From Candidatus Eremiobacteraceae bacterium (GTDB taxonomy: Bacteria > Vulcanimicrobiota > Vulcanimicrobiia > Eremiobacterales > Eremiobacteraceae), in NCBI GenBank assembly GCA_036511855.1, contig DATCBN010000093.1, positions 1-64,000 on the forward strand: a stretch of 64,000 bases of DNA, read 5' to 3'. The notes below the pieces were generated by a model. It was not told where the DNA came from. It saw nothing but the letters and a program-made list of their open reading frames with translations, and did not search any database. Positions 1 through 64,000 of this stretch are shown piece after piece. Each line of letters begins with the position of its first letter. Within the stretch, counting starts at the first letter, position 1. Position numbers and translations under genes: made by a program.

Positions 1-273
1 CACTTCGATGACCTTGCCGTTGGGAATCGTGGTCATCGGAATGCCCAGGTCGTCGGATTTGATGCCGTGGACGCCCGATGTGGTGGTGAGACGCAGCGTG
101 GTGGGCTCGCCGACCGGAATCGTGATCTTGGCGGGGGTGAACTTCCAGTTAGCTACAGCGATATCGATCGACGGATGGGCCAGGGCCGTCGCTGCGGGCA
201 ACAGGGCTGCGGTGACCGCGAGCGCGATAGCTGCACCTAAGCCGATTCGACGTCGCATCAAGAACGTTTGCAT
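1..273 (-). CDS. Secreted cupredoxin-domain protein (C-terminus cut off by window edge)
   Basis: Ninety-one codons are visible; the gene runs off the left edge. The start is ATG at 273, chosen because AGGAG lies 7 nt upstream (281-285). The N-terminus has a short Arg-rich segment (MRRR), then a hydrophobic stretch ending in an ALA motif, so it is a signal peptide for export. The rest matches the plastocyanin/CoxII-like cupredoxin fold: the pattern NWKFTPAKITIPVGEP followed by SGVHGIKSDDLG, where the His would be a copper ligand. The remaining ligands (Cys/His/Met) would lie past the edge. Role is probably periplasmic electron transfer or copper binding; the exact partner cannot be read from this fragment. 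Confidence 0.75.
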   Translation of the reverse strand, partial: MQTFLMRRRIGLGAAIALAVTAALLPAATALAHPSIDIAVANWKFTPAKITIPVGEPTTLRLTTTSGVHGIKSDDLGIPMTTIPNGKVIEV

Positions 274-405
274 GATACATCTCCTAAGAGTCGGACGTCT
301 CAGCACATACGTCGCCGACCCAATGCTATTCTCGCTTGGCGGACTGTAAATCCTTATGTGATGGATCGGCTAATGCGAAGTAGCAGATGCCTTATAACTT
401 TAGGC

Positions 406-1695
406 TTATCGTGAGCGAATCGCACCTTCAGACGAGTTCTCTGCACTGTCATCGTCGCAAGCTGCGACTCGCTGTTCGAGAAAGCGTCGTTCCATCGGAT
501 TGCGTGCTAGCCCGCGCGCGGCGCGAAAGTGGTCGCGAGCGATTTCGCGTCTTCCATTTCGAAGTTCGAGTTCGCCCAATGCTGCGGAGTAAAACGGATA
601 ACCAGCGAGACGATCGCTGTCGGCGATCGCGCGTATCTCTTCGAGTCCGCGATCGGGCCCATCGAGCTGCCCGATGGCGATCGCGCGGTTCAACGCCACG
701 ACTGGAGTAGGCCTAACGATCATCAACGCGTCGTACAGCGAGACAATCCTGCGCCAGTCGGTGTCCTCGGCTTGCTGCGCACTCGCGTGCACCGACGCGA
801 TCGCCGCCTCGACGTGGTATTCGCTAAGTTCCGACCCGCTGGCCGACAGCTCGAGCAGCGTCTTGCCATTTGCGAGGAGGTTTGGATCCCACCGCGATCG
901 ATCTTGATCGAAGAGCGAACTCAGGTTTCCCGCAGTATCGACACGCGCCGGCAATCGCGCCGCGTAGAAATACATCAGCGCACACAGCGCATAGGTCGCG
1001 GGTATAGCCGCGAGTGGTTGATCGAGGAGAAAGGATCCTAGACGCATCGCCTCGCGGCACAGCTCGACTCGCACCGCAGACTCGGCGGATGCTCCGTGGT
1101 AACCCTCGTTGAACAGGAGATACAAAGCCCGGTGTACGGCGGAAAGGCGCGTCGCGAAGTCGCGATCTGCGAGGTCGAACAGCCTTTTCGATCCGGCCAA
1201 AACCTTCTTCGCGCGTGTGATCCGTTTTTCTATCGCCGAATGGCCGCTGAGGAACGCGCTTGCGATCTCGTTCACGCTGAATCCGCAAAGGAGATGCAAG
1301 ACGAGTGCCACTTGAGCTTGTTCGGACAATCGCGGCTGACAGCAGGAGAACATCATGCGAAGTTGATCGTCTTTGATCGCATTCGCTCCGAACATCTCTT
1401 CGACGGTCGGCACGAGCGTCCACTCGCTTTCGAGCCGGCGCTCGAGCTCCGGCGCAAAAGTGCGGGCGGTGCGCTCGCGCCGCAACACATCGATGGCGCG
1501 GCGCTTTGCAGTGGTCAAAAGCCACGCGGACGGGTTGTCGGGAACGCCTCGGATCTTCCAGGTCTCGAGGGCGCGGCAGAAGGCGTCTTGTACGACGTCT
1601 TCTACCAGCGCGAGGTTATGTACCCCGAAAATGCGCGTGAGGGCGGCGGTTATGCGCCCCGCCTCACGGCGAAAGAGATGTTCTCCAGGTTCCAC
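406..1695 (-). CDS. ECF sigma factor with C-terminal DUF6596/TPR-like extension (ECF42-type)
   Basis: 429 aa. The first ~75 residues are sigma region 2 (EDVVQDAFCRALETW), residues ~120-170 are region 4 (a helix-turn-helix around GFSVNEIASAF), and a ~250-residue C-terminal extension follows (ALYLLFNEGYHG is typical of DUF6596). This architecture is that of ECF42 factors, which lack an anti-sigma factor and are thought to be controlled through the C-terminal domain. The GTG start (1693-1695) overlaps the TAG stop of the upstream DGPF/YCII gene by one base (TAGTG), so the pair is translationally coupled. ECF42 genes are regularly linked to DGPF-protein genes, which supports the call. The target promoters and the inducing signal are unknown. 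Confidence 0.9.
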   Translation of the reverse strand: MEPGEHLFRREAGRITAALTRIFGVHNLALVEDVVQDAFCRALETWKIRGVPDNPSAWLLTTAKRRAIDVLRRERTARTFAPELERRLESEWTLVPTVEEMFGANAIKDDQLRMMFSCCQPRLSEQAQVALVLHLLCGFSVNEIASAFLSGHSAIEKRITRAKKVLAGSKRLFDLADRDFATRLSAVHRALYLLFNEGYHGASAESAVRVELCREAMRLGSFLLDQPLAAIPATYALCALMYFYAARLPARVDTAGNLSSLFDQDRSRWDPNLLANGKTLLELSASGSELSEYHVEAAIASVHASAQQAEDTDWRRIVSLYDALMIVRPTPVVALNRAIAIGQLDGPDRGLEEIRAIADSDRLAGYPFYSAALGELELRNGRREIARDHFRAARGLARNPMERRFLEQRVAACDDDSAENSSEGAIRSR

Positions 1696-2030
1696 TACAT
1701 CTCCATGACAGGGCGAATCTCGACGAGGCCTCCCGTTTCAAAGATGGGGCATCCTTTCGATAGTTCCGCCGCCTGCGCGAGATCCTTGGCCTCGATCAAG
1801 GTATAGCCGCCCACGAGATCTTTGGATTCCGTGTACGGACCGTCGGTCACGACTTTCTGCTTGCCGCGCACGACCTTGCCCGTCTCTTCGAGCGGTTGAC
1901 CCCGATCCTTCATGTGGCCATTTTGGCCCAGCTCCGTCATCCACGCGACCCATTTCTGCATAACCTTTTCGCCCTCTGCCGGCGAATTCGATCGCTCACC
2001 ACCGCGGTATAGGAACACGAACTCACTCAT
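1695..2030 (-). CDS. YCII-related DGPF-domain protein
   Basis: 111 aa. The DGPF motif appears as DGPYTESKDLVGGY, followed by EAKDLAQAAELSKGCP, both hallmarks of the YCII-like family that accompanies ECF42 sigma factors. AAGGAGG lies about 8 nt before the ATG at 2030. It is the first gene of a two-gene operon with the sigma factor. The biochemical function of DGPF proteins is not settled; they are commonly seen as the conserved target or partner of the neighbouring ECF factor. Confidence 0.88.
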   Translation of the reverse strand: MSEFVFLYRGGERSNSPAEGEKVMQKWVAWMTELGQNGHMKDRGQPLEETGKVVRGKQKVVTDGPYTESKDLVGGYTLIEAKDLAQAAELSKGCPIFETGGLVEIRPVMEM

Positions 2031-2133
2031 GGTCGGTCCTCCTTGGATTGGCGCCTGATTGGCACCTCGAACCTTAGACGGGTGAGGTCCGTCGCACCGG
2101 ACAACTTTCTCACCGTCAACCCGGACCGCCCTT

Positions 2134-2778
2134 CTACGACACCCCGAGGTAGCTCAACAGCACGCGTGTCAGTTCCCGGACTAGGTCGGCGTCGTTTTTG
2201 GGCAGTCTGGGGTCCTGAACTTCGGGCAAGGCGTCGAGCACGACGATCTCCTGCAAGACGAACCCCACGACGGTCAAAGCGAACGGCACGGCTTCTTCAG
2301 GCCGCGGATGGTTCATCTCTTTCCGCTTGAGGAGTAGGAAATCGGCGACGCGGTTGAGCGAACGAATGCTGATCTGCGCCGCCTTCTTCTTGAACGCGGT
2401 GCTGGGATGCGCCAGGATGAATTGCGTCATCGCGCGCAACGTTCCGGCATTTTTCCGGTGACCGATCAATGATTGTTCGACTATTTTCTCGGCGAACGTC
2501 GTTAGCGATCCGCGTTTCGCCAATTTCGGCGTTAGAACCGCTTCGTTTCCTTCGTCGTAGTTCTGCAAGGTCTCAAGTACGACGCTCCTCATCAGCGCGT
2601 CTTTATCGGGGAACCGCCGGTAGACCGAAGCGGGAGAAAGTCCGGCACGAGCGGCGACCCGAGGAACCGTTGCCCCATCCAAGCCTTTCTCGTTCAGAAT
2701 CGCGCGAGCGGCAGCGATCAGTCGGCGGAGCGACTCCCGGCTGCGCTCCTGTTTCGGGGCCATCGTCTTCTTCAGCAT
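2134..2778 (-). CDS. TetR/AcrR family transcriptional repressor
   Basis: 214 aa. The N-terminal helix-turn-helix is clear (GATVPRVAARAGLSPASVYRRFPDKDALM, residues ~38-66); the C-terminal ligand domain is variable, as usual. It is transcribed away from the MFS transporter at 2847, and the shared gap contains a perfect 11-bp inverted repeat overlapping the transporter promoter. This makes it the likely local repressor of the transporter and probably of itself. ATG 2778 is preceded by a weak GGAAAG; ATG 2763 is an alternative start that would remove five residues. The inducer is unknown, but a drug or siderophore-like exported compound would fit an MFS partner. Confidence 0.9.
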   Translation of the reverse strand: MLKKTMAPKQERSRESLRRLIAAARAILNEKGLDGATVPRVAARAGLSPASVYRRFPDKDALMRSVVLETLQNYDEGNEAVLTPKLAKRGSLTTFAEKIVEQSLIGHRKNAGTLRAMTQFILAHPSTAFKKKAAQISIRSLNRVADFLLLKRKEMNHPRPEEAVPFALTVVGFVLQEIVVLDALPEVQDPRLPKNDADLVRELTRVLLSYLGVS

Positions 2779-2811
2779 CGTCCATTTCTTTCCGCGCGCG
2801 ATAAATGGGTC

Positions 2812-2840
2812 TTGACAAAATGTGAATGTGGGTTTACATT
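2812..2840 (+). promoter_or_regulatory. Promoter of the MFS gene (TTGACA-17-TACATT)
   Basis: A perfect -35 box TTGACA (2812-2817), a 17-nt spacer and a TACATT -10 box (2835-2840, 4/6 to consensus). The expected transcription start, about 7 nt past the -10, is at 2847, which is the first base of the MFS ATG. The -10 box lies inside the inverted-repeat operator. Confidence 0.75.
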
Positions 2841-2846
2841 CACATT
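2819..2846. promoter_or_regulatory. TetR-type operator, perfect 11-bp inverted repeat
   Basis: Arms AATGTGAATGT (2819-2829) and ACATTCACATT (2836-2846) are exact reverse complements separated by GGGTTT. The 28-bp site covers the spacer and -10 box of the MFS promoter, the position expected for steric repression. It lies between the TetR gene and the MFS gene, so the TetR protein is the natural candidate to bind it. Confidence 0.85.
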
Positions 2847-4073
2847 ATGGCGACGGCAATCCTGGATGCGCCGGTCCGTGCGGCGCACCCGCTTCGCAAC
2901 CCTAAATTTAGGCTGCTTTGGATCGGCCGGACGGTCTCCAACTTGGGAGATCAATACTATCTCGTCGCCCTTCCGTGGCTCGTTCTTCAATTGACGAATT
3001 CTAGCCTAGTATTGGGAACGATCATGATGACGGCGACGATTCCGCTGGCCCTCCTTATGCTAGTGGGAGGGGCCGTGAGCGACCGCCTATCGCCACGGTT
3101 GGTCTGGATGGCGAGCACTTCGGTGCGTTCGTTTTCGGTCGCGTTCGCCGGAGTCCTTATCTGGTTCCACGCCATCCAGATCTGGCACGTCTACGTGCTT
3201 GCATTCGTGTTCGGCGTTGCCGACGCGTTCGCCGGGCCCGCGGCGCAGACGCTTGTGCCGTCGCTCGTGGACCGCGATCAGCTGCCGGCGGCGATCTCGG
3301 TGAATCAAGTCACACAGCAGCTCGCAACCATAGTGGGCCCAGCTCCGGCCGGTCTCGTGATCAAGGCACTCGGCGTGGCCTGGGCGTTCTTCATCGATGC
3401 CATCAGCTTTTTCTTCATCATCGGCGCGCTGTGGAATCTCCCCGATCCGCCGCGAGCGCGGGCCGCGACAGGCGGTAAGAAATTGCTCGACTCGATCGGA
3501 GACGGGCTGGCCTACATCAACAGCGACCCTGCCATGCGCTCGATGCTCATCCTCGCCGCGGCGCTGAACTTCTGTCTGTCCGGAACATTCTCGGTCGGAT
3601 TGGTCTGGATCGCGAGACACAACTTTGCATCGCCCGTCGCGTTCAGTGTCTTCGTCTCTTCGGCGGCGCTCGGCTCGCTCGCGGGTCTTGTCCTTGCCGG
3701 CATCTACAGACCTCGCAGCCGGGGCGTCGCGATGCTCGTCGTCAGCGCGCTGCTCGCGTTGTGCACGGGAGTCCTGGGTCTAGCGACCCAAGTGGCGGTT
3801 GTGGCTGCGGTGCTTATCGCGATGGGTGCGGCCGCCGGCTTTCTTAACGTTCATATTCTTGCGTGGTTTCAACAACGTGTTGAACGCGAAATGCTCGGTC
3901 GAGCGACGAGTGTTCTGATGTTCGCAGCCGTGGGGCTCGCCCCGCTGTCTTTGCTTATCGCGGGCATCGCGGTGAAGTGGAGCGTCGTCGCGATGTTCGC
4001 CGGCGCCGGCGCGCTGATGTTGTTCGCGACCGCAATCGCCTCGGCCACGAAATCGGTCCGCGAGATAGCCTGA
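2847..4073 (+). CDS. MFS exporter (MFS_3/EntS-like), probably from a leaderless mRNA
   Basis: 408 aa, polytopic inner-membrane protein with about 12 hydrophobic segments and the MFS loop signature VGGAVSDRLSPR between helices 2 and 3. The N-terminus (NPKFRLLWIGRTVSNLGDQYYLVALPW) resembles the EntS/MFS_3 group of small-molecule exporters. An upstream ATG at 2826 is in frame but lies inside the operator and upstream of the predicted transcription start, so ATG 2847 is preferred. No ribosome binding site precedes 2847, which agrees with a leaderless transcript. Divergent from and probably repressed by the TetR gene. The substrate is unknown. Confidence 0.85.
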   Translation: MATAILDAPVRAAHPLRNPKFRLLWIGRTVSNLGDQYYLVALPWLVLQLTNSSLVLGTIMMTATIPLALLMLVGGAVSDRLSPRLVWMASTSVRSFSVAFAGVLIWFHAIQIWHVYVLAFVFGVADAFAGPAAQTLVPSLVDRDQLPAAISVNQVTQQLATIVGPAPAGLVIKALGVAWAFFIDAISFFFIIGALWNLPDPPRARAATGGKKLLDSIGDGLAYINSDPAMRSMLILAAALNFCLSGTFSVGLVWIARHNFASPVAFSVFVSSAALGSLAGLVLAGIYRPRSRGVAMLVVSALLALCTGVLGLATQVAVVAAVLIAMGAAAGFLNVHILAWFQQRVEREMLGRATSVLMFAAVGLAPLSLLIAGIAVKWSVVAMFAGAGALMLFATAIASATKSVREIA

Positions 4074-4154
4074 CGTCCATAAGTCTGGCCTCGGGGTCCG
4101 AAGGAACTCGCCGCCCCGGATGAAATGACTCTGTTGTGATATAGGAGGGGCGCC

Positions 4155-4454
4155 TTGACCACACTGTTGCACGTTTATAAAACGGTTTCTGCGCAATTGT
4201 TCCGAACGCAAGAGCGTTCAACCGTTGCGGAAGAAGCGTGGGCCCGAGCCACACGTGACGAAGATATCCACATCGGCTCGTCCGATTTGACTTTTGGCAG
4301 CCGGCTCGACGGGACTCGGATTCGCGCTATCGATCTAATCCGCAACGCAAATCTGCCATTGGCTCTCGCGGAGAGAGCCATTTGCGCGCTCGATCACGCA
4401 TACTACTCGGCCATCGAACATGTACGTGAGATGGACACCACTCTAAGCGCGTGA
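4155..4454 (+). CDS. Small hypothetical protein
   Basis: 99 aa. I do not recognise a family. The start is TTG 4155, supported by AGGAGG at 4143-4148 with 6-nt spacing, a better signal than any internal ATG. The protein is soluble and mixed in charge, with no signal peptide, membrane segment or metal motif. It sits 81 bp after the MFS gene on the same strand and 104 bp before another small gene. The strong ribosome binding site is the main reason to believe it is real. Confidence 0.6.
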   Translation: MTTLLHVYKTVSAQLFRTQERSTVAEEAWARATRDEDIHIGSSDLTFGSRLDGTRIRAIDLIRNANLPLALAERAICALDHAYYSAIEHVREMDTTLSA

Positions 4455-4558
4455 ACCGTCTCGTCCGCCGGTCCTAACGGCCGGCCCGGAAGGACCAGGC
4501 CAGACGCTGCCTAACAACGCATCCGTTCCACCTTCCGCCAGATGAGAAGGATGCGATC

Positions 4559-4756
4559 ATGCCGACTTGCCATACTTGCGATCTTGACGTGTCTGAGGTT
4601 TATCAGCTCGGCGAATTTCGGCTGTGCACCGATTGCCTGCTGGCCGGGCGCTTGCGAGAGTTGTTGAAGATAGATATGCCCGCTGTGGAACAGACCGTGA
4701 ACGGCACCGGGCGGTCTGGACCGATCGTGAATCTCTCAAATCCGTCGCGGCGCTGA
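4559..4756 (+). CDS. Small CxxC/CxxC zinc-ribbon-like protein
   Basis: 65 aa. The N-terminal half holds two CxxC pairs (CHTC at residues 4-7 and CTDC about 17 residues later), a pattern that would bind one zinc ion. The C-terminal half is not conserved to my eye. GAGAAGGA lies about 6-8 nt before the ATG. No partner is evident. Such short knuckle proteins often bind nucleic acid or act as adaptors, but nothing here decides that. Confidence 0.6.
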   Translation: MPTCHTCDLDVSEVYQLGEFRLCTDCLLAGRLRELLKIDMPAVEQTVNGTGRSGPIVNLSNPSRR

Positions 4757-4783
4757 GAAAATCGCAAACGACAGCGGCTGCCC

Positions 4784-5032
4784 ATGAACCGGTTCGCGAC
4801 GCTGGCCGTTGCCATCGTGCTGGTCGCCATTGGAATCGCGCTTTACGTCCATTCGTCCGACAACTATGCGGCATGCAAGTCCACGATTGGCGGCATTATC
4901 CGGGCGTTGGATCCGGCATCGGCCCGTGATTGCGCCGACGCGAAAACCCAATACGTCGGCAGCATCGTGCTCATCGTGGTGGGTGGTCTCGCGTTCGTAG
5001 CCGCAGTGATCCCAGGTCGAAAACTCGGGTAG
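4784..5032 (+). CDS. Small two-helix membrane protein
   Basis: 82 aa with two clear transmembrane segments (about residues 4-22 and 58-78) separated by a ~35-residue loop containing two Cys, a layout compatible with an exported, disulfide-bonded loop. No family recognised. No obvious ribosome binding site precedes ATG 4784. It starts 27 bp after the zinc-ribbon gene and converges on the GNAT gene with an 11-bp gap. Confidence 0.55.
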   Translation: MNRFATLAVAIVLVAIGIALYVHSSDNYAACKSTIGGIIRALDPASARDCADAKTQYVGSIVLIVVGGLAFVAAVIPGRKLG

Positions 5033-5043
5033 GGGCCCGCCGG

Positions 5044-5472
5044 CTAAAAGCGTTTCAAGAACACAAGCTCGGGGTCGCCCGGGTCGATATTGTCGATCCG
5101 TCCTGACGAAATAAATCCCCACCGCGCAAGCGCCGCAAGCATCACCGCATTTGACCGGTTGGTCGACGTGAACAGCTCCCGGTTGTCGCAGCGCGCTTCG
5201 ACGGCCGCCAGCAGCGCCGATGCCACGCCGCGCCGCCGGCACATCGGCTCGACGACCAAGAGCGAGAGGAAATCGCGCTCGAAAAAGTTCCGGTGATGGA
5301 TCGCAAAGCCGGCGAACTTGTCCTCGAGCGTCGCGACAAGTGCTTCACCCGCGCTCACCACACCGTCGTACCAAGCGCGGCTACGAGGTCTCCCGGGCAC
5401 TAGCGCATCCAAGGCTTTCATGTATGCCGCATCATCGGCCGCTGCAAACCTAACGTTTGTACTTGTCGGCAT
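5044..5472 (-). CDS. GNAT family N-acetyltransferase
   Basis: 142 aa, typical length for a single GNAT domain. The acetyl-CoA binding motif A is visible as LLVVEPMCRRRGVASALL (R/Q-x-x-G-x-G/A type), with a preceding beta strand (FAGFAIHH) and a following NRSNAVMLAALARWGF segment. It would transfer acetyl from acetyl-CoA to an amine; the substrate cannot be inferred. Its start overlaps the end of the upstream DUF4440-like gene by 23 nt, so the two are probably co-transcribed. Confidence 0.8.
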   Translation of the reverse strand: MPTSTNVRFAAADDAAYMKALDALVPGRPRSRAWYDGVVSAGEALVATLEDKFAGFAIHHRNFFERDFLSLLVVEPMCRRRGVASALLAAVEARCDNRELFTSTNRSNAVMLAALARWGFISSGRIDNIDPGDPELVFLKRF

Positions 5473-5812
5473 AACCGCAGTCGACTTTGATCAGCCAAGC
5501 TCCACTGGGCTGCTTTTCCCAGATCTCGAAGTACCGTCCAGCCCCGCCCTCTTCATCCGCCTCAATGGCGGCATGGCCTTTCGTGATGTCCCCGCCACCC
5601 GATGGAAGTTCGATACCGTCGGGCGCGAATAAGGCTGCGTACGCTTTGGCGTCGCCGGCCTCCGGCGCTTTCAAGAATTTCGCGTTGCCCGCGTCGATGG
5701 ACCGGCGGACCGGTGCAAGCGGAGAATCTGCCCGCGCCGCCGTCGCGATGCCGGGCGCGAAGACTATGCCTAGCGCTGCGATAGACGCAAGCGCGATTCT
5801 CGTCCGGTTCAC
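5450..5812 (-). CDS. Secreted SnoaL/DUF4440-like protein, apparently shortened
   Basis: 120 aa with an N-terminal signal peptide (residues ~1-28, ending near ATAARA). The start of the NTF2-like domain is recognisable (GDAKAYAALFAPDGIELPSGGGDITKGHAAI) and so is its end (GRYFEIWEKQPSGAWLIKVDCGY). In DUF4440 proteins these two parts are normally separated by about 45-60 residues; here only about 8 remain, so the central strands of the fold seem to be missing without a frameshift. The product may be non-functional or a minimal variant. Family is inferred from motifs only. Confidence 0.6.
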   Translation of the reverse strand: MNRTRIALASIAALGIVFAPGIATAARADSPLAPVRRSIDAGNAKFLKAPEAGDAKAYAALFAPDGIELPSGGGDITKGHAAIEADEEGGAGRYFEIWEKQPSGAWLIKVDCGYADKYKR

Positions 5813-5836
5813 TTGGTCTCGTTTTCCGCCATTTGG

Positions 5837-8542
5837 CTATTGGCCTGACAGCGTCGTCGCGTTGAGAGCTTGCCCGATCTCCGTCCGGATATCCTCGAAA
5901 TTCGCCTGCGTCACTTCATCAAGTCTTCGTTGAGCGAGCGTCGAGTCGAGCCGGTCGCGCAGCCACGCGAGATGGTGACGCGCGAGGGCGCGGGCGTCGC
6001 TTGGCGTGCCGAGTTCCGGATGCAGCATCATGTTCACGAGCATTTCTGAATAGTGATGTTGCAACGCGCGATGAACCGCCGGCACATCATGCAGCCCTGC
6101 CGTGCCGAGATCACCCCATACCGCGTCGTCCGTCCAGTCGAAGAGGTCGGCGAGGCTCATGGTCTGATCCTGACTGGACGCGACCGCTTGGATACCGTCA
6201 AGGCGCGCCAGCACGGTCGGCTGCCACATCTGGCGCAGCAATATCGACTGATATGCTTGCGCGAACTCGTCCACCGGCAGGTCGAGCCGGCCGCTCGCAT
6301 TGGGATCGCTTTGCCAGTGGCTGAACCGGTCCGAACCGAGTCGTTGAAGCAGCGCCGGCGGATACGTGAAGGCGTCGTCGGCGAACACGTATTGCGTCAA
6401 CATTCCGAAAGCGCGACGCTCGTCCGATCGCGCCACCGGCACGAACGGCGGTTTGGCGTTCGGATCGCCGCGATGATTTCTTGTGAAGTACTCGCCGCCG
6501 ATGAAATGGGTCGCATACGCCGCCGTACGGAACCAATTGTTCATCGCCACGAGCATGCCGTAGCGGGTCGACTCGTAACTTTCGCCCTCACGAGGCAGAC
6601 GTTGGGTAAGAGTTCGAAACAGACGCTGGTCGATGGTGAGCTGATTTTGGACGAACGCGAGGGGATCGGCGCCGAGATCGAACGTGCCCACGCGCGGATC
6701 GGTGGCAAAGCCGTCGGACCATTGGTTGTCTTCGTCGGTGGCATAGATCAAGTCGTGCGCGGTGGCTTTAGAGGCGATCGCGTTGAGCGCCGGCCGTTCG
6801 TCATCCGGTGACCGGCCCGCAAGCGGTTGATAGCCGTACTTGATGCTGAAGTAGTCGGCCGGGCCGAGCGTGGTCTGAAAGTAAGCGCCCTGCGGCTGGC
6901 CATGCGGGGAGAGATTGAGCGGCGTATATTCCATCACCGAGCCGACCAGGCCATGCGCGGCGGTGAATTTCGAGTCGTGCAACCGCGCCAGCGGATAAAT
7001 CGTAGAGCTCTCAAAGTTGTGACGCAGACCCAAGTTGTGGCCGGACTCATGCAGCACGATGGATTGAACGAACGCGCTGGTGAACGACGAAGGCGCGATG
7101 CCGGACGCGCCAAAGCGGCCGTCGAGGCCGAGCGCAAGCTCTCCCCATGCGAGCTGCTGCTGCTCGCCTTGTCCGTAATCGCACTCTTGAGCGGAACACG
7201 CGCTGTCGGTCAGTTGCGCGGCGACGTGATTCGGATCGACGAAATTCTCATACGTATCCGCGCCGCTTCGCACGAGGTTGCCGTCGATCACGATGTCGGC
7301 TCTGAAGATCTCGCCGGTGAGCGGGTTGACGAGCGAGGGCCCATAGGCAAACGCTGCGCCCGGACTGACCACCCAACGAACGACCGAGTACCGGATGTCG
7401 TCGGGGTCCCAGGACGGATCGTCGGGCTGCTGCCGCACCTCCACGGCGTCGGTGATGCCGATGGCCGCGAACGCACGATTCCACGTCAGCAGTGCGTTGC
7501 GGATCGGCGCCCGGTATTCGAGCGGTACGTCGTTTGCGATGTAGTAGACGATCGGATTCTTCGCCGGCGAGACGCGAGCCGACGGGTTGGTCTTCTGCAG
7601 ATTCCAGCGATTGATGTAGCGCACGAAGCTCGTCGGACCATTGGGGTCGTCGTATTGGCGGCGGGCGGTGACGAAGTAGCCCACGCGGTCGTCCGCTAGC
7701 CGCGGCCGATAGCCGTCGTCAGGCAGATCCGTCACGCTATAGCTTAGGCGTACGAACAGACTGCGCGCATCGGGCACCGTATCGATCGGTCCCGGCGTCG
7801 ACGACGTAAACGTCAAGTCGGCCTCGAGGTCGATGTTCCGCGGAAAAGATTTCGAGGGTCCGAAATAGGTCAGGCGAGGATCGAGGCGGTAGCGGACGGG
7901 CGAACCTCCGGGCCCGGCCGGTCCGTTGATCCCATCGCTCAAGTCTTCGAGGTCGGAGAGAAACAGATCAGCGGAGAAGACGATGCCGCCCGTGCGCCGG
8001 TCAACGGCGGTGACCGCCTGAGCATCGAGCACCGATGGGGGATAGGAGAGAGCCACTGCGCGCTGTTGCGGACTTCCTTCGCGCGCCTTGCCGAACGGAT
8101 TTTGCGCTTCGATGAGAATCTCGTCACCGACCCGATGGAATTGGACGAGAATCGTATCGAAATCGATGCCCGAAAATAGCCCTTCGCCCAGTCCGCTTGC
8201 AAGAATCGGCGCGACCATGAATGTGCGGTCGAGTTGTGAAGGCGCGAGTTCGAGATACACGCGTCCATGCTTGCGCCAGACGGTGAACAACCCGGGCTGG
8301 GGAGTGGCGCCGTCGGAGAACCGGTCGAAGCTCATCTGCCCTTCGTCCGCGGGCGTCGGAATCGCCGTCGGAATAGAACTTGGGGCCGCGGATGGGCTCG
8401 CCGTGACGGCAACGGCGGGACTCGAGGAAGGCGACGCCGTCGGAATCGGCGTGGGCAACGCAAGGCTTCGCGACGGCGCATCGCAGAGCATCAAGGAACA
8501 GACGCCGGCTACAACAAGCGCCGTTTGGACCAAGAACCGCAA
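5837..8542 (-). CDS. Large secreted zinc-dependent metalloprotease (DUF5117/DUF4953 type)
   Basis: 901 aa from a TTG start at 8542, chosen because GGAGG lies 7 nt upstream (8550-8554). Longer in-frame starts fall inside rnpB. Residues ~1-25 form a signal peptide, followed by a ~45-residue Pro/Ser/Ala/Thr-rich linker. The domain beginning GLFTVWRKHGRVYLEL matches DUF5117-type metalloproteases, and the zinc site HESGHNLGLRHNF (His-Glu of HExxH at residues ~498-502) is intact. The third ligand would be His in the GLRHNF segment, as in metzincins. It is probably an extracytoplasmic endopeptidase. It is transcribed divergently from rnpB. Confidence 0.88.
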   Translation of the reverse strand: MRFLVQTALVVAGVCSLMLCDAPSRSLALPTPIPTASPSSSPAVAVTASPSAAPSSIPTAIPTPADEGQMSFDRFSDGATPQPGLFTVWRKHGRVYLELAPSQLDRTFMVAPILASGLGEGLFSGIDFDTILVQFHRVGDEILIEAQNPFGKAREGSPQQRAVALSYPPSVLDAQAVTAVDRRTGGIVFSADLFLSDLEDLSDGINGPAGPGGSPVRYRLDPRLTYFGPSKSFPRNIDLEADLTFTSSTPGPIDTVPDARSLFVRLSYSVTDLPDDGYRPRLADDRVGYFVTARRQYDDPNGPTSFVRYINRWNLQKTNPSARVSPAKNPIVYYIANDVPLEYRAPIRNALLTWNRAFAAIGITDAVEVRQQPDDPSWDPDDIRYSVVRWVVSPGAAFAYGPSLVNPLTGEIFRADIVIDGNLVRSGADTYENFVDPNHVAAQLTDSACSAQECDYGQGEQQQLAWGELALGLDGRFGASGIAPSSFTSAFVQSIVLHESGHNLGLRHNFESSTIYPLARLHDSKFTAAHGLVGSVMEYTPLNLSPHGQPQGAYFQTTLGPADYFSIKYGYQPLAGRSPDDERPALNAIASKATAHDLIYATDEDNQWSDGFATDPRVGTFDLGADPLAFVQNQLTIDQRLFRTLTQRLPREGESYESTRYGMLVAMNNWFRTAAYATHFIGGEYFTRNHRGDPNAKPPFVPVARSDERRAFGMLTQYVFADDAFTYPPALLQRLGSDRFSHWQSDPNASGRLDLPVDEFAQAYQSILLRQMWQPTVLARLDGIQAVASSQDQTMSLADLFDWTDDAVWGDLGTAGLHDVPAVHRALQHHYSEMLVNMMLHPELGTPSDARALARHHLAWLRDRLDSTLAQRRLDEVTQANFEDIRTEIGQALNATTLSGQ

Positions 8543-8604
8543 TGCATTTCCTCCGAGAGCAATACCTACGACGGCCGGCGGATGATTTCTTTGAAGGCGC
8601 TCTG

Positions 8605-8613
8605 TGCTATACT
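8605..8613 (+). promoter_or_regulatory. Extended -10 promoter of rnpB
   Basis: TG-C-TATACT (8605-8613) is an extended -10 element. It places the transcription start near 8620, exactly where helix P1 of RNase P RNA begins. No good -35 hexamer is visible, as is usual for extended -10 promoters. Confidence 0.65.
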
Positions 8614-8619
8614 GTGCGG

Positions 8620-9020
8620 GTCGAGCGCGCCGGGCGATCGCGGGCCTCGCAAGAGGCTTGAGGAAAGTCCGGGCTCCGCAGGGCATGGGTGCCGGCTAAC
8701 GGCCTGTCGGGGCGACCCGAAGGAAAGTGCCACAGAAACAAACCGCCGAGGACCGATCGGGTTTACTCGATCGGATTTCGGTAAGGGTGAAATGGTGCGG
8801 TAAGAGCGCACCGGCGGCGTCGAGAGACGCCGGCCGGGCAAACCCCACCCGGAGCAAGACGGCTTGGGATTCGCCGCCTCGGCGGCGCGAGCGGCCCGCT
8901 CGTTTCCCACACATCGTCGCATCAGGCGTCCGGCGACGGACGCCGCAGAGAGATGATCGCCGCAGCGTCGTGCGCAAGCGCGGCGCGCGCACAGAACCCG
9001 GCTTACAGGCGCGCCTCGAT
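8620..9020 (+). ncRNA. rnpB: RNase P RNA, bacterial class A
   Basis: Catalytic RNA that removes tRNA 5' leaders. Conserved blocks appear in order: GAGGAAAGTCCGGGCTCC (from 8660), AGGGCATGGGTGCCGGCTAAC, GGCGACCCGAAGGAAAGTGCCACAGAAA, GGTAAGGGTGAAATGGTGCGGTAAGAG and, at the 3' end, ACAGAACCCGGCTTACAG (8991-9008). The ends were set by helix P1: TCGAGCGCGCC (8621-8631) pairs with GGCGCGCCTCGA (9008-9019). Length is about 400 nt, normal for type A. A palindromic repeat follows directly and may terminate it. Confidence 0.97.
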
Positions 9021-9026
9021 ACGATT

Positions 9027-9092
9027 GTAGGGGCCGACTTTTTACGGTCGGCCCCGCTCGCCCAAATGGGCAAGCGATGCATGCCCTAGTAC
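9027..9092. repeat. Composite palindromic repeat (family B + family A)
   Basis: Family B hairpin: GGGGCCGAC (9030-9038) and GTCGGCCCC (9047-9055) around a T-rich loop. A decayed family A core (GGGCAAGCGATGCATGCCC, 9068-9086) follows, ending in TAGTAC. It fills the convergent gap between rnpB and the DUF2203 gene. Confidence 0.85.
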
Positions 9093-9112
9093 AATAAACG
9101 GATGTGATTTGA

Positions 9113-9511
9113 TTACTTGCGGCGGCGAGAAATCGATTTGCGGGCGGAAAAGCCTTCGTCGATGCCGTGCCAGAATCCGATCTCGATCTCGTCCATCTTC
9201 CAACAAAGATGAACGAGCTGACCCCCGCGCAATGCCGGAAAATCGAGCAGGCCTAGATCCAGATCCTTGACGACGCATCCGTGGGATTGAATGCGTTCGA
9301 TCAACTCGACGAGCTCGGCCTGCATCTCCTGCGCCTGGGCATCTTGCACCGCCGCGCGCTGCACCCCGCCGGCATCGGCGATCATGAGCTTCGCGGTCTG
9401 TGCCTCCAGCAGTTTTATGGCTAGGTCACGGCGCTTGCTCACCAAGTCTTCGATGAGCGGTCGCAACACCGGCAGCAAAGCAGACGCCTCTTCGAGGCGA
9501 AACACTTTCAC
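9113..9511 (-). CDS. DUF2203 family protein
   Basis: 132 aa from GTG 9511, chosen because GGAGG lies 8 nt upstream; the longer reading frame adds 34 residues with no support. The sequence matches the DUF2203 pattern: an N-terminal FRLEEASALLPVLRPLIEDL, a helical middle and a C-terminal LGLLDFPALRGGQLVHLCWK followed by IGFWHGIDEGFSARK. Function is unknown; the family is soluble and widespread. Divergent from rapZ. Confidence 0.85.
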   Translation of the reverse strand: MKVFRLEEASALLPVLRPLIEDLVSKRRDLAIKLLEAQTAKLMIADAGGVQRAAVQDAQAQEMQAELVELIERIQSHGCVVKDLDLGLLDFPALRGGQLVHLCWKMDEIEIGFWHGIDEGFSARKSISRRRK

Positions 9512-9594
9512 CCAACAATCCTCCGTGTCGACTACCCCGTCCGCTCTTCTCTCCCGGCGGGGCAACCTCCGGCTGGCGGCAAATACTAAGAATC

Positions 9595-10470
9595 GTGACG
9601 CCCGATTCCGCATCCACGAAGCAATTTGTCATCGTCACCGGCGTATCCGGCGCGGGCAAGAGCCAGGCCGCAAAATGCCTCGAAGACCTCGGCTTCTTTT
9701 GCGTCGACAACCTGCCTGCCGGTCTCATCCCGAAATTTGCCGAATTGGTCGACGTAAGCCGCAGCCTGCGCAAAGCGGCCTTAGTGCTCGACATCCGCGG
9801 TGAAGAGATCTTCGGCGATCTGCTCGACCAACTGCAGGCGATCAAAGCACAGGGCGTCGACTACCGGCTGATCTTCCTCGATGCCAGCGACGAAGTGCTC
9901 GTGCGCCGGTTCTCGGAGACGCGACGCAAGCATCCTCTCGCGGACGGTGGCCGGCTCATCGACAGCATCATCGCCGAACGCGAGGAGCTCAAGTCCGTCC
10001 GCGACGCGGCAGACCTCATCATCGACACGTCATCACTCACGCTCTCGGCGCTCAAGGAGAAGCTCGGACACGCGGTAGGAAGCTCGTCGCACACCAACCC
10101 GATGACGGTCTCGGTCGTCGCGTTTGGATTCAAACACGGCATCCCGCTCGATGCGGATCTTGTCTTCGACGTGCGTTTCTTGCCGAACCCGAACTACGTG
10201 CCGGAACTGCAGCCGCTCGACGGCGGCCATCCGAAAGTCATCGCGTTCTTGGACGCCGTCCCCGAGGCGCAATCGTTCAAGGTCGAGCTCTATAAGTTCC
10301 TCGATTTTCTGCTGCCGCAATTCATCGCCGAGGGCAAGGCGCATCTCACCATCGCGATCGGATGCACGGGCGGCCGTCATCGTTCGGTGTATCTCGCGAA
10401 CGATCTCGTCAGACATCTGATGGAAAAGGGAATTCAGGCGTTCGTGGAGCGCCGCGATGCCAAAGTCTAG
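9595..10470 (+). CDS. rapZ: RNase adapter / nucleotide-binding protein RapZ (YvcJ)
   Basis: 291 aa, usual family length. Walker A GVSGAGKS lies at residues ~17-24, Walker B-like LIFLDASDEVLVRRFSETRRKHPL follows, and the C-terminal RNA/metabolite-binding half carries the conserved CTGGRHRSV. In enterobacteria RapZ targets small RNAs for RNase E and senses glucosamine-6-phosphate; in other phyla its role is less defined. Starts with GTG. Its 3' end overlaps yvcK by 14 nt, the usual rapZ-yvcK arrangement, but the usual third gene whiA is absent here. Confidence 0.95.
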   Translation: MTPDSASTKQFVIVTGVSGAGKSQAAKCLEDLGFFCVDNLPAGLIPKFAELVDVSRSLRKAALVLDIRGEEIFGDLLDQLQAIKAQGVDYRLIFLDASDEVLVRRFSETRRKHPLADGGRLIDSIIAEREELKSVRDAADLIIDTSSLTLSALKEKLGHAVGSSSHTNPMTVSVVAFGFKHGIPLDADLVFDVRFLPNPNYVPELQPLDGGHPKVIAFLDAVPEAQSFKVELYKFLDFLLPQFIAEGKAHLTIAIGCTGGRHRSVYLANDLVRHLMEKGIQAFVERRDAKV

Positions 10471-11770
10471 GTCCAGCGGCACACTCGACCGCCTCCGCCA
10501 TTGGCTGTCGCCCGGGATGCATCTGAAACGATGGCTGACGGTGGCGGCGATCGGCGGCTTTTTCTTCCTCGACGGCTTCGGCAGGGTCCTCGACGCCCAT
10601 TTCTACAATTTCCATATCAATCAGTCGATCGACCACGTCATCTTGCCGTACGTCTCGGGACCCGCGCTCCAATGGCTGTTCATGTTCATTGGCGCAGCGC
10701 TCGTCTTCTTCGGCGTGCGCCAGTGGATGCGCTCGATCGTCTACGCCGTTCGGCCGGAGGCCGGAGCCCGTCTGATCGAGACGATCTACGAAGCTCGCCG
10801 GTTGAACCGCGGACTTCGAATCGCGGTCGTTGGTGGCGGCACGGGCCTGTCCACGGTGCTGCGCGGTCTGAAGTCGTATACGTCGAACCTTTCGGCGATC
10901 GTGACCGTCACCGACGACGGCGGTTCGAGCGGCAGGCTTCGGCAGGAGCTGGGCGTGCTGCCGCCGGGCGACATCCGCAATTGTCTCGTCGCGCTCGCCG
11001 ACAGCGAGTCGATGATGACGGATCTGTTCCAGTACCGCTTCCACGACGGCAATGGGCTCTCCGGGCACTCGTTCGGCAATCTCTTCATCGCGGCCATGTG
11101 CGGGATCGCCGGCAATTTCGACCAGGCCATAAAAGAGAGCAGCCGCGTGCTCGCGATCAAGGGCCGCGTGTTGCCCGCAACGCTCGCCAACGTCGCGCTG
11201 GAAGCGGAGCTCGAAGACGGATCAATAGTGCGCGGCGAATCCACGATCTCGCGCTCGACGGCGCGCATCAAGAACGTGCGTCTCGTTCCGGCGGAATGCC
11301 AAGGGCTTCCCGAAGCGATCGAAGCGATCGAGTCTGCGGATGCGGTCATCCTCGGACCAGGCAGCCTATATACGAGCGTGATGCCGAACCTTCTCGTCCA
11401 CGGAATCGCCGAGGCGATCGTCCGGTCGCGCGGAGTCAAGGTCTACATCTGCAACATCATGACGCAGCCTGGGGAAACCGACGGCATGTCGGCGAGCGAG
11501 CACGTGCGCGCGCTCGTGAGCACGACCCATCTCCGGCTCATGGATTACGCCTTGGTCAATGTCGAGCAACCGCACAGGCTCCTGCGCGTGTACGAGAAAA
11601 CGCGCGCGTTCGCCGTCGCACCGGATTTCGATGCGATCGCGTCGCTCGGCGTCACGCCCGTGCCCGGCAAGTTCTTGTCCGAAACAGAATTCTTGCGCCA
11701 CGATCCGGGGCGCGTCGGGGGCGCGATCATCAAGCTGATCAACGATGTGATCGGCGCGTCGGTCACCTAA
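10457..11770 (+). CDS. yvcK: Gluconeogenesis factor YvcK/CofD-like, with N-terminal membrane anchor
   Basis: 437 aa. The CofD-like domain starts near residue 117 with VVGGGTGLSTVLRGLK and contains VTDDGGSSGRLR, GHSFGNLF and LGPGSLYTSVMPNLLV, all conserved in YvcK, which binds UDP-sugars and supports growth on gluconeogenic carbon and cell-envelope homeostasis. Unlike the short Bacillus form, the first ~110 residues include two hydrophobic segments (about 28-45 and 70-92), so the protein is probably membrane-anchored. Co-transcribed with rapZ. The stop overlaps the convergent glycerate kinase gene by 4 nt. Confidence 0.93.
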   Translation: MPKSRSSGTLDRLRHWLSPGMHLKRWLTVAAIGGFFFLDGFGRVLDAHFYNFHINQSIDHVILPYVSGPALQWLFMFIGAALVFFGVRQWMRSIVYAVRPEAGARLIETIYEARRLNRGLRIAVVGGGTGLSTVLRGLKSYTSNLSAIVTVTDDGGSSGRLRQELGVLPPGDIRNCLVALADSESMMTDLFQYRFHDGNGLSGHSFGNLFIAAMCGIAGNFDQAIKESSRVLAIKGRVLPATLANVALEAELEDGSIVRGESTISRSTARIKNVRLVPAECQGLPEAIEAIESADAVILGPGSLYTSVMPNLLVHGIAEAIVRSRGVKVYICNIMTQPGETDGMSASEHVRALVSTTHLRLMDYALVNVEQPHRLLRVYEKTRAFAVAPDFDAIASLGVTPVPGKFLSETEFLRHDPGRVGGAIIKLINDVIGASVT

Positions 11771-12912
11771 ATCGAAGGGCGGCCGAACTCGAGCGCGATC
11801 GCTCGGCCAAGCCTTTCCGCCGCATCTTCGGTCAGCGGCACGGCCCGCAGTTTCGCCTCCTCGAGCGTCATCGGCTCGGTGATGATGCTGATCGCGGAAG
11901 TGAGGCCGAGCTCTTCGAAAACCTCCGCGGTGCAGCCAAGCGATCCGACGATGGCGACGACGGGCACGCCGCGGCGGCGGCCCGCCTGCGTCACGGCGTA
12001 GGGCGCCTTTCCGGCGAGCGTCTGACGGTCCAGACGTCCTTCGCCCGTCACGATGAGGTCCGCCCCTTCGAGCCGCCGTTCAAATGCAAGCGCTTCCAAG
12101 ACAAGATCCGCGCCCGGGCGCAGTCTCGCACCTGCCAACGCCATGAAACCAAAGCCGGCCCCACCCGCGGCGCCTGCACCCGGAACGTCTCGGACGCGCG
12201 CTCCGATCGAGCGCTCGACGACGTCTGCGTAGTGCGCGAGCGCGCTGTCCAGGCTGCGCACGTCGCTCGGACCGGCGCCCTTTTGCGGTCCGTAAATGGC
12301 GGACGCGCCGTTGTCGCCACACAACGGGTTAGCGACATCACAGGCGATGTCGATTGAAATCCCACGGAGGCGGGAAGCCAACGGTGCGGCGTCGACCTCA
12401 GCCAACTCGGCAAGCGCCGCGCCCCCCGGCGGCAGCGGCCTGCCCGTAGCATCGGAAAAGATCGCTCCAAGCGCGGTAAGCGCCCCTGCTGCGCCGTCGT
12501 TGGTCGCCGATCCGCCGATTCCTAAAATGACGTGCTTCGCGCCGGCATCGATCGCGGCAGCGATAAGCTGGCCCGTTCCATAGGTGGACGCGGCGAGCGG
12601 ATCGTTTTTTCCAAAGGCGATGAGCGCAAGACCACTCGCTCGCGCAAGTTCGATCACGGCCCTATCCCCGGGAAGCAAACCGAACGTCGCGCTGACGATC
12701 GTTCCATCCGGGCCCCGGACGTCGAGCGTCTCAAGCTTGCCGCCGAGCGCATCCACCAACACATCGGCCGTACCGTCTCCGCCGTCAGCGACAGGCACGA
12801 CGTCGATCTGCGCTGCCGTGAACGCGCGCTTCAAACCGCGAGCCATGGCTTCGCCCGCGGCGCGAGCGGTCATCGAACCTTTGAACTTGTCCGGGGCGAC
12901 GACGATGCGCAC
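11767..12912 (-). CDS. Glycerate 2-kinase (GlxK/GarK family)
   Basis: 381 aa. Phosphorylates D-glycerate, forming 2-phosphoglycerate in this family. Motifs: N-terminal APDKFKGSMTA, ADGGDGTADVL and LGIGGSATNDGAAGALTALG. It ends a three-gene operon with the upstream glyoxylate/hydroxypyruvate reductase (6-nt gap) and an IclR regulator, so the set would convert glyoxylate- or hydroxypyruvate-derived C3 units into glycolysis. Confidence 0.95.
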   Translation of the reverse strand: MRIVVAPDKFKGSMTARAAGEAMARGLKRAFTAAQIDVVPVADGGDGTADVLVDALGGKLETLDVRGPDGTIVSATFGLLPGDRAVIELARASGLALIAFGKNDPLAASTYGTGQLIAAAIDAGAKHVILGIGGSATNDGAAGALTALGAIFSDATGRPLPPGGAALAELAEVDAAPLASRLRGISIDIACDVANPLCGDNGASAIYGPQKGAGPSDVRSLDSALAHYADVVERSIGARVRDVPGAGAAGGAGFGFMALAGARLRPGADLVLEALAFERRLEGADLIVTGEGRLDRQTLAGKAPYAVTQAGRRRGVPVVAIVGSLGCTAEVFEELGLTSAISIITEPMTLEEAKLRAVPLTEDAAERLGRAIALEFGRPSI

Positions 12913-12918
12913 GGGCGG

Positions 12919-13911
12919 CTACGCCTTCGCAGCGCGGCCCAGCACCTCGGGATTGAGCGCGGTGGGCGGCGCCTCACCCGCGAAAAATGCGATGACGTTG
13001 CGCGCCGCGATCTCGGCCATCTTACCGCGCGTCGCGACGCTCGCGCTGCCGATGTGCGGCAGGAGCACGACGTTTTCGAGGGCCGCGAGCGCCGGCGATA
13101 TTGAAGGTTCGTGCTCGTAGACATCGAGACCGGCGGCAGCGATGACGCCAGTGCGTAAGGCCTCGGCGAGGGCCGCTTCTTCGACCACCGGACCTCGTGA
13201 CGTGTTCACGAGCACCGCGGTCTTCTTCATCTTTGCAAGGGCGGCTGCATTGATGAGGTGGTGGGTGCTCGGCATCAACGGCACGTGCAGGGTTACGAAA
13301 TCCGCCATCGCGAGGAGCTCGTCCATGCTCACAAACCGGGCATGCAGCTCCGCCGCGACCTCAGGCGGCACGGGTTGTGCGTCGGTGTATATGATCTGCA
13401 TGCCAAAACCCGCGGCCCGGCGCGCGACGCCTCGTCCGATCCGCCCGAAGCCCACGATGCCCAACGTGGCGTGATGGATGTCTTGGCCCATGAGCTGCAT
13501 GATGCCCCATCCATCCCATGTGCCGCTGCGCATGACGCGCTCGGCTTCGCCCAGCCTGCGAGCCGCCGCCATCAGCAACGCGAAGGCGAGATCCGCTGTC
13601 GTATCGTCGAGCACACCAGGCGTGTTGGACATGACGACCCCTGCGGCGGTGGCGGCTTGCACATCGAGGTTATCGAATCCGACCGCCACATTGGCGATGA
13701 TCTTCACCGACGGCATCTCGGCCAGAACCGAGCCGTCCACTTTTTCGGTGACGAGGCAGACCAGCGCGTCCTTACCTTTGCACGACGCGATCAGCTCATC
13801 GCGCGTCGGCGCCCGGTCGTGCGGCCACACGTCTACATCGAAATGTGCGCGCAATAACTCGAGTCCGACGTCGGGAATGACGCGGCTGACGAAGACCTCC
13901 GGCTTTGCCAT
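12919..13911 (-). CDS. D-glycerate dehydrogenase (glyoxylate/hydroxypyruvate reductase)
   Basis: 330 aa NAD(P)-dependent D-2-hydroxyacid dehydrogenase. The Rossmann motif LGIVGFGRIGRGVARRA lies near residues 145-160, the catalytic Arg region reads NTSRGPVVEEAAL and the His region LLPHIGSASVATR. Similarity pattern and the neighbouring glycerate kinase favour glyoxylate/hydroxypyruvate as substrate over formate or phosphoglycerate. The ATG overlaps the stop of the IclR gene (TGATG), so translation is coupled. Confidence 0.92.
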   Translation of the reverse strand: MAKPEVFVSRVIPDVGLELLRAHFDVDVWPHDRAPTRDELIASCKGKDALVCLVTEKVDGSVLAEMPSVKIIANVAVGFDNLDVQAATAAGVVMSNTPGVLDDTTADLAFALLMAAARRLGEAERVMRSGTWDGWGIMQLMGQDIHHATLGIVGFGRIGRGVARRAAGFGMQIIYTDAQPVPPEVAAELHARFVSMDELLAMADFVTLHVPLMPSTHHLINAAALAKMKKTAVLVNTSRGPVVEEAALAEALRTGVIAAAGLDVYEHEPSISPALAALENVVLLPHIGSASVATRGKMAEIAARNVIAFFAGEAPPTALNPEVLGRAAKA

Positions 13912-14741
13912 CAGCCAATCGTGTTGGTCTTAGGCCGGCCGGTGTAGCCGAGCTTCGCCGAGATCTCTTGCGCCGCTTGGACCACGTGCTTGATGATGCG
14001 GTCCTTCTGCACGTTTTGCGCGCCGATCTTCGGGACCGAGACAGATATCGCGGCGATGGGGCGGCCCGAATAGTTGAACAGCGGCGCACCCACGCAATAG
14101 AGCCCCTCTTCGATCTCTTCGTTGTCCTCGGCGTAGCCTTGACGCCGGGCCTTTTCGAGATCCTGGCGCAGCAGATCGGGGTCGGTGATGGTGTTCTTCG
14201 TATACCGGGTGAGCGGCTTGGCCGCAAGAATGCGGTCGATCTCAGGGCGCTCGAGGTGCGCGAGCAGGGCCTTGCCGATGCCGGTGCAATGCAGGGGCCG
14301 CCGGGCTCCGACATCCGCATACATGCGCACCGAGCGGCGGCCGTCGATCTTGTCGATGTAGACGAGTTCGGCGTCGTCGATCACGCCGAGAAATGCCGTC
14401 TCGCCCAGCGCGTTGACCAGTTGCTCGAGGTGGGGCTTGGCTATCGCGTGCGCCTCCATCGAGCGCAAGATGCCGCAGCCGACTTCAAAAGCGCGCATGC
14501 CGAGAGAGTAGCGAGCGTTGTCGGGGTTCCATTTCACGAATCCCCGTGCTCGGAGGGTCTGAAGGATGCGGTGGACGCTGCTCTTGGAGAGGCCGATCGC
14601 CTGACCGAGCTCGCGGACGCCGATCTCTTTGGTCTGCGTACCGAGATATTCGAGAATGACGAGGGCCCGGTCGACCGAGTTGACTTTAGACTCGCCGCGC
14701 TGCTTTGGGCCGGTGGGCATATCGCCGGAAGATAACGCCAC
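13911..14741 (-). CDS. IclR family transcriptional regulator of the glycerate operon
   Basis: 276 aa from GTG 14741, preceded by GGAGG with 6-nt spacing; a TTG six codons upstream is less likely. The winged helix lies at residues ~20-85 (VNSVDRALVILEYLG, IGLSKSSVHRILQTLRARGF) and the C-terminal effector domain contains MRAFEVGC, LVYIDKIDGRRSVRMYADVGARRPLHCTGIGKALLA and AISVSVPK. First gene of the operon with the hydroxypyruvate reductase and glycerate kinase, so it probably responds to glyoxylate or a related acid and controls its own operon. Confidence 0.92.
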   Translation of the reverse strand: MALSSGDMPTGPKQRGESKVNSVDRALVILEYLGTQTKEIGVRELGQAIGLSKSSVHRILQTLRARGFVKWNPDNARYSLGMRAFEVGCGILRSMEAHAIAKPHLEQLVNALGETAFLGVIDDAELVYIDKIDGRRSVRMYADVGARRPLHCTGIGKALLAHLERPEIDRILAAKPLTRYTKNTITDPDLLRQDLEKARRQGYAEDNEEIEEGLYCVGAPLFNYSGRPIAAISVSVPKIGAQNVQKDRIIKHVVQAAQEISAKLGYTGRPKTNTIG

Positions 14742-14846
14742 TATTGTCCTCCACGCCAATGCCGTACGCCGTCCAGGTGGCGCCAGGCTACAGGAACGGG
14801 ACAGAGTTCATGGGTTCTCGGGGCGGTTCCTTCTAGCGAAACGCCC

Positions 14847-15206
14847 CTAATGGATCGCGACGAGTTGGAAATCGACCTCGTACTGCTGGCCGGCGGCGGC
14901 CACATGGACGCTTTTCGTCTGCGTTTGGTAGCCGGCATCGCTCGCAACGACCGATTCGTCTAATCCGGGGGAATCTAGCGGAACCCCCGTGACCCGGTAC
15001 ATTCCGTTGGAATCGGTGTGGGGATTGATGACCATCGAGATGACGATGCTCGCCCCGGCGATCGGTTTGCCCGTGACGCTGTCGGTCACGGTGCCAAAAA
15101 CGGTGCCGTAGTTGCCCTGTCCTACGGGTCCACCGTTGCCGGTGTTGCATCCCGCGAGCGATGTGACCGCCGCGCAGAGTGCCGCAAGAATAAACGCATG
15201 ACGCAT
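14847..15206 (-). CDS. Lipoprotein with carboxypeptidase-regulatory-like (beta-sandwich) domain
   Basis: 119 aa from ATG 15206. AAGGAG lies 11 nt upstream. The lipobox SLAGC puts the lipidated Cys at residue 20. The mature part is a single CarboxypepD_reg/DUF4198-like Ig-type fold, seen in GTVTDSVTGKPIAGASIVIS and DSNGMYRVTGVP. It would be anchored at the cell surface or in the periplasm; the function is structural or unknown. It lies upstream of the IclR operon on the same strand, with an 87-bp gap carrying a GGGGCG/CGCCCC hairpin. Confidence 0.8.
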   Translation of the reverse strand: MRHAFILAALCAAVTSLAGCNTGNGGPVGQGNYGTVFGTVTDSVTGKPIAGASIVISMVINPHTDSNGMYRVTGVPLDSPGLDESVVASDAGYQTQTKSVHVAAAGQQYEVDFQLVAIH

Positions 15207-15301
15207 GAAGCCAGCCGCTCCTTTTCGAGACCATCGATCCACCGACGGATATACGTAACGGCGTTCCGGCTGGTTCCCGTCAGTCCCGCGCGGATTCCCG
15301 G

Positions 15302-15490
15302 TCATTCTTTAGGCCGGCGAATGATCGCCACATTGTACGTCGCGTTGTACTGACCGAAGTGGACGAGTTCCCAACCGTCGTTCAGCGCTTGCTGAACTTC
15401 GTCAAGCCACGCTTTGGTCTTGGATTCGCCGGTGAGCACGCCGTAGTCCCACTGCGGATGCTCCGCTGCCGGCAGCTCCTTTTTCGCCAC
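15302..15490 (-). CDS. DUF4177-like small protein
   Basis: 62 aa. Contains the short DUF4177-like pattern WDYGVL...ALNDGWELVHFGQ...YNVAIIRRP, a small alpha/beta unit of unknown function. The start is GTG 15490, 3 nt after the stop of the SCO1 gene, with no independent ribosome binding site, so translation is probably coupled to SCO1. Confidence 0.7.
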   Translation of the reverse strand: MAKKELPAAEHPQWDYGVLTGESKTKAWLDEVQQALNDGWELVHFGQYNATYNVAIIRRPKE

Positions 15491-15493
15491 TGC

Positions 15494-16318
15494 TTAGGAT
15501 GTCCCCGAAAACATCTTGCGCGAAACCCAGACCATCGCCCAAGCTGAAAGCCCGAAGATAGCGAGCACCGCGATCAAGTCCGCAAGACCTGCCCGGCCGT
15601 TGACGACCCCGCCGCACACGTAGGCGACCGTTCGCCCGAGTGCCAAATCCATACGATCCAATGGATTTGCCGCCATGCCGGCAGCGCCTTTCGCATCGGC
15701 CGCGACGTCGTCCGGCGTCCAGCCCGCTTCATCGATGAAGTCGGCGATGCGGCCGTCGGCGTTGACGACGACCGTGCGGGAATTATGGACGATAGTACCG
15801 CGCCCGTCGTCGATCGCCGACACGCCGAGCTCGCGCTCAGCGCGTGTGACTGCTTCCAGCGTTCCCGTCAGGAGCGTGCGGCGCGCGGCGTTCACGCCGT
15901 AGCGGTGCGCGTACGCGGCAAGGACGCGCGGCGTGTCGTGCGCCGGATCGATCGAGATCTCGATGAGATGAAAACTTTCAGGGGGCAAGAGCGTCTCGAG
16001 CGAGCCGAACTTGCGCGTGATGAGCGGACATTCATCCTTGCAACTCGTGTAGACGAACCCGACGACGACGGTCTTGCCGTAAAAATCGGCGAACGTGCGC
16101 ACGGCGCCGGTTTGATCGAGAAATTGGCTGTCCGGCATACGGTCGCCGGCCGCGAGTGGTCGAACCGGCGCGCCTGCAAACGGATTCGCACCGGATTGAG
16201 CGGCTGCATCTGCGCGGGTCCCGACACCGCCGGCGAGCGCAAGTGCGGCGATGACTGCCTGCGCGAATCGCATCGCGTGCGCCCGGGGAGTGTGGCTTTG
16301 ATCACCGAATGCGCGCAT
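15494..16318 (-). CDS. SCO1/SenC family copper chaperone with C-terminal membrane anchor
   Basis: 274 aa from ATG 16318 (GAGG 6 nt upstream). The N-terminus is a signal/anchor sequence. The thioredoxin-like domain has the copper-binding TSCKDEC (CxxxC) and the downstream His in GTIVHNSRTVVV. A second hydrophobic helix lies at the C-terminus (ADLIAVLAIFGLSAWAMVWV). SCO1 proteins deliver copper to the CuA site of cytochrome oxidase subunit II, in line with the cox operon 1 kb upstream on the same strand. Family members usually have the N-terminal anchor only; the C-terminal helix is unusual. Confidence 0.88.
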   Translation of the reverse strand: MRAFGDQSHTPRAHAMRFAQAVIAALALAGGVGTRADAAAQSGANPFAGAPVRPLAAGDRMPDSQFLDQTGAVRTFADFYGKTVVVGFVYTSCKDECPLITRKFGSLETLLPPESFHLIEISIDPAHDTPRVLAAYAHRYGVNAARRTLLTGTLEAVTRAERELGVSAIDDGRGTIVHNSRTVVVNADGRIADFIDEAGWTPDDVAADAKGAAGMAANPLDRMDLALGRTVAYVCGGVVNGRAGLADLIAVLAIFGLSAWAMVWVSRKMFSGTS

Positions 16319-16319
16319 C

Positions 16320-16922
16320 GTGGACCTCACCTTCACCCCTCACGCCCTTTCTTCCGCCGAGCGCCGCCGGATTCTCGCTTTTCGGCCATGGCGCACCGCC
16401 GAACGGCGCGTCGTCATCCGGGGTGTCGTCGGCCGGGCCGTGACCGCGTTGGAGCCCGCCGCGATCGGTGGCATACTGCTTTGGGTTGCCGTGGCACTCG
16501 CGCTTCGCGTGAGCATCGACGACGGGCAGCCGGTTCACACCGAATTGCCGATCGCCTTGATCTTCATCCCGGTCGCGGCTGCATTCTTCGTCTATGCCGC
16601 ATGGCTCGTCAGCGAACCGCTGCGCGCGTTGCGACAGACATACGAGCCCATCTTCATCGTCGACGGTTATCTGCGCACTCGCGGGCCGGATGATTTCTCC
16701 GAGCGCGGCGACTGCGGGTACGTGGCTGCGATCACGGCGGACCGGCGTGTCGCAGGCGAGTGGACCGCCCGCGGGCCGGTCGAGTATCAACACACGCTTC
16801 GCGCCGCTCAGTTGGAGTTCACGGAGTACGGCGGCCTGCACGCGATCGATGGCCGGCCGACCGGGATATTGCCCACCGATTTTCCGGCGTTCGGTGTAGG
16901 CGCCAACCGGCCGCTGCGGTGA
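16320..16922 (+). CDS. Hypothetical membrane protein near the cox cluster
   Basis: 200 aa. Two hydrophobic segments (about residues 45-62 and 76-97) followed by a soluble ~95-residue domain with strands (YEPIFIVDGYLRTR, GYVAAITADRRVAGEW). No family recognised. It is on the plus strand, convergent with the small oxidase-operon genes and divergent from SCO1 with only 1 bp between the start codons. GTG 16320 has no clear ribosome binding site, so the true start may be further in. Confidence 0.55.
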   Translation: MDLTFTPHALSSAERRRILAFRPWRTAERRVVIRGVVGRAVTALEPAAIGGILLWVAVALALRVSIDDGQPVHTELPIALIFIPVAAAFFVYAAWLVSEPLRALRQTYEPIFIVDGYLRTRGPDDFSERGDCGYVAAITADRRVAGEWTARGPVEYQHTLRAAQLEFTEYGGLHAIDGRPTGILPTDFPAFGVGANRPLR

Positions 16923-16948
16923 ACCCGCGCGACACGAAGCCGCGGTCC

Positions 16949-17146
16949 CTACGGAAAGCTCCCCGATAGCGGCACCTTCGCGGAATCAACGGCGGGCCAG
17001 TGATGAAACTCCTTTGAGTTGAACGCTGAAATGCCGCCCATGAGGAATACGATCACAAGTCCGATCGCAAAGAAGACTTGAACCACCACGGGCATGCCGC
17101 GGCTCTGCGGAATGTCGGCGATGACGGCGTTCGAACGCATGGCCAT
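16949..17146 (-). CDS. Small single-span membrane protein of the oxidase operon
   Basis: 65 aa with one transmembrane helix (VVVQVFFAIGLVIVFLMGGISAF, residues ~20-42). Placed 4 bp after the next small gene and at the end of the coxII-I-III operon, it may be a small accessory or assembly subunit of the oxidase. No sequence family recognised. Confidence 0.6.
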   Translation of the reverse strand: MAMRSNAVIADIPQSRGMPVVVQVFFAIGLVIVFLMGGISAFNSKEFHHWPAVDSAKVPLSGSFP

Positions 17147-17150
17147 TCTC

Positions 17151-17351
17151 CTACGCGATTCCCTGCAGCACGCGAGTGGCCACGAGTATGACGATGAAAC
17201 AGCCTAGCGCCAGCAACGCGAGCATGACCTTCGTCACGTGATCGTCGAGGCCGCTTTTGGGCCACTCCAATCGCAACGACCAAAGCGCAGCTCCGCCCAC
17301 CACGAGAGCTCCGATGAGCGCTATGAGGCGCTCGATGGCTGCGAGGTCCAT
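17151..17351 (-). CDS. Small two-span membrane protein of the oxidase operon
   Basis: 66 aa with two transmembrane helices (about residues 8-25 and 42-62) joined by a short polar loop. It follows coxIII by 10 bp. Its position matches that of the subunit IV (CtaF/CoxD-like) genes of caa3 oxidases, but the sequence is too divergent for me to claim homology. Confidence 0.65.
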   Translation of the reverse strand: MDLAAIERLIALIGALVVGGAALWSLRLEWPKSGLDDHVTKVMLALLALGCFIVILVATRVLQGIA

Positions 17352-17361
17352 ATCCTTCCCC

Positions 17362-17958
17362 CTAGCGCCACACGTACAGGATGCTGAACAGCGCTACCCA
17401 GATGACGTCGACGAAGTGCCAGTACAGCGAAGCGGCGGTTAGACCGAAATAGCGCGCTTGCGTATAGGTGCCCGACAAAGTCTGATTGAGCACGACGACA
17501 AGGAAACACACGCCGATGAGCACGTGAAAGCCGTGGAGACCGGTGAGCGTGAAGAACGACGCGCCGTAGATGCTGCCGGCCCAGAGCGTGCTCTCATGGA
17601 TGAGATTCGTGTATTCGATGGCTTGACCGCCCAAGAACATGGAGCCGAGCACGATCGTTCCGAGCAGCCACCAATAGAACTTCAGATGCTTGCCGTGCTT
17701 GAACGATTCCATGGCGAAGTGCATCGTGGCGCCGCTTCCGAACAGCACGATGGAGTTGACGCCGGCCATATAAAGATCCGCCGGCTTGACGCCCGGCGGG
17801 GGCCACACCGGCGCCGCGCTGCGCAGATAGAGATACGTGAAGATGAACGACGAGAAGATGATGCAGTCGCTGATCAGAAAAAGCAGAAAGCCGAGCAGGC
17901 GGTGATCCCGCTGTTCGGAGTATTGCGCGTCGTCCATCGTCAGGGCGTGGCTTGCCAT
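17362..17958 (-). CDS. ctaE: Cytochrome c oxidase subunit III
   Basis: 198 aa with five predicted membrane helices, the short form of subunit III. Motifs: RDHRLLGFLLFLISDCIIFSSF near the N-terminus, TGLHGFHVLIGVCFL and, at the end, YWHFVDVIWVALFSILYVW. Inner-membrane subunit that stabilises the subunit I/II core. It lies 21 bp downstream of coxI. Confidence 0.95.
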   Translation of the reverse strand: MASHALTMDDAQYSEQRDHRLLGFLLFLISDCIIFSSFIFTYLYLRSAAPVWPPPGVKPADLYMAGVNSIVLFGSGATMHFAMESFKHGKHLKFYWWLLGTIVLGSMFLGGQAIEYTNLIHESTLWAGSIYGASFFTLTGLHGFHVLIGVCFLVVVLNQTLSGTYTQARYFGLTAASLYWHFVDVIWVALFSILYVWR

Positions 17959-17979
17959 CGTCGATGCGTCTTCCTTCGT

Positions 17980-19638
17980 CTAGTGAAGCGGCCTGGCGGT
18001 GAGGTATTCCGGCGGCACATCGCGATACGGCAACGGCTGGCCGTAGTCGTAGGGTCCGGCAAGCACGATCGGAATGCGGTCGAAGTTGTAGTACGGCGGC
18101 GGGGAGGGGATCATCCATTCGAGAGTGCGGGCACCCCAGGGGTTAGGCCCGGACGCTTCGCCGTTCATCGCGCTCTTGAGCGCGTTATACGCGAAGACGA
18201 TGAACGACGCCCCAAGCACAAAGGCCGAGATCGAGATGAAGAGATTCGTCTCGCCGTAGATGGGATCGTATGTGGCGACCCGGCGCGGCATCCCGAACAG
18301 TCCGATCCAATGCATGGGCAAGAAGGTGGCGTTGAAGCTCACGAACATAAGCCAGAAATGCAGCTTCGCAAGGCGCTCGTCGAGCATGCGGCCCGTCATC
18401 TTCGGCCACCAGAAATACAACCCGGCGAAGATGCCGAAAATGCTGCCGCCGAACAGCACGTAGTGCAGGTGCGCCACCACGAAATACGTCGCGTGTTCGT
18501 GGATGTCCACGGGTACCGAGGCCAAGAAGATGCCGGTGATGCCGCCGAACGTGAACGTGGATAGGAATCCGAGCACGAACAGCAGCGGCGAGGCCAGCCG
18601 GATCTTCCCCGCCCACAGGGTTGCCACCCAGCTGAATACTTTGATGCCGGTGGGGACGGCGATCAGCATGGTGAGCGCCATGAACGGCAGCTGCACCCAC
18701 TGCGCAAGACCGCTCGTGAACATGTGGTGCGCCCACACCATGAACGACATGAGCCCGATCGCCGTGGACGAGTAGGCGATGGCTTTATAGCCGAAGATGG
18801 GCCGTCGCGCAAACGTCGGGATGATCTCAGAGACGATGCCGAACGCCGGCAATATCATGATGTACACGGCCGGATGCGAGTAGAACCAGAAGACGTGCTG
18901 CCAGACCACTGGGCTCCCGCCGCGCGACGGATCGTAGAACGGCACGTTGAAGACGCGCTCGATGAAGAGCGCCGCGAGCGCCGCCGAGAGATTCGCGGTG
19001 GCGATGAACGAGAGAAATGCGGTGACCGCGGTGGCCCAGACGAAGAGCGGCATGCGCGTCCACGTCATGCCCGGCGCGCGCATCTTGATGATCGTGACCA
19101 AGAAGTTGATGCCGGTGATCGTGCTCGAGACGCCGATCAAAAAGATGGCGACGCACCACATGCTCGTCCCAGCCGGCTCTTGCAGGCTGATCGGCGGATA
19201 TTCCGTCCAGCCCGCTTCCGGCGCGCCGAGCAAGAAGCTGCCGAACAGAAATATGCCCGCCGGCGGCAAGAGCCAGAAGCTGAACATGTTGAGCCACGGA
19301 AACGCGACGTCGCGCGCGCCGATCTGCAACGGCATGACGAGGTTGCCGAACGCACCCGTCAATACGGGAATGATCACGAGCCAGACCATCGCCGAGCCGT
19401 GCACGGTGTACGCTTCGTTGTAGGTGGTAACGCTTAAGACGTGATTGTTGGGTCCGGCGAGCTGCGCCCGCATGAGTTCGGCGAGCAGACCGGCAAGCAC
19501 GAAGAACAGCCCCGTGGTGATGAAATATTGGACGGCGATCACTTTGTGATCGAAGCTGAAGACATATTTTTGGACGAACGTCTCGGGCGGCGGATGGATA
19601 TGCCCGATGGGGGCGTGGGCTACGTCGGCGACTGCCAT
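17980..19638 (-). CDS. ctaD: Cytochrome c oxidase subunit I
   Basis: 552 aa heme-copper catalytic subunit that reduces O2 and pumps protons. Twelve membrane segments. The heme-copper core motif HVFWFYSHPAVYIMILPAFG includes the CuB His and the H-x-x-x-Y cross-linked pair region (SHPAVY); the two further CuB ligands are in MVWAHHMF, and the heme ligands lie in GSAMVW-type and HFVVAHLHYVL segments. Second gene of the operon, 18 bp after coxII. Confidence 0.97.
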   Translation of the reverse strand: MAVADVAHAPIGHIHPPPETFVQKYVFSFDHKVIAVQYFITTGLFFVLAGLLAELMRAQLAGPNNHVLSVTTYNEAYTVHGSAMVWLVIIPVLTGAFGNLVMPLQIGARDVAFPWLNMFSFWLLPPAGIFLFGSFLLGAPEAGWTEYPPISLQEPAGTSMWCVAIFLIGVSSTITGINFLVTIIKMRAPGMTWTRMPLFVWATAVTAFLSFIATANLSAALAALFIERVFNVPFYDPSRGGSPVVWQHVFWFYSHPAVYIMILPAFGIVSEIIPTFARRPIFGYKAIAYSSTAIGLMSFMVWAHHMFTSGLAQWVQLPFMALTMLIAVPTGIKVFSWVATLWAGKIRLASPLLFVLGFLSTFTFGGITGIFLASVPVDIHEHATYFVVAHLHYVLFGGSIFGIFAGLYFWWPKMTGRMLDERLAKLHFWLMFVSFNATFLPMHWIGLFGMPRRVATYDPIYGETNLFISISAFVLGASFIVFAYNALKSAMNGEASGPNPWGARTLEWMIPSPPPYYNFDRIPIVLAGPYDYGQPLPYRDVPPEYLTARPLH

Positions 19639-19656
19639 GTTCTTCTAGTTCGTCCT

Positions 19657-20742
19657 CTACTTGCGCAGCGTCTGCAGGTACGCGATGAGGTTTGCGATGT
19701 CGGCGGGGCTCAATCCGTTGGCCTGCATGTTGGGCATGGTACCCATGACACCCGAGTAGCCCTTCTCGAGAATCGCGGCCGCATCGGCGGGGTCGGCCTT
19801 CTTGCCGTCGACGAGCATCGGATGCTTCGGATCGTCGAAAAGATCGGCCAGACCCGGCCCCACTTTCTTCTGGTCGAACGGCGCGGCATTGTGGCACGTC
19901 GAGCACTTCTGCTGGAAGAGCGCTTGGCCGGCGGCCGCGTCACCGTGATTGAGCTGCACGGACGGGCCGGCCGATGCTGCCTGATGCTGTTGTTTGGAGA
20001 ACCACGCGTCGAAATCCGACTGAGAGACCACGTGCACTTTGCCCCACATGTCGGAGTGGCCGAGACCGCAGAACTCGGTGCAGATTATCCTGTACGTCCC
20101 GACGACGTCCGGCGTGAAATGAATGGGCACGACCATGCCGGGAACCATGTCTTGTTTCACCCGGAACTCGGGGACCCAAAACGAGTGGATGACGGCGTCT
20201 TCTTCTTTGACCTCCGACGATGTGATGTCCATCGTCACCGGCACGTTGACCGGCAAGTAGAGGTCGTTGTACACCGACTGCTTCAAACCCGGATAGCGGA
20301 ATTCGAAATCCCATTTGTGCCCGATGGCCTCCATCGTGACCGTCGAAGCTTGCGCCCCGTAGTACTCGGGCAGAACTCTGTAGCTGAGCAAACCGAGCGC
20401 GAGCATGAGCACCGCCGGGATGGCAGTCCACCACGCCTCAAGCGCGTGATGATCGTGTATCGGCGAGCCGACCGCTTCCATAGAATCGGCCGGGCGCTTG
20501 CGGTAACGAATGGCGAAATAGATCAGGAAGCCATTGACGTAGACGAGGATGGGCACGCTGAAGAACGACATGAACCGGAAGAGCCAGTCGATATCGCCGG
20601 CAGGCTGCGCGGCCTCCTTGAGAAAGTGGTCGATCGGAAAGACGACCACGCCCCACATGCCGAGCGCGCTGATGACGCCCATGACGATAACGGCTCTCCA
20701 AAAGCCGCTATCGATCCGGTAGTCGCCGGGTTCCTGGCTCAA
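19657..20742 (-). CDS. ctaC: Cytochrome c oxidase subunit II with fused cytochrome c domain (caa3 type)
   Basis: 361 aa. Two N-terminal membrane helices, then the CuA cupredoxin domain (HSFWVPEFRVKQDMVPG and CTEFCGLGHSDMWG carry the Cys/His/Met ligands), then a C-terminal mono-heme cytochrome c domain with CSTCH and a later Met (GTMPNMQ). This fusion defines caa3 oxidases, which accept electrons from a membrane-bound or soluble cytochrome c. First gene of the operon; the only start fitting the N-terminus is TTG 20742, with no obvious Shine-Dalgarno. A 14-bp palindrome lies just upstream. Confidence 0.95.
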   Translation of the reverse strand: MSQEPGDYRIDSGFWRAVIVMGVISALGMWGVVVFPIDHFLKEAAQPAGDIDWLFRFMSFFSVPILVYVNGFLIYFAIRYRKRPADSMEAVGSPIHDHHALEAWWTAIPAVLMLALGLLSYRVLPEYYGAQASTVTMEAIGHKWDFEFRYPGLKQSVYNDLYLPVNVPVTMDITSSEVKEEDAVIHSFWVPEFRVKQDMVPGMVVPIHFTPDVVGTYRIICTEFCGLGHSDMWGKVHVVSQSDFDAWFSKQQHQAASAGPSVQLNHGDAAAGQALFQQKCSTCHNAAPFDQKKVGPGLADLFDDPKHPMLVDGKKADPADAAAILEKGYSGVMGTMPNMQANGLSPADIANLIAYLQTLRK

Positions 20743-20758
20743 CGCTTTAGCGCTTTCT

Positions 20759-20772
20759 GCAAACTAGTTTGC
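20759..20772. promoter_or_regulatory. 14-bp perfect palindrome upstream of the oxidase operon
   Basis: GCAAACTAGTTTGC is its own reverse complement and ends 17 bp before the coxII start codon. Its position suits an operator for the oxidase operon. No regulator in the window can be assigned to it. Confidence 0.4.
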
Positions 20773-20846
20773 TCTTGCCGAAATTACACGCCCGCGCGGA
20801 CTCATCCTAGGCTTGCCCGCCGGCCACGCTGCGGAAATAGTCGCAC

Positions 20847-20931
20847 TGCCGAAGGTGGGAATCGAACCCACATGAGGGGTTACCTCGCGCGATTTTGAGT
20901 CGCGTGCGTCTGCCAGTTCCGCCACTTCGGC
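20847..20931 (-). tRNA. tRNA-Leu (anticodon CAA)
   Basis: 85-nt class II tRNA. Acceptor arms GCCGAAG (from 20931) and CTTCGGC pair, with discriminator A at 20847. The D-arm sequence GGCGGAACTGGCAGACGC is typical of tRNA-Leu. The anticodon stem is CGCGA/TCGCG with loop CTCAAAA (anticodon CAA, reads UUG). A long variable arm is followed by the T-loop GGTTCGATTCC. The 3' CCA is not encoded. Confidence 0.96.
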
Positions 20932-20971
20932 CATGGATGACGGCGTGGTTTCGCACCACGACCTCAATCCC

Positions 20972-22999
20972 CTAGTGCATGTACTTCAGCAGCCACGCCA
21001 CCCAACGCTTTTGCACGTCTTCGGCGCGCACCGGATCTCCCGGATAGTGTCCGCTCACTGGATATGCCCAAAACTCAACGGTGACGCCACGATCTTTGAG
21101 CGCATGATACATCTCGTAGGATTGTGTGATGGGCACGCGCGCATCGCCGACGTCGCTCATGATGAGCGTGGGCGTATCGATCGCGGTCGCGTAGGTGATG
21201 GGCGATTGCGCCGCATACGCGGCAGCGCCGGCAGCGCTCCACGGCGTCTGACCGTTGAAGCCGAATGCGACGGAGACGTTGTTGTCGGACAGCGCGTATT
21301 CGTCGACTTCGTTGTTCACGGCCGCGCCTGCCACCGCCGCCTTCCACACGTGATAGTGAGCTTCCATCCACGATGTCATGTAGCCGCCGTACGACCATCC
21401 GCTCACGGCGATGCGCGACTGATCCACCGGATACGCGGCCTCGACGGCTGCGATGCCGGCCATGACGTCGCGGCCCGGGCCGGCGCCGGCATCGTTGACG
21501 ATGGCATGCCAATAGGTCTCGCCCAGATTGTCGCTGCCGCGATAATTCGGGTTGAAGACGATGCATCCGGCAGCGGCCAGCAGTTGCGATGTAGAGCTCC
21601 ACGATGTCAGCGAGGCCGAATTGGGGCCGCCGTGGATGACGAGCACCAGCGGGTATTTCTTGGCGGGATCGTATCCCGGGGGCAGCGTGACGGCGCCGTC
21701 CTCGTCGAATCCTTCGCTCTGCCATTTTATGTCGACGACACTGCCCAGATCGAGCCCGTCGACGAAACTGTTGTTGGCGGTGAGCCGTTTCGGCGCCGCC
21801 GAGGCGGAGGCCATATAGTAGAGCTCGCTTGGGTGCGCAGCGGTCGTGCCGATGAAGGCGATCGAGCCATCGCGCCCGACGCTCGCATCCATCCAGTACG
21901 GTTGATTCGGATTGACGTCGCCGGTGTCGATGCGCTGCGGCGTTCCGTTGACGGGCTGCAGCCACATCGCGGCGCGGGTGCCCGCATGTCCGCCGACCAA
22001 GAGGGTTTTCCCGTCGGGCATCCAGATCGCACGCTGCAGATTGCTATCGATCGCGCGGGTGGCGTCGTCGCCGTTTCCGCCGGCCGCCGGCGCGACATAG
22101 ATCTCGTTCTCTCCATTGACATCGCCATCGCGCGGATACCAATACGCGACCCGTGCGCCATCCGGCGAGAATTGCGGGATGCCCTCGTACTTCCCATGCG
22201 CCGTCAACGCATGCACGTTGCCGCTCGAAACGTCGACGAGGGCGACGTACCCCTGAGAATAGTCGCCATACACGGCGTTCGGCAACCTCGTGATCGCGAT
22301 CTGCGCGCCGTCCGGCGACCACGATAGCGGCGAACCGGGCGGCCCGGGCGGCTCACTCGCCGGCACGCTCCACGAACCGCTCGTCAGCCGGCGGTTGCCG
22401 GTGCCGTCGGCGTTGACGATCCAGATATGCGACGGGACGTCTGCTGCCCGTCCAAGATAATTGCCGTCGCCCACGACGAATCCGTCGTGATGCTTTGCGA
22501 TCGCTGCCTTGTCGGGCGCGTCATCTTGGGTGACGTACGCGATCTTCGATCCGTCCGGGCTCCACGCGAATTGCTGCACCCCGTTCGGCGCGTGCGTCAA
22601 CGCCTGGGCATCGCCGCCTGCCATCTGCATGCTGAAGAGCTGCTCTTCTTCGTCCGAGCCGTCCGTAACGGACGCAAGAAACGAAAGAGTCGCGCCGTCG
22701 GGCGACCAGCGCGGCGAGCCAAGGCCGGCACGGTCGTGGGTGAGCGACCGCATCGCGCCGCTCGCGACGTCGACCAAAACTAGTTCGTTCTTGAACGTAT
22801 CCTTTGCGAAATCGGGCCGGCTCACGAGCAGCACGATCTGTTTGCCGTCCGGCGAGATCTGAGGATCGTTCAGACTAACGCCCTTGCGCAGATCGTCGAA
22901 AGTCAACGCTCGGGCCGACGCCGTGGCCGGCCAGAGAGCGACGAAGCACATAATGGCCATCGCCGCGAATGCGAAGAATGATCGCTCGCGCGCTTTCAC
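20972..22999 (-). CDS. Secreted S9 family peptidase, paralogue 1 (prolyl-oligopeptidase fold)
   Basis: 675 aa from GTG 22999, five nt after the stop of paralogue 2, with GAGG inside that junction; the longer frame to 23443 is antisense noise. A signal peptide (residues ~1-28, ending ATASA) leads into a TolB/PD40-like beta-propeller with repeated W-SPDG motifs, then an alpha/beta-hydrolase domain. The catalytic Ser is in GWSYGGYMTSW (~residue 536), Asp in MSDVGDARVPI and His in VSGHYPGDP. Exported serine exopeptidase or oligopeptidase acting on short peptides. Last of three tandem paralogues. Confidence 0.93.
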   Translation of the reverse strand: MKARERSFFAFAAMAIMCFVALWPATASARALTFDDLRKGVSLNDPQISPDGKQIVLLVSRPDFAKDTFKNELVLVDVASGAMRSLTHDRAGLGSPRWSPDGATLSFLASVTDGSDEEEQLFSMQMAGGDAQALTHAPNGVQQFAWSPDGSKIAYVTQDDAPDKAAIAKHHDGFVVGDGNYLGRAADVPSHIWIVNADGTGNRRLTSGSWSVPASEPPGPPGSPLSWSPDGAQIAITRLPNAVYGDYSQGYVALVDVSSGNVHALTAHGKYEGIPQFSPDGARVAYWYPRDGDVNGENEIYVAPAAGGNGDDATRAIDSNLQRAIWMPDGKTLLVGGHAGTRAAMWLQPVNGTPQRIDTGDVNPNQPYWMDASVGRDGSIAFIGTTAAHPSELYYMASASAAPKRLTANNSFVDGLDLGSVVDIKWQSEGFDEDGAVTLPPGYDPAKKYPLVLVIHGGPNSASLTSWSSTSQLLAAAGCIVFNPNYRGSDNLGETYWHAIVNDAGAGPGRDVMAGIAAVEAAYPVDQSRIAVSGWSYGGYMTSWMEAHYHVWKAAVAGAAVNNEVDEYALSDNNVSVAFGFNGQTPWSAAGAAAYAAQSPITYATAIDTPTLIMSDVGDARVPITQSYEMYHALKDRGVTVEFWAYPVSGHYPGDPVRAEDVQKRWVAWLLKYMH

Positions 23000-23004
23000 C
23001 GCTC

Positions 23005-24996
23005 TTACCTCGCCGTCATGGAAAGATACTTGCCGAACCAATCGGCATAGCGTTGGAATATGTCGAACGTTCGAACCGGATCGCGCGGGAAGTGGCCCGT
23101 CACCGGGTACGCCACGTATTGGACCGGCGCTCCGGTCTCTTTGAGCGCGTGGTAGAACTCGTACACTTGCGGAGTGGGTACGCGAAAGTCGCCGGTGTCG
23201 GAGAGTATGAGCGTGGGTGTGTTCACGCCCGCCGCTTCCGAAATCGCCGACTCGGCGCGGTAGAGCTGCTCGCCTTGCGTGGTCCAGGGTCCAACTTCGC
23301 CCGCGATAGCGCGTTCGTAGTAGAGCGCGTCGGAAAGATTGTACTCGGACGCCCAATCGGTGACCGCTGCCCCCGCGACCGCGGCTTTCCACACGTGGTA
23401 GTGCGTGATGAGCCATGCGGTGAGACATCCGCCCTCGGACCACCCGCCGACCGCGATGTTCGAAGAATCGACGAAACCCTGGCTTTCGACCGCTGCGATG
23501 CCGGCCATGATGTCGCGGCCGGGTCCGGCGCCGAGATCGCCGATGGTCGCCTCTTGATATTTCGCGCCGAGATTGTCACTGCCGCGGTAGTTAGGCTCGA
23601 ACACCGCATCGCCGTGCGCGGCGAGCACGCGATCGAGTCCTCCGAATCCGCCTGCGCCGAATCCCATCCCCGACGCCGCGGTCGGCCCGCCGTGGATGAT
23701 GACCACGAGCGGGTACCGGGTGCCCGCGACGGGGTGCGGCGGAAGCACGAGCGCGCCGTCCTCGTGAAAGCCTTCAAAGGTCCAATCGATTTCGCGTACG
23801 TCGGTGCTGTCGAGTGCCCCGATCTTCGCGTTGAGATCCGTCAATCGGCGCGGCGGCGACGTGGACGAGGCCATGACGTAGACTTCCGAAGGACCATGAG
23901 GACGGCGGCCGACGAGTGCGATCGCACCCGTTTTTGCCACCGAGCTCGCGGATACGGCGACGTCCCCGAGCGGCAACCGTGCGGGCGTGCCGGCGAGCGG
24001 CACGCGCCACAATGCTACGCTCACGCCGTCGTTCCCGATCACGAGCAGTGACGAACTATCCGGCATCCAGTCAAGCGGCGCGACGTTTCGATCCAGCGTT
24101 GCGCCCGCGCTTGTGCCCGCGCCACCGGCGGCGGGCGACACATATGCCCCGAATTGGTCGACGACGGAGCTGCCGGCAGTGAAACTGTACGCCACGTTGC
24201 GGCCGTCGGGAGAGAACAGCGGCGACGATTCCAGACTCGTCCGGCCAGTCAACCCGGCGACGGAAGCAGTGCGGATATCGACGAGCACGATGCGCGTTCG
24301 ATCGGCATCGCCCGAGTCCGGTGGAGTCTGCGCCGTCACCGCAACGCGGTTCCCATCGGGTGACCACGAGGGCGAACTCAAACGCCAGTCGTCGTGCGTG
24401 AGCCTGCGACCCGCGCCGCCCGATGCGGCGACGAGCCACAACTGCGACGTTGGAGGAGCGGCGCGCGCGAGATAATCGTTGTCGCCCACCGCGAACGCGT
24501 CGAGATGATGGTCGATATCGCGTTTGTTCGGCGGATCGTCGTCGGCGATGTAGGCGAAAGCGTTGCCATCCGGACGCCAAGCGTAGTCGTCGATCCCGTT
24601 CTTCGCACTCGTCGCCGCTTTTGGCTCGCCGCCGTCCATCGGCATGATCCAGACCTGCGGAGCCGCGTCGTCGCTGCTGCCGGCGGTGGAAACGAACGCC
24701 AACTTCGTGCCGTCCGGCGACCAGCGAGGCTCGCTGACGTCTCGCCGGTCGTACGTCAATTGGCGCACAGCACCCGTGCGCGCGTCGACGAGTTCTAACT
24801 CCCTGTTCACGGCATCGCGCTCGAAGTCGTTGCGCGACGTGATGACTGCGATGAACCTCCCGTTAGGAGAGATCTCCGGCGCGGATAACCCGACCAGGCC
24901 TTTCAGATCTTTAAGTTCGAGCGGCCGCGCGAGCGCGGCGTATGCCGGAATGCACGCTAACGTGGCGGCGAGCGCCGCGATGATGCGGATCCTCAT
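23005..24996 (-). CDS. Secreted S9 family peptidase, paralogue 2
   Basis: 663 aa from ATG 24996, which overlaps the stop of paralogue 3 (ATGA). Signal peptide MRIRIIAALAATLACIPAYA, then a PD40-like propeller and a hydrolase domain. The catalytic Ser context is GGWSEGG (~residue 519) instead of GWSYGG, with Asp in LSDTGDFRVPT and His in VTGHFPRDP. The Tyr-to-Glu change next to the nucleophile, and VTDWASEYNLSD where paralogue 1 has VNNEVDEYALSD, point to altered substrate choice. Middle gene of the tandem set. Confidence 0.92.
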   Translation of the reverse strand: MRIRIIAALAATLACIPAYAALARPLELKDLKGLVGLSAPEISPNGRFIAVITSRNDFERDAVNRELELVDARTGAVRQLTYDRRDVSEPRWSPDGTKLAFVSTAGSSDDAAPQVWIMPMDGGEPKAATSAKNGIDDYAWRPDGNAFAYIADDDPPNKRDIDHHLDAFAVGDNDYLARAAPPTSQLWLVAASGGAGRRLTHDDWRLSSPSWSPDGNRVAVTAQTPPDSGDADRTRIVLVDIRTASVAGLTGRTSLESSPLFSPDGRNVAYSFTAGSSVVDQFGAYVSPAAGGAGTSAGATLDRNVAPLDWMPDSSSLLVIGNDGVSVALWRVPLAGTPARLPLGDVAVSASSVAKTGAIALVGRRPHGPSEVYVMASSTSPPRRLTDLNAKIGALDSTDVREIDWTFEGFHEDGALVLPPHPVAGTRYPLVVIIHGGPTAASGMGFGAGGFGGLDRVLAAHGDAVFEPNYRGSDNLGAKYQEATIGDLGAGPGRDIMAGIAAVESQGFVDSSNIAVGGWSEGGCLTAWLITHYHVWKAAVAGAAVTDWASEYNLSDALYYERAIAGEVGPWTTQGEQLYRAESAISEAAGVNTPTLILSDTGDFRVPTPQVYEFYHALKETGAPVQYVAYPVTGHFPRDPVRTFDIFQRYADWFGKYLSMTAR

Positions 24997-26987
24997 TTCG
25001 CGTACTTCGTGAGCCACGCGATCCAGCGCCGTGTGACATCTTCATTTCGCACGGGATCTCCGGGGAAATGCACGTCCACCGGGTAGGCGATGAATTGCAC
25101 CTTGACGCCATGATCCTTCAGCGCGTGATACATCTCGTAGGAGTTCACGATCGGCACGTTGGCGTCCCCGACATCGCCCATGATCAGCGTCGGCGCCGTG
25201 ACGCGATCGGCATAGGTCAATGGGGATTGTTCTATCCACATGGCTCTCGTCCGCGCATCGTATGGCCCCCCGCCGAAGAAGTCTGCGGCGTCGCCTTCCT
25301 GGTACCACGCTATCGTGTAGTCGAGCGGATAGTCGTTGAGCGCGGCACCGGCAACCGCCGCTTTCCACACCGGATAATGCCCTTCCATCCACGACGTCAT
25401 GTAGCCGCCGTACGACCAGCCGGAAACCGTCATGCGTGACGCGTCCACGAAGCCGAGCTTCAACAGCGCAGCGACGCCGGCCATCACATCCTTGCCAGGT
25501 CCGTCGCCGCCGTCGCGATAGATCGCGTGCTGGTATGCGTCGCCCAGATTCGTGCTGCCGCGATAGTTGGGCTGGAAGACCACGAATCCGCGCGCCGCTA
25601 GCAGTTGGCCGAGCGGGTCGAACGTGATCGCGTCCGCACCTTGCGGCCCGCCGTGGATGTAGACCGCCAGCGGGTATTTCTTCGACGCGGTGAAGCCCGG
25701 CGGCGAGGTGAGAATACCGTCTTCTGCGTAGCCGCCTGTACCCGTCCACGTGAGTTCGCGAACCGTGCCCAATTGCAGCGCTTCCGTCGCGGCGTTGAAG
25801 TTCGTGAGTTTGCGAACCGGCACGTCGGGCGACGCGAGGTAGTACACCTCGCCGGGATTGGACGCCGTGTTTCCCACGAACGCGATGGCCCCGTTCTTGC
25901 CGACTGTCCCATCGTTGCCGAAGTTCACTTCACCGAGTGCTATTTTCTTGGCCGGCCCGCCGACGGGCGCGTTCCACAGGGAAACCCGGGCACCGTCTTC
26001 TCCGGCTTCGTAAAGAGCCGCGCCGTCCGCCGTCCAACGGTACCAATCGATGTTCCGATCGAGCGCGGGCGTGGCGACGGTCCCCTTTCCGCCGCTCTGA
26101 GGCAGGACCACGACGTTTGCGTCGCTGTCAAACGTTCCGTGCCGGTACCACGTCGTCGCAATTTGATTACTTACCGGCGAATACTCCGGTCCGATCAGCC
26201 ACGCGCGCTGGCCCGCTAGGGTTTGCATGGCTCCTGAATGGCTGTCAACGATCGCGATGGTGGCCGGGTCACTGTCTCCGTAGACGGCGTTCGGCAGCTT
26301 GGTGATGGCGATGTGGCTTCCGTCGGGCGACCACGAGATGCCGGTGCCGGCGCCGCCGTCGGGAGTGGAGAGGCTCCACGTGCCGTGGGTCAGCCGCTTG
26401 GACCTCGAACCGTCGGCCGCGGCGAGCCAGATGTGCGACGGAAGCGACGCCTCTCTGCGAAGATAGTCGTTGTTGCCCACTTCGAATCCGTCGAGAAAAC
26501 GATCGGCCCCTTCGCGCTTCGGCTTCTCGTCCTGGCAGACGAACGCGACTTGCGTTCCGTCGGGCTTCCATTCGATTTGCTCGACATCGTTCGCCGCCTT
26601 TGTGATCTTGACGGCGTCGCCGCCGCTCATCGGCAGCACGAATACCTGATCCGTTGATTGGTCATCGTCGCCGACGGATGCGATGAAGGCCAGCCGGTCG
26701 CCGCTCGGAGACCAACGCGGCGACGAGACGTCGTCCCGACCTTGCGTGAGCACTCGTTGCGCGCCGGTCGCGATATCGATCAAGACCACTGAAGAGTCGC
26801 GCCGGTCTTCATCCCAATTCACACGCGAGACCACCACCACGACGGACTTTCCGTCGGGCGAGAGCTGCGGCTCGCTCACGTCAACGATGCGGCGCATGTC
26901 GTCCAACACTATCATGCGCGCGTTCGCACGAGACAGCGACGCGAGGACTGACAGCAGACAGCAGACGGCAACGACGGCAAATCTCAT
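24993..26987 (-). CDS. Secreted S9 family peptidase, paralogue 3
   Basis: 664 aa, signal peptide in the first ~24 residues (ending RANA). Propeller with W-SPDG/W-SPSG repeats, then the hydrolase domain: Ser in VSGWSYGGYMTSW (~residue 525), Asp in MGDVGDANVPIV, His in PVDVHFPGDP. First gene of the three-gene operon. The start at ATG 26987 has only a weak AAGAAAG upstream. The catalytic His context (VDVHFPG) differs from the GHYPG/GHFPR of its sisters. Confidence 0.92.
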   Translation of the reverse strand: MRFAVVAVCCLLSVLASLSRANARMIVLDDMRRIVDVSEPQLSPDGKSVVVVVSRVNWDEDRRDSSVVLIDIATGAQRVLTQGRDDVSSPRWSPSGDRLAFIASVGDDDQSTDQVFVLPMSGGDAVKITKAANDVEQIEWKPDGTQVAFVCQDEKPKREGADRFLDGFEVGNNDYLRREASLPSHIWLAAADGSRSKRLTHGTWSLSTPDGGAGTGISWSPDGSHIAITKLPNAVYGDSDPATIAIVDSHSGAMQTLAGQRAWLIGPEYSPVSNQIATTWYRHGTFDSDANVVVLPQSGGKGTVATPALDRNIDWYRWTADGAALYEAGEDGARVSLWNAPVGGPAKKIALGEVNFGNDGTVGKNGAIAFVGNTASNPGEVYYLASPDVPVRKLTNFNAATEALQLGTVRELTWTGTGGYAEDGILTSPPGFTASKKYPLAVYIHGGPQGADAITFDPLGQLLAARGFVVFQPNYRGSTNLGDAYQHAIYRDGGDGPGKDVMAGVAALLKLGFVDASRMTVSGWSYGGYMTSWMEGHYPVWKAAVAGAALNDYPLDYTIAWYQEGDAADFFGGGPYDARTRAMWIEQSPLTYADRVTAPTLIMGDVGDANVPIVNSYEMYHALKDHGVKVQFIAYPVDVHFPGDPVRNEDVTRRWIAWLTKYAK

Positions 26988-27066
26988 ACGATCACTTTCT
27001 TAGAACGAATGCGCGGCTCCGATATTTCGTGCTTTTTAGGACCCTGCGCGGCATTCCTCGCGCTGG

Positions 27067-28491
27067 TCAGGCCGCGAGGACGGCCGGCTCGGGCAACGAG
27101 AATGCGAGGAGCGCGCAAACCGCGGATAAGGCGGCGCACAGCGCGAATTCATCGCGCAGCGCAGTTGCTGCGCCGCCTGCGTTGGCAAACGCGAGAAACG
27201 CACCGATGACCACCGGAGCCGTGATCGATCCCGAGGTGCCCAACATCGTCGCGACCCCGGTTGCTGCGCCCGATCGATTCGCCGGCACGTAGCGCAAGAT
27301 GAGCGCGTTCGGCGGCGCCGAGGCAAGGCCAAGTCCCAATCCGCCCAAAGCCATAGCCGCGACCACTGCGGCCACCGACGTGAATCCGGCGAGCGCACCT
27401 GCGGAGACGGCCACAAGGAGCACGCCGGTGGACAAGAGCGCGCGGGTTCCCAAACGATTGATGAGCGCTCCGCCTGCGATCGCACCGGCGACATACAAGA
27501 CCGCCAGGATGAAAAGTGCGAGGCTCGCTGTGGCGGCGCTTGCGTGGAATTGCGCGATGAAGTATGTGGCCGAATATATCGTGAGCGAGAAGCTCGGGAT
27601 TCCGAAGACCACGCCGAGCGCATACAGCATCGCCGGGCCACGCGCTGCGAAAAGCGCAGGATCGATCAGCGGCGCTTCTGTGTGACGGATGTGCCACACG
27701 AAAGTCCCCATGCTTGCGATCGCGCCGAAAATGCCGAGGAGCGATCGGTCGTGGGCTCCTGTGACGGCGAACATCAAACATGCCGCGAACAATGCGATCA
27801 AGAGCGCGCCGATCGCATCGAACGATTTGGCGCGCGCGCGGTTTAGCGCGATCGCGTCGTCGGGCAGCGACGTGGCCAGCAAGATAGTTAGGATGCCGGT
27901 CGCGACATTCACGGCGAAGACCGGATGCCATGGATACGCGCTCAGATCTGCGGCGAGCGCGCCGTTTACGTGCGAGGACGCGGCAAGCGCGCCGGCCACG
28001 ATCGCTCCACCCAGCAGCGCCCCAGCCATCGTACCGATCCCGAACACGCCGTACAACGCGCCGAGCGCGCCTCCGCGGCGATCGGGAGGCAGGACGTCGC
28101 CGATGATCGCGGTCGCGATCGGCTGGATGCCGCCGGCGCCGAGCGCTTGGATGATGCGGCCCGCCACGAGAAGCGGGAGCGATGTCGCAAAGGCACACGC
28201 ACACGACCCGGCGACGAACAGCACCATACACCAGGTGAACATACGCCGCCGTCCGTACGAATCGGAAAGCGTGCCCATGAGCGGCTGCGCGATCAACGAT
28301 CCCGTCGCGTACGTGGCGACGATCCAGCCGACATCGGCCAGACTGGCGCCCAGCGACGATGCGATGCCGGGCAGGAGCGGTCCGAACATGGTCAACGGCA
28401 GCGCGCGGGCGAAGACGCCGAAGAGCAACGGCCGCATGAACGGAGCGAGCGCCGGACTCTCGACGCTCGCGATGCTCGAAGCCCGGCTCAT
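27067..28491 (-). CDS. MFS transporter, DHA2-like (probably 14 membrane helices)
   Basis: 474 aa integral membrane protein. Motif A-like loop MGTLSDSYGRRRMFTWC follows helix 2 and the antiporter motif C-like region GIGTMAGALLGGAIVAG follows in helix 5, together typical of drug/H+ antiporters. It starts 4 bp after the ctaB stop on the same strand and may be co-transcribed with ctaAB, but its function is probably unrelated. Substrate unknown. Confidence 0.85.
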   Translation of the reverse strand: MSRASSIASVESPALAPFMRPLLFGVFARALPLTMFGPLLPGIASSLGASLADVGWIVATYATGSLIAQPLMGTLSDSYGRRRMFTWCMVLFVAGSCACAFATSLPLLVAGRIIQALGAGGIQPIATAIIGDVLPPDRRGGALGALYGVFGIGTMAGALLGGAIVAGALAASSHVNGALAADLSAYPWHPVFAVNVATGILTILLATSLPDDAIALNRARAKSFDAIGALLIALFAACLMFAVTGAHDRSLLGIFGAIASMGTFVWHIRHTEAPLIDPALFAARGPAMLYALGVVFGIPSFSLTIYSATYFIAQFHASAATASLALFILAVLYVAGAIAGGALINRLGTRALLSTGVLLVAVSAGALAGFTSVAAVVAAMALGGLGLGLASAPPNALILRYVPANRSGAATGVATMLGTSGSITAPVVIGAFLAFANAGGAATALRDEFALCAALSAVCALLAFSLPEPAVLAA

Positions 28492-28495
28492 GGCG

Positions 28496-29368
28496 CTACA
28501 CGCCGGGCCCGTGGCCGAAGCGGTCTACCGCCATCGCGACGAACAGCAACGCGAGGTAGAGCATCGAAAAGCGATACATGAGACCTTCGCTTTGTCGCGA
28601 TCCCGTTCGCGCCACCCACACGGCAAAGGCGAGAAATATCGCGTCGAGCGCCAGCGCGCACGCGAGGTAGACGAGGCCCATGAGATGCAGCGGCACAAGG
28701 CCCAGCGTGACGGCCGTCAACGCGGCGGTATAGATGAACATCTGTTTCTTGGTCTCGGCGTCGCCGCGCACGGCAGGCAGCATGGGTATGCCGACCCGTG
28801 CATACTCGTCCTTCTTCATCAGCGCCAGCGCCCAAAAATGAGGCGGCGTCCAAACGAAGACGATCACGAACAACAATATCGCGGTAAGACCAACGTGGTC
28901 GGTGACCGCGGCCCAGCCGACGAGCGGCGGGATCGCTCCGGCCGCACCGCCGATGACGATATTTTGCGGCGTCGCGCGCTTGAGCCACATGGTATAGATG
29001 AAGACGTAATACAAGATGCCGGTGGTGGACAGCGCCGCCGCGAGGAGATTCACGGTGAGCGCGAGCTGGACGAATGCCGCGGCGCCGAGGACGATGCCAA
29101 AAACAAGCGCGTCGCGCGGCTGAATTCGTCCGCTCGGAATCGGCCGCTTTTTGGTCCGCGCCATGAGCGCGTCGATGTCGCGATCCCAATACATGTTGAT
29201 GGCGGCTGACGACGCCGATGCGAGCGCGCCTCCGAGCAGCGTCCAAAAAACGAGAATGGGCGACGGCCAGCCGCCCGCGGCCATCATCATCGCCGTGAAC
29301 GTGGTGAAGAGCAGCAACGACATCACGTTCGGCTTTGTGAGGCCGAGGTAGTCGCGCACCGTGCTCAA
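28496..29368 (-). CDS. ctaB: Protoheme IX farnesyltransferase (heme O synthase)
   Basis: 290 aa UbiA-family membrane prenyltransferase that converts heme B to heme O. The two Asp-rich motifs are present: NMYWDRDIDALMARTKKRP (residues ~58-77) and the later YARVGIPMLP region after TPPHFWALALM. Translation starts at TTG 29368, overlapping the ctaA stop by 4 nt (TTGA). Together with ctaA it makes heme A for the caa3 oxidase encoded 8 kb downstream. Confidence 0.96.
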   Translation of the reverse strand: MSTVRDYLGLTKPNVMSLLLFTTFTAMMMAAGGWPSPILVFWTLLGGALASASSAAINMYWDRDIDALMARTKKRPIPSGRIQPRDALVFGIVLGAAAFVQLALTVNLLAAALSTTGILYYVFIYTMWLKRATPQNIVIGGAAGAIPPLVGWAAVTDHVGLTAILLFVIVFVWTPPHFWALALMKKDEYARVGIPMLPAVRGDAETKKQMFIYTAALTAVTLGLVPLHLMGLVYLACALALDAIFLAFAVWVARTGSRQSEGLMYRFSMLYLALLFVAMAVDRFGHGPGV

Positions 29369-30336
29369 GCCGGCACCCGCTGCCGGCGGTAGGCGGCATA
29401 GGCGAGGACCGCGAGCGCTGCAGTCAAAAGCGCGCCGTTTGCTTCATGCCAAACCCGAAGTACCGGATCGAGCCGCGACATCACCGTAAGTGTTCCCAGC
29501 ACGCCTTGCAGAATGACGAGCGCGAGCGCCAGCCATGAGATCGCGACGATGTCGCTGCGAGCGCGCTGCGTCGCGAGCGCCGTCACAAACGTGACCAGCA
29601 CCGCGGCGATAGTGGCGTACGCCGCGAAGCGGTGGCCCATATGGATCTGTTGGGCTAGTGTGACTGCGCCGGCCATGCCGTTGCACAATGGGAATCCAAC
29701 GCACGCCAGGCCGTCGTTGGCGGCGCTCATGTAGCCTGCAGCGAACACGGCGGCGAACGCCACGATGGTGGTCGCGAGCGCTAGCCTTGCAAAGCCCCTG
29801 CCTGAGCTTTGGCGCGACGACGGCTCCGAACCGCGCGCGATCACCGCCACTATCAACAGTGTGACAAACGTGAGAAACCCGACCAGCAGATGGAGCGCGA
29901 CAGTCGGCGGATTGTTCTGAAATTTGATGGTCAACCAGCCGGCGACGATTTGCGCGACGATCAGTCCGACGCCGACGCTTGCCGCGCGAAACGCGCCGGG
30001 AACCTCTGCTCGACAGCGATAGGCCATGATGAAGGTCAATGCGATGATGCTCGTGACGATGATGGCGCCGAGACGGTGCGACCATTCGTACACCGTCGGA
30101 TTGTCGAGCGAGGGCAGCCACGCGCCTTGGCAACGCGGCCAATCCGGACAGGTCATGCCCGCCCCGTTCACGCGCACGACTGCGCCCCATACCACAAGCG
30201 CGAACGACAGGATGGCAGACGCCAGACTGACTCGCCTCAAACCTGTGAGGGCGGCGGAAGCGACGATGGCTGGATTCCTTTCGGCGAGGCGTGCTCGTCG
30301 TTTTTTGCCGCGCGTGGCGTGCTTCTCCTGTGCCAA
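29365..30336 (-). CDS. ctaA: Heme A synthase (COX15/CtaA)
   Basis: 323 aa, eight membrane helices in two four-helix halves. The loop GAGMTCPDWPRCQGAWLP contains the conserved Cys pair; His ligands are in YEWSHRLGA, LHLLVGF, GHRFAAY and VWHEANG. Oxidises heme O to heme A. The reading frame opens at TTG 30336 with a basic ~30-residue N-terminus; the exact start is uncertain. First gene of ctaA-ctaB. Confidence 0.94.
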   Translation of the reverse strand: MAQEKHATRGKKRRARLAERNPAIVASAALTGLRRVSLASAILSFALVVWGAVVRVNGAGMTCPDWPRCQGAWLPSLDNPTVYEWSHRLGAIIVTSIIALTFIMAYRCRAEVPGAFRAASVGVGLIVAQIVAGWLTIKFQNNPPTVALHLLVGFLTFVTLLIVAVIARGSEPSSRQSSGRGFARLALATTIVAFAAVFAAGYMSAANDGLACVGFPLCNGMAGAVTLAQQIHMGHRFAAYATIAAVLVTFVTALATQRARSDIVAISWLALALVILQGVLGTLTVMSRLDPVLRVWHEANGALLTAALAVLAYAAYRRQRVPA

Positions 30337-30435
30337 GCGGCGATTCTAAGATATCCGCTGTTTCGGCGACGTGCGACTTTGGTCGGGCGATTCGTGAGAA
30401 AGGTGCGTGCCGCGCGCGCCGCGCATCGGCATTCG

Positions 30436-31737
30436 ATGGCTTCTCTCCGCTTCGGCCCGCCGGGGATCGTTTCGTCTGAGGCGCATATCCCGGGCGACAA
30501 GTCTATTTCGCATCGAGCGCTCTTGTTGTCCGCGTGCGCGCGCGGCACGACCACGATGATGGGACTCAATCGCGGCGACGATACGCTAGCCACCATGCGC
30601 GCGTTGCGCGCCCTAGGAATCGCCGTCGACGACGAGGGTGCGACGGTGCGCGTTTCCGGTGGCAACTTCGCGGCCGACGCCGGCACGATCGATTGCGGCA
30701 ATTCCGGCACCACGATGCGGCTTTTGATGGGAATACTGGCAGGCCGCACGTCGTGCGCGCTCGATGGGGACGCGAGCCTTCGTCGACGCCCGATGGAACG
30801 GGTTGCAGCGCCGCTTCGCTCGATGGGAGCGGAGATCGCCACCGCCGCGGGCGGGGTGCCCCCGGTCAACATGCGGCTCGGCGGCGATTTGCGCGCGATC
30901 GACTACGCGCTGCCGGTCGCGTCAGCTCAGGTGAAATCGGCGATCTTGCTCGCCGGCCTACGAGCGAACGCCGTCACCACCGTCCGCTCACCTTACGCAT
31001 CGCGGGATCACACCGAACGGATGCTGGCCTCCATGGGGGTTTCGGTTCGCGTTGACGGCCTCGCTACGAGCATTCAACCCGGAGTCTTGCACGCGATCGA
31101 ACTTCTCGAAGTGCCGGGTGATCCGTCGGCGGCCGTCTTTTTCTTGATCGCTGCGGCCGCAAAGCCACGCGCGAAAATGCTCGCGCGCGATGTCTGCGTC
31201 AATCCGACGCGCACCGGCGCATTTGAGATCATGCGTTCAATGGGTGCGCGGTTGGCCGTCGGCGCGGAGTCGCTCCGGCATGGCGAGCCGGTCGCGGCCA
31301 TCAGCATCGAGGGCGGTGCTGGGCTTCATGGCGTCGAGATTCCGCACGAGATCGTGCCGAGCCTCATCGACGAGATTCCCGCGCTGTGCGCGCTTGCGAC
31401 GCTGGCCGAAGGCGAGTTCATCGTGCGCGGTGCCGCCGAGTTGCGCGTCAAAGAATCCGATCGCATCGAGTCGACCGCTCGAATGCTGCGCGCTTTCGGT
31501 GCAGAAGCGATTGAAACCGATGACGGTATTATCGTGCGCGGCGGCGCGACGTTGCGCGCACCGGCTGCGATCGACACGAATGGAGACCATCGCATAGGCA
31601 TGTCGGCGGCGGCGCTTGCCGTCGCCATCGGTGCGCCGATCGAAATCCGGGATTCCGCGTGTATCGACACGTCGTTCCCCGACTTCGCGACCCACTGGAC
31701 CGCCGCATTTGGAATGGCTTACGTCGATTCGTACTAG
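30436..31737 (+). CDS. aroA: 5-enolpyruvylshikimate-3-phosphate synthase
   Basis: 433 aa, normal length. Sixth step of the shikimate pathway. Motifs: IPGDKSISHRALLLSA, CGNSGTTMRLLMG, GDASLRRRPMER, SAQVKSAILLAGL, RVKESDRI and GDHRIGMSAAA. ATG 30436 was chosen; in-frame GTGs at 30391 and 30400 are alternatives, and further upstream the frame is antisense to ctaA. The last two codons, TAC TAG, are the first bases of a palindromic repeat. Confidence 0.95.
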   Translation: MASLRFGPPGIVSSEAHIPGDKSISHRALLLSACARGTTTMMGLNRGDDTLATMRALRALGIAVDDEGATVRVSGGNFAADAGTIDCGNSGTTMRLLMGILAGRTSCALDGDASLRRRPMERVAAPLRSMGAEIATAAGGVPPVNMRLGGDLRAIDYALPVASAQVKSAILLAGLRANAVTTVRSPYASRDHTERMLASMGVSVRVDGLATSIQPGVLHAIELLEVPGDPSAAVFFLIAAAAKPRAKMLARDVCVNPTRTGAFEIMRSMGARLAVGAESLRHGEPVAAISIEGGAGLHGVEIPHEIVPSLIDEIPALCALATLAEGEFIVRGAAELRVKESDRIESTARMLRAFGAEAIETDDGIIVRGGATLRAPAAIDTNGDHRIGMSAAALAVAIGAPIEIRDSACIDTSFPDFATHWTAAFGMAYVDSY

Positions 31738-31826
31738 GGCAAGCAACGCTTGCCCCAAAAAAATGGGCAAGCGTTGCTTGCCCTCCTACATCAGTCGCCC
31801 TGGGCGAGCGATGCTCGCCCTAATAC
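31731..31826. repeat. Family A palindromic repeat cluster (three cores)
   Basis: Cores GGGCAAGCAACGCTTGCCC (31737-31755), its exact reverse complement (31765-31783), and GGGCGAGCGATGCTCGCCC (31802-31820). The first two are separated by C-A7-T, so the minus strand reads hairpin plus T7, an intrinsic terminator for the 31820-32173 gene. It fills the convergent gap with aroA and overlaps the stop codons of both genes. Confidence 0.9.
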
Positions 31827-32173
31827 CAATCGTGGAGCATGCCGCGCAATCGCGGCACGAGCAATTCCAGCGAGGCGTCAACCACGAACGCCATGATAGA
31901 GATCTGACTTGCGTAGGCGCCGACCGATGCGGCTGCAGCGTTTATCGTTGTGGCGGCGGTTTCAAATCTGTGACTCGCCTCTTCCAACTTGGTCCCGGCT
32001 GCAGCGAACGACTCAAACGAGTCGCGTGCCTTCTCGATAGCGAGCAAACTTGGATGTTTCGCCAACCGGATCGTCAGCGTGCGCAGACGCAACGCGGGCC
32101 GGATGCACAAACCCGCGAAGATGAGGCAGGCGATAGCGCCGGCTATCAATCCCGCGTATGTCACTCCGATCAC
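31820..32173 (-). CDS. Hypothetical membrane-anchored protein
   Basis: 117 aa. One N-terminal membrane helix (residues ~5-25) followed by a ~65-residue amphipathic, Ala/Glu-rich region (KARDSFESFAAAGTKLEEASHRFETAATT) that could form a coiled coil. This resembles small DUF948/YtxG-like anchored helical proteins, but I cannot claim membership. Starts at GTG 32173, overlapping the FmdB gene stop (GTGA). The stop codon TAG lies at the edge of a palindromic repeat. Confidence 0.6.
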   Translation of the reverse strand: MIGVTYAGLIAGAIACLIFAGLCIRPALRLRTLTIRLAKHPSLLAIEKARDSFESFAAAGTKLEEASHRFETAATTINAAAASVGAYASQISIMAFVVDASLELLVPRLRGMLHDWY

Positions 32174-32589
32174 GGTGATTTCGACGATTTCGGGTCCGAG
32201 GAAGATTTGGAGTCGGGTGACTTCGATTCCGACGGCTTGCTTTCAGCGGACTTGCCGCCGGAAGGCTTCTCTTGCGCCGGCTTGCTTTCGCCCGATTTGC
32301 TTTCTCCGGACTTGCCTTCGCCCGCCTTACTCTCTCCCGGCTTGCCTTCGCTTGGCTTTGCCTCGCCGGACTTGTCGCCTTGCGAATCGGACGATTGAGC
32401 GCGAACGCCGCTTTTCGTATAGTCGGTCTTGTGGAAACCGCTGCCCTTGAACACGAGGCCTATCGGATGGAAAACCCTGATGAGCTGGCCTCCGCAGGTC
32501 GGACACTTCGTGGGGCGCTCGTCGTTGAATCCGTGCGAGATTTCGTGCGTTTCGCCGCACGACTTGCAGCGATATTCGTAAACTGGCAT
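32170..32589 (-). CDS. FmdB-family zinc-ribbon protein with low-complexity C-terminal tail
   Basis: 139 aa. Residues 1-50 are a standard FmdB/CxxC-CxxC zinc ribbon (MPVYEYRCKSCGE, CPTCGG). The remaining ~75 residues are a Lys/Ser/Glu/Gly/Pro tail built from imperfect repeats of the type (K/E)-S/P-G-E-S/G-K, almost certainly disordered. Typical FmdB proteins are 60-110 aa with short tails, so this one is extended. Function unknown; originally named for regulation of formamidase. Confidence 0.85.
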   Translation of the reverse strand: MPVYEYRCKSCGETHEISHGFNDERPTKCPTCGGQLIRVFHPIGLVFKGSGFHKTDYTKSGVRAQSSDSQGDKSGEAKPSEGKPGESKAGEGKSGESKSGESKPAQEKPSGGKSAESKPSESKSPDSKSSSDPKSSKSP

Positions 32590-32599
32590 TCGTCGATGG

Positions 32600-33148
32600 T
32601 TACGCTACCTGAGGCGACCGGTTGACCGCGTGCAACTGATGGCTCTGGACGGCGGTTCGCGCCGCTTCATCGGTCGGGAATTCGTCGGCGTGATATCTTG
32701 GTTCCGCGCTATCCTCGAGGAGGCCGCGCAGATGCGTCAGCGATTCTTGCAGACCTCGCCGCGCGCGCCGGCGGCGGAAAATCGCGTCGTACAGCGCCGG
32801 GAACATCCCGCCGAAAACGGGATAGCCCTCGGTGATCGAAACGCGCGACGCAGAACCCCGCTGTTCGAAACGAAAATCGAACCGGCGGGCAGCCGAAAGC
32901 TCGCCTTCCAACGACAGAAATGCGTTGCGGACGTAGCGCGTGACTTCAAAGATCTCTTGCCGGCGGTTGCGCCCCTCGGCCATGCAAACGCGAAGGACCG
33001 CGCCGAGCTCAAGTTCCTGGGTCTCCGGAAGATGGGCATTGACCATGCTTGCGAGCCACATGGGCCAGCGCGCGATGTCTGTCGCAAATGCGAACGCGCG
33101 CGCTACGGAAACTGAGAGGTCGATGTGCTCCCGGCAAACGATCTTCAT
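32600..33148 (-). CDS. SRPBCC (START/Bet v1-like) protein
   Basis: 182 aa. Begins MKIVCREHIDLSVSVARAFAFATDIARWPMWL, the classic first strand and helix of polyketide-cyclase-like SRPBCC proteins; strands through ~residue 130 complete the hydrophobic-cavity fold. The last ~50 residues are extra and His/Arg-rich. No enzymatic motif is visible. Upstream gene of fmdB with a 10-bp gap. Confidence 0.75.
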   Translation of the reverse strand: MKIVCREHIDLSVSVARAFAFATDIARWPMWLASMVNAHLPETQELELGAVLRVCMAEGRNRRQEIFEVTRYVRNAFLSLEGELSAARRFDFRFEQRGSASRVSITEGYPVFGGMFPALYDAIFRRRRARRGLQESLTHLRGLLEDSAEPRYHADEFPTDEAARTAVQSHQLHAVNRSPQVA

Positions 33149-33293
33149 CCGCGTCCCCCTACATAGTGATACACCGTGCCGAAAAGGCGGCGGCGGCGAT
33201 GGCGCGAAGCCGATGCTCTCGTAGTTTTATTGGAATCGCGGTCGGAAAAACCTGCTTGCGGTCCCGCATGACGAAGTGCTGGAGTGTGAATCG

Positions 33294-33728
33294 ATGGTGC
33301 GGGTCCGTGTCGCAGCGCTTGCTGTGAAAAAAGAAAAGATACTCCTCGCGCGTCATGTGAAAGCGAATCGGTCGGCATTTCTTCTGCCTGGCGGCGGCAT
33401 GGAATGCGGCGAAACGGCGGCTGAAACGCTGTTGCGCGAGCTTCGTGAAGAAGCCGGCGTCGATGCGCGCATCGGCGACCTCCGCTATGTGATGGAAGCC
33501 CGTTCGCCAGATGGCAAACGGCATATCCTGCAGTTGGTCTTCGCTGCGAAGATCGATGGCGAGATCGGCGCATCGCTCGATCCCCGTGTGGCAGAGTGCG
33601 CGTGGCATCCCATCGGCGACCTTCGGACGATACGGATGCATCCCGACGCCGGTTCGACGATTGCCGACGACTTGGCCGGCGGAGCAGCGCCTGCGTGCCG
33701 ATATCTGCTCGCTCCCTGGCGCGAATGA
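33294..33728 (+). CDS. NUDIX hydrolase
   Basis: 144 aa from ATG 33294, with GGAG 9 nt upstream; the GTG at 33276 has no signal. The NUDIX box is complete: G-x5-E-x7-REUxEExGU as GGMECGETAAETLLRELREEAGV. Hydrolyses a nucleoside diphosphate linked to another moiety; substrate undetermined. Convergent with ftsZ; the gap holds a palindromic repeat. Confidence 0.92.
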   Translation: MVRVRVAALAVKKEKILLARHVKANRSAFLLPGGGMECGETAAETLLRELREEAGVDARIGDLRYVMEARSPDGKRHILQLVFAAKIDGEIGASLDPRVAECAWHPIGDLRTIRMHPDAGSTIADDLAGGAAPACRYLLAPWRE

Positions 33729-33734
33729 GGTAAT

Positions 33735-33797
33735 GTAGGAGGGCGACCAACGGTCGCCCATGGGCAAGCGGGGCCGACCATAAAAGTCGGCCCCTAC
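33735..33797. repeat. Composite palindromic repeat (variant A + family B)
   Basis: GGGCGACCAACGGTCGCCC (33741-33759), then a half copy GGGCAAGC (33762-33769), then a family B hairpin GGGGCCGAC/GTCGGCCCC (33770-33794) ending in CTAC. It lies in the convergent NUDIX/ftsZ gap. Confidence 0.85.
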
Positions 33798-33801
33798 GTT
33801 T

Positions 33802-34863
33802 CTATTTGTTGTAGCGCAGGAACGCTGGAACTTCGATCTCATCCATGTTGATGGGCTTGACCTTTTCCATATCGCCCACACCGAGCACGCGCTGACGCTC
33901 GCGCGCGCGCGATCCGAATCCCGTCGCAAGCACCGTGACGCGCACTTCGTTGCCCATGCTCTCGTCGATGGTGGCGCCGAAGATGACTTCGGCTTCGGGA
34001 TCCACCGACTTGCTGATGGCCTCCGCCGCTTCGTTCACTTCGTACATCGAAAGATCCGGGCCGCCGTAGATATTGAAGATCACGCCGCGGGCGCCGTCGA
34101 TGGTGGCCTCGAGGAGCGGGCTCGATACCGCTTTCTGTGCGGCATCCGCTGCGCGCCGTTCACCGGTTCCTATGCCGATGCCCATGAGCGCGGAACCGGC
34201 GTCCGTCATCACGCGCCGCACGTCGGCGAAATCGAGGTTGATCAATCCGGGCTTGGTGATGAGATCGGTGATGCCTTGGATGCCTTGGCGCAGCACGTCG
34301 TCGGCCGACCGGAATGCCTCCATGAGCGGCGTGCGCTTCTCGATGATGGAGAGCAGGCGGTCGTTAGGAATCACGATCAGTGTGTCGACTTTTTGTTCGA
34401 GCTCGGCGATGCCGCGTTCTGCGATCTGTGCGCGCTTGCGCAGTTCGAACCCGAAGGGTTTGGTGACCACGCCGACCGTAAGCGCCCCAGCGGCCCGTGC
34501 GAGCTCGGCAACGATGGGTGCCGCACCCGTGCCGGTGCCGCCGCCCATCCCCGCAGTGATGAAGACGAGGTCGGTGCCCTCGACGAGCATCGCGAGATCT
34601 TCCTTCGATTCTTCTGCCGCCTGGCGACCGATCTCCGGATCCGCGCCCGCCCCGAGGCCGCGCGTGAGATTCTGTCCGATCTGCACGCGATTTTCCGTGC
34701 GCGAATTCTTCAACGCTTGGATATCGCAGTTGACGGAGAAGAACTCCGCCCCGTTGATGCCGGAGTCGACCATTCGATCGATAGCGTTGCAGCCGCCGCC
34801 GCCGACGCCGATCACCTTGATGCTGGCCATATGTTCGGGAACGTAGCGACGCTGATCGGTCAT
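33802..34863 (-). CDS. ftsZ: Cell division GTPase FtsZ
   Basis: 353 aa from ATG 34863, chosen for AGGAGG 6 nt upstream. Tubulin-like; polymerises into the Z ring. Motifs: [13 protein letters not shown], tubulin signature [21 protein letters not shown] and [10 protein letters not shown]. The disordered linker is very short, and the conserved C-terminal peptide for FtsA binding is [12 protein letters not shown]. Last gene of the ftsQ-ftsA-ftsZ order. Confidence 0.98.
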
Positions 34864-34911
34864 GTTCTTCCTCCTGGCTTTCTTCATAAGTGATGCGACG
34901 TCGAGCGCCGC

Positions 34912-36138
34912 TTAGCCCAACAAGTCTTTCCACCAGGCCACGAGCCGGCCGCCGACGCCCGGGCCATAGGATCGCGATGGCGTTGCTCCCGCATCCGAAT
35001 GCGCGCCGAAAAGCGCGAGTCCGACTGCGGTGGCATACGCCGGATGCTTTATCGTATCCGTCAGACCTCCGACGTGCATGGGCACGCCGACGCGAGACGG
35101 CAGGTCGAAGAAGTCCGCCGCGAGGGAATCAAGCCCCCTGAGCTCGGCGCCGCCGCCGGTGAGCACGAGTTCTGCGAGCATGACTTCGGGCGGGCAGTTC
35201 TCGGCGAGGTTCGCACGCACGAGTTTGAAGATCTCGGTCATGCGCGCGACGATGATCTGGCGTAGAAAGCTTTTCGACGCGGCGCGCGATGTGCGGCCCG
35301 AAAGCGCTTTCACCTCAAACGTCTCGTCGCCGAGATCCAGTGCGAGATTCGCCGTACCGAAAGCGTGTTTGATGTTCTCCGCTTCTTGAAAACTGGTCTT
35401 CAATCCGAGCGCGATGTCGTTGGTGACGATGTTGCCGCCAACCGGCACCGTCCACGTGTGGTAGACGCCTCCGCCCCAGTATACGGCGATGTCGGTCGTG
35501 CCCCCGCCGATGTCGAGCAGCACGACGCCCGAGTTTCTCTCCTCGGGGAGAAGGACCGCCTCGCCTGCCGCGAGCGGCTCGAAGACGACGGCCGACGGCT
35601 CGATGCCCGCGCGGTGCACGCACTTCAACACGTTGGCCACGAATGACGAACCCGCAGTGACGACATGCGTGTCCACTTCTAGACGCGCACCCGACATGCC
35701 GACCGGATCGGTGATCCCGTTTTGACCGTCGACCGCGAATTCGCGGGGCAGTGTGTGGATGATCTGGCGCTCCGCCGGCAGCGTGATGATCGTGCTCGCG
35801 TCGACGACTCGCTTGACGTCGCCAGCCGCGACTTCGCGCTCCTCGCCTCCTACCGCGACGATGCCGTGCGCGTTCTGCGACCGCACGTGTTCGCCGGTGA
35901 TGCCGACGAACGCCGTCTCGATGTTGGTGCCGGCCATTCTTTCGGCGCTTTCGGTGGCGGCCTCGATCGACTTCACGGTCTCTTCGAGGTCGGTGACCAC
36001 GCCTTTGCGCAGCCCAAGCGACGGCGCGACCCCGAAGCCCACGATATCTATGGCGCCATCGCGCCCGATCGAGGCGATGACCGCCGCGGTCTTCGTGGTG
36101 CCGATGTCCAGGCCGGCGATAACGTCGCTACGCGCCAC
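34912..36138 (-). CDS. ftsA: Cell division actin-like protein FtsA
   Basis: 408 aa. Actin/Hsp70-type ATPase that tethers FtsZ to the membrane. Phosphate-1 motif LDIGTTKTAAVIA, the SHS2/1C region, phosphate-2 motif VVLLDIGGGTTDIAVY, adenosine motif VLTGGGAELRG, and a C-terminal amphipathic helix with two Trp (GRLVAWWKDLLG), the membrane-targeting sequence. GTG start with GAGG 6 nt upstream. A DnaA-box pair sits directly upstream. Confidence 0.97.
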   Translation of the reverse strand: MARSDVIAGLDIGTTKTAAVIASIGRDGAIDIVGFGVAPSLGLRKGVVTDLEETVKSIEAATESAERMAGTNIETAFVGITGEHVRSQNAHGIVAVGGEEREVAAGDVKRVVDASTIITLPAERQIIHTLPREFAVDGQNGITDPVGMSGARLEVDTHVVTAGSSFVANVLKCVHRAGIEPSAVVFEPLAAGEAVLLPEERNSGVVLLDIGGGTTDIAVYWGGGVYHTWTVPVGGNIVTNDIALGLKTSFQEAENIKHAFGTANLALDLGDETFEVKALSGRTSRAASKSFLRQIIVARMTEIFKLVRANLAENCPPEVMLAELVLTGGGAELRGLDSLAADFFDLPSRVGVPMHVGGLTDTIKHPAYATAVGLALFGAHSDAGATPSRSYGPGVGGRLVAWWKDLLG

Positions 36139-36153
36139 TTACGACCTCAAAAA

Positions 36154-36174
36154 CTGTCCACAGCCTGTGGATAA
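36154..36174. promoter_or_regulatory. Convergent DnaA-box pair upstream of ftsA
   Basis: On the minus strand, TTATCCACA (36174-36166) is a perfect DnaA box. On the plus strand, CTGTCCACA (36154-36162) matches it at 7/9, facing it. The two share the core CCACAGGCTGTGG palindrome. The site ends 16 bp before the ftsA start codon. Confidence 0.5.
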
Positions 36175-36270
36175 TTTGCCTGCAAGAACGCAACGAGCGA
36201 CCGTGAAGGTCGCCGCGATCATTCGCGGCTCTGCATTCAAAGTGCACACGCACTTCCCTCTTTCGCATCG

Positions 36271-37068
36271 TCATCTGAATAGCACCGTCGGCGCGCGCGC
36301 GCTGCGTAGATCGACGTATGCGACGTTGCGCGGCGACGCGATCTTCACCGCGATGAGCCGGTAGAGCTGCACCTTCTGCGCGAGTCCATCGGGGGCGCCG
36401 AACAAGACGCGGAGATGATCCGCGGTCTCGACACCGATGCCGGTCGCGCCGCCGATGTCGATGGATCGCACCGTCAGGCCGGCGGTCTGAAGAGTGCGAT
36501 AGGCTTGGTACGCGACTGCCGCATCGGTGTTCGACAGGTCGGCGCCGGCTGTGACCGCGGCCGCCGGAAGTCCGGCCACATCTATTTCCGGCAGACCCAC
36601 ATCGCGGGGATCGTCGGGCCCGATGGCGAGAACGTGCATCTTCGAGTCGAGAAGCGCCCGCCCGGCAAGCGGTTCTTCAGCGGAACCAGCGGCCGCCAGG
36701 TCGAGACGGGCCGCCGGACGGCGTTCGACCACGCTCACGCTGACTCTATTCGGCCACGCGCGAGAAATCGTCGCCGTGTTCGTCCACGGCAAGCTTTCGA
36801 TGCGCTTGACGGCCGACCGGGTATCGAGCAGCCAGATGTTCGCGCCGGACGGCAGCGTCGCCGCCGATAGCACTTCGGCTGCTGAAGAACGCGAACAGCC
36901 GCTGACGTCGACTTGACCCAGGGCCAGGCGGGGATCTTGCGACGCCCGCACGCCGGCGTATGCCACCCCCCCGAACGCTGCAACGACCGCGAGCGTGATC
37001 AGGAAGCGCACGATGGCGGTTCGCAGGCCGCGCCTTGCGCGGCCTGCGCCTGCGCTACGCCCGGCCAC
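36271..37068 (-). CDS. ftsQ: Cell division protein FtsQ/DivIB
   Basis: 265 aa from GTG 37068, with GGGAG 6 nt upstream. Basic cytoplasmic N-terminus, one membrane helix (FLITLAVVAAFGGVAYAGV), then a POTRA domain (LGQVDVSGCSRSSAAEVLSAATLPSGANIWLLD) and the FtsQ beta domain (AWPNRVSVSVVERRPAARL). Links early and late divisome. The start overlaps the upstream HAD gene by 14 nt. Usual murC/murB/ddl neighbours are absent. Confidence 0.92.
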   Translation of the reverse strand: MAGRSAGAGRARRGLRTAIVRFLITLAVVAAFGGVAYAGVRASQDPRLALGQVDVSGCSRSSAAEVLSAATLPSGANIWLLDTRSAVKRIESLPWTNTATISRAWPNRVSVSVVERRPAARLDLAAAGSAEEPLAGRALLDSKMHVLAIGPDDPRDVGLPEIDVAGLPAAAVTAGADLSNTDAAVAYQAYRTLQTAGLTVRSIDIGGATGIGVETADHLRVLFGAPDGLAQKVQLYRLIAVKIASPRNVAYVDLRSARAPTVLFR

Positions 37069-37882
37069 ACGCATCTCCCTTGGACACGAGCGCGAGCGCC
37101 TCTGCCACACCGGCGCCACGCACAGCGACCACGCGCATGGCAGCTTTCTTCGCCGCATCCGTCGCGTTCGCCACCGCGTAGCTTTCCGCCGCGACGCGGA
37201 ACATCGGAACGTCGTTGTCTGAATCGCCTATCGCGGCGCACTCCGAAAGAGCCACCCCAAGTATGCCAGCCATCCGGACGAGAGCGTGGCCCTTGTCGGC
37301 CGCCGGATCGGTCACCTCGAGATACTGAGGCAAGCTCCTGCAAACGTTGGCGTGCAGACCAAGCTGGCCCGACAGCAACGGCAGATCTCTGACGACGGCG
37401 TCGGGCGCACCGATCGCCAACAATTTTATCAAAGCGCCCGGCGGAGCGGCTCCGGTGAGCAGCACGCGGAGATCCGGCACCATCACCGGCTCGACGCGCG
37501 CAAGCCGCAGATATTCGTCGGACGCGGCGCTGCTATGATCGAGGTACAGCGTGTCGCCGAAATAGAGCTGCAGGTCGTAGGCTCGGGCCCGCAACACATC
37601 GTACGCCGCCAGCGCGATGGCCGGGCGAAGCGGAACGACGTGCAACAACTCGCCGCTGTCCAGGTCGTAGATGACGCCGCCTTGCAGAGCGGCCAACGGA
37701 CCTCGCAATCCGAGGTCCGACGCGAACGGTCGTGACGCGGCGAACAACCTTCCTGTGGCCAGCACGACATGGATGCCGGCGGCGACGACGCGCGCGATCG
37801 CGCCGCGATCTGCGTCGGAAATCTTCAGATCGCTGCCGATCAGGGTTCCGTCCAGATCGATCGCCACCAGACGAACGCTCAC
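37055..37882 (-). CDS. HAD-superfamily Cof-type phosphatase
   Basis: 275 aa from GTG 37882, which overlaps the dnaE stop as GTGA. Nucleophile motif AIDLDGTLIG, motif II (VVLATGR), the C2 cap domain, motif III Lys (DKGHAL) and motif IV GDSDNDVPMF are all present. Family members dephosphorylate sugar phosphates, flavin precursors and similar metabolites; the physiological substrate is unknown. Sits between dnaE and ftsQ in one operon. Confidence 0.93.
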   Translation of the reverse strand: MSVRLVAIDLDGTLIGSDLKISDADRGAIARVVAAGIHVVLATGRLFAASRPFASDLGLRGPLAALQGGVIYDLDSGELLHVVPLRPAIALAAYDVLRARAYDLQLYFGDTLYLDHSSAASDEYLRLARVEPVMVPDLRVLLTGAAPPGALIKLLAIGAPDAVVRDLPLLSGQLGLHANVCRSLPQYLEVTDPAADKGHALVRMAGILGVALSECAAIGDSDNDVPMFRVAAESYAVANATDAAKKAAMRVVAVRGAGVAEALALVSKGDACGRA

Positions 37883-40800
37883 CGGTCGTCCGCCTGCCAC
37901 ACGTTGTCGCCGCCGAAGAGTCCGGCGAGTTCGGCGCACATCGCATCGGTGATGGCGACCGATTGCTTGAGCGGCCGCGTATCGCCGTCTTTACCCGCGT
38001 GCAGCACGATTTTGCCTGAGCCGCCCGTCGCAGAGGAGACGAGGTCCCGCAGCCGCCCGAGCCGGCGCGCATCGTCGGCGTCGCCGCACAAGCGGACGTT
38101 GAGGATCGGTGAATCACTGTGGGGCCGACCTTTATGGTCGGCCTGGTCTCCGTTCGACTCCGCAGGCAGCACATTCTGTTTGTCCTGGCCGACCGTAAAG
38201 GTCGGCCCCACAGATTTGTCCTGGCCGACCATAAAGGACGGCATTACAGATCTCGCCTTGCTGGACTGCACCGCAGGCGCCGACGCAAAGGGCCACGCCT
38301 CCACTACTTGCAGGCTTATCTCGGGGCGCTCTTCTTCTGTCGGATCCCCCGCATCGGCGACGACCGGCATCGGCCCCCCTTTTGGACCTGGCCGTCGTTC
38401 CTTTATGCGTGCCTTGACGATGACGATCGCATCGTCGCTGAAGACTTGCGACAGTTGCGGATACCATTTTGGAAACACGACCAACTCGATCGCGCTTGTC
38501 TGGTCTTCGAGTTTTGCGATGAGCATCTGGCCGCCGGCCTTTGTCACGACCCTGCGCGACGACGTCACGACGCCACCCGCGAACACGAGCTCGTCTTCGG
38601 GCAAGTCGCGCAATCCGGCGATGGTCGACGTGGTGCGCCGCGCGAGATCGGCGGCTTTGTCGGCGAGCGGATGTCCGGAGATGTAAAGGCCGATCGCTTC
38701 CTTTTCCTGGGCCAGGCGGACGGGAATCGGCAAGTCCGGCAACTGCGGCAGCGAAGGCGGCGGCAATTCGTCACCACCGCCTCCGAAAAGCGACGTCTGA
38801 CCTAGATCGCGCTCTTCCGCCAGCCGTTGTCCGTAGTCCAACGCAGCTTCCACATGCGCGAGCTTTTGCGCTCGGTTGCCGGCAAATCCGTCCATCGCGC
38901 CGGCTTTGACCAGCGACTCGAGCACGCGACGATTCATCTGCCGGGAATCGACCCGCGAGCAAAGATGAGCGAGCGACGAAAAGCGCCCATGCGAGCGGTG
39001 TTCGAGCAGTTCGCGGATAGCGCCGTCGCCCACGTTTTTCACCGCGGCCAGACCGAAGCGGATCGCGCCGTCCACCACCGTGAAGTCGGTGAAGCTCTCA
39101 TTCACGTCCGGCGGCAAGATCTTCAAGCCGGTGCGCGCGCATTCGGCCAGATACTCGACGAGCTTATCGGTATTGCCTTTGACGGACGTGAGAAGCGCGG
39201 CCATGAACGCGAGCGGATGGTTGGCTTTGAGCCATGCCGTGCGGTAGGCGAGCAATCCGTAGCACACCGAGTGTGCTTTGTTGAATCCGTAGCCGGCGAA
39301 CGGTTCGATGAACTGCCAGATCCGCGTCGCGAGCGGCGCATCGATCCCATGCGCCATGCAGCCGTTGACGAACTTCTCGCGCTCGACCGGGATCTTCTCT
39401 TTGATCTTCTTGCCGATGACCTTGCGCATCGAGTCGGCCTGCCCCACCGAATACCCGGCGAGATCACGGCACATCTGCATGACTTGTTCTTGATAGACCG
39501 CGATGCCGTACGTCTCTTCGAGGATCGGCTCGAGCTTCGGATGGAGATAGCCGATCTTCCGCCTTCCGTGTTTGCCGGCGATGAAATCCCCGATCCAATC
39601 CATGGGGCCGGGCCGGTACAGCGCGACCATCGCGATGATGTCTTCGATGCGCGTCGGCTTGAGCTCGGCGATGTAGCGCCGCATCCCGGCGCTCTCTAGT
39701 TGAAAGACGCCGCTGGTCTGGCCGAGCGAAAGCAACGCATACGTCTTGGGATCGTCCAGCGGAATCTCGTCGAGCGTGAACGCCGGATCTTCGGTGCGCC
39801 GGATCTCCACCGCCGCGGCCGCCATGACCGTGAGCGTGCGCAGTCCGAGAAAATCCATCTTGAGCAGGCCGACTTTTTCGACCCACTCCATCGAGTACTG
39901 CGTGTTGACGTCGTGGTCGCCGAGCTTCACGAGCGGCGCGTAGTCGGTCACCGGCCCGGGCGCGATGACCACGCCTGCGGCGTGCGTGGACACGTGGCGC
40001 GCCAGCCCTTCGACGCGCATCGCGGTGTCGAGAAGTTTTTGCGCCTGCGCGTCGCGCTGATAGACGGCGGTGAGTTCGGGCACTTGATCGATGGCTTGTC
40101 TGATGCTCACCGGGCTGGCGGGGATGTTTGGAATCAACTTTGCGATGCGGTCCACGTCTGCGAGCGGCACGCCCATGACCCGGCCGACGTCGCGGACGGC
40201 GGCGCGCGCCGCCATGGTGCCGAACGTGACGATCTGCGCCACGCGATCCGCGCCGTACTTCTCGGTGACGTACTTTATGACTTCGTCACGCCGCTCGAAA
40301 CAAAAATCGGTGTCGATATCCGGCATGTCGATCCGCTCGGGGTTGAGGAACCGCTCGAAGAACAGATTGTATCGAAGCGGATCGACGTCCGCGATGCGCA
40401 GGCTGTACGCCACGATCGAGCCGGCCGCCGAACCCCGGCCGGGCCCGACCGGAATGCCTTGCTCGCGCGCGTACCGGATGAAATCCCACACGATGAGAAA
40501 GTAGGACGCATAACCCATCCGGTTGATGATATCGAGCTCGTATTCGAGACGCTCGAGGTGCTCGGGCTTCGGCTCCGGGTAACGTTCCTTGAGGCCTTCA
40601 AGGCACAGCCGGCGCAGATATTCGCGATCGTCGCCCTCGCCGGGCGGCACGGGAAACGCCGGCAACGCGAACGACTTGGTCTCGATGTCGATGTCGACCA
40701 TGTCCGCGATGGTCAGCGTCGCGTCACACGCGTCCGGCGCGGCGGACATGAGATCGCGCATCTCATCCGCCGTCTTGAAATAGAAGTCATCGCCGTCGAA

Positions 40801-41502
40801 GCGCATCCGGTCGGTATCCGCGACCATTTTGCCGGTGCCGATGCACAAGAGGACGTCGTGGGCACCGCTGTCGTCTTTGCGCAGATAGTGGAAGTCGTTC
40901 GTCGCGACCGTGCGCACGCCGAGTTCTGCCGAAAGCTGCGACAGGGCTGAGCGTACCTTGTCCTCGAGCGGATTGTGATGGTGGTGAAGCTCCAGGAAAT
41001 AGCGCTCGCCGAAAATGGCCCGATAGTCCGAGATCAATGCTCGCGCGCTGGCGGTCTCGTCGCGCATGAGATGCTGTTGGACGCCGCCGCCTAGACAGCC
41101 CGACAATACGATCAAGCCGTCGCCGTATTTCGCTAAGAGATCGAGGTCCACGCGCGGCTTGTAATAGTAGCCGTCGATGAAGCCGACGGAGACGAGCTTC
41201 ATGAGATTGCGGTAGCCGCGCACGTCTTGCGCCAGCACGGTGAGATGATATTCATCGCGCGCGCTGCGATCCCGATGTCCGCGCGGCGCCACGTACATCT
41301 CGCAGCCGAGGATGGGTTTGACGCCCTTGCTCTTCGCCTCGAAGTAGAATTCCATCGCGCCGTAGAGGACGCCGTGGTCGGTGAGCGCCACCGCCGGCAT
41401 TCCAAGCGTGGCCGCTGTCGAGACGATATCTCGAATCCGGCATGCACCGTCGAGCAGAGAATACTCGCTATGGACGTGGAGATGGACGAAATTCTTGGCC
41501 AA
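37879..41502 (-). CDS. dnaE: DNA polymerase III alpha subunit, with in-frame repeat insertion near the C-terminus
   Basis: 1207 aa replicative polymerase. The N-terminal PHP domain starts VHLHVHSEYSLLDGACRI; the catalytic palm has PDIDTDFCFERRDEVI; thumb, fingers and helix-hairpin-helix follow, and the OB-fold lies near residues 990-1060 (VTKAGGQMLIAKLEDQTSAIELVVF). Between the OB-fold and the C-terminal domain, residues ~1085-1130 are encoded by three palindromic repeat units, giving the tandem 12-mers SVMPSFMVGQDK and SVGPTFTVGQDK. Translation starts at TTG 41502. The tail (IVLHAGKDGDTRPLKQSVAI) resumes the normal DnaE C-terminus. Confidence 0.97.
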   Translation of the reverse strand: MAKNFVHLHVHSEYSLLDGACRIRDIVSTAATLGMPAVALTDHGVLYGAMEFYFEAKSKGVKPILGCEMYVAPRGHRDRSARDEYHLTVLAQDVRGYRNLMKLVSVGFIDGYYYKPRVDLDLLAKYGDGLIVLSGCLGGGVQQHLMRDETASARALISDYRAIFGERYFLELHHHHNPLEDKVRSALSQLSAELGVRTVATNDFHYLRKDDSGAHDVLLCIGTGKMVADTDRMRFDGDDFYFKTADEMRDLMSAAPDACDATLTIADMVDIDIETKSFALPAFPVPPGEGDDREYLRRLCLEGLKERYPEPKPEHLERLEYELDIINRMGYASYFLIVWDFIRYAREQGIPVGPGRGSAAGSIVAYSLRIADVDPLRYNLFFERFLNPERIDMPDIDTDFCFERRDEVIKYVTEKYGADRVAQIVTFGTMAARAAVRDVGRVMGVPLADVDRIAKLIPNIPASPVSIRQAIDQVPELTAVYQRDAQAQKLLDTAMRVEGLARHVSTHAAGVVIAPGPVTDYAPLVKLGDHDVNTQYSMEWVEKVGLLKMDFLGLRTLTVMAAAAVEIRRTEDPAFTLDEIPLDDPKTYALLSLGQTSGVFQLESAGMRRYIAELKPTRIEDIIAMVALYRPGPMDWIGDFIAGKHGRRKIGYLHPKLEPILEETYGIAVYQEQVMQMCRDLAGYSVGQADSMRKVIGKKIKEKIPVEREKFVNGCMAHGIDAPLATRIWQFIEPFAGYGFNKAHSVCYGLLAYRTAWLKANHPLAFMAALLTSVKGNTDKLVEYLAECARTGLKILPPDVNESFTDFTVVDGAIRFGLAAVKNVGDGAIRELLEHRSHGRFSSLAHLCSRVDSRQMNRRVLESLVKAGAMDGFAGNRAQKLAHVEAALDYGQRLAEERDLGQTSLFGGGGDELPPPSLPQLPDLPIPVRLAQEKEAIGLYISGHPLADKAADLARRTTSTIAGLRDLPEDELVFAGGVVTSSRRVVTKAGGQMLIAKLEDQTSAIELVVFPKWYPQLSQVFSDDAIVIVKARIKERRPGPKGGPMPVVADAGDPTEEERPEISLQVVEAWPFASAPAVQSSKARSVMPSFMVGQDKSVGPTFTVGQDKQNVLPAESNGDQADHKGRPHSDSPILNVRLCGDADDARRLGRLRDLVSSATGGSGKIVLHAGKDGDTRPLKQSVAITDAMCAELAGLFGGDNVWQADDR
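38117..38250. repeat. Family B palindromic repeats inside dnaE (three units, one tandem duplication)
   Basis: Hairpin arms GGCCGACC/GGTCGGCC occur at 38123-38143 and 38187-38207, and a decayed copy at 38223-38243. Two adjacent 36-bp units (38179-38214 and 38215-38250) match at 31 of 36 positions. All lengths keep the dnaE frame open. Confidence 0.9.
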
Positions 41503-41833
41503 GCGGAACCTGCCGGTCGGGCGCGAACATACGTTTGGAGGCTATTCCTGATTGTTTCCCCGCGCCCTTGTGGATTGGCTTGTGGGCGGCGTGTGCACGA
41601 ACTGCTAATAACCATAAGAAGTTGTGCATCGCAGCAAATGCGTGAGCGCCTGTACTAGGGTGAGCATCGCTCACCCATTTGGGCAAGCGATGCTTGCCCT
41701 AGTACGACAACGGTTGTGCGACAAAAGTTGTACGCACGAGCGGCGCTCCAGGGTCGTTTGAAACTGAGCGCGAAAAGCGAAGACCCGTTACCCTCACACA
41801 CGCCCTTATGATAAGGAAGACAGCCGAACCGCA
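41503..41833. other. 331-bp divergent intergenic region dnaE/sdhA
   Basis: Holds one family A repeat (41652-41705) and presumably the divergent promoters of dnaE and the sdh operon. I find no convincing -35/-10 pair. A TATGAT-like hexamer (about 41807-41812) lies shortly before sdhA. No RNA gene or additional ORF is supported. Confidence 0.5.
41652..41705. repeat. Family A palindromic repeat, complete element
   Basis: Outer inverted repeat GTACTAGGG...CCCTAGTAC encloses GGGTGAGCATCGCTCACCC (41658-41676), an ATTT spacer and GGGCAAGCGATGCTTGCCC (41681-41699). This copy shows the full 54-bp architecture best. Confidence 0.9.
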
Positions 41834-43513
41834 ATGCTCGAACACGACATACTCGTCGTCGGCGGTGGCCTCGCCGGCATGCGCGCGGCGGTCGAAGCGG
41901 CCGAAAAAGGCCTCGACGTCGGCCTGTTGTCGAAGATCCATCCGGTGCGCAGCCATAGCGGCGCGGCGCAGGGCGGCATCAACGCCGCGCTGGGCAACCG
42001 CGAGGAGGACACTCCCGAGGCCCATGCCTTCGACACCGTCAAGGGCTCCGACTACCTCGGCGACCAAGACGCCATCGAGTTGTTCGCCAACGAAGCGCCG
42101 CAAGCCATCATCTGGCTCGACCACATGGGCTGCATCTTCTCAAGAATGGACGACGGGCGCATCGCGCAGCGTCCGTTCGGCGGCGCGTCGTTCCCTCGCA
42201 CCTGCTATTGTGCGGACGTCACCGGTCTGGTGATCCTGCACTCGCTGTGGGAGCAATGCCAACGGCTGAACGTCAAAGTCTATGAGGAGTGGTTCGCGAC
42301 CGCGCTCGCGGTGAACAACGGCATCGGCGCCGGCGTCGTGGCCCTGAACGTGGCCGACGGTTCCGTGCAGGGCCTCAAGGCGAAGGCCACGATATTGGCC
42401 ACCGGCGGTGCCGGTCGCAGCTTTTACAAGACCACGAACGGCCTCTCCAGCACGGGCGACGGAATGTCCATGGCGTACCGCGCGGGCATTCCGCTCTTGG
42501 ATATGGAGTTCGTCCAGTTCCATCCCACCACGCTCAAGAGCAATGGCGTCCTCATGACCGAGGGTGCGCGCGGCGAAGGCGCTTACCTCATCAATGCGCT
42601 TGGCGACCGCTTCATGTTCAAGTATGCGCCCACCAAGGGCGAACTTGCTTCGCGCGATGTCGTTTCCCGCGCCGAACAGACTGAGATCAACGAAGGCCGC
42701 GGCGTTGACGGCTGCGTGTTCCTCGATCTACGGCATCTCGGCAAGCAAAAGATCATGGAACGTCTGCCGCAGATCCGCGAGCTCGCGCTCGACGCCACCG
42801 GCATCGATGCCATCGACGAGCCCGTGCCGATCACGCCCGGCATGCACTATTGGATGGGCGGCGTTCAAACCGACAAGCACGGCGCCACGCCCATTCCGGG
42901 CATCTACGCCGCCGGAGAGTGCGCGTGCGTGTCCGTGCACGGCGCGAACCGGCTCGGCGGTAACTCATTGCTTGAAACGATCGTCTTCGGCAAGCTCTCT
43001 GCGGAGCATGCGGCCGGTTATGTGAAGACGGTCGGAGCGCTGGACTTCCCTGCCAAGCAGCGCGACGACGAAGAGGCGCGGATCCGGGGTCTGCTCGCGA
43101 ACAACGGCAGCGAGCGGGTGAATGTGGTCCGCGACGCGATGGGCAAAGCGATGATGGAGGGTGCAGGCATCTATCGCCGCCCCGAGTCCATCTCGGTCGG
43201 CATCGGTCGCATCCGCGAACTGAAAAAACGCTACAAGCGGATCACGCTCGACGACAAGGGCCGCGTCTTCAACACCGATCTCACCGGCGCGCTCGAGTTG
43301 GGTTTCTTGCTGGACGTCGCGGAAACCACGCTCGCCGGCGCGCTGCAGCGCGAAGAAAGCCGTGGCGCGCACACGCGCGTCGACTTCCCCGAGCGCGACG
43401 ACGAGAAGTGGATGAAGCACACGCAGGCGCATTTCAGACCGGACGCCGATCCCGAACTCACCTACAAGTCGGTCACCATGACGAAGTGGCAGCCGCAAGC
43501 GCGCGTCTACTAA
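41834..43513 (+). CDS. sdhA: Succinate dehydrogenase/fumarate reductase flavoprotein subunit
   Basis: 559 aa. FAD-binding GxGxxG motif ILVVGGGLAGMRAA near the N-terminus, the covalent-FAD His segment (RSHSGAAQGGINAAL), active-site HPTTLKSNGVLMTEGARGEGAYL, capping-domain Arg region and the C-terminal FAD loop GECACVSVHGANRLGGNSLLE. Oxidises succinate in the TCA cycle. First gene of an sdhA-sdhB-sdhE operon without sdhC/sdhD. Confidence 0.96.
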   Translation: MLEHDILVVGGGLAGMRAAVEAAEKGLDVGLLSKIHPVRSHSGAAQGGINAALGNREEDTPEAHAFDTVKGSDYLGDQDAIELFANEAPQAIIWLDHMGCIFSRMDDGRIAQRPFGGASFPRTCYCADVTGLVILHSLWEQCQRLNVKVYEEWFATALAVNNGIGAGVVALNVADGSVQGLKAKATILATGGAGRSFYKTTNGLSSTGDGMSMAYRAGIPLLDMEFVQFHPTTLKSNGVLMTEGARGEGAYLINALGDRFMFKYAPTKGELASRDVVSRAEQTEINEGRGVDGCVFLDLRHLGKQKIMERLPQIRELALDATGIDAIDEPVPITPGMHYWMGGVQTDKHGATPIPGIYAAGECACVSVHGANRLGGNSLLETIVFGKLSAEHAAGYVKTVGALDFPAKQRDDEEARIRGLLANNGSERVNVVRDAMGKAMMEGAGIYRRPESISVGIGRIRELKKRYKRITLDDKGRVFNTDLTGALELGFLLDVAETTLAGALQREESRGAHTRVDFPERDDEKWMKHTQAHFRPDADPELTYKSVTMTKWQPQARVY

Positions 43514-43523
43514 AGGATAACGG

Positions 43524-44666
43524 ATGTTAGTCAACCTCGAAGTCCAGCGCTTCGATCCGGACCGGGATGCCGCGCCGCACGTGCAATCGTTTGCCGTCGA
43601 CGTCGCAGGCGGCGCGACGGTGCTCGAAGCACTCATGCAGATAAAAGACGAGAACGACGGCTCGCTTTCGTTCCGGCGTTCGTGCCGGTCGGCCATCTGT
43701 GGCTCGTGCACGATGAGCATGAACGGGCTCGACGGGTTGGCCTGCAAGACGCCGCTGCGCCAACTGCTTTCGCAGTTCGGCGAGTCCGGCGTCGCCGACG
43801 CCAAGCCGCACGAGAAGCTCAGCTCGCACACCGGCCAAGCGCACTTCGGCGCTGAAGCCACCACTGGAGCTGCACACGCGGCCGCCACCGCCGCGTCGGT
43901 CGCCGTGGACGATTCGCCGGCAGGTTCGAAGAGCTCTGGCGGTGCTTCGCCTGCCGGATCCGTCTCCGTCGGCACCGTGCGCGTCGCGCCGATGCACAAT
44001 CTGCCGGTCGTCAAAGATCTCGTCGTGGACATGACCCGCTTTTGGGAGAAGAACAAATCGCTCAAGCCCTGGCTCATCCCTAAGGAAGCGCCGCCCGCGC
44101 TTGAATACCGGCAGTCGCCGGAGCAGATGGAACGGCTCTGGAAACCGGCCAACTGCATCTTCTGCGGCACCTGCTACAGCTTGTGCCCGGTCGTATCGGT
44201 CGACGACACGTTCGTCGGGCCCGCTGCGATCGCGCGCGTCGGCTATCGCTTTCTTGAAGACACGCGCGACGGTGCGCGTAAGGAGCGAGCCGAAACAATC
44301 GTCAAGGAAAACCTCTGGCTTTGCGCTCACTGCTATGCGTGTTCGTACTGTCCGAAGCATGTCGATCCGCACGAGCTGATCGCGCTCTCCTGCGTTGCCA
44401 CGATTGAGGAGGGCGTCACCGCAAATACCGGCGCGCGGCACGCGCTGGTCGTCGCTGACACCATTAAGAAAACTGGTTTCCTTGAAGAATCGCAGGTGAT
44501 TCCGGGTACGCTTGGCTACTTCAATCTCGTGAAGCTCGCGCCGGTCATCCCGCTCGGCCTGCGCCTATTGCTCAAAGGCAAGATGCCGCCGCTTCTCATG
44601 CGGCCAGTCCCACGCGTCACTGAAATCCGTGAGATCTTCAAGGCTGCCGAGGCGAAAAAATACTAA
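43524..44666 (+). CDS. sdhB: Succinate dehydrogenase iron-sulfur subunit with long internal linker (type E)
   Basis: 380 aa; usual SdhB is 230-260. N-terminal [2Fe-2S] ligands: CRSAICGSCTMSMNG and LACKT. A ~70-residue Ala/Ser/Gly-rich insert then separates this from the conserved LPVVKDLVVDMTRFW segment. C-terminal clusters: CIFCGTCYSLCPV and CAHCYACSYCPKHVDP. The last motif has four Cys before Pro, so the usual [3Fe-4S] centre is probably [4Fe-4S], as known for type E enzymes. A ~75-residue tail follows. The ATG lies 10 nt after sdhA. Confidence 0.92.
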   Translation: MLVNLEVQRFDPDRDAAPHVQSFAVDVAGGATVLEALMQIKDENDGSLSFRRSCRSAICGSCTMSMNGLDGLACKTPLRQLLSQFGESGVADAKPHEKLSSHTGQAHFGAEATTGAAHAAATAASVAVDDSPAGSKSSGGASPAGSVSVGTVRVAPMHNLPVVKDLVVDMTRFWEKNKSLKPWLIPKEAPPALEYRQSPEQMERLWKPANCIFCGTCYSLCPVVSVDDTFVGPAAIARVGYRFLEDTRDGARKERAETIVKENLWLCAHCYACSYCPKHVDPHELIALSCVATIEEGVTANTGARHALVVADTIKKTGFLEESQVIPGTLGYFNLVKLAPVIPLGLRLLLKGKMPPLLMRPVPRVTEIREIFKAAEAKKY

Positions 44667-45559
44667 TGGCACTCAAACAGTACGGCTATTTCCCGGGCTG
44701 CGTCGCCCAGGAATCGTGCAAGGAACTCGACCTTGCCACCCACGTCGTCGCCGAGAAATTAGGCTGGGAGCTGATCAAGCTCGACGCAGCCTCGTGCTGC
44801 GGCGCGAGCGTCGTCAACGACATGAATCGCCACCTCGCACGTATGCTCAACGCCCGCACGTTCGCCGAAGCCGAGGCGCTCGGCCTCGACACCGTGCTCA
44901 CGATCTGCTCCACGTGCACCGGCCACATGCGCCAAGCAAACCACGAACTGCTCGGCAGTGAGCGCTACATGAAAGACGCGAACGACGTGCTCGCCCGGTT
45001 CGGCAAGAAATACAGCGGCAACGTCGTCACAAAGCACATGGCCTGGATCCTGCGCGACGACTTCGGCATCGACAACATCCGCAAGATGGTCGTGCGGCCG
45101 CTCACGGGCATGAAAATAGGCGCGTTCTACGGTTGTCACGTGCTGCGCCCGGAAGAGTATGCGTCGTCGGGCGAAGACCCGCGCAACCCGCACAACATGG
45201 AAGATCTCATCCTCGCGCTGGGAGCGGAGCCGATCGTATACGAAGGCCGCACGCGCTGCTGCGGCTTCCACATCCAGTTGGAGAAGGAAGACGTGACGAT
45301 CAACATGGTCGGCCAGAACATGGCAATGGCCCGCGACCAAGGCGCGGAAAGCATCGTCACCGGCTGCCCGCTATGCCACCTCGCGCTCGACGCATATCAG
45401 TCTAAGTCGGTAGACACCGCGTTCGGCAAGACCGATCTGCCCGTGTTCCATCTGCCTCAGTTGATCGCGCTCGCCCTCGGCGTGGCGCCCGAAAAACTGG
45501 GCATCCAAAAACATCTCACCGACGCTTCGCAAGTATTGGTCAGCGCCGGCATCGTCTGA
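44666..45559 (+). CDS. SdhE/HdrB-like subunit with two CCG (cysteine-rich) domains
   Basis: 297 aa. Two CCG repeats: CVAQESC, CCGAS and CSTCTGH in the first half; GCHVLRP, CCGFHIQ and CPLCHLAL in the second. Such domains bind the special [4Fe-4S] cluster in heterodisulfide reductase HdrB and serve as the peripheral membrane subunit SdhE in type E succinate:quinone reductases (Sulfolobus, Acidianus). It replaces the missing SdhC/SdhD heme anchor. The ATG overlaps the sdhB TAA by one base (TAATG). Confidence 0.9.
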   Translation: MALKQYGYFPGCVAQESCKELDLATHVVAEKLGWELIKLDAASCCGASVVNDMNRHLARMLNARTFAEAEALGLDTVLTICSTCTGHMRQANHELLGSERYMKDANDVLARFGKKYSGNVVTKHMAWILRDDFGIDNIRKMVVRPLTGMKIGAFYGCHVLRPEEYASSGEDPRNPHNMEDLILALGAEPIVYEGRTRCCGFHIQLEKEDVTINMVGQNMAMARDQGAESIVTGCPLCHLALDAYQSKSVDTAFGKTDLPVFHLPQLIALALGVAPEKLGIQKHLTDASQVLVSAGIV

Positions 45560-45595
45560 CCGTCGTATAGCAACAATAGGCAACTGAGGGCAACT

Positions 45596-45674
45596 GTACT
45601 AGGGCAAGCATCGCTTGCCCAATTTTTTTTGGGCGAGCGATGCTCGCCCTAGTACGAGATGCTTGCCCTCCTAC
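45596..45674. repeat. Family A palindromic repeat plus half copy
   Basis: GTACTAG, core GGGCAAGCATCGCTTGCCC (45602-45620), AAT8, core GGGCGAGCGATGCTCGCCC (45631-45649), TAGTAC, then a half core (45658-45674). On the plus strand the first core plus T8 is an intrinsic terminator for the sdh operon. Convergent gap sdhE/SDR. Confidence 0.92.
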
Positions 45675-45679
45675 GCCGG

Positions 45680-46486
45680 TCAGCGCGTCAGCAAACCCGC
45701 ATCGATGACGAACTGCGCCCCGGTCACGTAACGAGCACGGTCTGACGCCAGATAGATGACGGCCTCCGCGACGTCTTGCGTCTCGATCCACGGCACCGGC
45801 AAAAGATTGCCCGCCGACCGCTCTGCGATCTCGCGCGGCGTGAGGCCCTCAAGCTGAGCCAGGCCATCGTTCATGGGCGTGTTCACGCCGGTCGGATGGA
45901 TCGAGTTCACACGGATGTTGTGCGGCGCGAGCTCCAGCGCCCACGACTTGGTCAAGCCGGTCACGCCCCATTTGGACGCCGCGTAGTGGCTGAGCCGCGC
46001 CATGCCGCGAAGCCCGGCGACGGACGAATTGTTGATGATCACTCCCGAGCGCCGCTCGATCATGCCCGGGATCACGTGCTTGGCCACGAGCCAGCAGCCT
46101 TTGAGGTTGATGTCGATCATCGCGTCCCAGGCGTCTTCAGTCAACTCGTGCGCCAATCCATACGAGCAGATGCCCGCGTTGTTGAACAAGATGTCGATCG
46201 CTCCCCACGCGTCCAGCGCGCATCGAACGGCCTCGAAAACCGCGCCCGAGTCCCGTACATCGCCAGTCCGCGCGACGCACTCGCCGCCGTTCGCGGCGCA
46301 TTGCTCGCGAAGCGAATCCAATTCACCCGACGTGCCCATCGCATAGCCGGGTTCGGCGAGCGGCCGGGCGACGTCGAACGCGAGGATCTTCGCGCCTCGT
46401 TCGCTCAACGCCAGCGCGACGGCGCGACCTTGGCCGTGCGCCGCTCCGGTGACGAAGGCCACCTTGCCGGCGAACTCCCCGCTCAT
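45680..46486 (-). CDS. Short-chain dehydrogenase (mycofactocin-coupled SDR-like)
   Basis: 268 aa from ATG 46486, which overlaps the upstream CMD gene stop (ATGA). Cofactor motif VTGAAHGQGRAVA, NNAGI, catalytic S-x-x-x-Y-x-x-x-K as SHYAASKWGVTG (Ser lies earlier in NNSSVAGLRG). The insertion after the second strand (FDVARPLAEPGYAMGTSGELDSLREQ) and VNSIHPTGVNTPM resemble the mycofactocin-coupled SDR subfamily, whose members keep NAD(H) bound. No mycofactocin genes lie in this window. The substrate is likely an alcohol or hydroxy acid. Confidence 0.88.
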   Translation of the reverse strand: MSGEFAGKVAFVTGAAHGQGRAVALALSERGAKILAFDVARPLAEPGYAMGTSGELDSLREQCAANGGECVARTGDVRDSGAVFEAVRCALDAWGAIDILFNNAGICSYGLAHELTEDAWDAMIDINLKGCWLVAKHVIPGMIERRSGVIINNSSVAGLRGMARLSHYAASKWGVTGLTKSWALELAPHNIRVNSIHPTGVNTPMNDGLAQLEGLTPREIAERSAGNLLPVPWIETQDVAEAVIYLASDRARYVTGAQFVIDAGLLTR

Positions 46487-47016
46487 ACGGACGGCTGCTT
46501 GCGGTACGGCTCGAGATACTCGTCGAGTTCGACGCGCAAAGCGTCGTTGAAAATATTCGTGGCGATCATGATGCATGCAAACGCGGTCAGCGCCACTATC
46601 TGCTCGGGCCGCAAGTGAGTGGCGAGCCGGGCGTGCAGGTCGTCCGAGACCTGATGTGGGTCGCGCACCAACTGCCTGCCGTATTCCACGATGGTTTCAT
46701 CCCACGCATCTAGTCCGAAGTTCTCCGGATCCTCGCCGGCGTCGGTCATCGCGCGGCGGAAATAGGTCGAGCACACGAGGCAATCCGCCTGCGTCGATAT
46801 CGCGTGCGCGAAGATCGTCGTGAGACGCTCGCCCAGAAAAGCCGTCACCTCGTCGCGAAGCGGATACCATTCCATGAGTGCGCGCAGCGCCGGCCACGAA
46901 TGCCCCAAGGTCATCTTCATATTCGTCATGCGGCCGTGCTCGGCGATCTGCTTTTCGTACTCCGCGCGCGCCGGCAGCGATGCTTCTTCGTAGGTCAAGG
47001 GATGGATAAGTGGCAC
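46483..47016 (-). CDS. Carboxymuconolactone decarboxylase (CMD/AhpD-like) protein
   Basis: 177 aa all-helical CMD-fold protein. The conserved region is TTIFAHAISTQADCLVCSTYFRRAM with a CxxC; the AhpD proton-relay His after the second Cys is not present. Members act as peroxidase-like or decarboxylase-like enzymes. It is translationally coupled to the SDR gene, so the two probably act on the same pathway, but the substrate is unknown. Confidence 0.8.
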   Translation of the reverse strand: MPLIHPLTYEEASLPARAEYEKQIAEHGRMTNMKMTLGHSWPALRALMEWYPLRDEVTAFLGERLTTIFAHAISTQADCLVCSTYFRRAMTDAGEDPENFGLDAWDETIVEYGRQLVRDPHQVSDDLHARLATHLRPEQIVALTAFACIMIATNIFNDALRVELDEYLEPYRKQPSV

Positions 47017-47105
47017 GAGAACTCCCCTTCTCGATCGTCGAACGAACCTCGGCGTAGTTGGGAAGACAGCGCCGCTCCTCCCCCGTGCAGGATGATTTCC
47101 AGGAC

Positions 47106-48059
47106 ATGATCCCCGTCAAACCCTTGGTGGAAGCGGCCGAAATCCGGATCCGGATGCACGTCCGCGAAACGCCGCTCGAACATTCCGCGGTGTTGAGCGG
47201 ACTCACCGGCGCCACTGTATATCTGAAGCTCGAAAATCTCCAACGGACCGGTTCGTTCAAGGTCCGCGGCGCGTTCAACAGGCTCCTATCTCTTACCGAG
47301 CAAGAACGCACAAGCGGCATCGTGGCAGCGTCGTCTGGGAATCACGGCGCCGCGGTCGCGCTCGGCATGAACGCGCTTGGCCTCAGCGGTATCATCTTCG
47401 TGCCGGAGTCGGCGTCGCGCGCGAAAGTCGAAAAGATCAGGCAACTCGGCGCCGATGTACGGGCCGCCGGAGACGACAGTGGCGCAACCGAGCTCTTCGC
47501 GCGAGCGTATGCCGCCGATCGCCGCATGACGTACATATCGCCCTATAACGATGAGGCTGTTATCGCCGGGCAGGGAACGATCGGCGCCGAGATACTCCGT
47601 CAGCTGCCTTCCGTCGACGCGGTCGTCGCCTCCATCGGCGGCGGGGGATTGATCTCAGGCGTCGCCGGATATCTGAAGAGCGTCAAACCGGATGTGTTCG
47701 CGCTCGGCGTCTCCGCCCGCAATTCGATGGCGATGCAGGAGTCGATACGAGCCGGCCTCGTGATCGAGACAGAACATCTTCCGACGTTGTCGGATGGCAC
47801 CGCGGGCGGCATCGAACCGGGCGCAATCACGTTCGAACTCTGCCGGTCGCTTGTCGACGAGTTCATCGATGTCGGCGAGGACGGCATCAGATCCGCGCTG
47901 CGCCTCTTCATCGAATCACATGCGATGCTGTGCGAGGGCGCGGCCGCCCTCGCGATAGCAGGCTTGCTCGCCGCAAAGGAACGTCTGCGCGGAAAAACCG
48001 TCGCGGTGCTCATATGCGGGGCGAACATCGCCGCGGATAAACTCAAAGAGGCGCTATGA
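47106..48059 (+). CDS. Threonine/serine dehydratase, PLP-dependent
   Basis: 317 aa from ATG 47106; upstream in-frame starts lack signals. Fold-type II PLP enzyme: PLP Lys in GSFKVRGAFN, phosphate loop IGGGGLISG, substrate loop ASSGNHGAAVA. It lacks the C-terminal ACT/regulatory domain of biosynthetic IlvA, so it is the short TdcB-like form producing 2-oxobutyrate or pyruvate plus ammonia. A related racemase function cannot be excluded. Its 3' end overlaps a small convergent gene by 6 nt. Confidence 0.88.
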   Translation: MIPVKPLVEAAEIRIRMHVRETPLEHSAVLSGLTGATVYLKLENLQRTGSFKVRGAFNRLLSLTEQERTSGIVAASSGNHGAAVALGMNALGLSGIIFVPESASRAKVEKIRQLGADVRAAGDDSGATELFARAYAADRRMTYISPYNDEAVIAGQGTIGAEILRQLPSVDAVVASIGGGGLISGVAGYLKSVKPDVFALGVSARNSMAMQESIRAGLVIETEHLPTLSDGTAGGIEPGAITFELCRSLVDEFIDVGEDGIRSALRLFIESHAMLCEGAAALAIAGLLAAKERLRGKTVAVLICGANIAADKLKEAL

Positions 48060-48278
48060 ATGCGTCTCGAGTCGCGGCCGATCCGACGGCGACGGCGGCG
48101 ACGGCGGTAATGGCAGCGCGGGCGTCTTAGGCCCGAACATCGCTTTCCATACGGCCATCACGAATATCGCCGCTGCCACCAAGACGCCCACGACGAGCGC
48201 GAGGTGCAGCAATGGGATGAGAATCGCAAGTACGACCATCGCCGCTGCGACAAAAAACACTATCCAAAGGAAACGCAT
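48054..48278 (-). CDS. Small two-helix membrane protein
   Basis: 74 aa from ATG 48278, with GGAGG 9 nt upstream. Two adjacent hydrophobic helices (about residues 2-45) are followed by a Pro/Ser-rich tail (PALPLPPSPPSPSD). No family recognised. Convergent with the threonine dehydratase gene. Confidence 0.6.
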   Translation of the reverse strand: MRFLWIVFFVAAAMVVLAILIPLLHLALVVGVLVAAAIFVMAVWKAMFGPKTPALPLPPSPPSPSDRPRLETHS

Positions 48279-48369
48279 AGCTGTAGACCTCCGCGATTTG
48301 GCCGGCAGGCTGCAGCCGGACATGCTCAACATACCACGATTGGGCTCTAAGTGTTACGGAGGACCCGGG

Positions 48370-48414
48370 ATGCTTACCCGTCGGTCCCGCAGGAAGCGAT
48401 ATTTGCGCGCCTAA
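48370..48414 (+). CDS. Possible 14-aa basic upstream ORF of pckA
   Basis: ATG 48370 is preceded by GGAGG with 7-nt spacing, an excellent initiation signal. It encodes MLTRRSRRKRYLRA and stops 46 nt before the pckA ATG. The sequence CGGTCCCGCA occurs both inside it and just before the pckA ribosome binding site. It may be a leader peptide or chance; no terminator hairpin is obvious. Confidence 0.3.
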   Translation: MLTRRSRRKRYLRA

Positions 48415-48460
48415 ATTTGTTTGGTCGGAACCTCGGTCCCGCAAAGGAGCCTCCCGTTTC

Positions 48461-50059
48461 ATGGCAGTCGTCGCAGGCGAATCACTAGGACTCGAGGATT
48501 TCGGGTTCGGATACGCCGCCAGCGTGGCAAAAAATCTCAATGCCGCGCAGTTGTTCGAGCAAGCCATCTTCAACCGCGAGGGCGAAGCGGCCACCGGCGG
48601 TCCGCTCGTCGTCCTCACCGGCAAGCATACGGGACGCTCGCCGCAGGACAAGTTCTTCGTGCGGGAGCCTGGGAGCGATAAGCACATAGACTGGGGCAAG
48701 ACCAACAAGCCGTTCGATGCCGTCAAATTCACCGCATTGCTCGGACGGGTCGACGAATTCTTGCGCGACAAGGCGGTGTACTCGCTCGACGCGTTCGCGG
48801 GCGCGGATCAGCATTTCCGCCTTCCCATCCGCGTGATCACACAGCGCGCTTGGCACAGCCTTTTCGCGCGTCACCTCTTCATCCAGCCGAAGCCCGGCGA
48901 ACTCGACGGATTCAAGCCCGAATTCGCGGTGGTTGACGCGTGCGACTTCCTCGCCATTCCAGAACGCGACGGCACGCGCTCGGAGACATTCATCATCGTC
49001 GATTTCTCACGCAAACTGGTCCTCATCGGCGGGACGACCTACGGCGGCGAGATCAAGAAGTCCGTGTTCACCATCATGAACTACTTGCTGCCGCTCCGCA
49101 ACGCGATGCCGATGCATTGCTCGGCCAACATCGGCAAAGGCGGCGACACGGCCATTTTCTTCGGCCTCTCGGGCACGGGAAAGACCACGCTGTCGGCCGA
49201 CCCCGATCGTATGCTGATCGGCGACGACGAGCACGGTTGGAGCGACGACGGCGTCTTCAACGTCGAGGGCGGCTGCTATGCGAAAGCCATCAATCTGTCC
49301 GCCAAGCTCGAACCGCAGATCTATCCCACGACTCGCATGTTCGCGTCCGTGCTCGAAAACGTCGTCATGAACGAGAAGACCCGCGAGCTCGACCTGAACG
49401 ATGCTTCTCTCACCGAGAACACGCGCGTCGCGTATCCGCTGACATCGGTCGTGAACACCGTTGCGTCGGGACGCGGCGGTCACCCGACCAATCTCGTCAT
49501 GCTCACGTGCGATGCGTTCGGGGTGCTGCCGCCTATCGCGCGCATGACGACGGCGCAGGCCATGTACCATTTTCTCTCCGGATACACGGCGAAGGTCGCC
49601 GGCACCGAGAAGGGCGTCACCGAACCGCAAACCACTTTTTCGCACTGCTTCGGGGCGCCATTTATGGTGCACCGTCCGATGGTGTACGCGCAGGAGCTCG
49701 GCGAGCGGTTGGCACGCCATGACGTTCGCTGTTGGCTTATCAACACCGGATGGAGCGGCGGCGCGTACGGCGCCGGCAAACGGATGCAATTGCCGTACAC
49801 GCGGCTGATGGTCAAAGCGGCGCTGACGGGTGCGCTCAACGACGGATCGTTCGTTGCCGATCCTGTCTTCAAGGTCGAAGTGCCGACGGCGGTGCCCGGC
49901 GTGCCGAGCGAAATTTTGCACGCTCGGGACACGTGGGCCGACAAGGCTGCGTACGACGCTAAGGCCCGGGAACTCGCCGCGAAATTCGCGGAGAATTTCG
50001 AGCGCTTCGCCGATCAGGCGACTCCCGAGATCAAAGCTGCAGCGCCCAAGACCGACTGA
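48461..50059 (+). CDS. pckA: Phosphoenolpyruvate carboxykinase (ATP)
   Basis: 532 aa, normal length. Converts oxaloacetate to PEP in gluconeogenesis. Motifs: TGKHTGRSPQDKF, the PEPCK signature around GGTTYGGEIKKSVFTIMN, kinase-1a P-loop FGLSGTGKTTLSADP, kinase-2 LIGDDEHGWSD and adenine-binding NTGWSGGAYG. AAAGGAG lies 11 nt before the ATG. Monocistronic as far as visible. Confidence 0.98.
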   Translation: MAVVAGESLGLEDFGFGYAASVAKNLNAAQLFEQAIFNREGEAATGGPLVVLTGKHTGRSPQDKFFVREPGSDKHIDWGKTNKPFDAVKFTALLGRVDEFLRDKAVYSLDAFAGADQHFRLPIRVITQRAWHSLFARHLFIQPKPGELDGFKPEFAVVDACDFLAIPERDGTRSETFIIVDFSRKLVLIGGTTYGGEIKKSVFTIMNYLLPLRNAMPMHCSANIGKGGDTAIFFGLSGTGKTTLSADPDRMLIGDDEHGWSDDGVFNVEGGCYAKAINLSAKLEPQIYPTTRMFASVLENVVMNEKTRELDLNDASLTENTRVAYPLTSVVNTVASGRGGHPTNLVMLTCDAFGVLPPIARMTTAQAMYHFLSGYTAKVAGTEKGVTEPQTTFSHCFGAPFMVHRPMVYAQELGERLARHDVRCWLINTGWSGGAYGAGKRMQLPYTRLMVKAALTGALNDGSFVADPVFKVEVPTAVPGVPSEILHARDTWADKAAYDAKARELAAKFAENFERFADQATPEIKAAAPKTD

Positions 50060-50070
50060 CTGCCGCGTCC

Positions 50071-50124
50071 TGTAGGGGGGTAAGCAACGCTTGCCCCTTG
50101 TAGGAGGGCAAGCATCGCTTGCCC
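50071..50124. repeat. Family A palindromic repeats, two cores
   Basis: GGGTAAGCAACGCTTGCCC (50078-50096) and GGGCAAGCATCGCTTGCCC (50106-50124) in direct succession, each preceded by a TGTAGG/TAGGA flank. Located between two co-directional genes, pckA and the P-loop gene. Confidence 0.88.
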
Positions 50125-50187
50125 ATGGGCCTTCGCGGCCGAAGCCCACAGTGAACTCCCTGGTAGAGCCCGAACAGCCCATTACAC

Positions 50188-50883
50188 ATGGAAATCGTCA
50201 TCGTCGGCGGACCACATTCCGGGGTCGGCAAGACGCTAGCAGCCGAACGTGCGCTGCAAGCCCTCGTGGGCCTTGGATATGGCGCGATCAAGTTGACCGT
50301 GGCCGACGGCGAATTCGACCGTCCTCATGACCGTGGTATGTGCGGCCGCGGCGCATCGTGCGGCGTGTGCGAAACCGTGCACCGCGCGCTGCCGGCGCGC
50401 ATCCTCACCGCAGGCGGCGCAATCGGAAAGGCCGGCACCGATACGTGCCGATTGAGAGATGCCGGCGCAATTTCGGTGGCTTGGGTCATCGCCTTGCGCG
50501 AAGCTGCGCCCGATGCGGTCGACGGCGCGCTGGCTTACCTCGCGCGCAACGGCGCACGCGGCGCAGTGATCGAAGGGACGACTGCGCTTGCGTGGATGCG
50601 GCCTCGCGCCTCCGTCCTCGTCGCGTGCGATCCGGGCAAGCGATGGAAGCGCGTCGCGGTCGAAAACCTTCTCGCATTTGATATCGTGCTTCGCAACGAC
50701 ATCCCAAGCCCGCCCGGCGATGTGCCGGCGCCGGCGAACTTCGCGCGCACAAACCCGCTAGCGTGCGATCTTTCGGACGCCTCGGAAGCCGGAACGCGCG
50801 AGTTTCAGCGTCGTCTCCGCTCGCTTTGCGCCGCCGGTGAGGGCGCGTTCACCGCGAACAGCGGTGCGTCGCCGGTAGCGTAG
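50188..50883 (+). CDS. P-loop NTPase, MobB-like
   Basis: 231 aa. Walker A GGPHSGVGKT at residues ~7-16 directly after the first beta strand, as in MobB/SIMIBI-class GTPases, and a Walker-B-like acidic segment (GAVIEGTTALAWM). A Cys-rich stretch, RGMCGRGASCGVCETVH, follows the region that would contact substrate and could bind a metal. The MobB role in molybdopterin-guanine dinucleotide synthesis is one possibility; no other molybdenum genes are nearby. The 3' end overlaps the convergent dehydrogenase gene by 79 nt. Confidence 0.55.
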   Translation: MEIVIVGGPHSGVGKTLAAERALQALVGLGYGAIKLTVADGEFDRPHDRGMCGRGASCGVCETVHRALPARILTAGGAIGKAGTDTCRLRDAGAISVAWVIALREAAPDAVDGALAYLARNGARGAVIEGTTALAWMRPRASVLVACDPGKRWKRVAVENLLAFDIVLRNDIPSPPGDVPAPANFARTNPLACDLSDASEAGTREFQRRLRSLCAAGEGAFTANSGASPVA

Positions 50884-51791
50884 CGTTCGATATTGGCCGC
50901 CACCGCGTGCGCGATGCCGTCGTACGAGGCGTCGGTGACGCCGGCCACGTGGGGCGTCGCGATCACGTTGTAGGTGAATATAGGATGATGGGAATCGGGC
51001 GGCTCCTCCCAAAAAACGTCGAGCCCGGCGCCGGCGAGCTTTCCCGATTCGAGCGCAGACAGCAGAGCATCCGGATCGACCAGCCCGCCGCGCGCCACAT
51101 TGATGAGGAACGCGCCCGGCTTCATCGCATCGAACGCCGCGCGGTCGATGAGGTGGTGACTCGCTGCGCCGTAATTCACGCATAGCACGACGTAGTCGGC
51201 TTGCGCGAGCGCTTCGTGCAAAGCCTCGGGGCCGAAGACACGCTCGACGCCAAGCGCCGCGACACCGCTTTGCTCGGGCCGGCGCCGCACTGCGATCAGG
51301 CGCATGCCGCACGCGCGCAAGCGCGCGGCAAGCGCCGAGCCGATGTCGCCGAGACCGACGATGCATGCCGTTTTGCGCCAGAGCGCGATGCCCGCCGGAT
51401 CGCCGACCAATCCCGCCGATAGCGAGGCCTGCGCTTGCGGCAGTCGCCGAGAAAGCGCGAGCATCAGCAAGAGGGCGTGCTCCGCTGCGGATTCCGCGTT
51501 GCCCGTACCTGCGCTCGGCACTCGAGCTACCCACACCCCTGCGTCGGTCGCCGCGTCCACGTCGACGCCGTCCAGACCGACGCCGAATTGCTGCACCAAT
51601 CCGAACGAACCTGCGCGTACGATCTGCGCGTCGATCCGGCTCACGTACGGCACGATCACGTCGACGGGTGGTCCCGCGAGACACTGCAGTGTCTGACCGG
51701 CTGGGCATGTCACGACGTCGTGCCCAGGAACCAGGGGGATCAGCCGGCGCCGGGATTCCGTGAAACCGTCGCCGCAGAATAGGATGCGCAA
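50805..51791 (-). CDS. D-2-hydroxyacid dehydrogenase
   Basis: 328 aa from TTG 51791 (AAAGG 9 nt upstream); the longer frame has no homology-like sequence. NAD-binding motif CIVGLGDIGSALAARL near residue 150, catalytic Arg region NVARGGLVDPDALL, Glu in LDVFWEEPP and His in ATPHVAGVT. Diverges from the glycerate enzyme at 12919 and is probably a separate subfamily of unknown substrate. Its 3' end overlaps the P-loop gene. Confidence 0.88.
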   Translation of the reverse strand: MRILFCGDGFTESRRRLIPLVPGHDVVTCPAGQTLQCLAGPPVDVIVPYVSRIDAQIVRAGSFGLVQQFGVGLDGVDVDAATDAGVWVARVPSAGTGNAESAAEHALLLMLALSRRLPQAQASLSAGLVGDPAGIALWRKTACIVGLGDIGSALAARLRACGMRLIAVRRRPEQSGVAALGVERVFGPEALHEALAQADYVVLCVNYGAASHHLIDRAAFDAMKPGAFLINVARGGLVDPDALLSALESGKLAGAGLDVFWEEPPDSHHPIFTYNVIATPHVAGVTDASYDGIAHAVAANIERYATGDAPLFAVNAPSPAAQSERRRR

Positions 51792-51919
51792 ACGATGACG
51801 CCTTTCCCGCCGGCGAGAGGATTCGATCGCCGGCCAGAGATACGTCAGACGCACTCGTGGCGCATTCCTGTGGAAGTGCGCCTCGTTTGCATATTTTCGC
51901 GTTTGGAGGCAGCTAGACC

Positions 51920-52303
51920 ATGACTTAGACCATCGCCACACTTTTCGGCGTGATCTATCTGATCGTCGGCGTCGCAGGCTTCTTTCCGCAATTGGGCGGC
52001 AGCATGAGCATGGCTTCGGGAACGCTCCTGGGCGTCGCATCCGTGAACGTCTTGCACAACATCGTTCACCTGATCATCGGGTTGGCCGGCCTTTCCGGCG
52101 GCCGGACAGAGTCGGGAGCGGCCACGTTTGGCAAGACGTTCGGCGTCATCTTACTTCTCATCGGGCTCCTGGGCTTTCTCACCCCGAACCTGCTCGGGAT
52201 CTTACCGATCGGCGGCTACGACATTTGGATCCATCTGGTGAGCGGCGCGGTTCTCGCATATGTCGGCTTCACTGCAACGGCACCACGGAGCGCTATGGCG
52301 TAG
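51920..52303 (+). pseudogene. DUF4383 membrane protein with an in-frame amber stop at codon 3
   Basis: Four membrane helices and the order TIATLFGVIYLIVGVAGF, NVLHNIVHLIIGLAGL, FGVILLLIGLLGFL match DUF4383. The natural start is ATG 51920, with GGAGG 10 nt upstream, but codon 3 is TAG (ATG ACT TAG ACC ATC GCC). The downstream frame is intact to 52303. The only later start is GTG 51950, which lacks a ribosome binding site and would remove half of helix 1. It is a recent nonsense mutation, a sequencing error, or a product with a shortened first helix. Confidence 0.7.
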
Positions 52304-52348
52304 CCTCAGTTCCCTATCCCGCTGGAGGACCACCGTAACATGGCAACC

Positions 52349-52409
52349 GTACTAGGGCAAGCATCGCTTGCCCTAGTTTTTTTTGGGCAAGCGATGCTTG
52401 CCCTAGTAC
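52349..52409. repeat. Family A palindromic repeat, complete element
   Basis: GTACTAG, core GGGCAAGCATCGCTTGCCC (52355-52373), TAG followed by T9, core GGGCAAGCGATGCTTGCCC (52385-52403), TAGTAC. The plus strand reads hairpin plus T-tract, a terminator for the DUF4383 gene. The right end overlaps the trpA stop codon. Convergent gap. Confidence 0.92.
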
Positions 52410-53199
52410 AGAGGACGACGGCAGGCTGCCGACAGTTCGGCGCATGCGGCGCGGACGGCCGCACACGCGTCGGACGCGCACGCCGAACGGGCCGCTGTAT
52501 CGACCAGTGCGCTGCCGACGACCACCCCATCGGCGCACCGCGCCACCTCTTCTGCTTGCGCGGCGCTTGAGATGCCGAAGCCGACGGCGACCGGAAGGTG
52601 GGTCTCTCGTTTGATGCTCGCAACGAGACTCGCCACGCCGCGGTCGAGATCCGTGCGCGCCCCCGTCACGCCGAGCCGGCTCACCGCGTACACGAATCCC
52701 GTCGATGCACGGGCGATCTTCGCGAGACGTTGCGGCGGCGTGGTCGGCGCGACCAAAAGCGGTAAGACGAGGGCCTCTCGCCGGCAAGCATCGTGCATCG
52801 GCTGACCTTCCTCGGGCGGCAAGTCCGCGATGATCACACCCGCGTACCCCGCGGCAGCCAGCCTGCCGGCGGTGCGCGCCGGCCCCCTCACCAGTATCGG
52901 ATTCCAATACCCGAACGCGATGACGGGAACATCGAATTGCCCGACGTCGATCGCGAGAGTCGCATCGAAGGTCACGCCGCTCGCGAGCGCCCGCTCGGCC
53001 GCAGCCGCGATGGTCGGTCCGTCGGCTAACGGATCGGAGTAGGCAAATCCCAATTCGATGATATCGGCTCCGCCGTCCACCGCGGCTCGCACGAGGTCGA
53101 CCGTGGCCGAGAGCGACGGATCGCCGGCCATCAGGTAGGCGATGAGCGCCGCGCGATTCTCGGCTCGGGCGCGCGCGAACGAACTCTCGATCGTCGGCT

Positions 53200-53203
<4 letters not shown>
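52403..53203 (-). CDS. trpA: Tryptophan synthase alpha subunit
   Basis: 266 aa TIM barrel that splits indole-3-glycerol phosphate. Catalytic Glu in [16 protein letters not shown] (with the Asp in SDPLADG) and phosphate loop [16 protein letters not shown] 53203 overlaps the trpB stop (GTGA). Its last codons TAC TAG belong to the palindromic repeat that follows. Last gene of the trp operon. Confidence 0.96.
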
Positions 53204-54396
<1,193 letters not shown>

Positions 54397-54410
54397 CATC
54401 GCCTCCATCG

Positions 54411-55019
54411 TCAGATCGCGCCGCGCGCCGCGAGGACGAATGCCCGCACGAGCGCGTCGTTCTTGCGGCCGTCGCGCTCCACGCCGGAGCGCACATCGAC
54501 CGCGTCCGGCCGTATCGCCTGTATCGCGGCTGCCACCGTTTCGGGCTTGAGTCCGCCGGCCAGCACAAAGCAGCGGCCCGCCGCAGATCGCAGCGCGCGT
54601 GCGGTTTCGATCGGCACCGGCACGCCGGTTCCACCGTACGCTTCGCCAGTCCGGGAATCGGCCATCACCGCTACCGCTCGCGCGGCTGCGAGGTCTTCCC
54701 GCGACGGCATCCGGCGGCCGGCGCCGACGATCGTGGGTTTGCCGAACGAACCGCAGAAGATCGGGTCCTCGTCGCCGCTGAACTGCAGCACGTCGAGTCT
54801 GCACGAATCGATGGCCGAGCGCACGAGCTCAGGCGTTGGGTTGACGAAGACGCCGACGGTGGTCACAAACGGCGGGGTGACCGCGGTCAAAGCAGCGGCT
54901 TTCTCAACGTTCAGCCCGCGCGGCCCAACGTCGAAGATGAACCCGAGCGCGTCAGCGCCCGCCGCGACGCACGTCGTGATCTCCGAGGCATCGGTCATCC
55001 CGCATATCTTGACGCGCAT
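54411..55019 (-). CDS. trpF: Phosphoribosylanthranilate isomerase
   Basis: 202 aa TIM barrel. Starts [10 protein letters not shown] with the catalytic Cys in KICGMT; Asp in AVDVRSGVE-region; phosphate site [13 protein letters not shown] 55019 follows GAGGAG by 7 nt and sits in the trpC stop (ATGATG overlap). The nearby ATG 55022 is possible. Confidence 0.95.
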
Positions 55020-55810
55020 CATCGTTCTCCTCGCAACAGCCGCACTGCCGTCTCTTTGTCGGACGAGCGCATGAGCGCCTCGCCGACGAGCACCGCTCCT
55101 GCACCCGCCCGCCCGCTGGCTGCAACATCCTCGGCCGAGCGGTAGCCGCTCTCGGCCACGACGAAGCAATCCGGCGGCAAGCTCGATGCCACGCGCGCTG
55201 CAGTGCCGGCATGCACGTCAAACGTCCCTAGGTCACGGTTGTTGACGCCGATCAAACGCACACCGATGCCGATGGCGCGAAGAGCTTCTGCCCCATCGTG
55301 CACTTCGACGAGCGGCGTCACTTGCAACGCGCTCGCCAGCGCGAACAACCCGCGTAGCAGGTTGTCGTCGAGGATCGCGGCGATCAAGAGCACGGCGTCC
55401 GCCCCAGCCGCGGCCGCCTCCCAAACCTGATAGGCGTCGACGATGAAATCTTTGCAGAGCACGGGCAAACCGCAGGCCGCGCGCGCGACGCGCAGGTCGT
55501 CCAGGCTTCCGCCGAACATCGACGCTTCCGTCAGGACGGAAAGCGCGGCGGCGCCCCCGCGCTCGTACGCCGACGAGACGGCCGCGGGATCCGCCGCTGG
55601 ATCGATGTCGCCCGCCGATGGCGAGCGCCTTTTGAATTCGGCGACGATCGCCGGCACCGTACCGGTTCGCCCGGCGCGCAGCGCCGCCGTGAAATCACGG
55701 CGGTCCGTCCTGGCCAGCGCCGCGTCGCGATGCGCGGCCACGGGTGTGCGCCGTTTCGCTTCTGAAACCGATGCTCGACGCCGCATGATCAGTTCGTCGA
55801 GGACGCTCAT
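55019..55810 (-). CDS. trpC: Indole-3-glycerol phosphate synthase
   Basis: 263 aa TIM barrel. Motif EFKRRSPSAGDI (catalytic Lys), VLCKDFIVDAYQV, LIGVNNRDLGTF and VAESGYRS. ATG 55810 overlaps the trpD stop as ATGA. A much longer reading frame upstream is antisense/out-of-frame with trpD and was ignored. Confidence 0.97.
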   Translation of the reverse strand: MSVLDELIMRRRASVSEAKRRTPVAAHRDAALARTDRRDFTAALRAGRTGTVPAIVAEFKRRSPSAGDIDPAADPAAVSSAYERGGAAALSVLTEASMFGGSLDDLRVARAACGLPVLCKDFIVDAYQVWEAAAAGADAVLLIAAILDDNLLRGLFALASALQVTPLVEVHDGAEALRAIGIGVRLIGVNNRDLGTFDVHAGTAARVASSLPPDCFVVAESGYRSAEDVAASGRAGAGAVLVGEALMRSSDKETAVRLLRGER

Positions 55811-56859
55811 GACGTCGATACCCGGACGAGTCCAGCCAGTTTTGTCGCCGCTGCACCGCTTGCGATGCTGAAGCGCGCGCGTCGCAATCCATCGCGCAAA
55901 TCGGATGCGATGCCCGCGATCACGAGGGCGAGCGCCGCGTTCAGCGCGATGACGTCGCTTTGCGGTCCCGAACCCCCGGCGAACACCGTGCGCACGATGT
56001 GTGCGTTCTCGTCGGCGTCGCCACCGCGCAGAGCCGGAAGCTCGCTGCGCTCGAGGCCAAGTGACGCTGGGTCGATTTCGTACTCCATGATCTGCGAGCC
56101 GGTCCATTCCACCACGCGCGTCGGTCCGGAAAGGCTCACCTCGTCCATGCCGTCGTGACCGCGCACCGCGGCCGCGCGTTCCGAGCCGAGGCGTCGCAGC
56201 GCTTCGGCCACCGTCCGAACCGCGCGCTCGTCCGCGACGCCGACTACCTGGCGTTGTGCGCGCGCCGGATTCGCGAGCGGGCCGACGAGGTTGAAGATCG
56301 AGCGGATGCCGATCTCGCGCCGCGCGGGGCCGACGGCGCGCATCGCCGGATGGTGGGCTTGCGCGAACAAGAACGCGATGCCCACCTCTTCCAGCGCCCG
56401 CGCCGATGTGGCGGGCGACGCGTCGACGCGGACGCCAAGAGCGGACAAGACATCCGCGCTGCCGCAACGGCTGCTCATCGCCCGGTTGCCGTGCTTGGCG
56501 ACGGTCGCTCCGGCGCCGGCCGCCACGAACGCGACTGCGGTCGAGATGTTGAACGAACCCGATCCATCGCCCCCGGTCCCGCAGACGTCGAGCAATGGCG
56601 CGTTCGCGCTGTGCACCTCAAGCATGCGTTCACGCAGCGCATCTGCAGCGCCCGCGAGCTCATCCGCCGTTTCGCCCTTCGTCGCAAGCGCGGCCAGGAG
56701 CGCACCAACCTGAGCTTCAGACGCCTCGCCGTCGACGATCGCCTCGACCGCGGCGCGCACGTCCGACATGCTCAGATCTTCCCCGCGGACCGCGCGCCGG
56801 ATGCACATGGTCATCGTTTCTGCGGCGGCCGCCGATCTGACACCCGTCGCGCCGATCAT
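55807..56859 (-). CDS. trpD: Anthranilate phosphoribosyltransferase
   Basis: 350 aa. PRPP loop CGTGGDGSGSFNISTAVAFV, KHGNRAMSSRCGSADVL, and RSIFNLVGPLANPA are diagnostic. ATG 56859 overlaps the trpG stop as ATGA. The first ~20 residues are poorly conserved, so ATG at a few codons further in (MTMCIRR) is possible. Confidence 0.96.
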   Translation of the reverse strand: MIGATGVRSAAAAETMTMCIRRAVRGEDLSMSDVRAAVEAIVDGEASEAQVGALLAALATKGETADELAGAADALRERMLEVHSANAPLLDVCGTGGDGSGSFNISTAVAFVAAGAGATVAKHGNRAMSSRCGSADVLSALGVRVDASPATSARALEEVGIAFLFAQAHHPAMRAVGPARREIGIRSIFNLVGPLANPARAQRQVVGVADERAVRTVAEALRRLGSERAAAVRGHDGMDEVSLSGPTRVVEWTGSQIMEYEIDPASLGLERSELPALRGGDADENAHIVRTVFAGGSGPQSDVIALNAALALVIAGIASDLRDGLRRARFSIASGAAATKLAGLVRVSTS

Positions 56860-57443
56860 GAGACCAGCCCCGCGGCGCGTAAGACGTTCTTCAACATGTG
56901 CGGCCCGGATTTTGTGAGGATGGATTCGGGGTGGAACTGCAGACCGTACGTCGGATGGCTTTTGTGGCGCAGCGCCATGATCAGGCCGTCATGCGTCCGC
57001 GCGCTGATCGTGAGCTCCACCGGAAGATCGCCCTCGTCGACGATCAACGAGTGATATCGGCCAGCTCGCACGCGCAGCGGCAAACCTTCGAACGGCGGCC
57101 CGCCGTCGTGCACGATCTCGCAGGCGCTGCCGTGAACGGGCTCCGGCGCGTGCTTCACCGACGCGCCGAAGGCAACCGCGATCGCCTGGTGTCCGAGGCA
57201 GATGCCGAGCACCGGCACGCGGCCGCTCAACGCGCGGACCACGGCGACGGAAAGACCCGCGCTCTCCGGACGGCCCGGACCCGGTGAGATGACGAGAATG
57301 GCCGGCGGCTGCGCCTTGGTTTTATCCATGTCGATCTCGTCCGCGCGCACGACGGACGGCGAGAAGCCGAGCGCGCCGAATCCTTGCGCAAGATTGTATG
57401 TGAAGGAATCGTAGTTGTCGACGATCAGCACATCGCGCGTCAT
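56856..57443 (-). CDS. trpG: Anthranilate synthase glutamine amidotransferase subunit
   Basis: 195 aa class I glutaminase. N-terminus VDNYDSFTYNLAQGF, nucleophilic Cys in GICLGHQAIAVAFG, and His-Glu dyad in YGLQFHPESI. Supplies ammonia to TrpE; may also serve para-aminobenzoate synthesis. ATG 57443 overlaps the trpE stop (ATGA). Confidence 0.96.
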   Translation of the reverse strand: MTRDVLIVDNYDSFTYNLAQGFGALGFSPSVVRADEIDMDKTKAQPPAILVISPGPGRPESAGLSVAVVRALSGRVPVLGICLGHQAIAVAFGASVKHAPEPVHGSACEIVHDGGPPFEGLPLRVRAGRYHSLIVDEGDLPVELTISARTHDGLIMALRHKSHPTYGLQFHPESILTKSGPHMLKNVLRAAGLVS

Positions 57444-58867
57444 GCGGGAAGGCCTCCCGCTGCCATCGCAAGCGCGGCCAACGTCGCGCCGAGCTTGGCT
57501 CGGCATTCACGGTCTTCGCCCTCGGGATCCGACGCTTCGACGATGCCGGCCCCCGCCCGGAGATGGAACGCGCCGCCGTAGGCGTGCATGCTGCGCAAAG
57601 TGATGCATGAATCCAAACTGCCGTCAAAGCCGAACCGGAGAACGGCGCCGGCATAGAATCCACGCCGCGTTCCTTCAAGCTGCGCGATGAGTTCGAGCGC
57701 CCTGACCTTCGGTGCGCCGCTCACGGTGCCGGCCGGAAACGCGGCCGCCATCAAATCGAACGCATCGAGCTCCGGCTTGAGCTCGCCGCTCACTTCGGAC
57801 GCCAGATGCATGACGTGGCTGAACCGTTCGACGTCCATGAATTCGTCCACGCACACGCTCCCCGGCGTACACACGCGTCCAACGTCGTTGCGCCCGAGAT
57901 CGACGAGCATCGTGTGTTCGGCGCGCTCTTTAGGATCGCGACGAAGTGCGGCGGCGCGCTTGCGGTCGGTCTCCGGGTCGTCGCTGCGCGCGCGGGTGCC
58001 CGCCAGCGGACGCACGATGGCCCGGCGTCCCTCGAGTTTCGCGAGCAGCTCCGGCGACGAACCGAGGAGCTGGCCCCAGCCGAGATCGATGAAGAACATG
58101 TACGGCGACGGGTTAATGGAGCGCAGCGCGCGGTAGACGTCGAAAGGATCCGCGTCGCTTTCAACCGTCCGACCCTGAGACAAGACCACTTGAAAGACCT
58201 CGCCGTCGTAGATAGCAGCCTTAGCGGCGGCGACGTTCGCGCAGAACCGGGCAGCGCCGGGTCCATCTGAGGTCGCGGCAAGTTCGCGCGGAGGTTGCAG
58301 ATCCGACCCGGCGTATGCGATGAAAGGTGCGGCGGTCAAAGCCGCGACGATGTCCGCGTCGTCGCGCGACGTTCCGTCTTCGGCGGCCAACGTCGTGATG
58401 GTCGCACGATGCGTGAAGTGGTCGAATACCACGAGCGTCTCGGGCACGACGAGGTGAAGGTCGGGCATAGGATCGTGCGCGCGCGGCAAATGCGGCAAGC
58501 GCTCGAGGTAGCCGGAGAATTCATGCGCAGCGGCCCCGAAAAGCCCGAAGAACGGCGACCGTCTGATATCATCGGCGGCAGGCGACAACGACTCGAGGAC
58601 CGAGCGGCATGCGTCGAGCGGCGACGCGCCGGTGGCCCGCAGCTCCCCGCCGTCGATCGCGGTCGATACTTCTCCATCGAAAACGCGGACTTCGCCGCGC
58701 GCGCCCACGCCGATCAACGACCTGCGCGCTCCGACACCCGCGCCGAGTGCGCTCTCAAAGAGCATGGCCGGACCTTTGCGCGCGCGCACGATGGCGAGAT
58801 ATGCGCCTATCGGCGTGACGGCGTCTGCAAGGACGTCTCGGTGGACGATGCGGCGGAAAGTGTTCAA
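57440..58867 (-). CDS. trpE: Anthranilate synthase component I
   Basis: 475 aa from TTG 58867, preceded by GGAGG with 5-nt spacing; the ATG at 58900 lies inside a repeat and lacks a signal. The chorismate-binding domain has SPELLAKLEGRRAIVRPLAGTRARS, DLGRNDVGRVC and AAFPAGTVSGAPKVRAL. First structural gene of trpEGDCFBA. A hairpin plus U-tract lies about 63 nt upstream, preceded by a leader ORF with three Trp codons, so control by attenuation is predicted. Confidence 0.97.
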   Translation of the reverse strand: MNTFRRIVHRDVLADAVTPIGAYLAIVRARKGPAMLFESALGAGVGARRSLIGVGARGEVRVFDGEVSTAIDGGELRATGASPLDACRSVLESLSPAADDIRRSPFFGLFGAAAHEFSGYLERLPHLPRAHDPMPDLHLVVPETLVVFDHFTHRATITTLAAEDGTSRDDADIVAALTAAPFIAYAGSDLQPPRELAATSDGPGAARFCANVAAAKAAIYDGEVFQVVLSQGRTVESDADPFDVYRALRSINPSPYMFFIDLGWGQLLGSSPELLAKLEGRRAIVRPLAGTRARSDDPETDRKRAAALRRDPKERAEHTMLVDLGRNDVGRVCTPGSVCVDEFMDVERFSHVMHLASEVSGELKPELDAFDLMAAAFPAGTVSGAPKVRALELIAQLEGTRRGFYAGAVLRFGFDGSLDSCITLRSMHAYGGAFHLRAGAGIVEASDPEGEDRECRAKLGATLAALAMAAGGLPA

Positions 58868-58884
58868 CGTGGCCTCCGGTCCCC

Positions 58885-58909
58885 GTAGGAGGGCAAGCAT
58901 CGCTTGCCC
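58885..58909. repeat. Family A palindromic repeat, single core, between trp attenuator and trpE
   Basis: GTAGGA plus core GGGCAAGCATCGCTTGCCC (58891-58909). It lies in the untranslated region between the trp terminator and the trpE start codon. Confidence 0.88.
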
Positions 58910-58929
58910 ATTTTTGGCATATCGCGGGC

Positions 58930-58967
58930 AAAAGAAAACGGGCCCTCGATTTGCGATCGAGAGCCCG
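58930..58967 (-). terminator. Intrinsic terminator in the trp leader (attenuator)
   Basis: Minus-strand stem CGGGCTCTCGAT (58967-58956) and ATCGAGGGCCCG (58950-58939) pair over 12 bp with one G-U, loop of 5 nt, followed by TTTTCTTTT (58938-58930). Located between the leader ORF and trpE. Confidence 0.9.
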
Positions 58968-59004
58968 CCGAATCTTTGGCGCTATGCGCCTTACGCTGGT
59001 GTGG

Positions 59005-59127
59005 TCAGCTTGAGCGACTCACACCCGCATTGAATCGGGCGGGCGTGACCCACCACCACGAGGACGCAGTTACGGAATGGGCAAGCGATGCTTGCCCTAG
59101 TACGGCTTGCCCTAATACATTTGTCAT
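59005..59127 (-). CDS. trpL: trp operon leader peptide with three consecutive Trp codons
   Basis: A 40-codon ORF from ATG 59127 to TGA 59005. Codons 24-26 (59058-59050) are TGG TGG TGG. It ends 37 nt before the terminator stem. Residues ~5-18 ([15 protein letters not shown]) are encoded by the palindromic repeat, so only the part from about residue 19 is original leader. No Shine-Dalgarno precedes ATG 59127 and no other in-frame start exists, so the real initiation site is uncertain. The role would be to let ribosome stalling at Trp codons report tryptophan-tRNA supply. Confidence 0.65.
   Translation of the reverse strand: MTNVLGQAVLGQASLAHSVTASSWWWVTPARFNAGVSRSS
59019..59048 (-). promoter_or_regulatory. 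trp leader 1:2 hairpin, mutually exclusive with a 2:3 pairing
   Basis: TCACGCCCGC (59048-59039), directly after the Trp codons, pairs with GCGGGTGTGA (59028-59019) over 10 bp with one G-U. The second strand can instead pair, as GGTGTGAGTC (59026-59017), with GACCACACC (59006-58998). A ribosome stalled on the Trp codons would mask the first strand and favour the alternative. Confidence 0.55.
59079..59118. repeat. Family A palindromic repeat plus half copy, inside the trp leader ORF
   Basis: Core GGGCAAGCGATGCTTGCCC (59079-59097), TAGTAC, then a half copy GGCTTGCCCTAATAC (59104-59118). It lies between rplQ and the Trp codons and encodes part of the leader peptide. Confidence 0.88.
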
Positions 59128-59150
59128 CGGACCGGTTGGTGCGCTTTTCA

Positions 59151-59162
59151 GGATTGCAATCC
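59151..59162. promoter_or_regulatory. 12-bp perfect palindrome between rplQ and the trp leader
   Basis: GGATTGCAATCC is its own reverse complement and begins 7 bp after the rplQ stop codon. It contains TTGCAA, a possible -35, but no matching -10 is seen. It could be an operator for the trp transcript. Confidence 0.3.
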
Positions 59163-59168
59163 CTTCTC

Positions 59169-59525
59169 TTACGACTGCAGCAGCTCGAGCTGCGCCATTT
59201 CCGCCGCGTCGCCCTTTCGGATACGAGTCCGTATGACACGCGTGTAGCCGCCGCTCCGCCCCGCCAAGCTAGGCGCGATCACTTCCATGACCTTTTTCGC
59301 CACCGCCTCCGATGTGAGGTACGAAGCGACGATGCGGCGGCTGGCGAGATCGCCTTTCTTAGCGCGCGTGATCAAACGCGATGCGACGCGAGAGACTTCT
59401 TTCGCCCGGATGATCGTGGTCTCGATCTTGCCATGCGTGAACAGCGAGGTGGCGAGATTGCGGAGCATCGATCGACGGTGGTCGTCGTTCCGGCCGAGGC
59501 GTTTTACGTCTTGTTTGTGTCGCAT
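59169..59525 (-). CDS. rplQ: 50S ribosomal protein L17
   Basis: 118 aa. Starts MRHKQDVKRLGRNDDHRRSM and contains LRNLATSLFTHGKIETT, the L17 signature. Located 6 bp after rpoA, its standard place at the end of the alpha operon. Confidence 0.98.
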   Translation of the reverse strand: MRHKQDVKRLGRNDDHRRSMLRNLATSLFTHGKIETTIIRAKEVSRVASRLITRAKKGDLASRRIVASYLTSEAVAKKVMEVIAPSLAGRSGGYTRVIRTRIRKGDAAEMAQLELLQS

Positions 59526-59531
59526 GTCCGC

Positions 59532-60467
59532 CTACTGTGCTTTCAAGCTGAGGTTGCGCTCGACGAGTTTCTCTTTGATCTCGTCGACGGACTTCTTGCC
59601 CAAGTTGCGCATGTTCATGATCTCTTCTTCCGTCTTCTGCAACAGCTCGGAGATCTTTGTGATGCCTGCCCGTTTGAGGCAGTTGTACGACCGAACCGAA
59701 AGATCCAACTCGTCGACCGGAATATCCCAACCGGCGAACGGTTTGGCTTCTTCGACGGGCGCCTCCACTTCGGCGCGCCCGCTGAACGTGACGAACAGAC
59801 CGAGCTGTTCCTGGAGAATGCCGGCCGCGGTGCTCAACGCCTCGTCGGGCGTGAGACTGCCATTGGTCTCGATCTCGATGAGCAGGCGGTCGTAGTCGGT
59901 GACCTGTCCGACGCGCGTGTCTTCGATTTGATACGCGACCTTGCGGATGGGCGTGAAGATCGAGTCCACCGGGATGAGCCCGATGACGTGTTCGACGTTG
60001 CGCTGCTTGTCCGCGGTGACGTAGCCGCGCCACTTCTCGACGCCGATCTCCATGAACAGCCGAGCCTTCTTGTCGGAGAGCGTCGCGATGTGATACGCCG
60101 GGTCGAGCAGTTCGATATCCGCATCCGGCACGATGTCCGAAGCGGTGACTTCCCGCTCGCCTATGGCCTCGATGCGCAGCACTTTCGGCTCGTCCGAACT
60201 CAGCTTCAGCGGCAGACCTTTGAGATTGAGGATGATGTTGGTCGTATCTTCGACCACGCCCGGTATGGTGGAGAATTCGTGGAGCACGCCGTCGATCTTG
60301 ACGTACGTGACCGCGGCCCCGGGCAGCGACGAGAGAAGGATCCGCCGCAGGCTGTTGCCTAGCGTGATCCCAAACCCGCGCTCCAGCGGTTCGATCGCGA
60401 ACTGCGCGTAATTATCGCGGCGCTCCCGCACCTCGATAGTCGCCCGTTGAAATTCCAAAACTGCCAT
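59532..60467 (-). CDS. rpoA: RNA polymerase alpha subunit
   Basis: 311 aa from ATG 60467 (GGAAGGGA upstream); a start nine codons earlier is unsupported. N-terminal assembly domain with [23 protein letters not shown]-terminal domain with [23 protein letters not shown] and [14 protein letters not shown], which contacts UP elements and regulators. Confidence 0.98.
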
Positions 60468-60503
60468 ATTTCCCTTCCAAGATTCGTGGATCACAAGAAA
60501 TCG

Positions 60504-61163
60504 TTATCTCGAGTAATACTCGACGATGAGCTGCTCCTCGACGTTAGTGTCGATGTCGGCGCGCGCCGGTTTGGCGAGCACCTTCGCTTTGAGTGATTGT
60601 TCGTTGAATTCAAGCCAACCGGGCACGCGGCGGCCTTTGGCGTATTCGGTCATTGCTCCGAAGAGCGGCGATTTCGTGCTCGTCTCGACGACCGCGACTT
60701 CGTCGCCCGGCCGCACCTGCATGGACGGGATGTTCACCCGCTTGCCGTTCATGGTGAAGTGCCGGTGGCGCACCATTTGCCTCGCTTGCGCTCGCGAAGT
60801 GGCCAAGTTGAGGCGGTAGACAACGTTATCGAGCCGAGTTTCGAGCAGCCCCAAAAGCGACGCGCCCGTCTGTCCTTTGGTGCGTGCCGCCTTGTAGAAA
60901 TAATTCTCGAACTGTTTTTCGAGCACGCCGTAGATGCGGCGCATCTTCTGCTTCTCGCGCAGCTGCTTTCCGAATTCCGACACCTTGGGGCGGTTCTTCG
61001 TGTTCGCCTTCTGGCCTGGCGCAGCCGTGCGGCGTTCCACCGCGCACTTCTTGCTCAAGCAGCGCTCGCCCTTAAGGAAGAGCTTTATCTTCTCGCCCGG
61101 CTTCGACCCGCTGGCGCTTTCACGCCGGCAGAGACGGCAGACAGGACCGGTATAACGTGCCAT
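60504..61163 (-). CDS. rpsD: 30S ribosomal protein S4, zinc-binding form
   Basis: 219 aa. Cys9/Cys12 and Cys35/Cys40 in the N-terminal region form the zinc-binding (C+) variant. The S4 RNA-binding domain is [30 protein letters not shown]. Nucleates 30S assembly and often represses its own operon. Confidence 0.98.
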
Positions 61164-61181
61164 GTGTTAGCTTCTAGCCTC

Positions 61182-61580
61182 CTAGACTCGACGCCGCTTC
61201 GGCGGGCGGCAACCGTTATGAGGTATCGGGGTGACATCTTTGATCAGCACGACTTCCAAGCCGGCGGCCTGCAGCGCACGGATGGCGGCTTCGCGTCCGG
61301 CTCCCGGCCCCTTCACGTAGACCTCGACCTGGCGCATGCCGTGCTCCATGGACTTTTTCGCGGCGGTCTCAGCCGCCATTTGCGCGGCGAACGGCGTGGA
61401 CTTCTTGCTGCCCTTGAAGCCCATGTTGCCCGAACTCGCCCACGCCACCGCGCCGCCTTGGGCGTCGGTGATGGTGACGATGGTGTTGTTGAAGCTCGAC
61501 CGGATGTGCGCGACGCCTTGCGAGACGTTCTTGATGACGCGCTTCTTCCGGGTACGCTCCTTTTTCGGTGCTGCTGGCAT
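61182..61580 (-). CDS. rpsK: 30S ribosomal protein S11
   Basis: 132 aa. Conserved [21 protein letters not shown] and the C-terminal [15 protein letters not shown]. Platform protein of the 30S subunit. 4-bp gap to rpsM. Confidence 0.98.
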
Positions 61581-61584
61581 CTAC

Positions 61585-61974
61585 CTATTTACCTCCGGGC
61601 CCTTTGGCCTTCTTCTTGCCGGCGACGGTCTTCTTCGGACCTTTCCGGGTGCGGGAATTCGTCTTCGTCCGCTGCCCGCGCACCGGAAGCCCGCGGCGAT
61701 GGCGGATGCCGCGGTAGCAGCCGATGTCCATCAGCCGCTTGATGGCGCCGCCCACCTCGCGCCGTAGATCGCCTTCGACCTTGAGGCCTTTTTCGATCTG
61801 CTCGCGCAGCTTTTGGATATCTTCGTCCGTGAGATCCTTGACGCGGATGTCCGGCGAGACGCCCGTGAGGCCGAGCAGTTTCTGCGCGGTCGGACGGCCG
61901 ATGCCGAAGATGTACGTCAGGGCGATCTCGATGCGCTTTTCGCGCGGCAGGTCGATGCCCGCAATTCTAGCCAT
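61585..61974 (-). CDS. rpsM: 30S ribosomal protein S13
   Basis: 129 aa. Starts [26 protein letters not shown]; helix-two-turns-helix and the C-terminal [23 protein letters not shown]. Head protein contacting P-site tRNA. The ATG lies 3 nt after the rpmJ stop. Confidence 0.98.
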
Positions 61975-61977
61975 ATC

Positions 61978-62091
61978 TTATCCTTGCGCCTGTTTGTGTT
62001 TCGGGTTCTCGCAGATCACGCGCGTGCGTCCGGCACGTTTGATGACCTTGCATTTGACACAGATCTTCTTGACCGAGGGTCTGACTTTCAT
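61978..62091 (-). CDS. rpmJ: 50S ribosomal protein L36
   Basis: 37 aa. [21 protein letters not shown] then [14 protein letters not shown]: zinc ligands Cys11, Cys14, Cys27 and His32, the zinc-binding L36 form. The ATG shares one base with the infA stop (TAATG). Standard position between infA and rpsM. Confidence 0.97.
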
Positions 62092-62384
62092 TACTTATAC
62101 CTATACGTGATGCGGCCTTGAGTGAGATCGTAGGGCGACAGTTCCACGAGGACCCGGTCGCCCGGAAGTATGCGGATGAAGTTCATCCGGATCTTGCCGG
62201 ACACGCGTGCGAGCACGCGATGTCCGTTGCTGAGTTCCACTCGAAAGAATGCGTTCGGCAGCGGCTCTACCACGACGCCTTCGACTTCGATCGCCTCTTC
62301 TTTTGGCGATTCGGTGGTGGCTTTGCGAGCGTCGTTTTTCTTAGCGGACCGCCTGCGCGCTCCGCTGCGTCTCCGTGCTGCCAA
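62091..62384 (-). CDS. infA: Translation initiation factor IF-1 with basic N-terminal extension
   Basis: 97 aa; IF-1 is normally about 72. The OB-fold part ([55 protein letters not shown]) is canonical. Ahead of it are ~28 extra residues rich in Arg/Lys. The only in-frame initiator before the OB-fold is TTG 62384, which has AAAGGAGG 5 nt upstream, so the extension seems real. These first 44 nt lie inside the end of map in another frame. Confidence 0.95.
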
Positions 62385-63156
62385 CCCATCCTCCTTTCGC
62401 CATGTCGTCGCCGGTTACCGTCAGGATCTCGTATCCGCCGGGCGCTATGGCCACCGTGTGCTCGAAATGGGCGGAAAGCTTGCCGTCGGCCGTGACCACG
62501 GTCCAGTGATCGGGTTTGGTGAACACCTGCCAGCCGCCCTGATTCACCATGGGCTCGATGGCGAGGACCATTCCGCTTTTCAACTTTGCGCCGGCTCCGC
62601 GCTTGCCGAAATTGGGCACTTGCGGCTCCTCGTGCAGATTGCGCCCGATGCCGTGACCCACCAACTGGCGCACCACGGAGTACCCGCGCGCTTCGACAAA
62701 AGTCTGAACCGCGTTGCCGATGTCCGAGACGTGCGCGCCTGGCTTCACCTCGCGGATGCCGACGTAGAGCGCCTCTTCCGTGGCTTTGAGCAGGGCCTTC
62801 GCCTCGACCGAGATCTCGCCGATGCCGACCGTGCACGCCATGTCCGAATACCAGCCGTCCACGATCGAACCGATGTCCAATTTGAGCAAGTCACCGTCGC
62901 GCAAGATCCTCTCACCCGGAATCCCATGCACGACTTCTTCGTTGACGGACAGACAAATGGACCCGGCAAATCCGTGATATCCAAGGAAGGCCGGTTCACC
63001 ACCCTGCGCCCGGATGAGCTTCTCGGCCAAACCGTCGATGTGTTTTGTGGTCATGCCCGGCGCGACCGAGCCGCAAAGCTCGGCGAGCACGGAGGCGTTG
63101 ACGCGCCCACTCGTGCGCATCTTGCGCAGTTCGCCTTCGGACTTGCACTGAATCAT
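62341..63156 (-). CDS. map: Methionine aminopeptidase, type I
   Basis: 271 aa pita-bread metalloenzyme removing N-terminal Met. Metal ligands: Asp in [19 protein letters not shown], His in [13 protein letters not shown], Glu in LAIEPMV and the C-terminal [10 protein letters not shown] 63156 overlaps the adk stop (ATGA). The last 44 nt overlap infA. Confidence 0.97.
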
Positions 63157-63830
63157 ATGGTTGCCGCCGCGACCGGGGGCACTGCCGCGATAATGGCGGC
63201 GAACACCGCGTCCACCGTTGCCGTGCCGTCGATCTTCACGAGTTTGCCGGCGCCGCCGTAGTACGAGAGCAGCGGCGCGGTGCGCTGGTCGTACACGTCG
63301 ATCCGGTGCGCCGCTGTGGCTTCGCTGTCGTCTTCGCGCTGGGCGAGTTTGCCGCCGCAATGGTCGCAGGTGCCGGCGGTCGCCGGCGGCGCTAAGAACA
63401 CGTGGAAGGTGGCGTGGCAGTCGTCGCACACTCTGCGGCCGCTAAGCCGGCGGACGAGTTCGTCTCGCGGCACGGCGATCTCGACGGCTGCGTCGAGTCG
63501 CCAGCCCAGCTTCGCGATCAGCGCGTCCAGCGCCGTGGCCTGCTGCGCGGTGCGCGGGAATCCGTCCATGATGAAACCGGTCTTCGCATCTGGTTCACGC
63601 AGCCGTTCCTCGATGATTCCGATGGTGACATCGTCGGGCACCAGTTCACCACGATCCATGAACCCCTTCGCCGTGAGTCCCATGCCCGAACCGGCCACGA
63701 CCGCCGCGCGGAAGATGTCGCCGGTGGCGATATGCGGCACGCTGAACGCTCCGGCGAGCCGGCGAGCCTGCGTGCCCTTGCCGGCGCCCGGAGCGCCGAG
63801 CAAGATGATGCGGACCACGCGCGCGGTCAT
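63153..63830 (-). CDS. adk: Adenylate kinase, zinc-LID form
   Basis: 225 aa. P-loop [14 protein letters not shown] site GFPRT, long LID with two Cys pairs (CDDC, CDHC) as in Gram-positive-type zinc-binding adenylate kinases. Balances adenine nucleotides. ATG 63830 overlaps the secY stop (ATGA). Confidence 0.97.
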
Positions 63831-64000
63831 TGTTTGATGAACCCGCGATAGTCACGCATGGCAAGACGCGCTTCGATCTGGTTCATCGTGTCGAGCGCCA
63901 CGCCGACGACGATGAGCAGTGACGTGCTTCCAAGATAGAACGTGGTGACGTGCGTGAAATTCTGCGAGACGTTCGGCAAGATGGCGAGCAAGCCGAGGTA
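63827..64000 (-). CDS. secY: Preprotein translocase subunit SecY (C-terminal fragment)
   Basis: The last 57 codons are visible; the gene continues past the right edge. The last membrane helix ([35 protein letters not shown]) is the typical SecY C-terminus with the conserved DTMNQIEA segment and YRGF motif. Gene order secY-adk-map-infA-rpmJ is standard. Confidence 0.95.

Follow-up and report, generated by a model that had tools for sequence, protein, structure and literature searches.

The trp genes of a Candidatus Eremiobacteraceae bacterium stand behind a ribosomal-protein operon, an arrangement that raises the question of how their transcription is controlled at the junction, and whether a short ORF with a run of Trp codons and the terminator that follows it serve that control. 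The window, by which we mean the whole analysed stretch of 64,000 nucleotides, carries on its minus strand, in this order, rpsD, rpoA, rplQ, a 40-aa ORF, a terminator, trpE, trpG, trpD, and further trp genes; rplQ is the final gene of the alpha ribosomal-protein operon and lies 41 nt upstream of the leader ORF. We conclude with high confidence that the trp operon is preceded, at its junction with the alpha ribosomal-protein operon, by a ribosome-mediated transcription attenuator. An initial annotation had proposed such attenuation, and the proposal is supported by relatives that share the Trp-run leader, the terminator, and the mutually exclusive pairings. The features of the region are listed below, from upstream to downstream.

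59169 to 59525, minus strand: rplQ (ribosomal protein L17), from Pfam PF01196 (E=8.6e-34) and gene order
59005 to 59127, minus strand: trp leader peptide ORF, 40 aa, with WWW, from homologous Trp-run leaders at 12/12 family trp loci
59079 to 59097, minus strand: copy of a repeated palindrome (GGGCAAGCATCGCTTGCCC) within the leader ORF, 343 exact copies in the genome
59050 to 59058, minus strand: three consecutive Trp codons, the putative regulatory codons, from the sequence
59048 to 59054, minus strand: strand 1, GGUGGGU, overlapping the Trp codons and pairing with strand 2 (1:2 hairpin), from the minimum free energy (MFE) fold
59038 to 59044, minus strand: strand 2, GCCCGCC, pairing with strand 1 or strand 3, as best complement of strand 3 and from relatives
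58963 to 58969, minus strand: strand 3, GGCGGGC, common to the antiterminator (2:3) and the terminator (3:4), from the sequence and relatives
58940 to 58950, minus strand: strand 4, AUCGAGGGCCC, 3' arm of the terminator, from the sequence and a terminator scan
58930 to 58970, minus strand: intrinsic terminator hairpin with T-tract, from the terminator scan (14 pairs)
58891 to 58909, strand not given: second copy of the same palindrome, between the terminator and the trpE start, from the sequence
57440 to 58867, minus strand: trpE, first gene of the operon predicted to be controlled, from Pfam PF00425 and PF04715

The ORF at 59127-59005, its three consecutive TGG codons (59058-59050), and the terminator, which the initial annotation had placed between rplQ and trpE, are all found there in the window sequence; the terminator is strong (14 pairs, 58970-58930), with a stem at about 58970-58939 and a T-tract at 58938-58930. 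The sole in-frame ATG, GTG, or TTG of the leader ORF is at 59127, and its translation in the window is not assured, since a clear Shine-Dalgarno sequence is absent and the rplQ stop is 41 nt away. The coding sequence of the leader is interrupted, with its frame unbroken, by the palindrome copy at 59079-59097. This REP-like palindrome has further copies in the window (52355-52403, 50106-50124, 45602-45620, 41681-41699, and others), often about 42 bp apart, and occurs in 34 and 20 exact copies in two genus mates, whereas the family genomes scanned from other genera hold none. The start of trpE is probably the TTG at 58867, chosen from the sequence and preceded by a Shine-Dalgarno sequence CGGAGG (58878-58873), which was preferred to an ATG at 58900 that sits within the repeat.

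Read-through at this attenuator would, as we infer, respond to tryptophan. When tryptophan is short, a ribosome would stall at the Trp codons and cover strand 1, upon which strand 2 (GCCCGCC) would pair with strand 3 (GGCGGGC), the terminator would be blocked, and RNA polymerase would continue into trpE. When tryptophan is plentiful, the ribosome would run over strand 2 and block the 2:3 pairing, so that the 3:4 terminator would form and transcription would stop; once the ribosome is past, strand 2 may re-pair with the Trp-codon strand.

Leaders in the family and the class

The window's family (f1) comprises 14 genomes in the collection, in 10 of which trpE was found, and in each of these 10 trpE is preceded by a short ORF that carries 2-4 consecutive Trp codons, for example MNNVVLQNAWWWWVRARHAD and MKTHAQAWWWWASARRLAHVQALT. 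With one trpD locus (G008) and one contig that ends inside the leader (G012) added, a leader with 2-4 consecutive Trp codons is present at 12/12 family genomes with a trp locus. The leader of G012 reads ...DAWWWANARL, and the trp genes of this genome are taken as present from the leader itself, the contig stopping there. In G008 (L152), a WW leader stands right after rplQ and is followed by trpD; trpE was not found in this genome, and trpB is present. The two family genomes with no match to TrpE, TrpD, or TrpB, G001 and G007, have no leader after rplQ, which gives 0/2 without trp genes. The alignment of relatives for Trp runs, terminators, and pairing, which the initial annotation had suggested as a check, therefore came out in favour of its reading, and the terminator before trpE is kept across the family. 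Both G001 (L149) and G007 (L155) are near-complete, one of them belonging to the window's own genus, and they are possible tryptophan auxotrophs. TrpB matches with one in-frame stop each were also seen at G005:C6:7702-8907, G011:C10:21149-22369, and G013:C100:3-503, where the stop may simply mark the end of the gene or may reflect a broken gene or a fault of assembly.

Beyond the family, a Trp-run leader with a terminator before trpE was found in 1/41 genomes from other families of the class (L021, G029). At that locus, a MRLVLSWWWQVSVRSGR leader and a terminator precede a trpE that is unlinked to rplQ, with a different core sequence, and the leader perhaps had an independent origin. The linkage of rplQ to trpE is present in 12/41 of these genomes, none of the 12 having an attenuator, as well as at three named loci, L075 (WPS-2 MAG), L039, and L061. 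Across the rpoA-rplQ region, f1 and its class share about 70-76% DNA identity with L075, which makes a placement in Eremiobacterota (Vulcanimicrobiota) likely. The initial annotation had further suggested that the mechanism was retained in a deep-branching lineage, which the distribution does not show: a single case among 41 genomes would fit a gain in this family as well as a loss in the others. As wider background, for which a genome contig scan that returned mostly other phyla was used, 8/80 diverse named trpE loci pass loose leader criteria, although only about three look plausible. Short WWW-containing ORFs upstream of trpE were seen in other phyla, at L048 (Planctomycetota MAG) and L094 (Desulfobacula).

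Proposed link to the ribosomal-protein operon

In most family genomes, rplQ is directly upstream of the leader, and in several the two reading frames are in contact. An ATGA overlap joins the start of the leader to the stop of the gene before it in G008 and G010, where that gene is rplQ, and in G003, where it is an unrelated one; in G004 and G011 the leader start abuts the rplQ stop as TAATATG. The leaders of the family are preceded by weak ribosome binding sites, and the ORF is conserved. Taken together, the overlap or abutment of stops in five genomes and the weak ribosome binding sites suggest coupled translation, in which ribosomes finishing the upstream gene would often translate the leader. 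At the junction itself, transcription is predicted to run on from rplQ into the leader, which ribosomes leaving rplQ would translate.

From this a wider scenario can be drawn, which we put forward tentatively, as plausible and somewhat short of probable: the trp genes of the family would have no dedicated main promoter and would rely on transcription that starts in the alpha ribosomal-protein operon, a ribosome on completing rplQ would re-initiate on the leader and act as the sensor of tryptophan, ribosome production would be the input and the supply of Trp-tRNA the gate, and coupling to a translating ribosome would take the place of the RNA polymerase pause by which classical attenuators are synchronised. 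A serious possibility, if not quite the probable case, is that a genuine attenuator is served by a promoter of its own close to the 3' end of rplQ, which would make it a stand-alone trp leader of the ordinary kind, the link to the ribosomal-protein operon being incidental. It is favoured by the exceptions to the arrangement, as a divergent gene in G005 (among other genes) and an opposite-strand DUF4383 gene in G002 separate rplQ from the leader, which calls for either a local promoter or long read-through in these two genomes. However, a scan of window positions 58850-60000, which non-standard promoters would escape, gave no sigma-70-like promoter, and in G004, G008, G010, and G011 the stop codon of rplQ overlaps or abuts the start of the leader, which leaves no untranslated 5' end.

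Mutually exclusive pairings and the predicted switch

The leaders of the family have a common layout, in which the last Trp codons (GGUGGGC/U) are followed after 3-4 nt by GCCCGCC, and later by GGCGGGC, which opens the terminator stem. Pairs were counted on hand-anchored strands, because a whole-leader MAFFT alignment misplaces the variable middle of the leader. Strand 2 and strand 3 pair at 7/7 positions, G-U included, in 10/10 full trpE leaders, and none of the 10 has, anywhere in its leader, a better complement of strand 3 than the 7-mer that lies at +13 to +18 relative to the first TGG (in one leader a neighbour ties with it); in the window, strand 2 begins 14 nt after the first TGG base. 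When G008 (+21) is counted, strand 2 lies at 13-21 nt from the first Trp codon. Dinucleotide shuffles reach 7/7 at the same spacing in 0.8-4.7% of cases per leader, figures that are not independent of one another since the leaders are related. Variation in the 2:3 pairing consists of one position that is U-G in one leader and another that is U-G in two and a U-A double change (from C-G) in one; the core pairs being nearly invariant, covariation is thin. Between strands 2 and 3, a stem that differs in most species extends the antiterminator, the window version being weak, and the arms of these apical stems match each other better than between-species swaps (permutation p about 0.015). The 1:2 pairing, through the GGUGGGC/U equivalent, has 7 bp in seven leaders with 3-4 Trp codons; in three leaders with 2 Trp codons it is weaker, with energies of about -5.5 to -7.2 kcal/mol. 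A DNA pattern of Trp run and strands 2 and 3 was tried as a detector and set aside, as it finds the known leaders but gives background matches like those of a reversed control.

In the window, the RNA 59060-58920 folds far better than its own shuffles (z = -6.2), and at full length the minimum combines the 1:2 hairpin with the terminator, at -66.0 kcal/mol vs -59.3 kcal/mol with 2:3 enforced. Before strand 4 exists, folding of the free RNA favours 2:3 in the window and in some relatives; read-through without any translation is therefore predicted there, and in the window the outcome depends on timing, as in other attenuators. A ribosome was also modelled on 11 leaders, in transcripts ending after strand 3, by masking a footprint that extends 16 nt upstream and 11 nt downstream of the first A-site base. 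The mean probability of the 2:3 pairing fell from 0.93, when the first Trp codon occupied the A site, to 0.50, 0.24, and 0.04 when the ribosome stood two, three, and four codons further along, values that depend on the assumption that it covers +11 nt from the A-site codon. In this model, 2:3 was held until the third or fourth codon in 4-Trp leaders, the second or third in 3-Trp leaders, and the second in 2-Trp leaders, with G008 (2 Trp, strand 2 at +21) as an exception to the trend. In the model, the antiterminator thus forms only as long as the ribosome has not moved past the Trp codons, whose number mostly sets how late the predicted switch occurs.

These results bear on three other readings of the region. 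It is very improbable that the hairpin and T-tract are a plain end terminator of the alpha operon beside a chance run of TGG codons: the terminator is indeed strong and sits right after rplQ, but in-frame Trp runs occur at 12/12 trp loci, strand 2 is kept within 13-21 nt of the first Trp codon, and the leader is absent where the trp genes are absent. That tryptophan is sensed by another RNA device, such as a T-box, TRAP, or a riboswitch, with the ORF unused, would fit the weak ribosome binding sites of the leaders, yet it is extremely improbable, as the conserved feature is the Trp codons and an Rfam search of the region gave no family, Trp_leader included, at gathering score, the weak E-value matches being to unrelated families. 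Hardly tenable, finally, is the pairing set of the initial annotation, with a hairpin at 59048-59019 as 1:2 and 59026-59017 with 59006-58998 as 2:3, which can be drawn in this one sequence but is not in the relatives, to which GCCCGCC:GGCGGGC is common, and of which the hairpin is absent from the predicted fold, while the second helix, present in the MFE fold, forms no more than an apical hairpin within the loop of the actual antiterminator; neither helix overlaps the terminator stem, so neither can prevent the terminator. For the attenuator preferred here, the predicted pairing of 59044-59038 with 58969-58963 supplies the antitermination step that the initial annotation could not trace.

Relation to known attenuators

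In the E. coli trp attenuator, the Trp codons lie within strand 1, as they also do here. The locus resembles E. coli trpL, the source of the four-strand model, in the tandem Trp codons of the leader peptide, strands 1-4, and the mutually exclusive 2:3 and 3:4 pairings (PMC1183508). Here, unlike in trpL, strand 2 is part of the leader ORF itself, in the window just 5 nt past the last Trp codon, the loop of the 1:2 hairpin is 3-4 nt long, there is no Rfam match, and the leader follows rplQ instead of opening an mRNA dedicated to the trp genes. The trp attenuators of Actinobacteria (Corynebacterium, Streptomyces), with the core gGCC-rGCy-GGCC, likewise have double or triple UGG codons, a GC-rich terminator with poly-U, and conserved complementary triples, but here the core is GCCCGCC-GGCGGGC-GAGGGCCC and the location is after rplQ (PMC1262725). 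The leader peptide attenuators of hisS in Firmicutes, for which the authors considered an independent origin, are also outside Proteobacteria and Actinobacteria, although they concern another amino acid, gene, and phylum (PMC2965389). A search of openly accessible papers turned up neither a description of attenuation for this phylum nor one of an attenuator placed between rplQ and trp genes. As far as the accessible literature shows, a trp attenuator of classical logic is new for this lineage, and it is a variant in its position and possible translational coupling.

Classical amino acid attenuation has its best documentation in Proteobacteria and Actinobacteria, and the finding adds to these an Eremiobacterota (WPS-2) lineage. 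The relatives form a natural series for comparing the number of Trp codons, the spacing to strand 2, and the predicted switch point, and the class provides the contrast of the same rplQ-trpE linkage without an attenuator. If the coupling to rplQ is real, an amino acid pathway would be tied to the transcription of ribosomal-protein genes while keeping its amino acid feedback.
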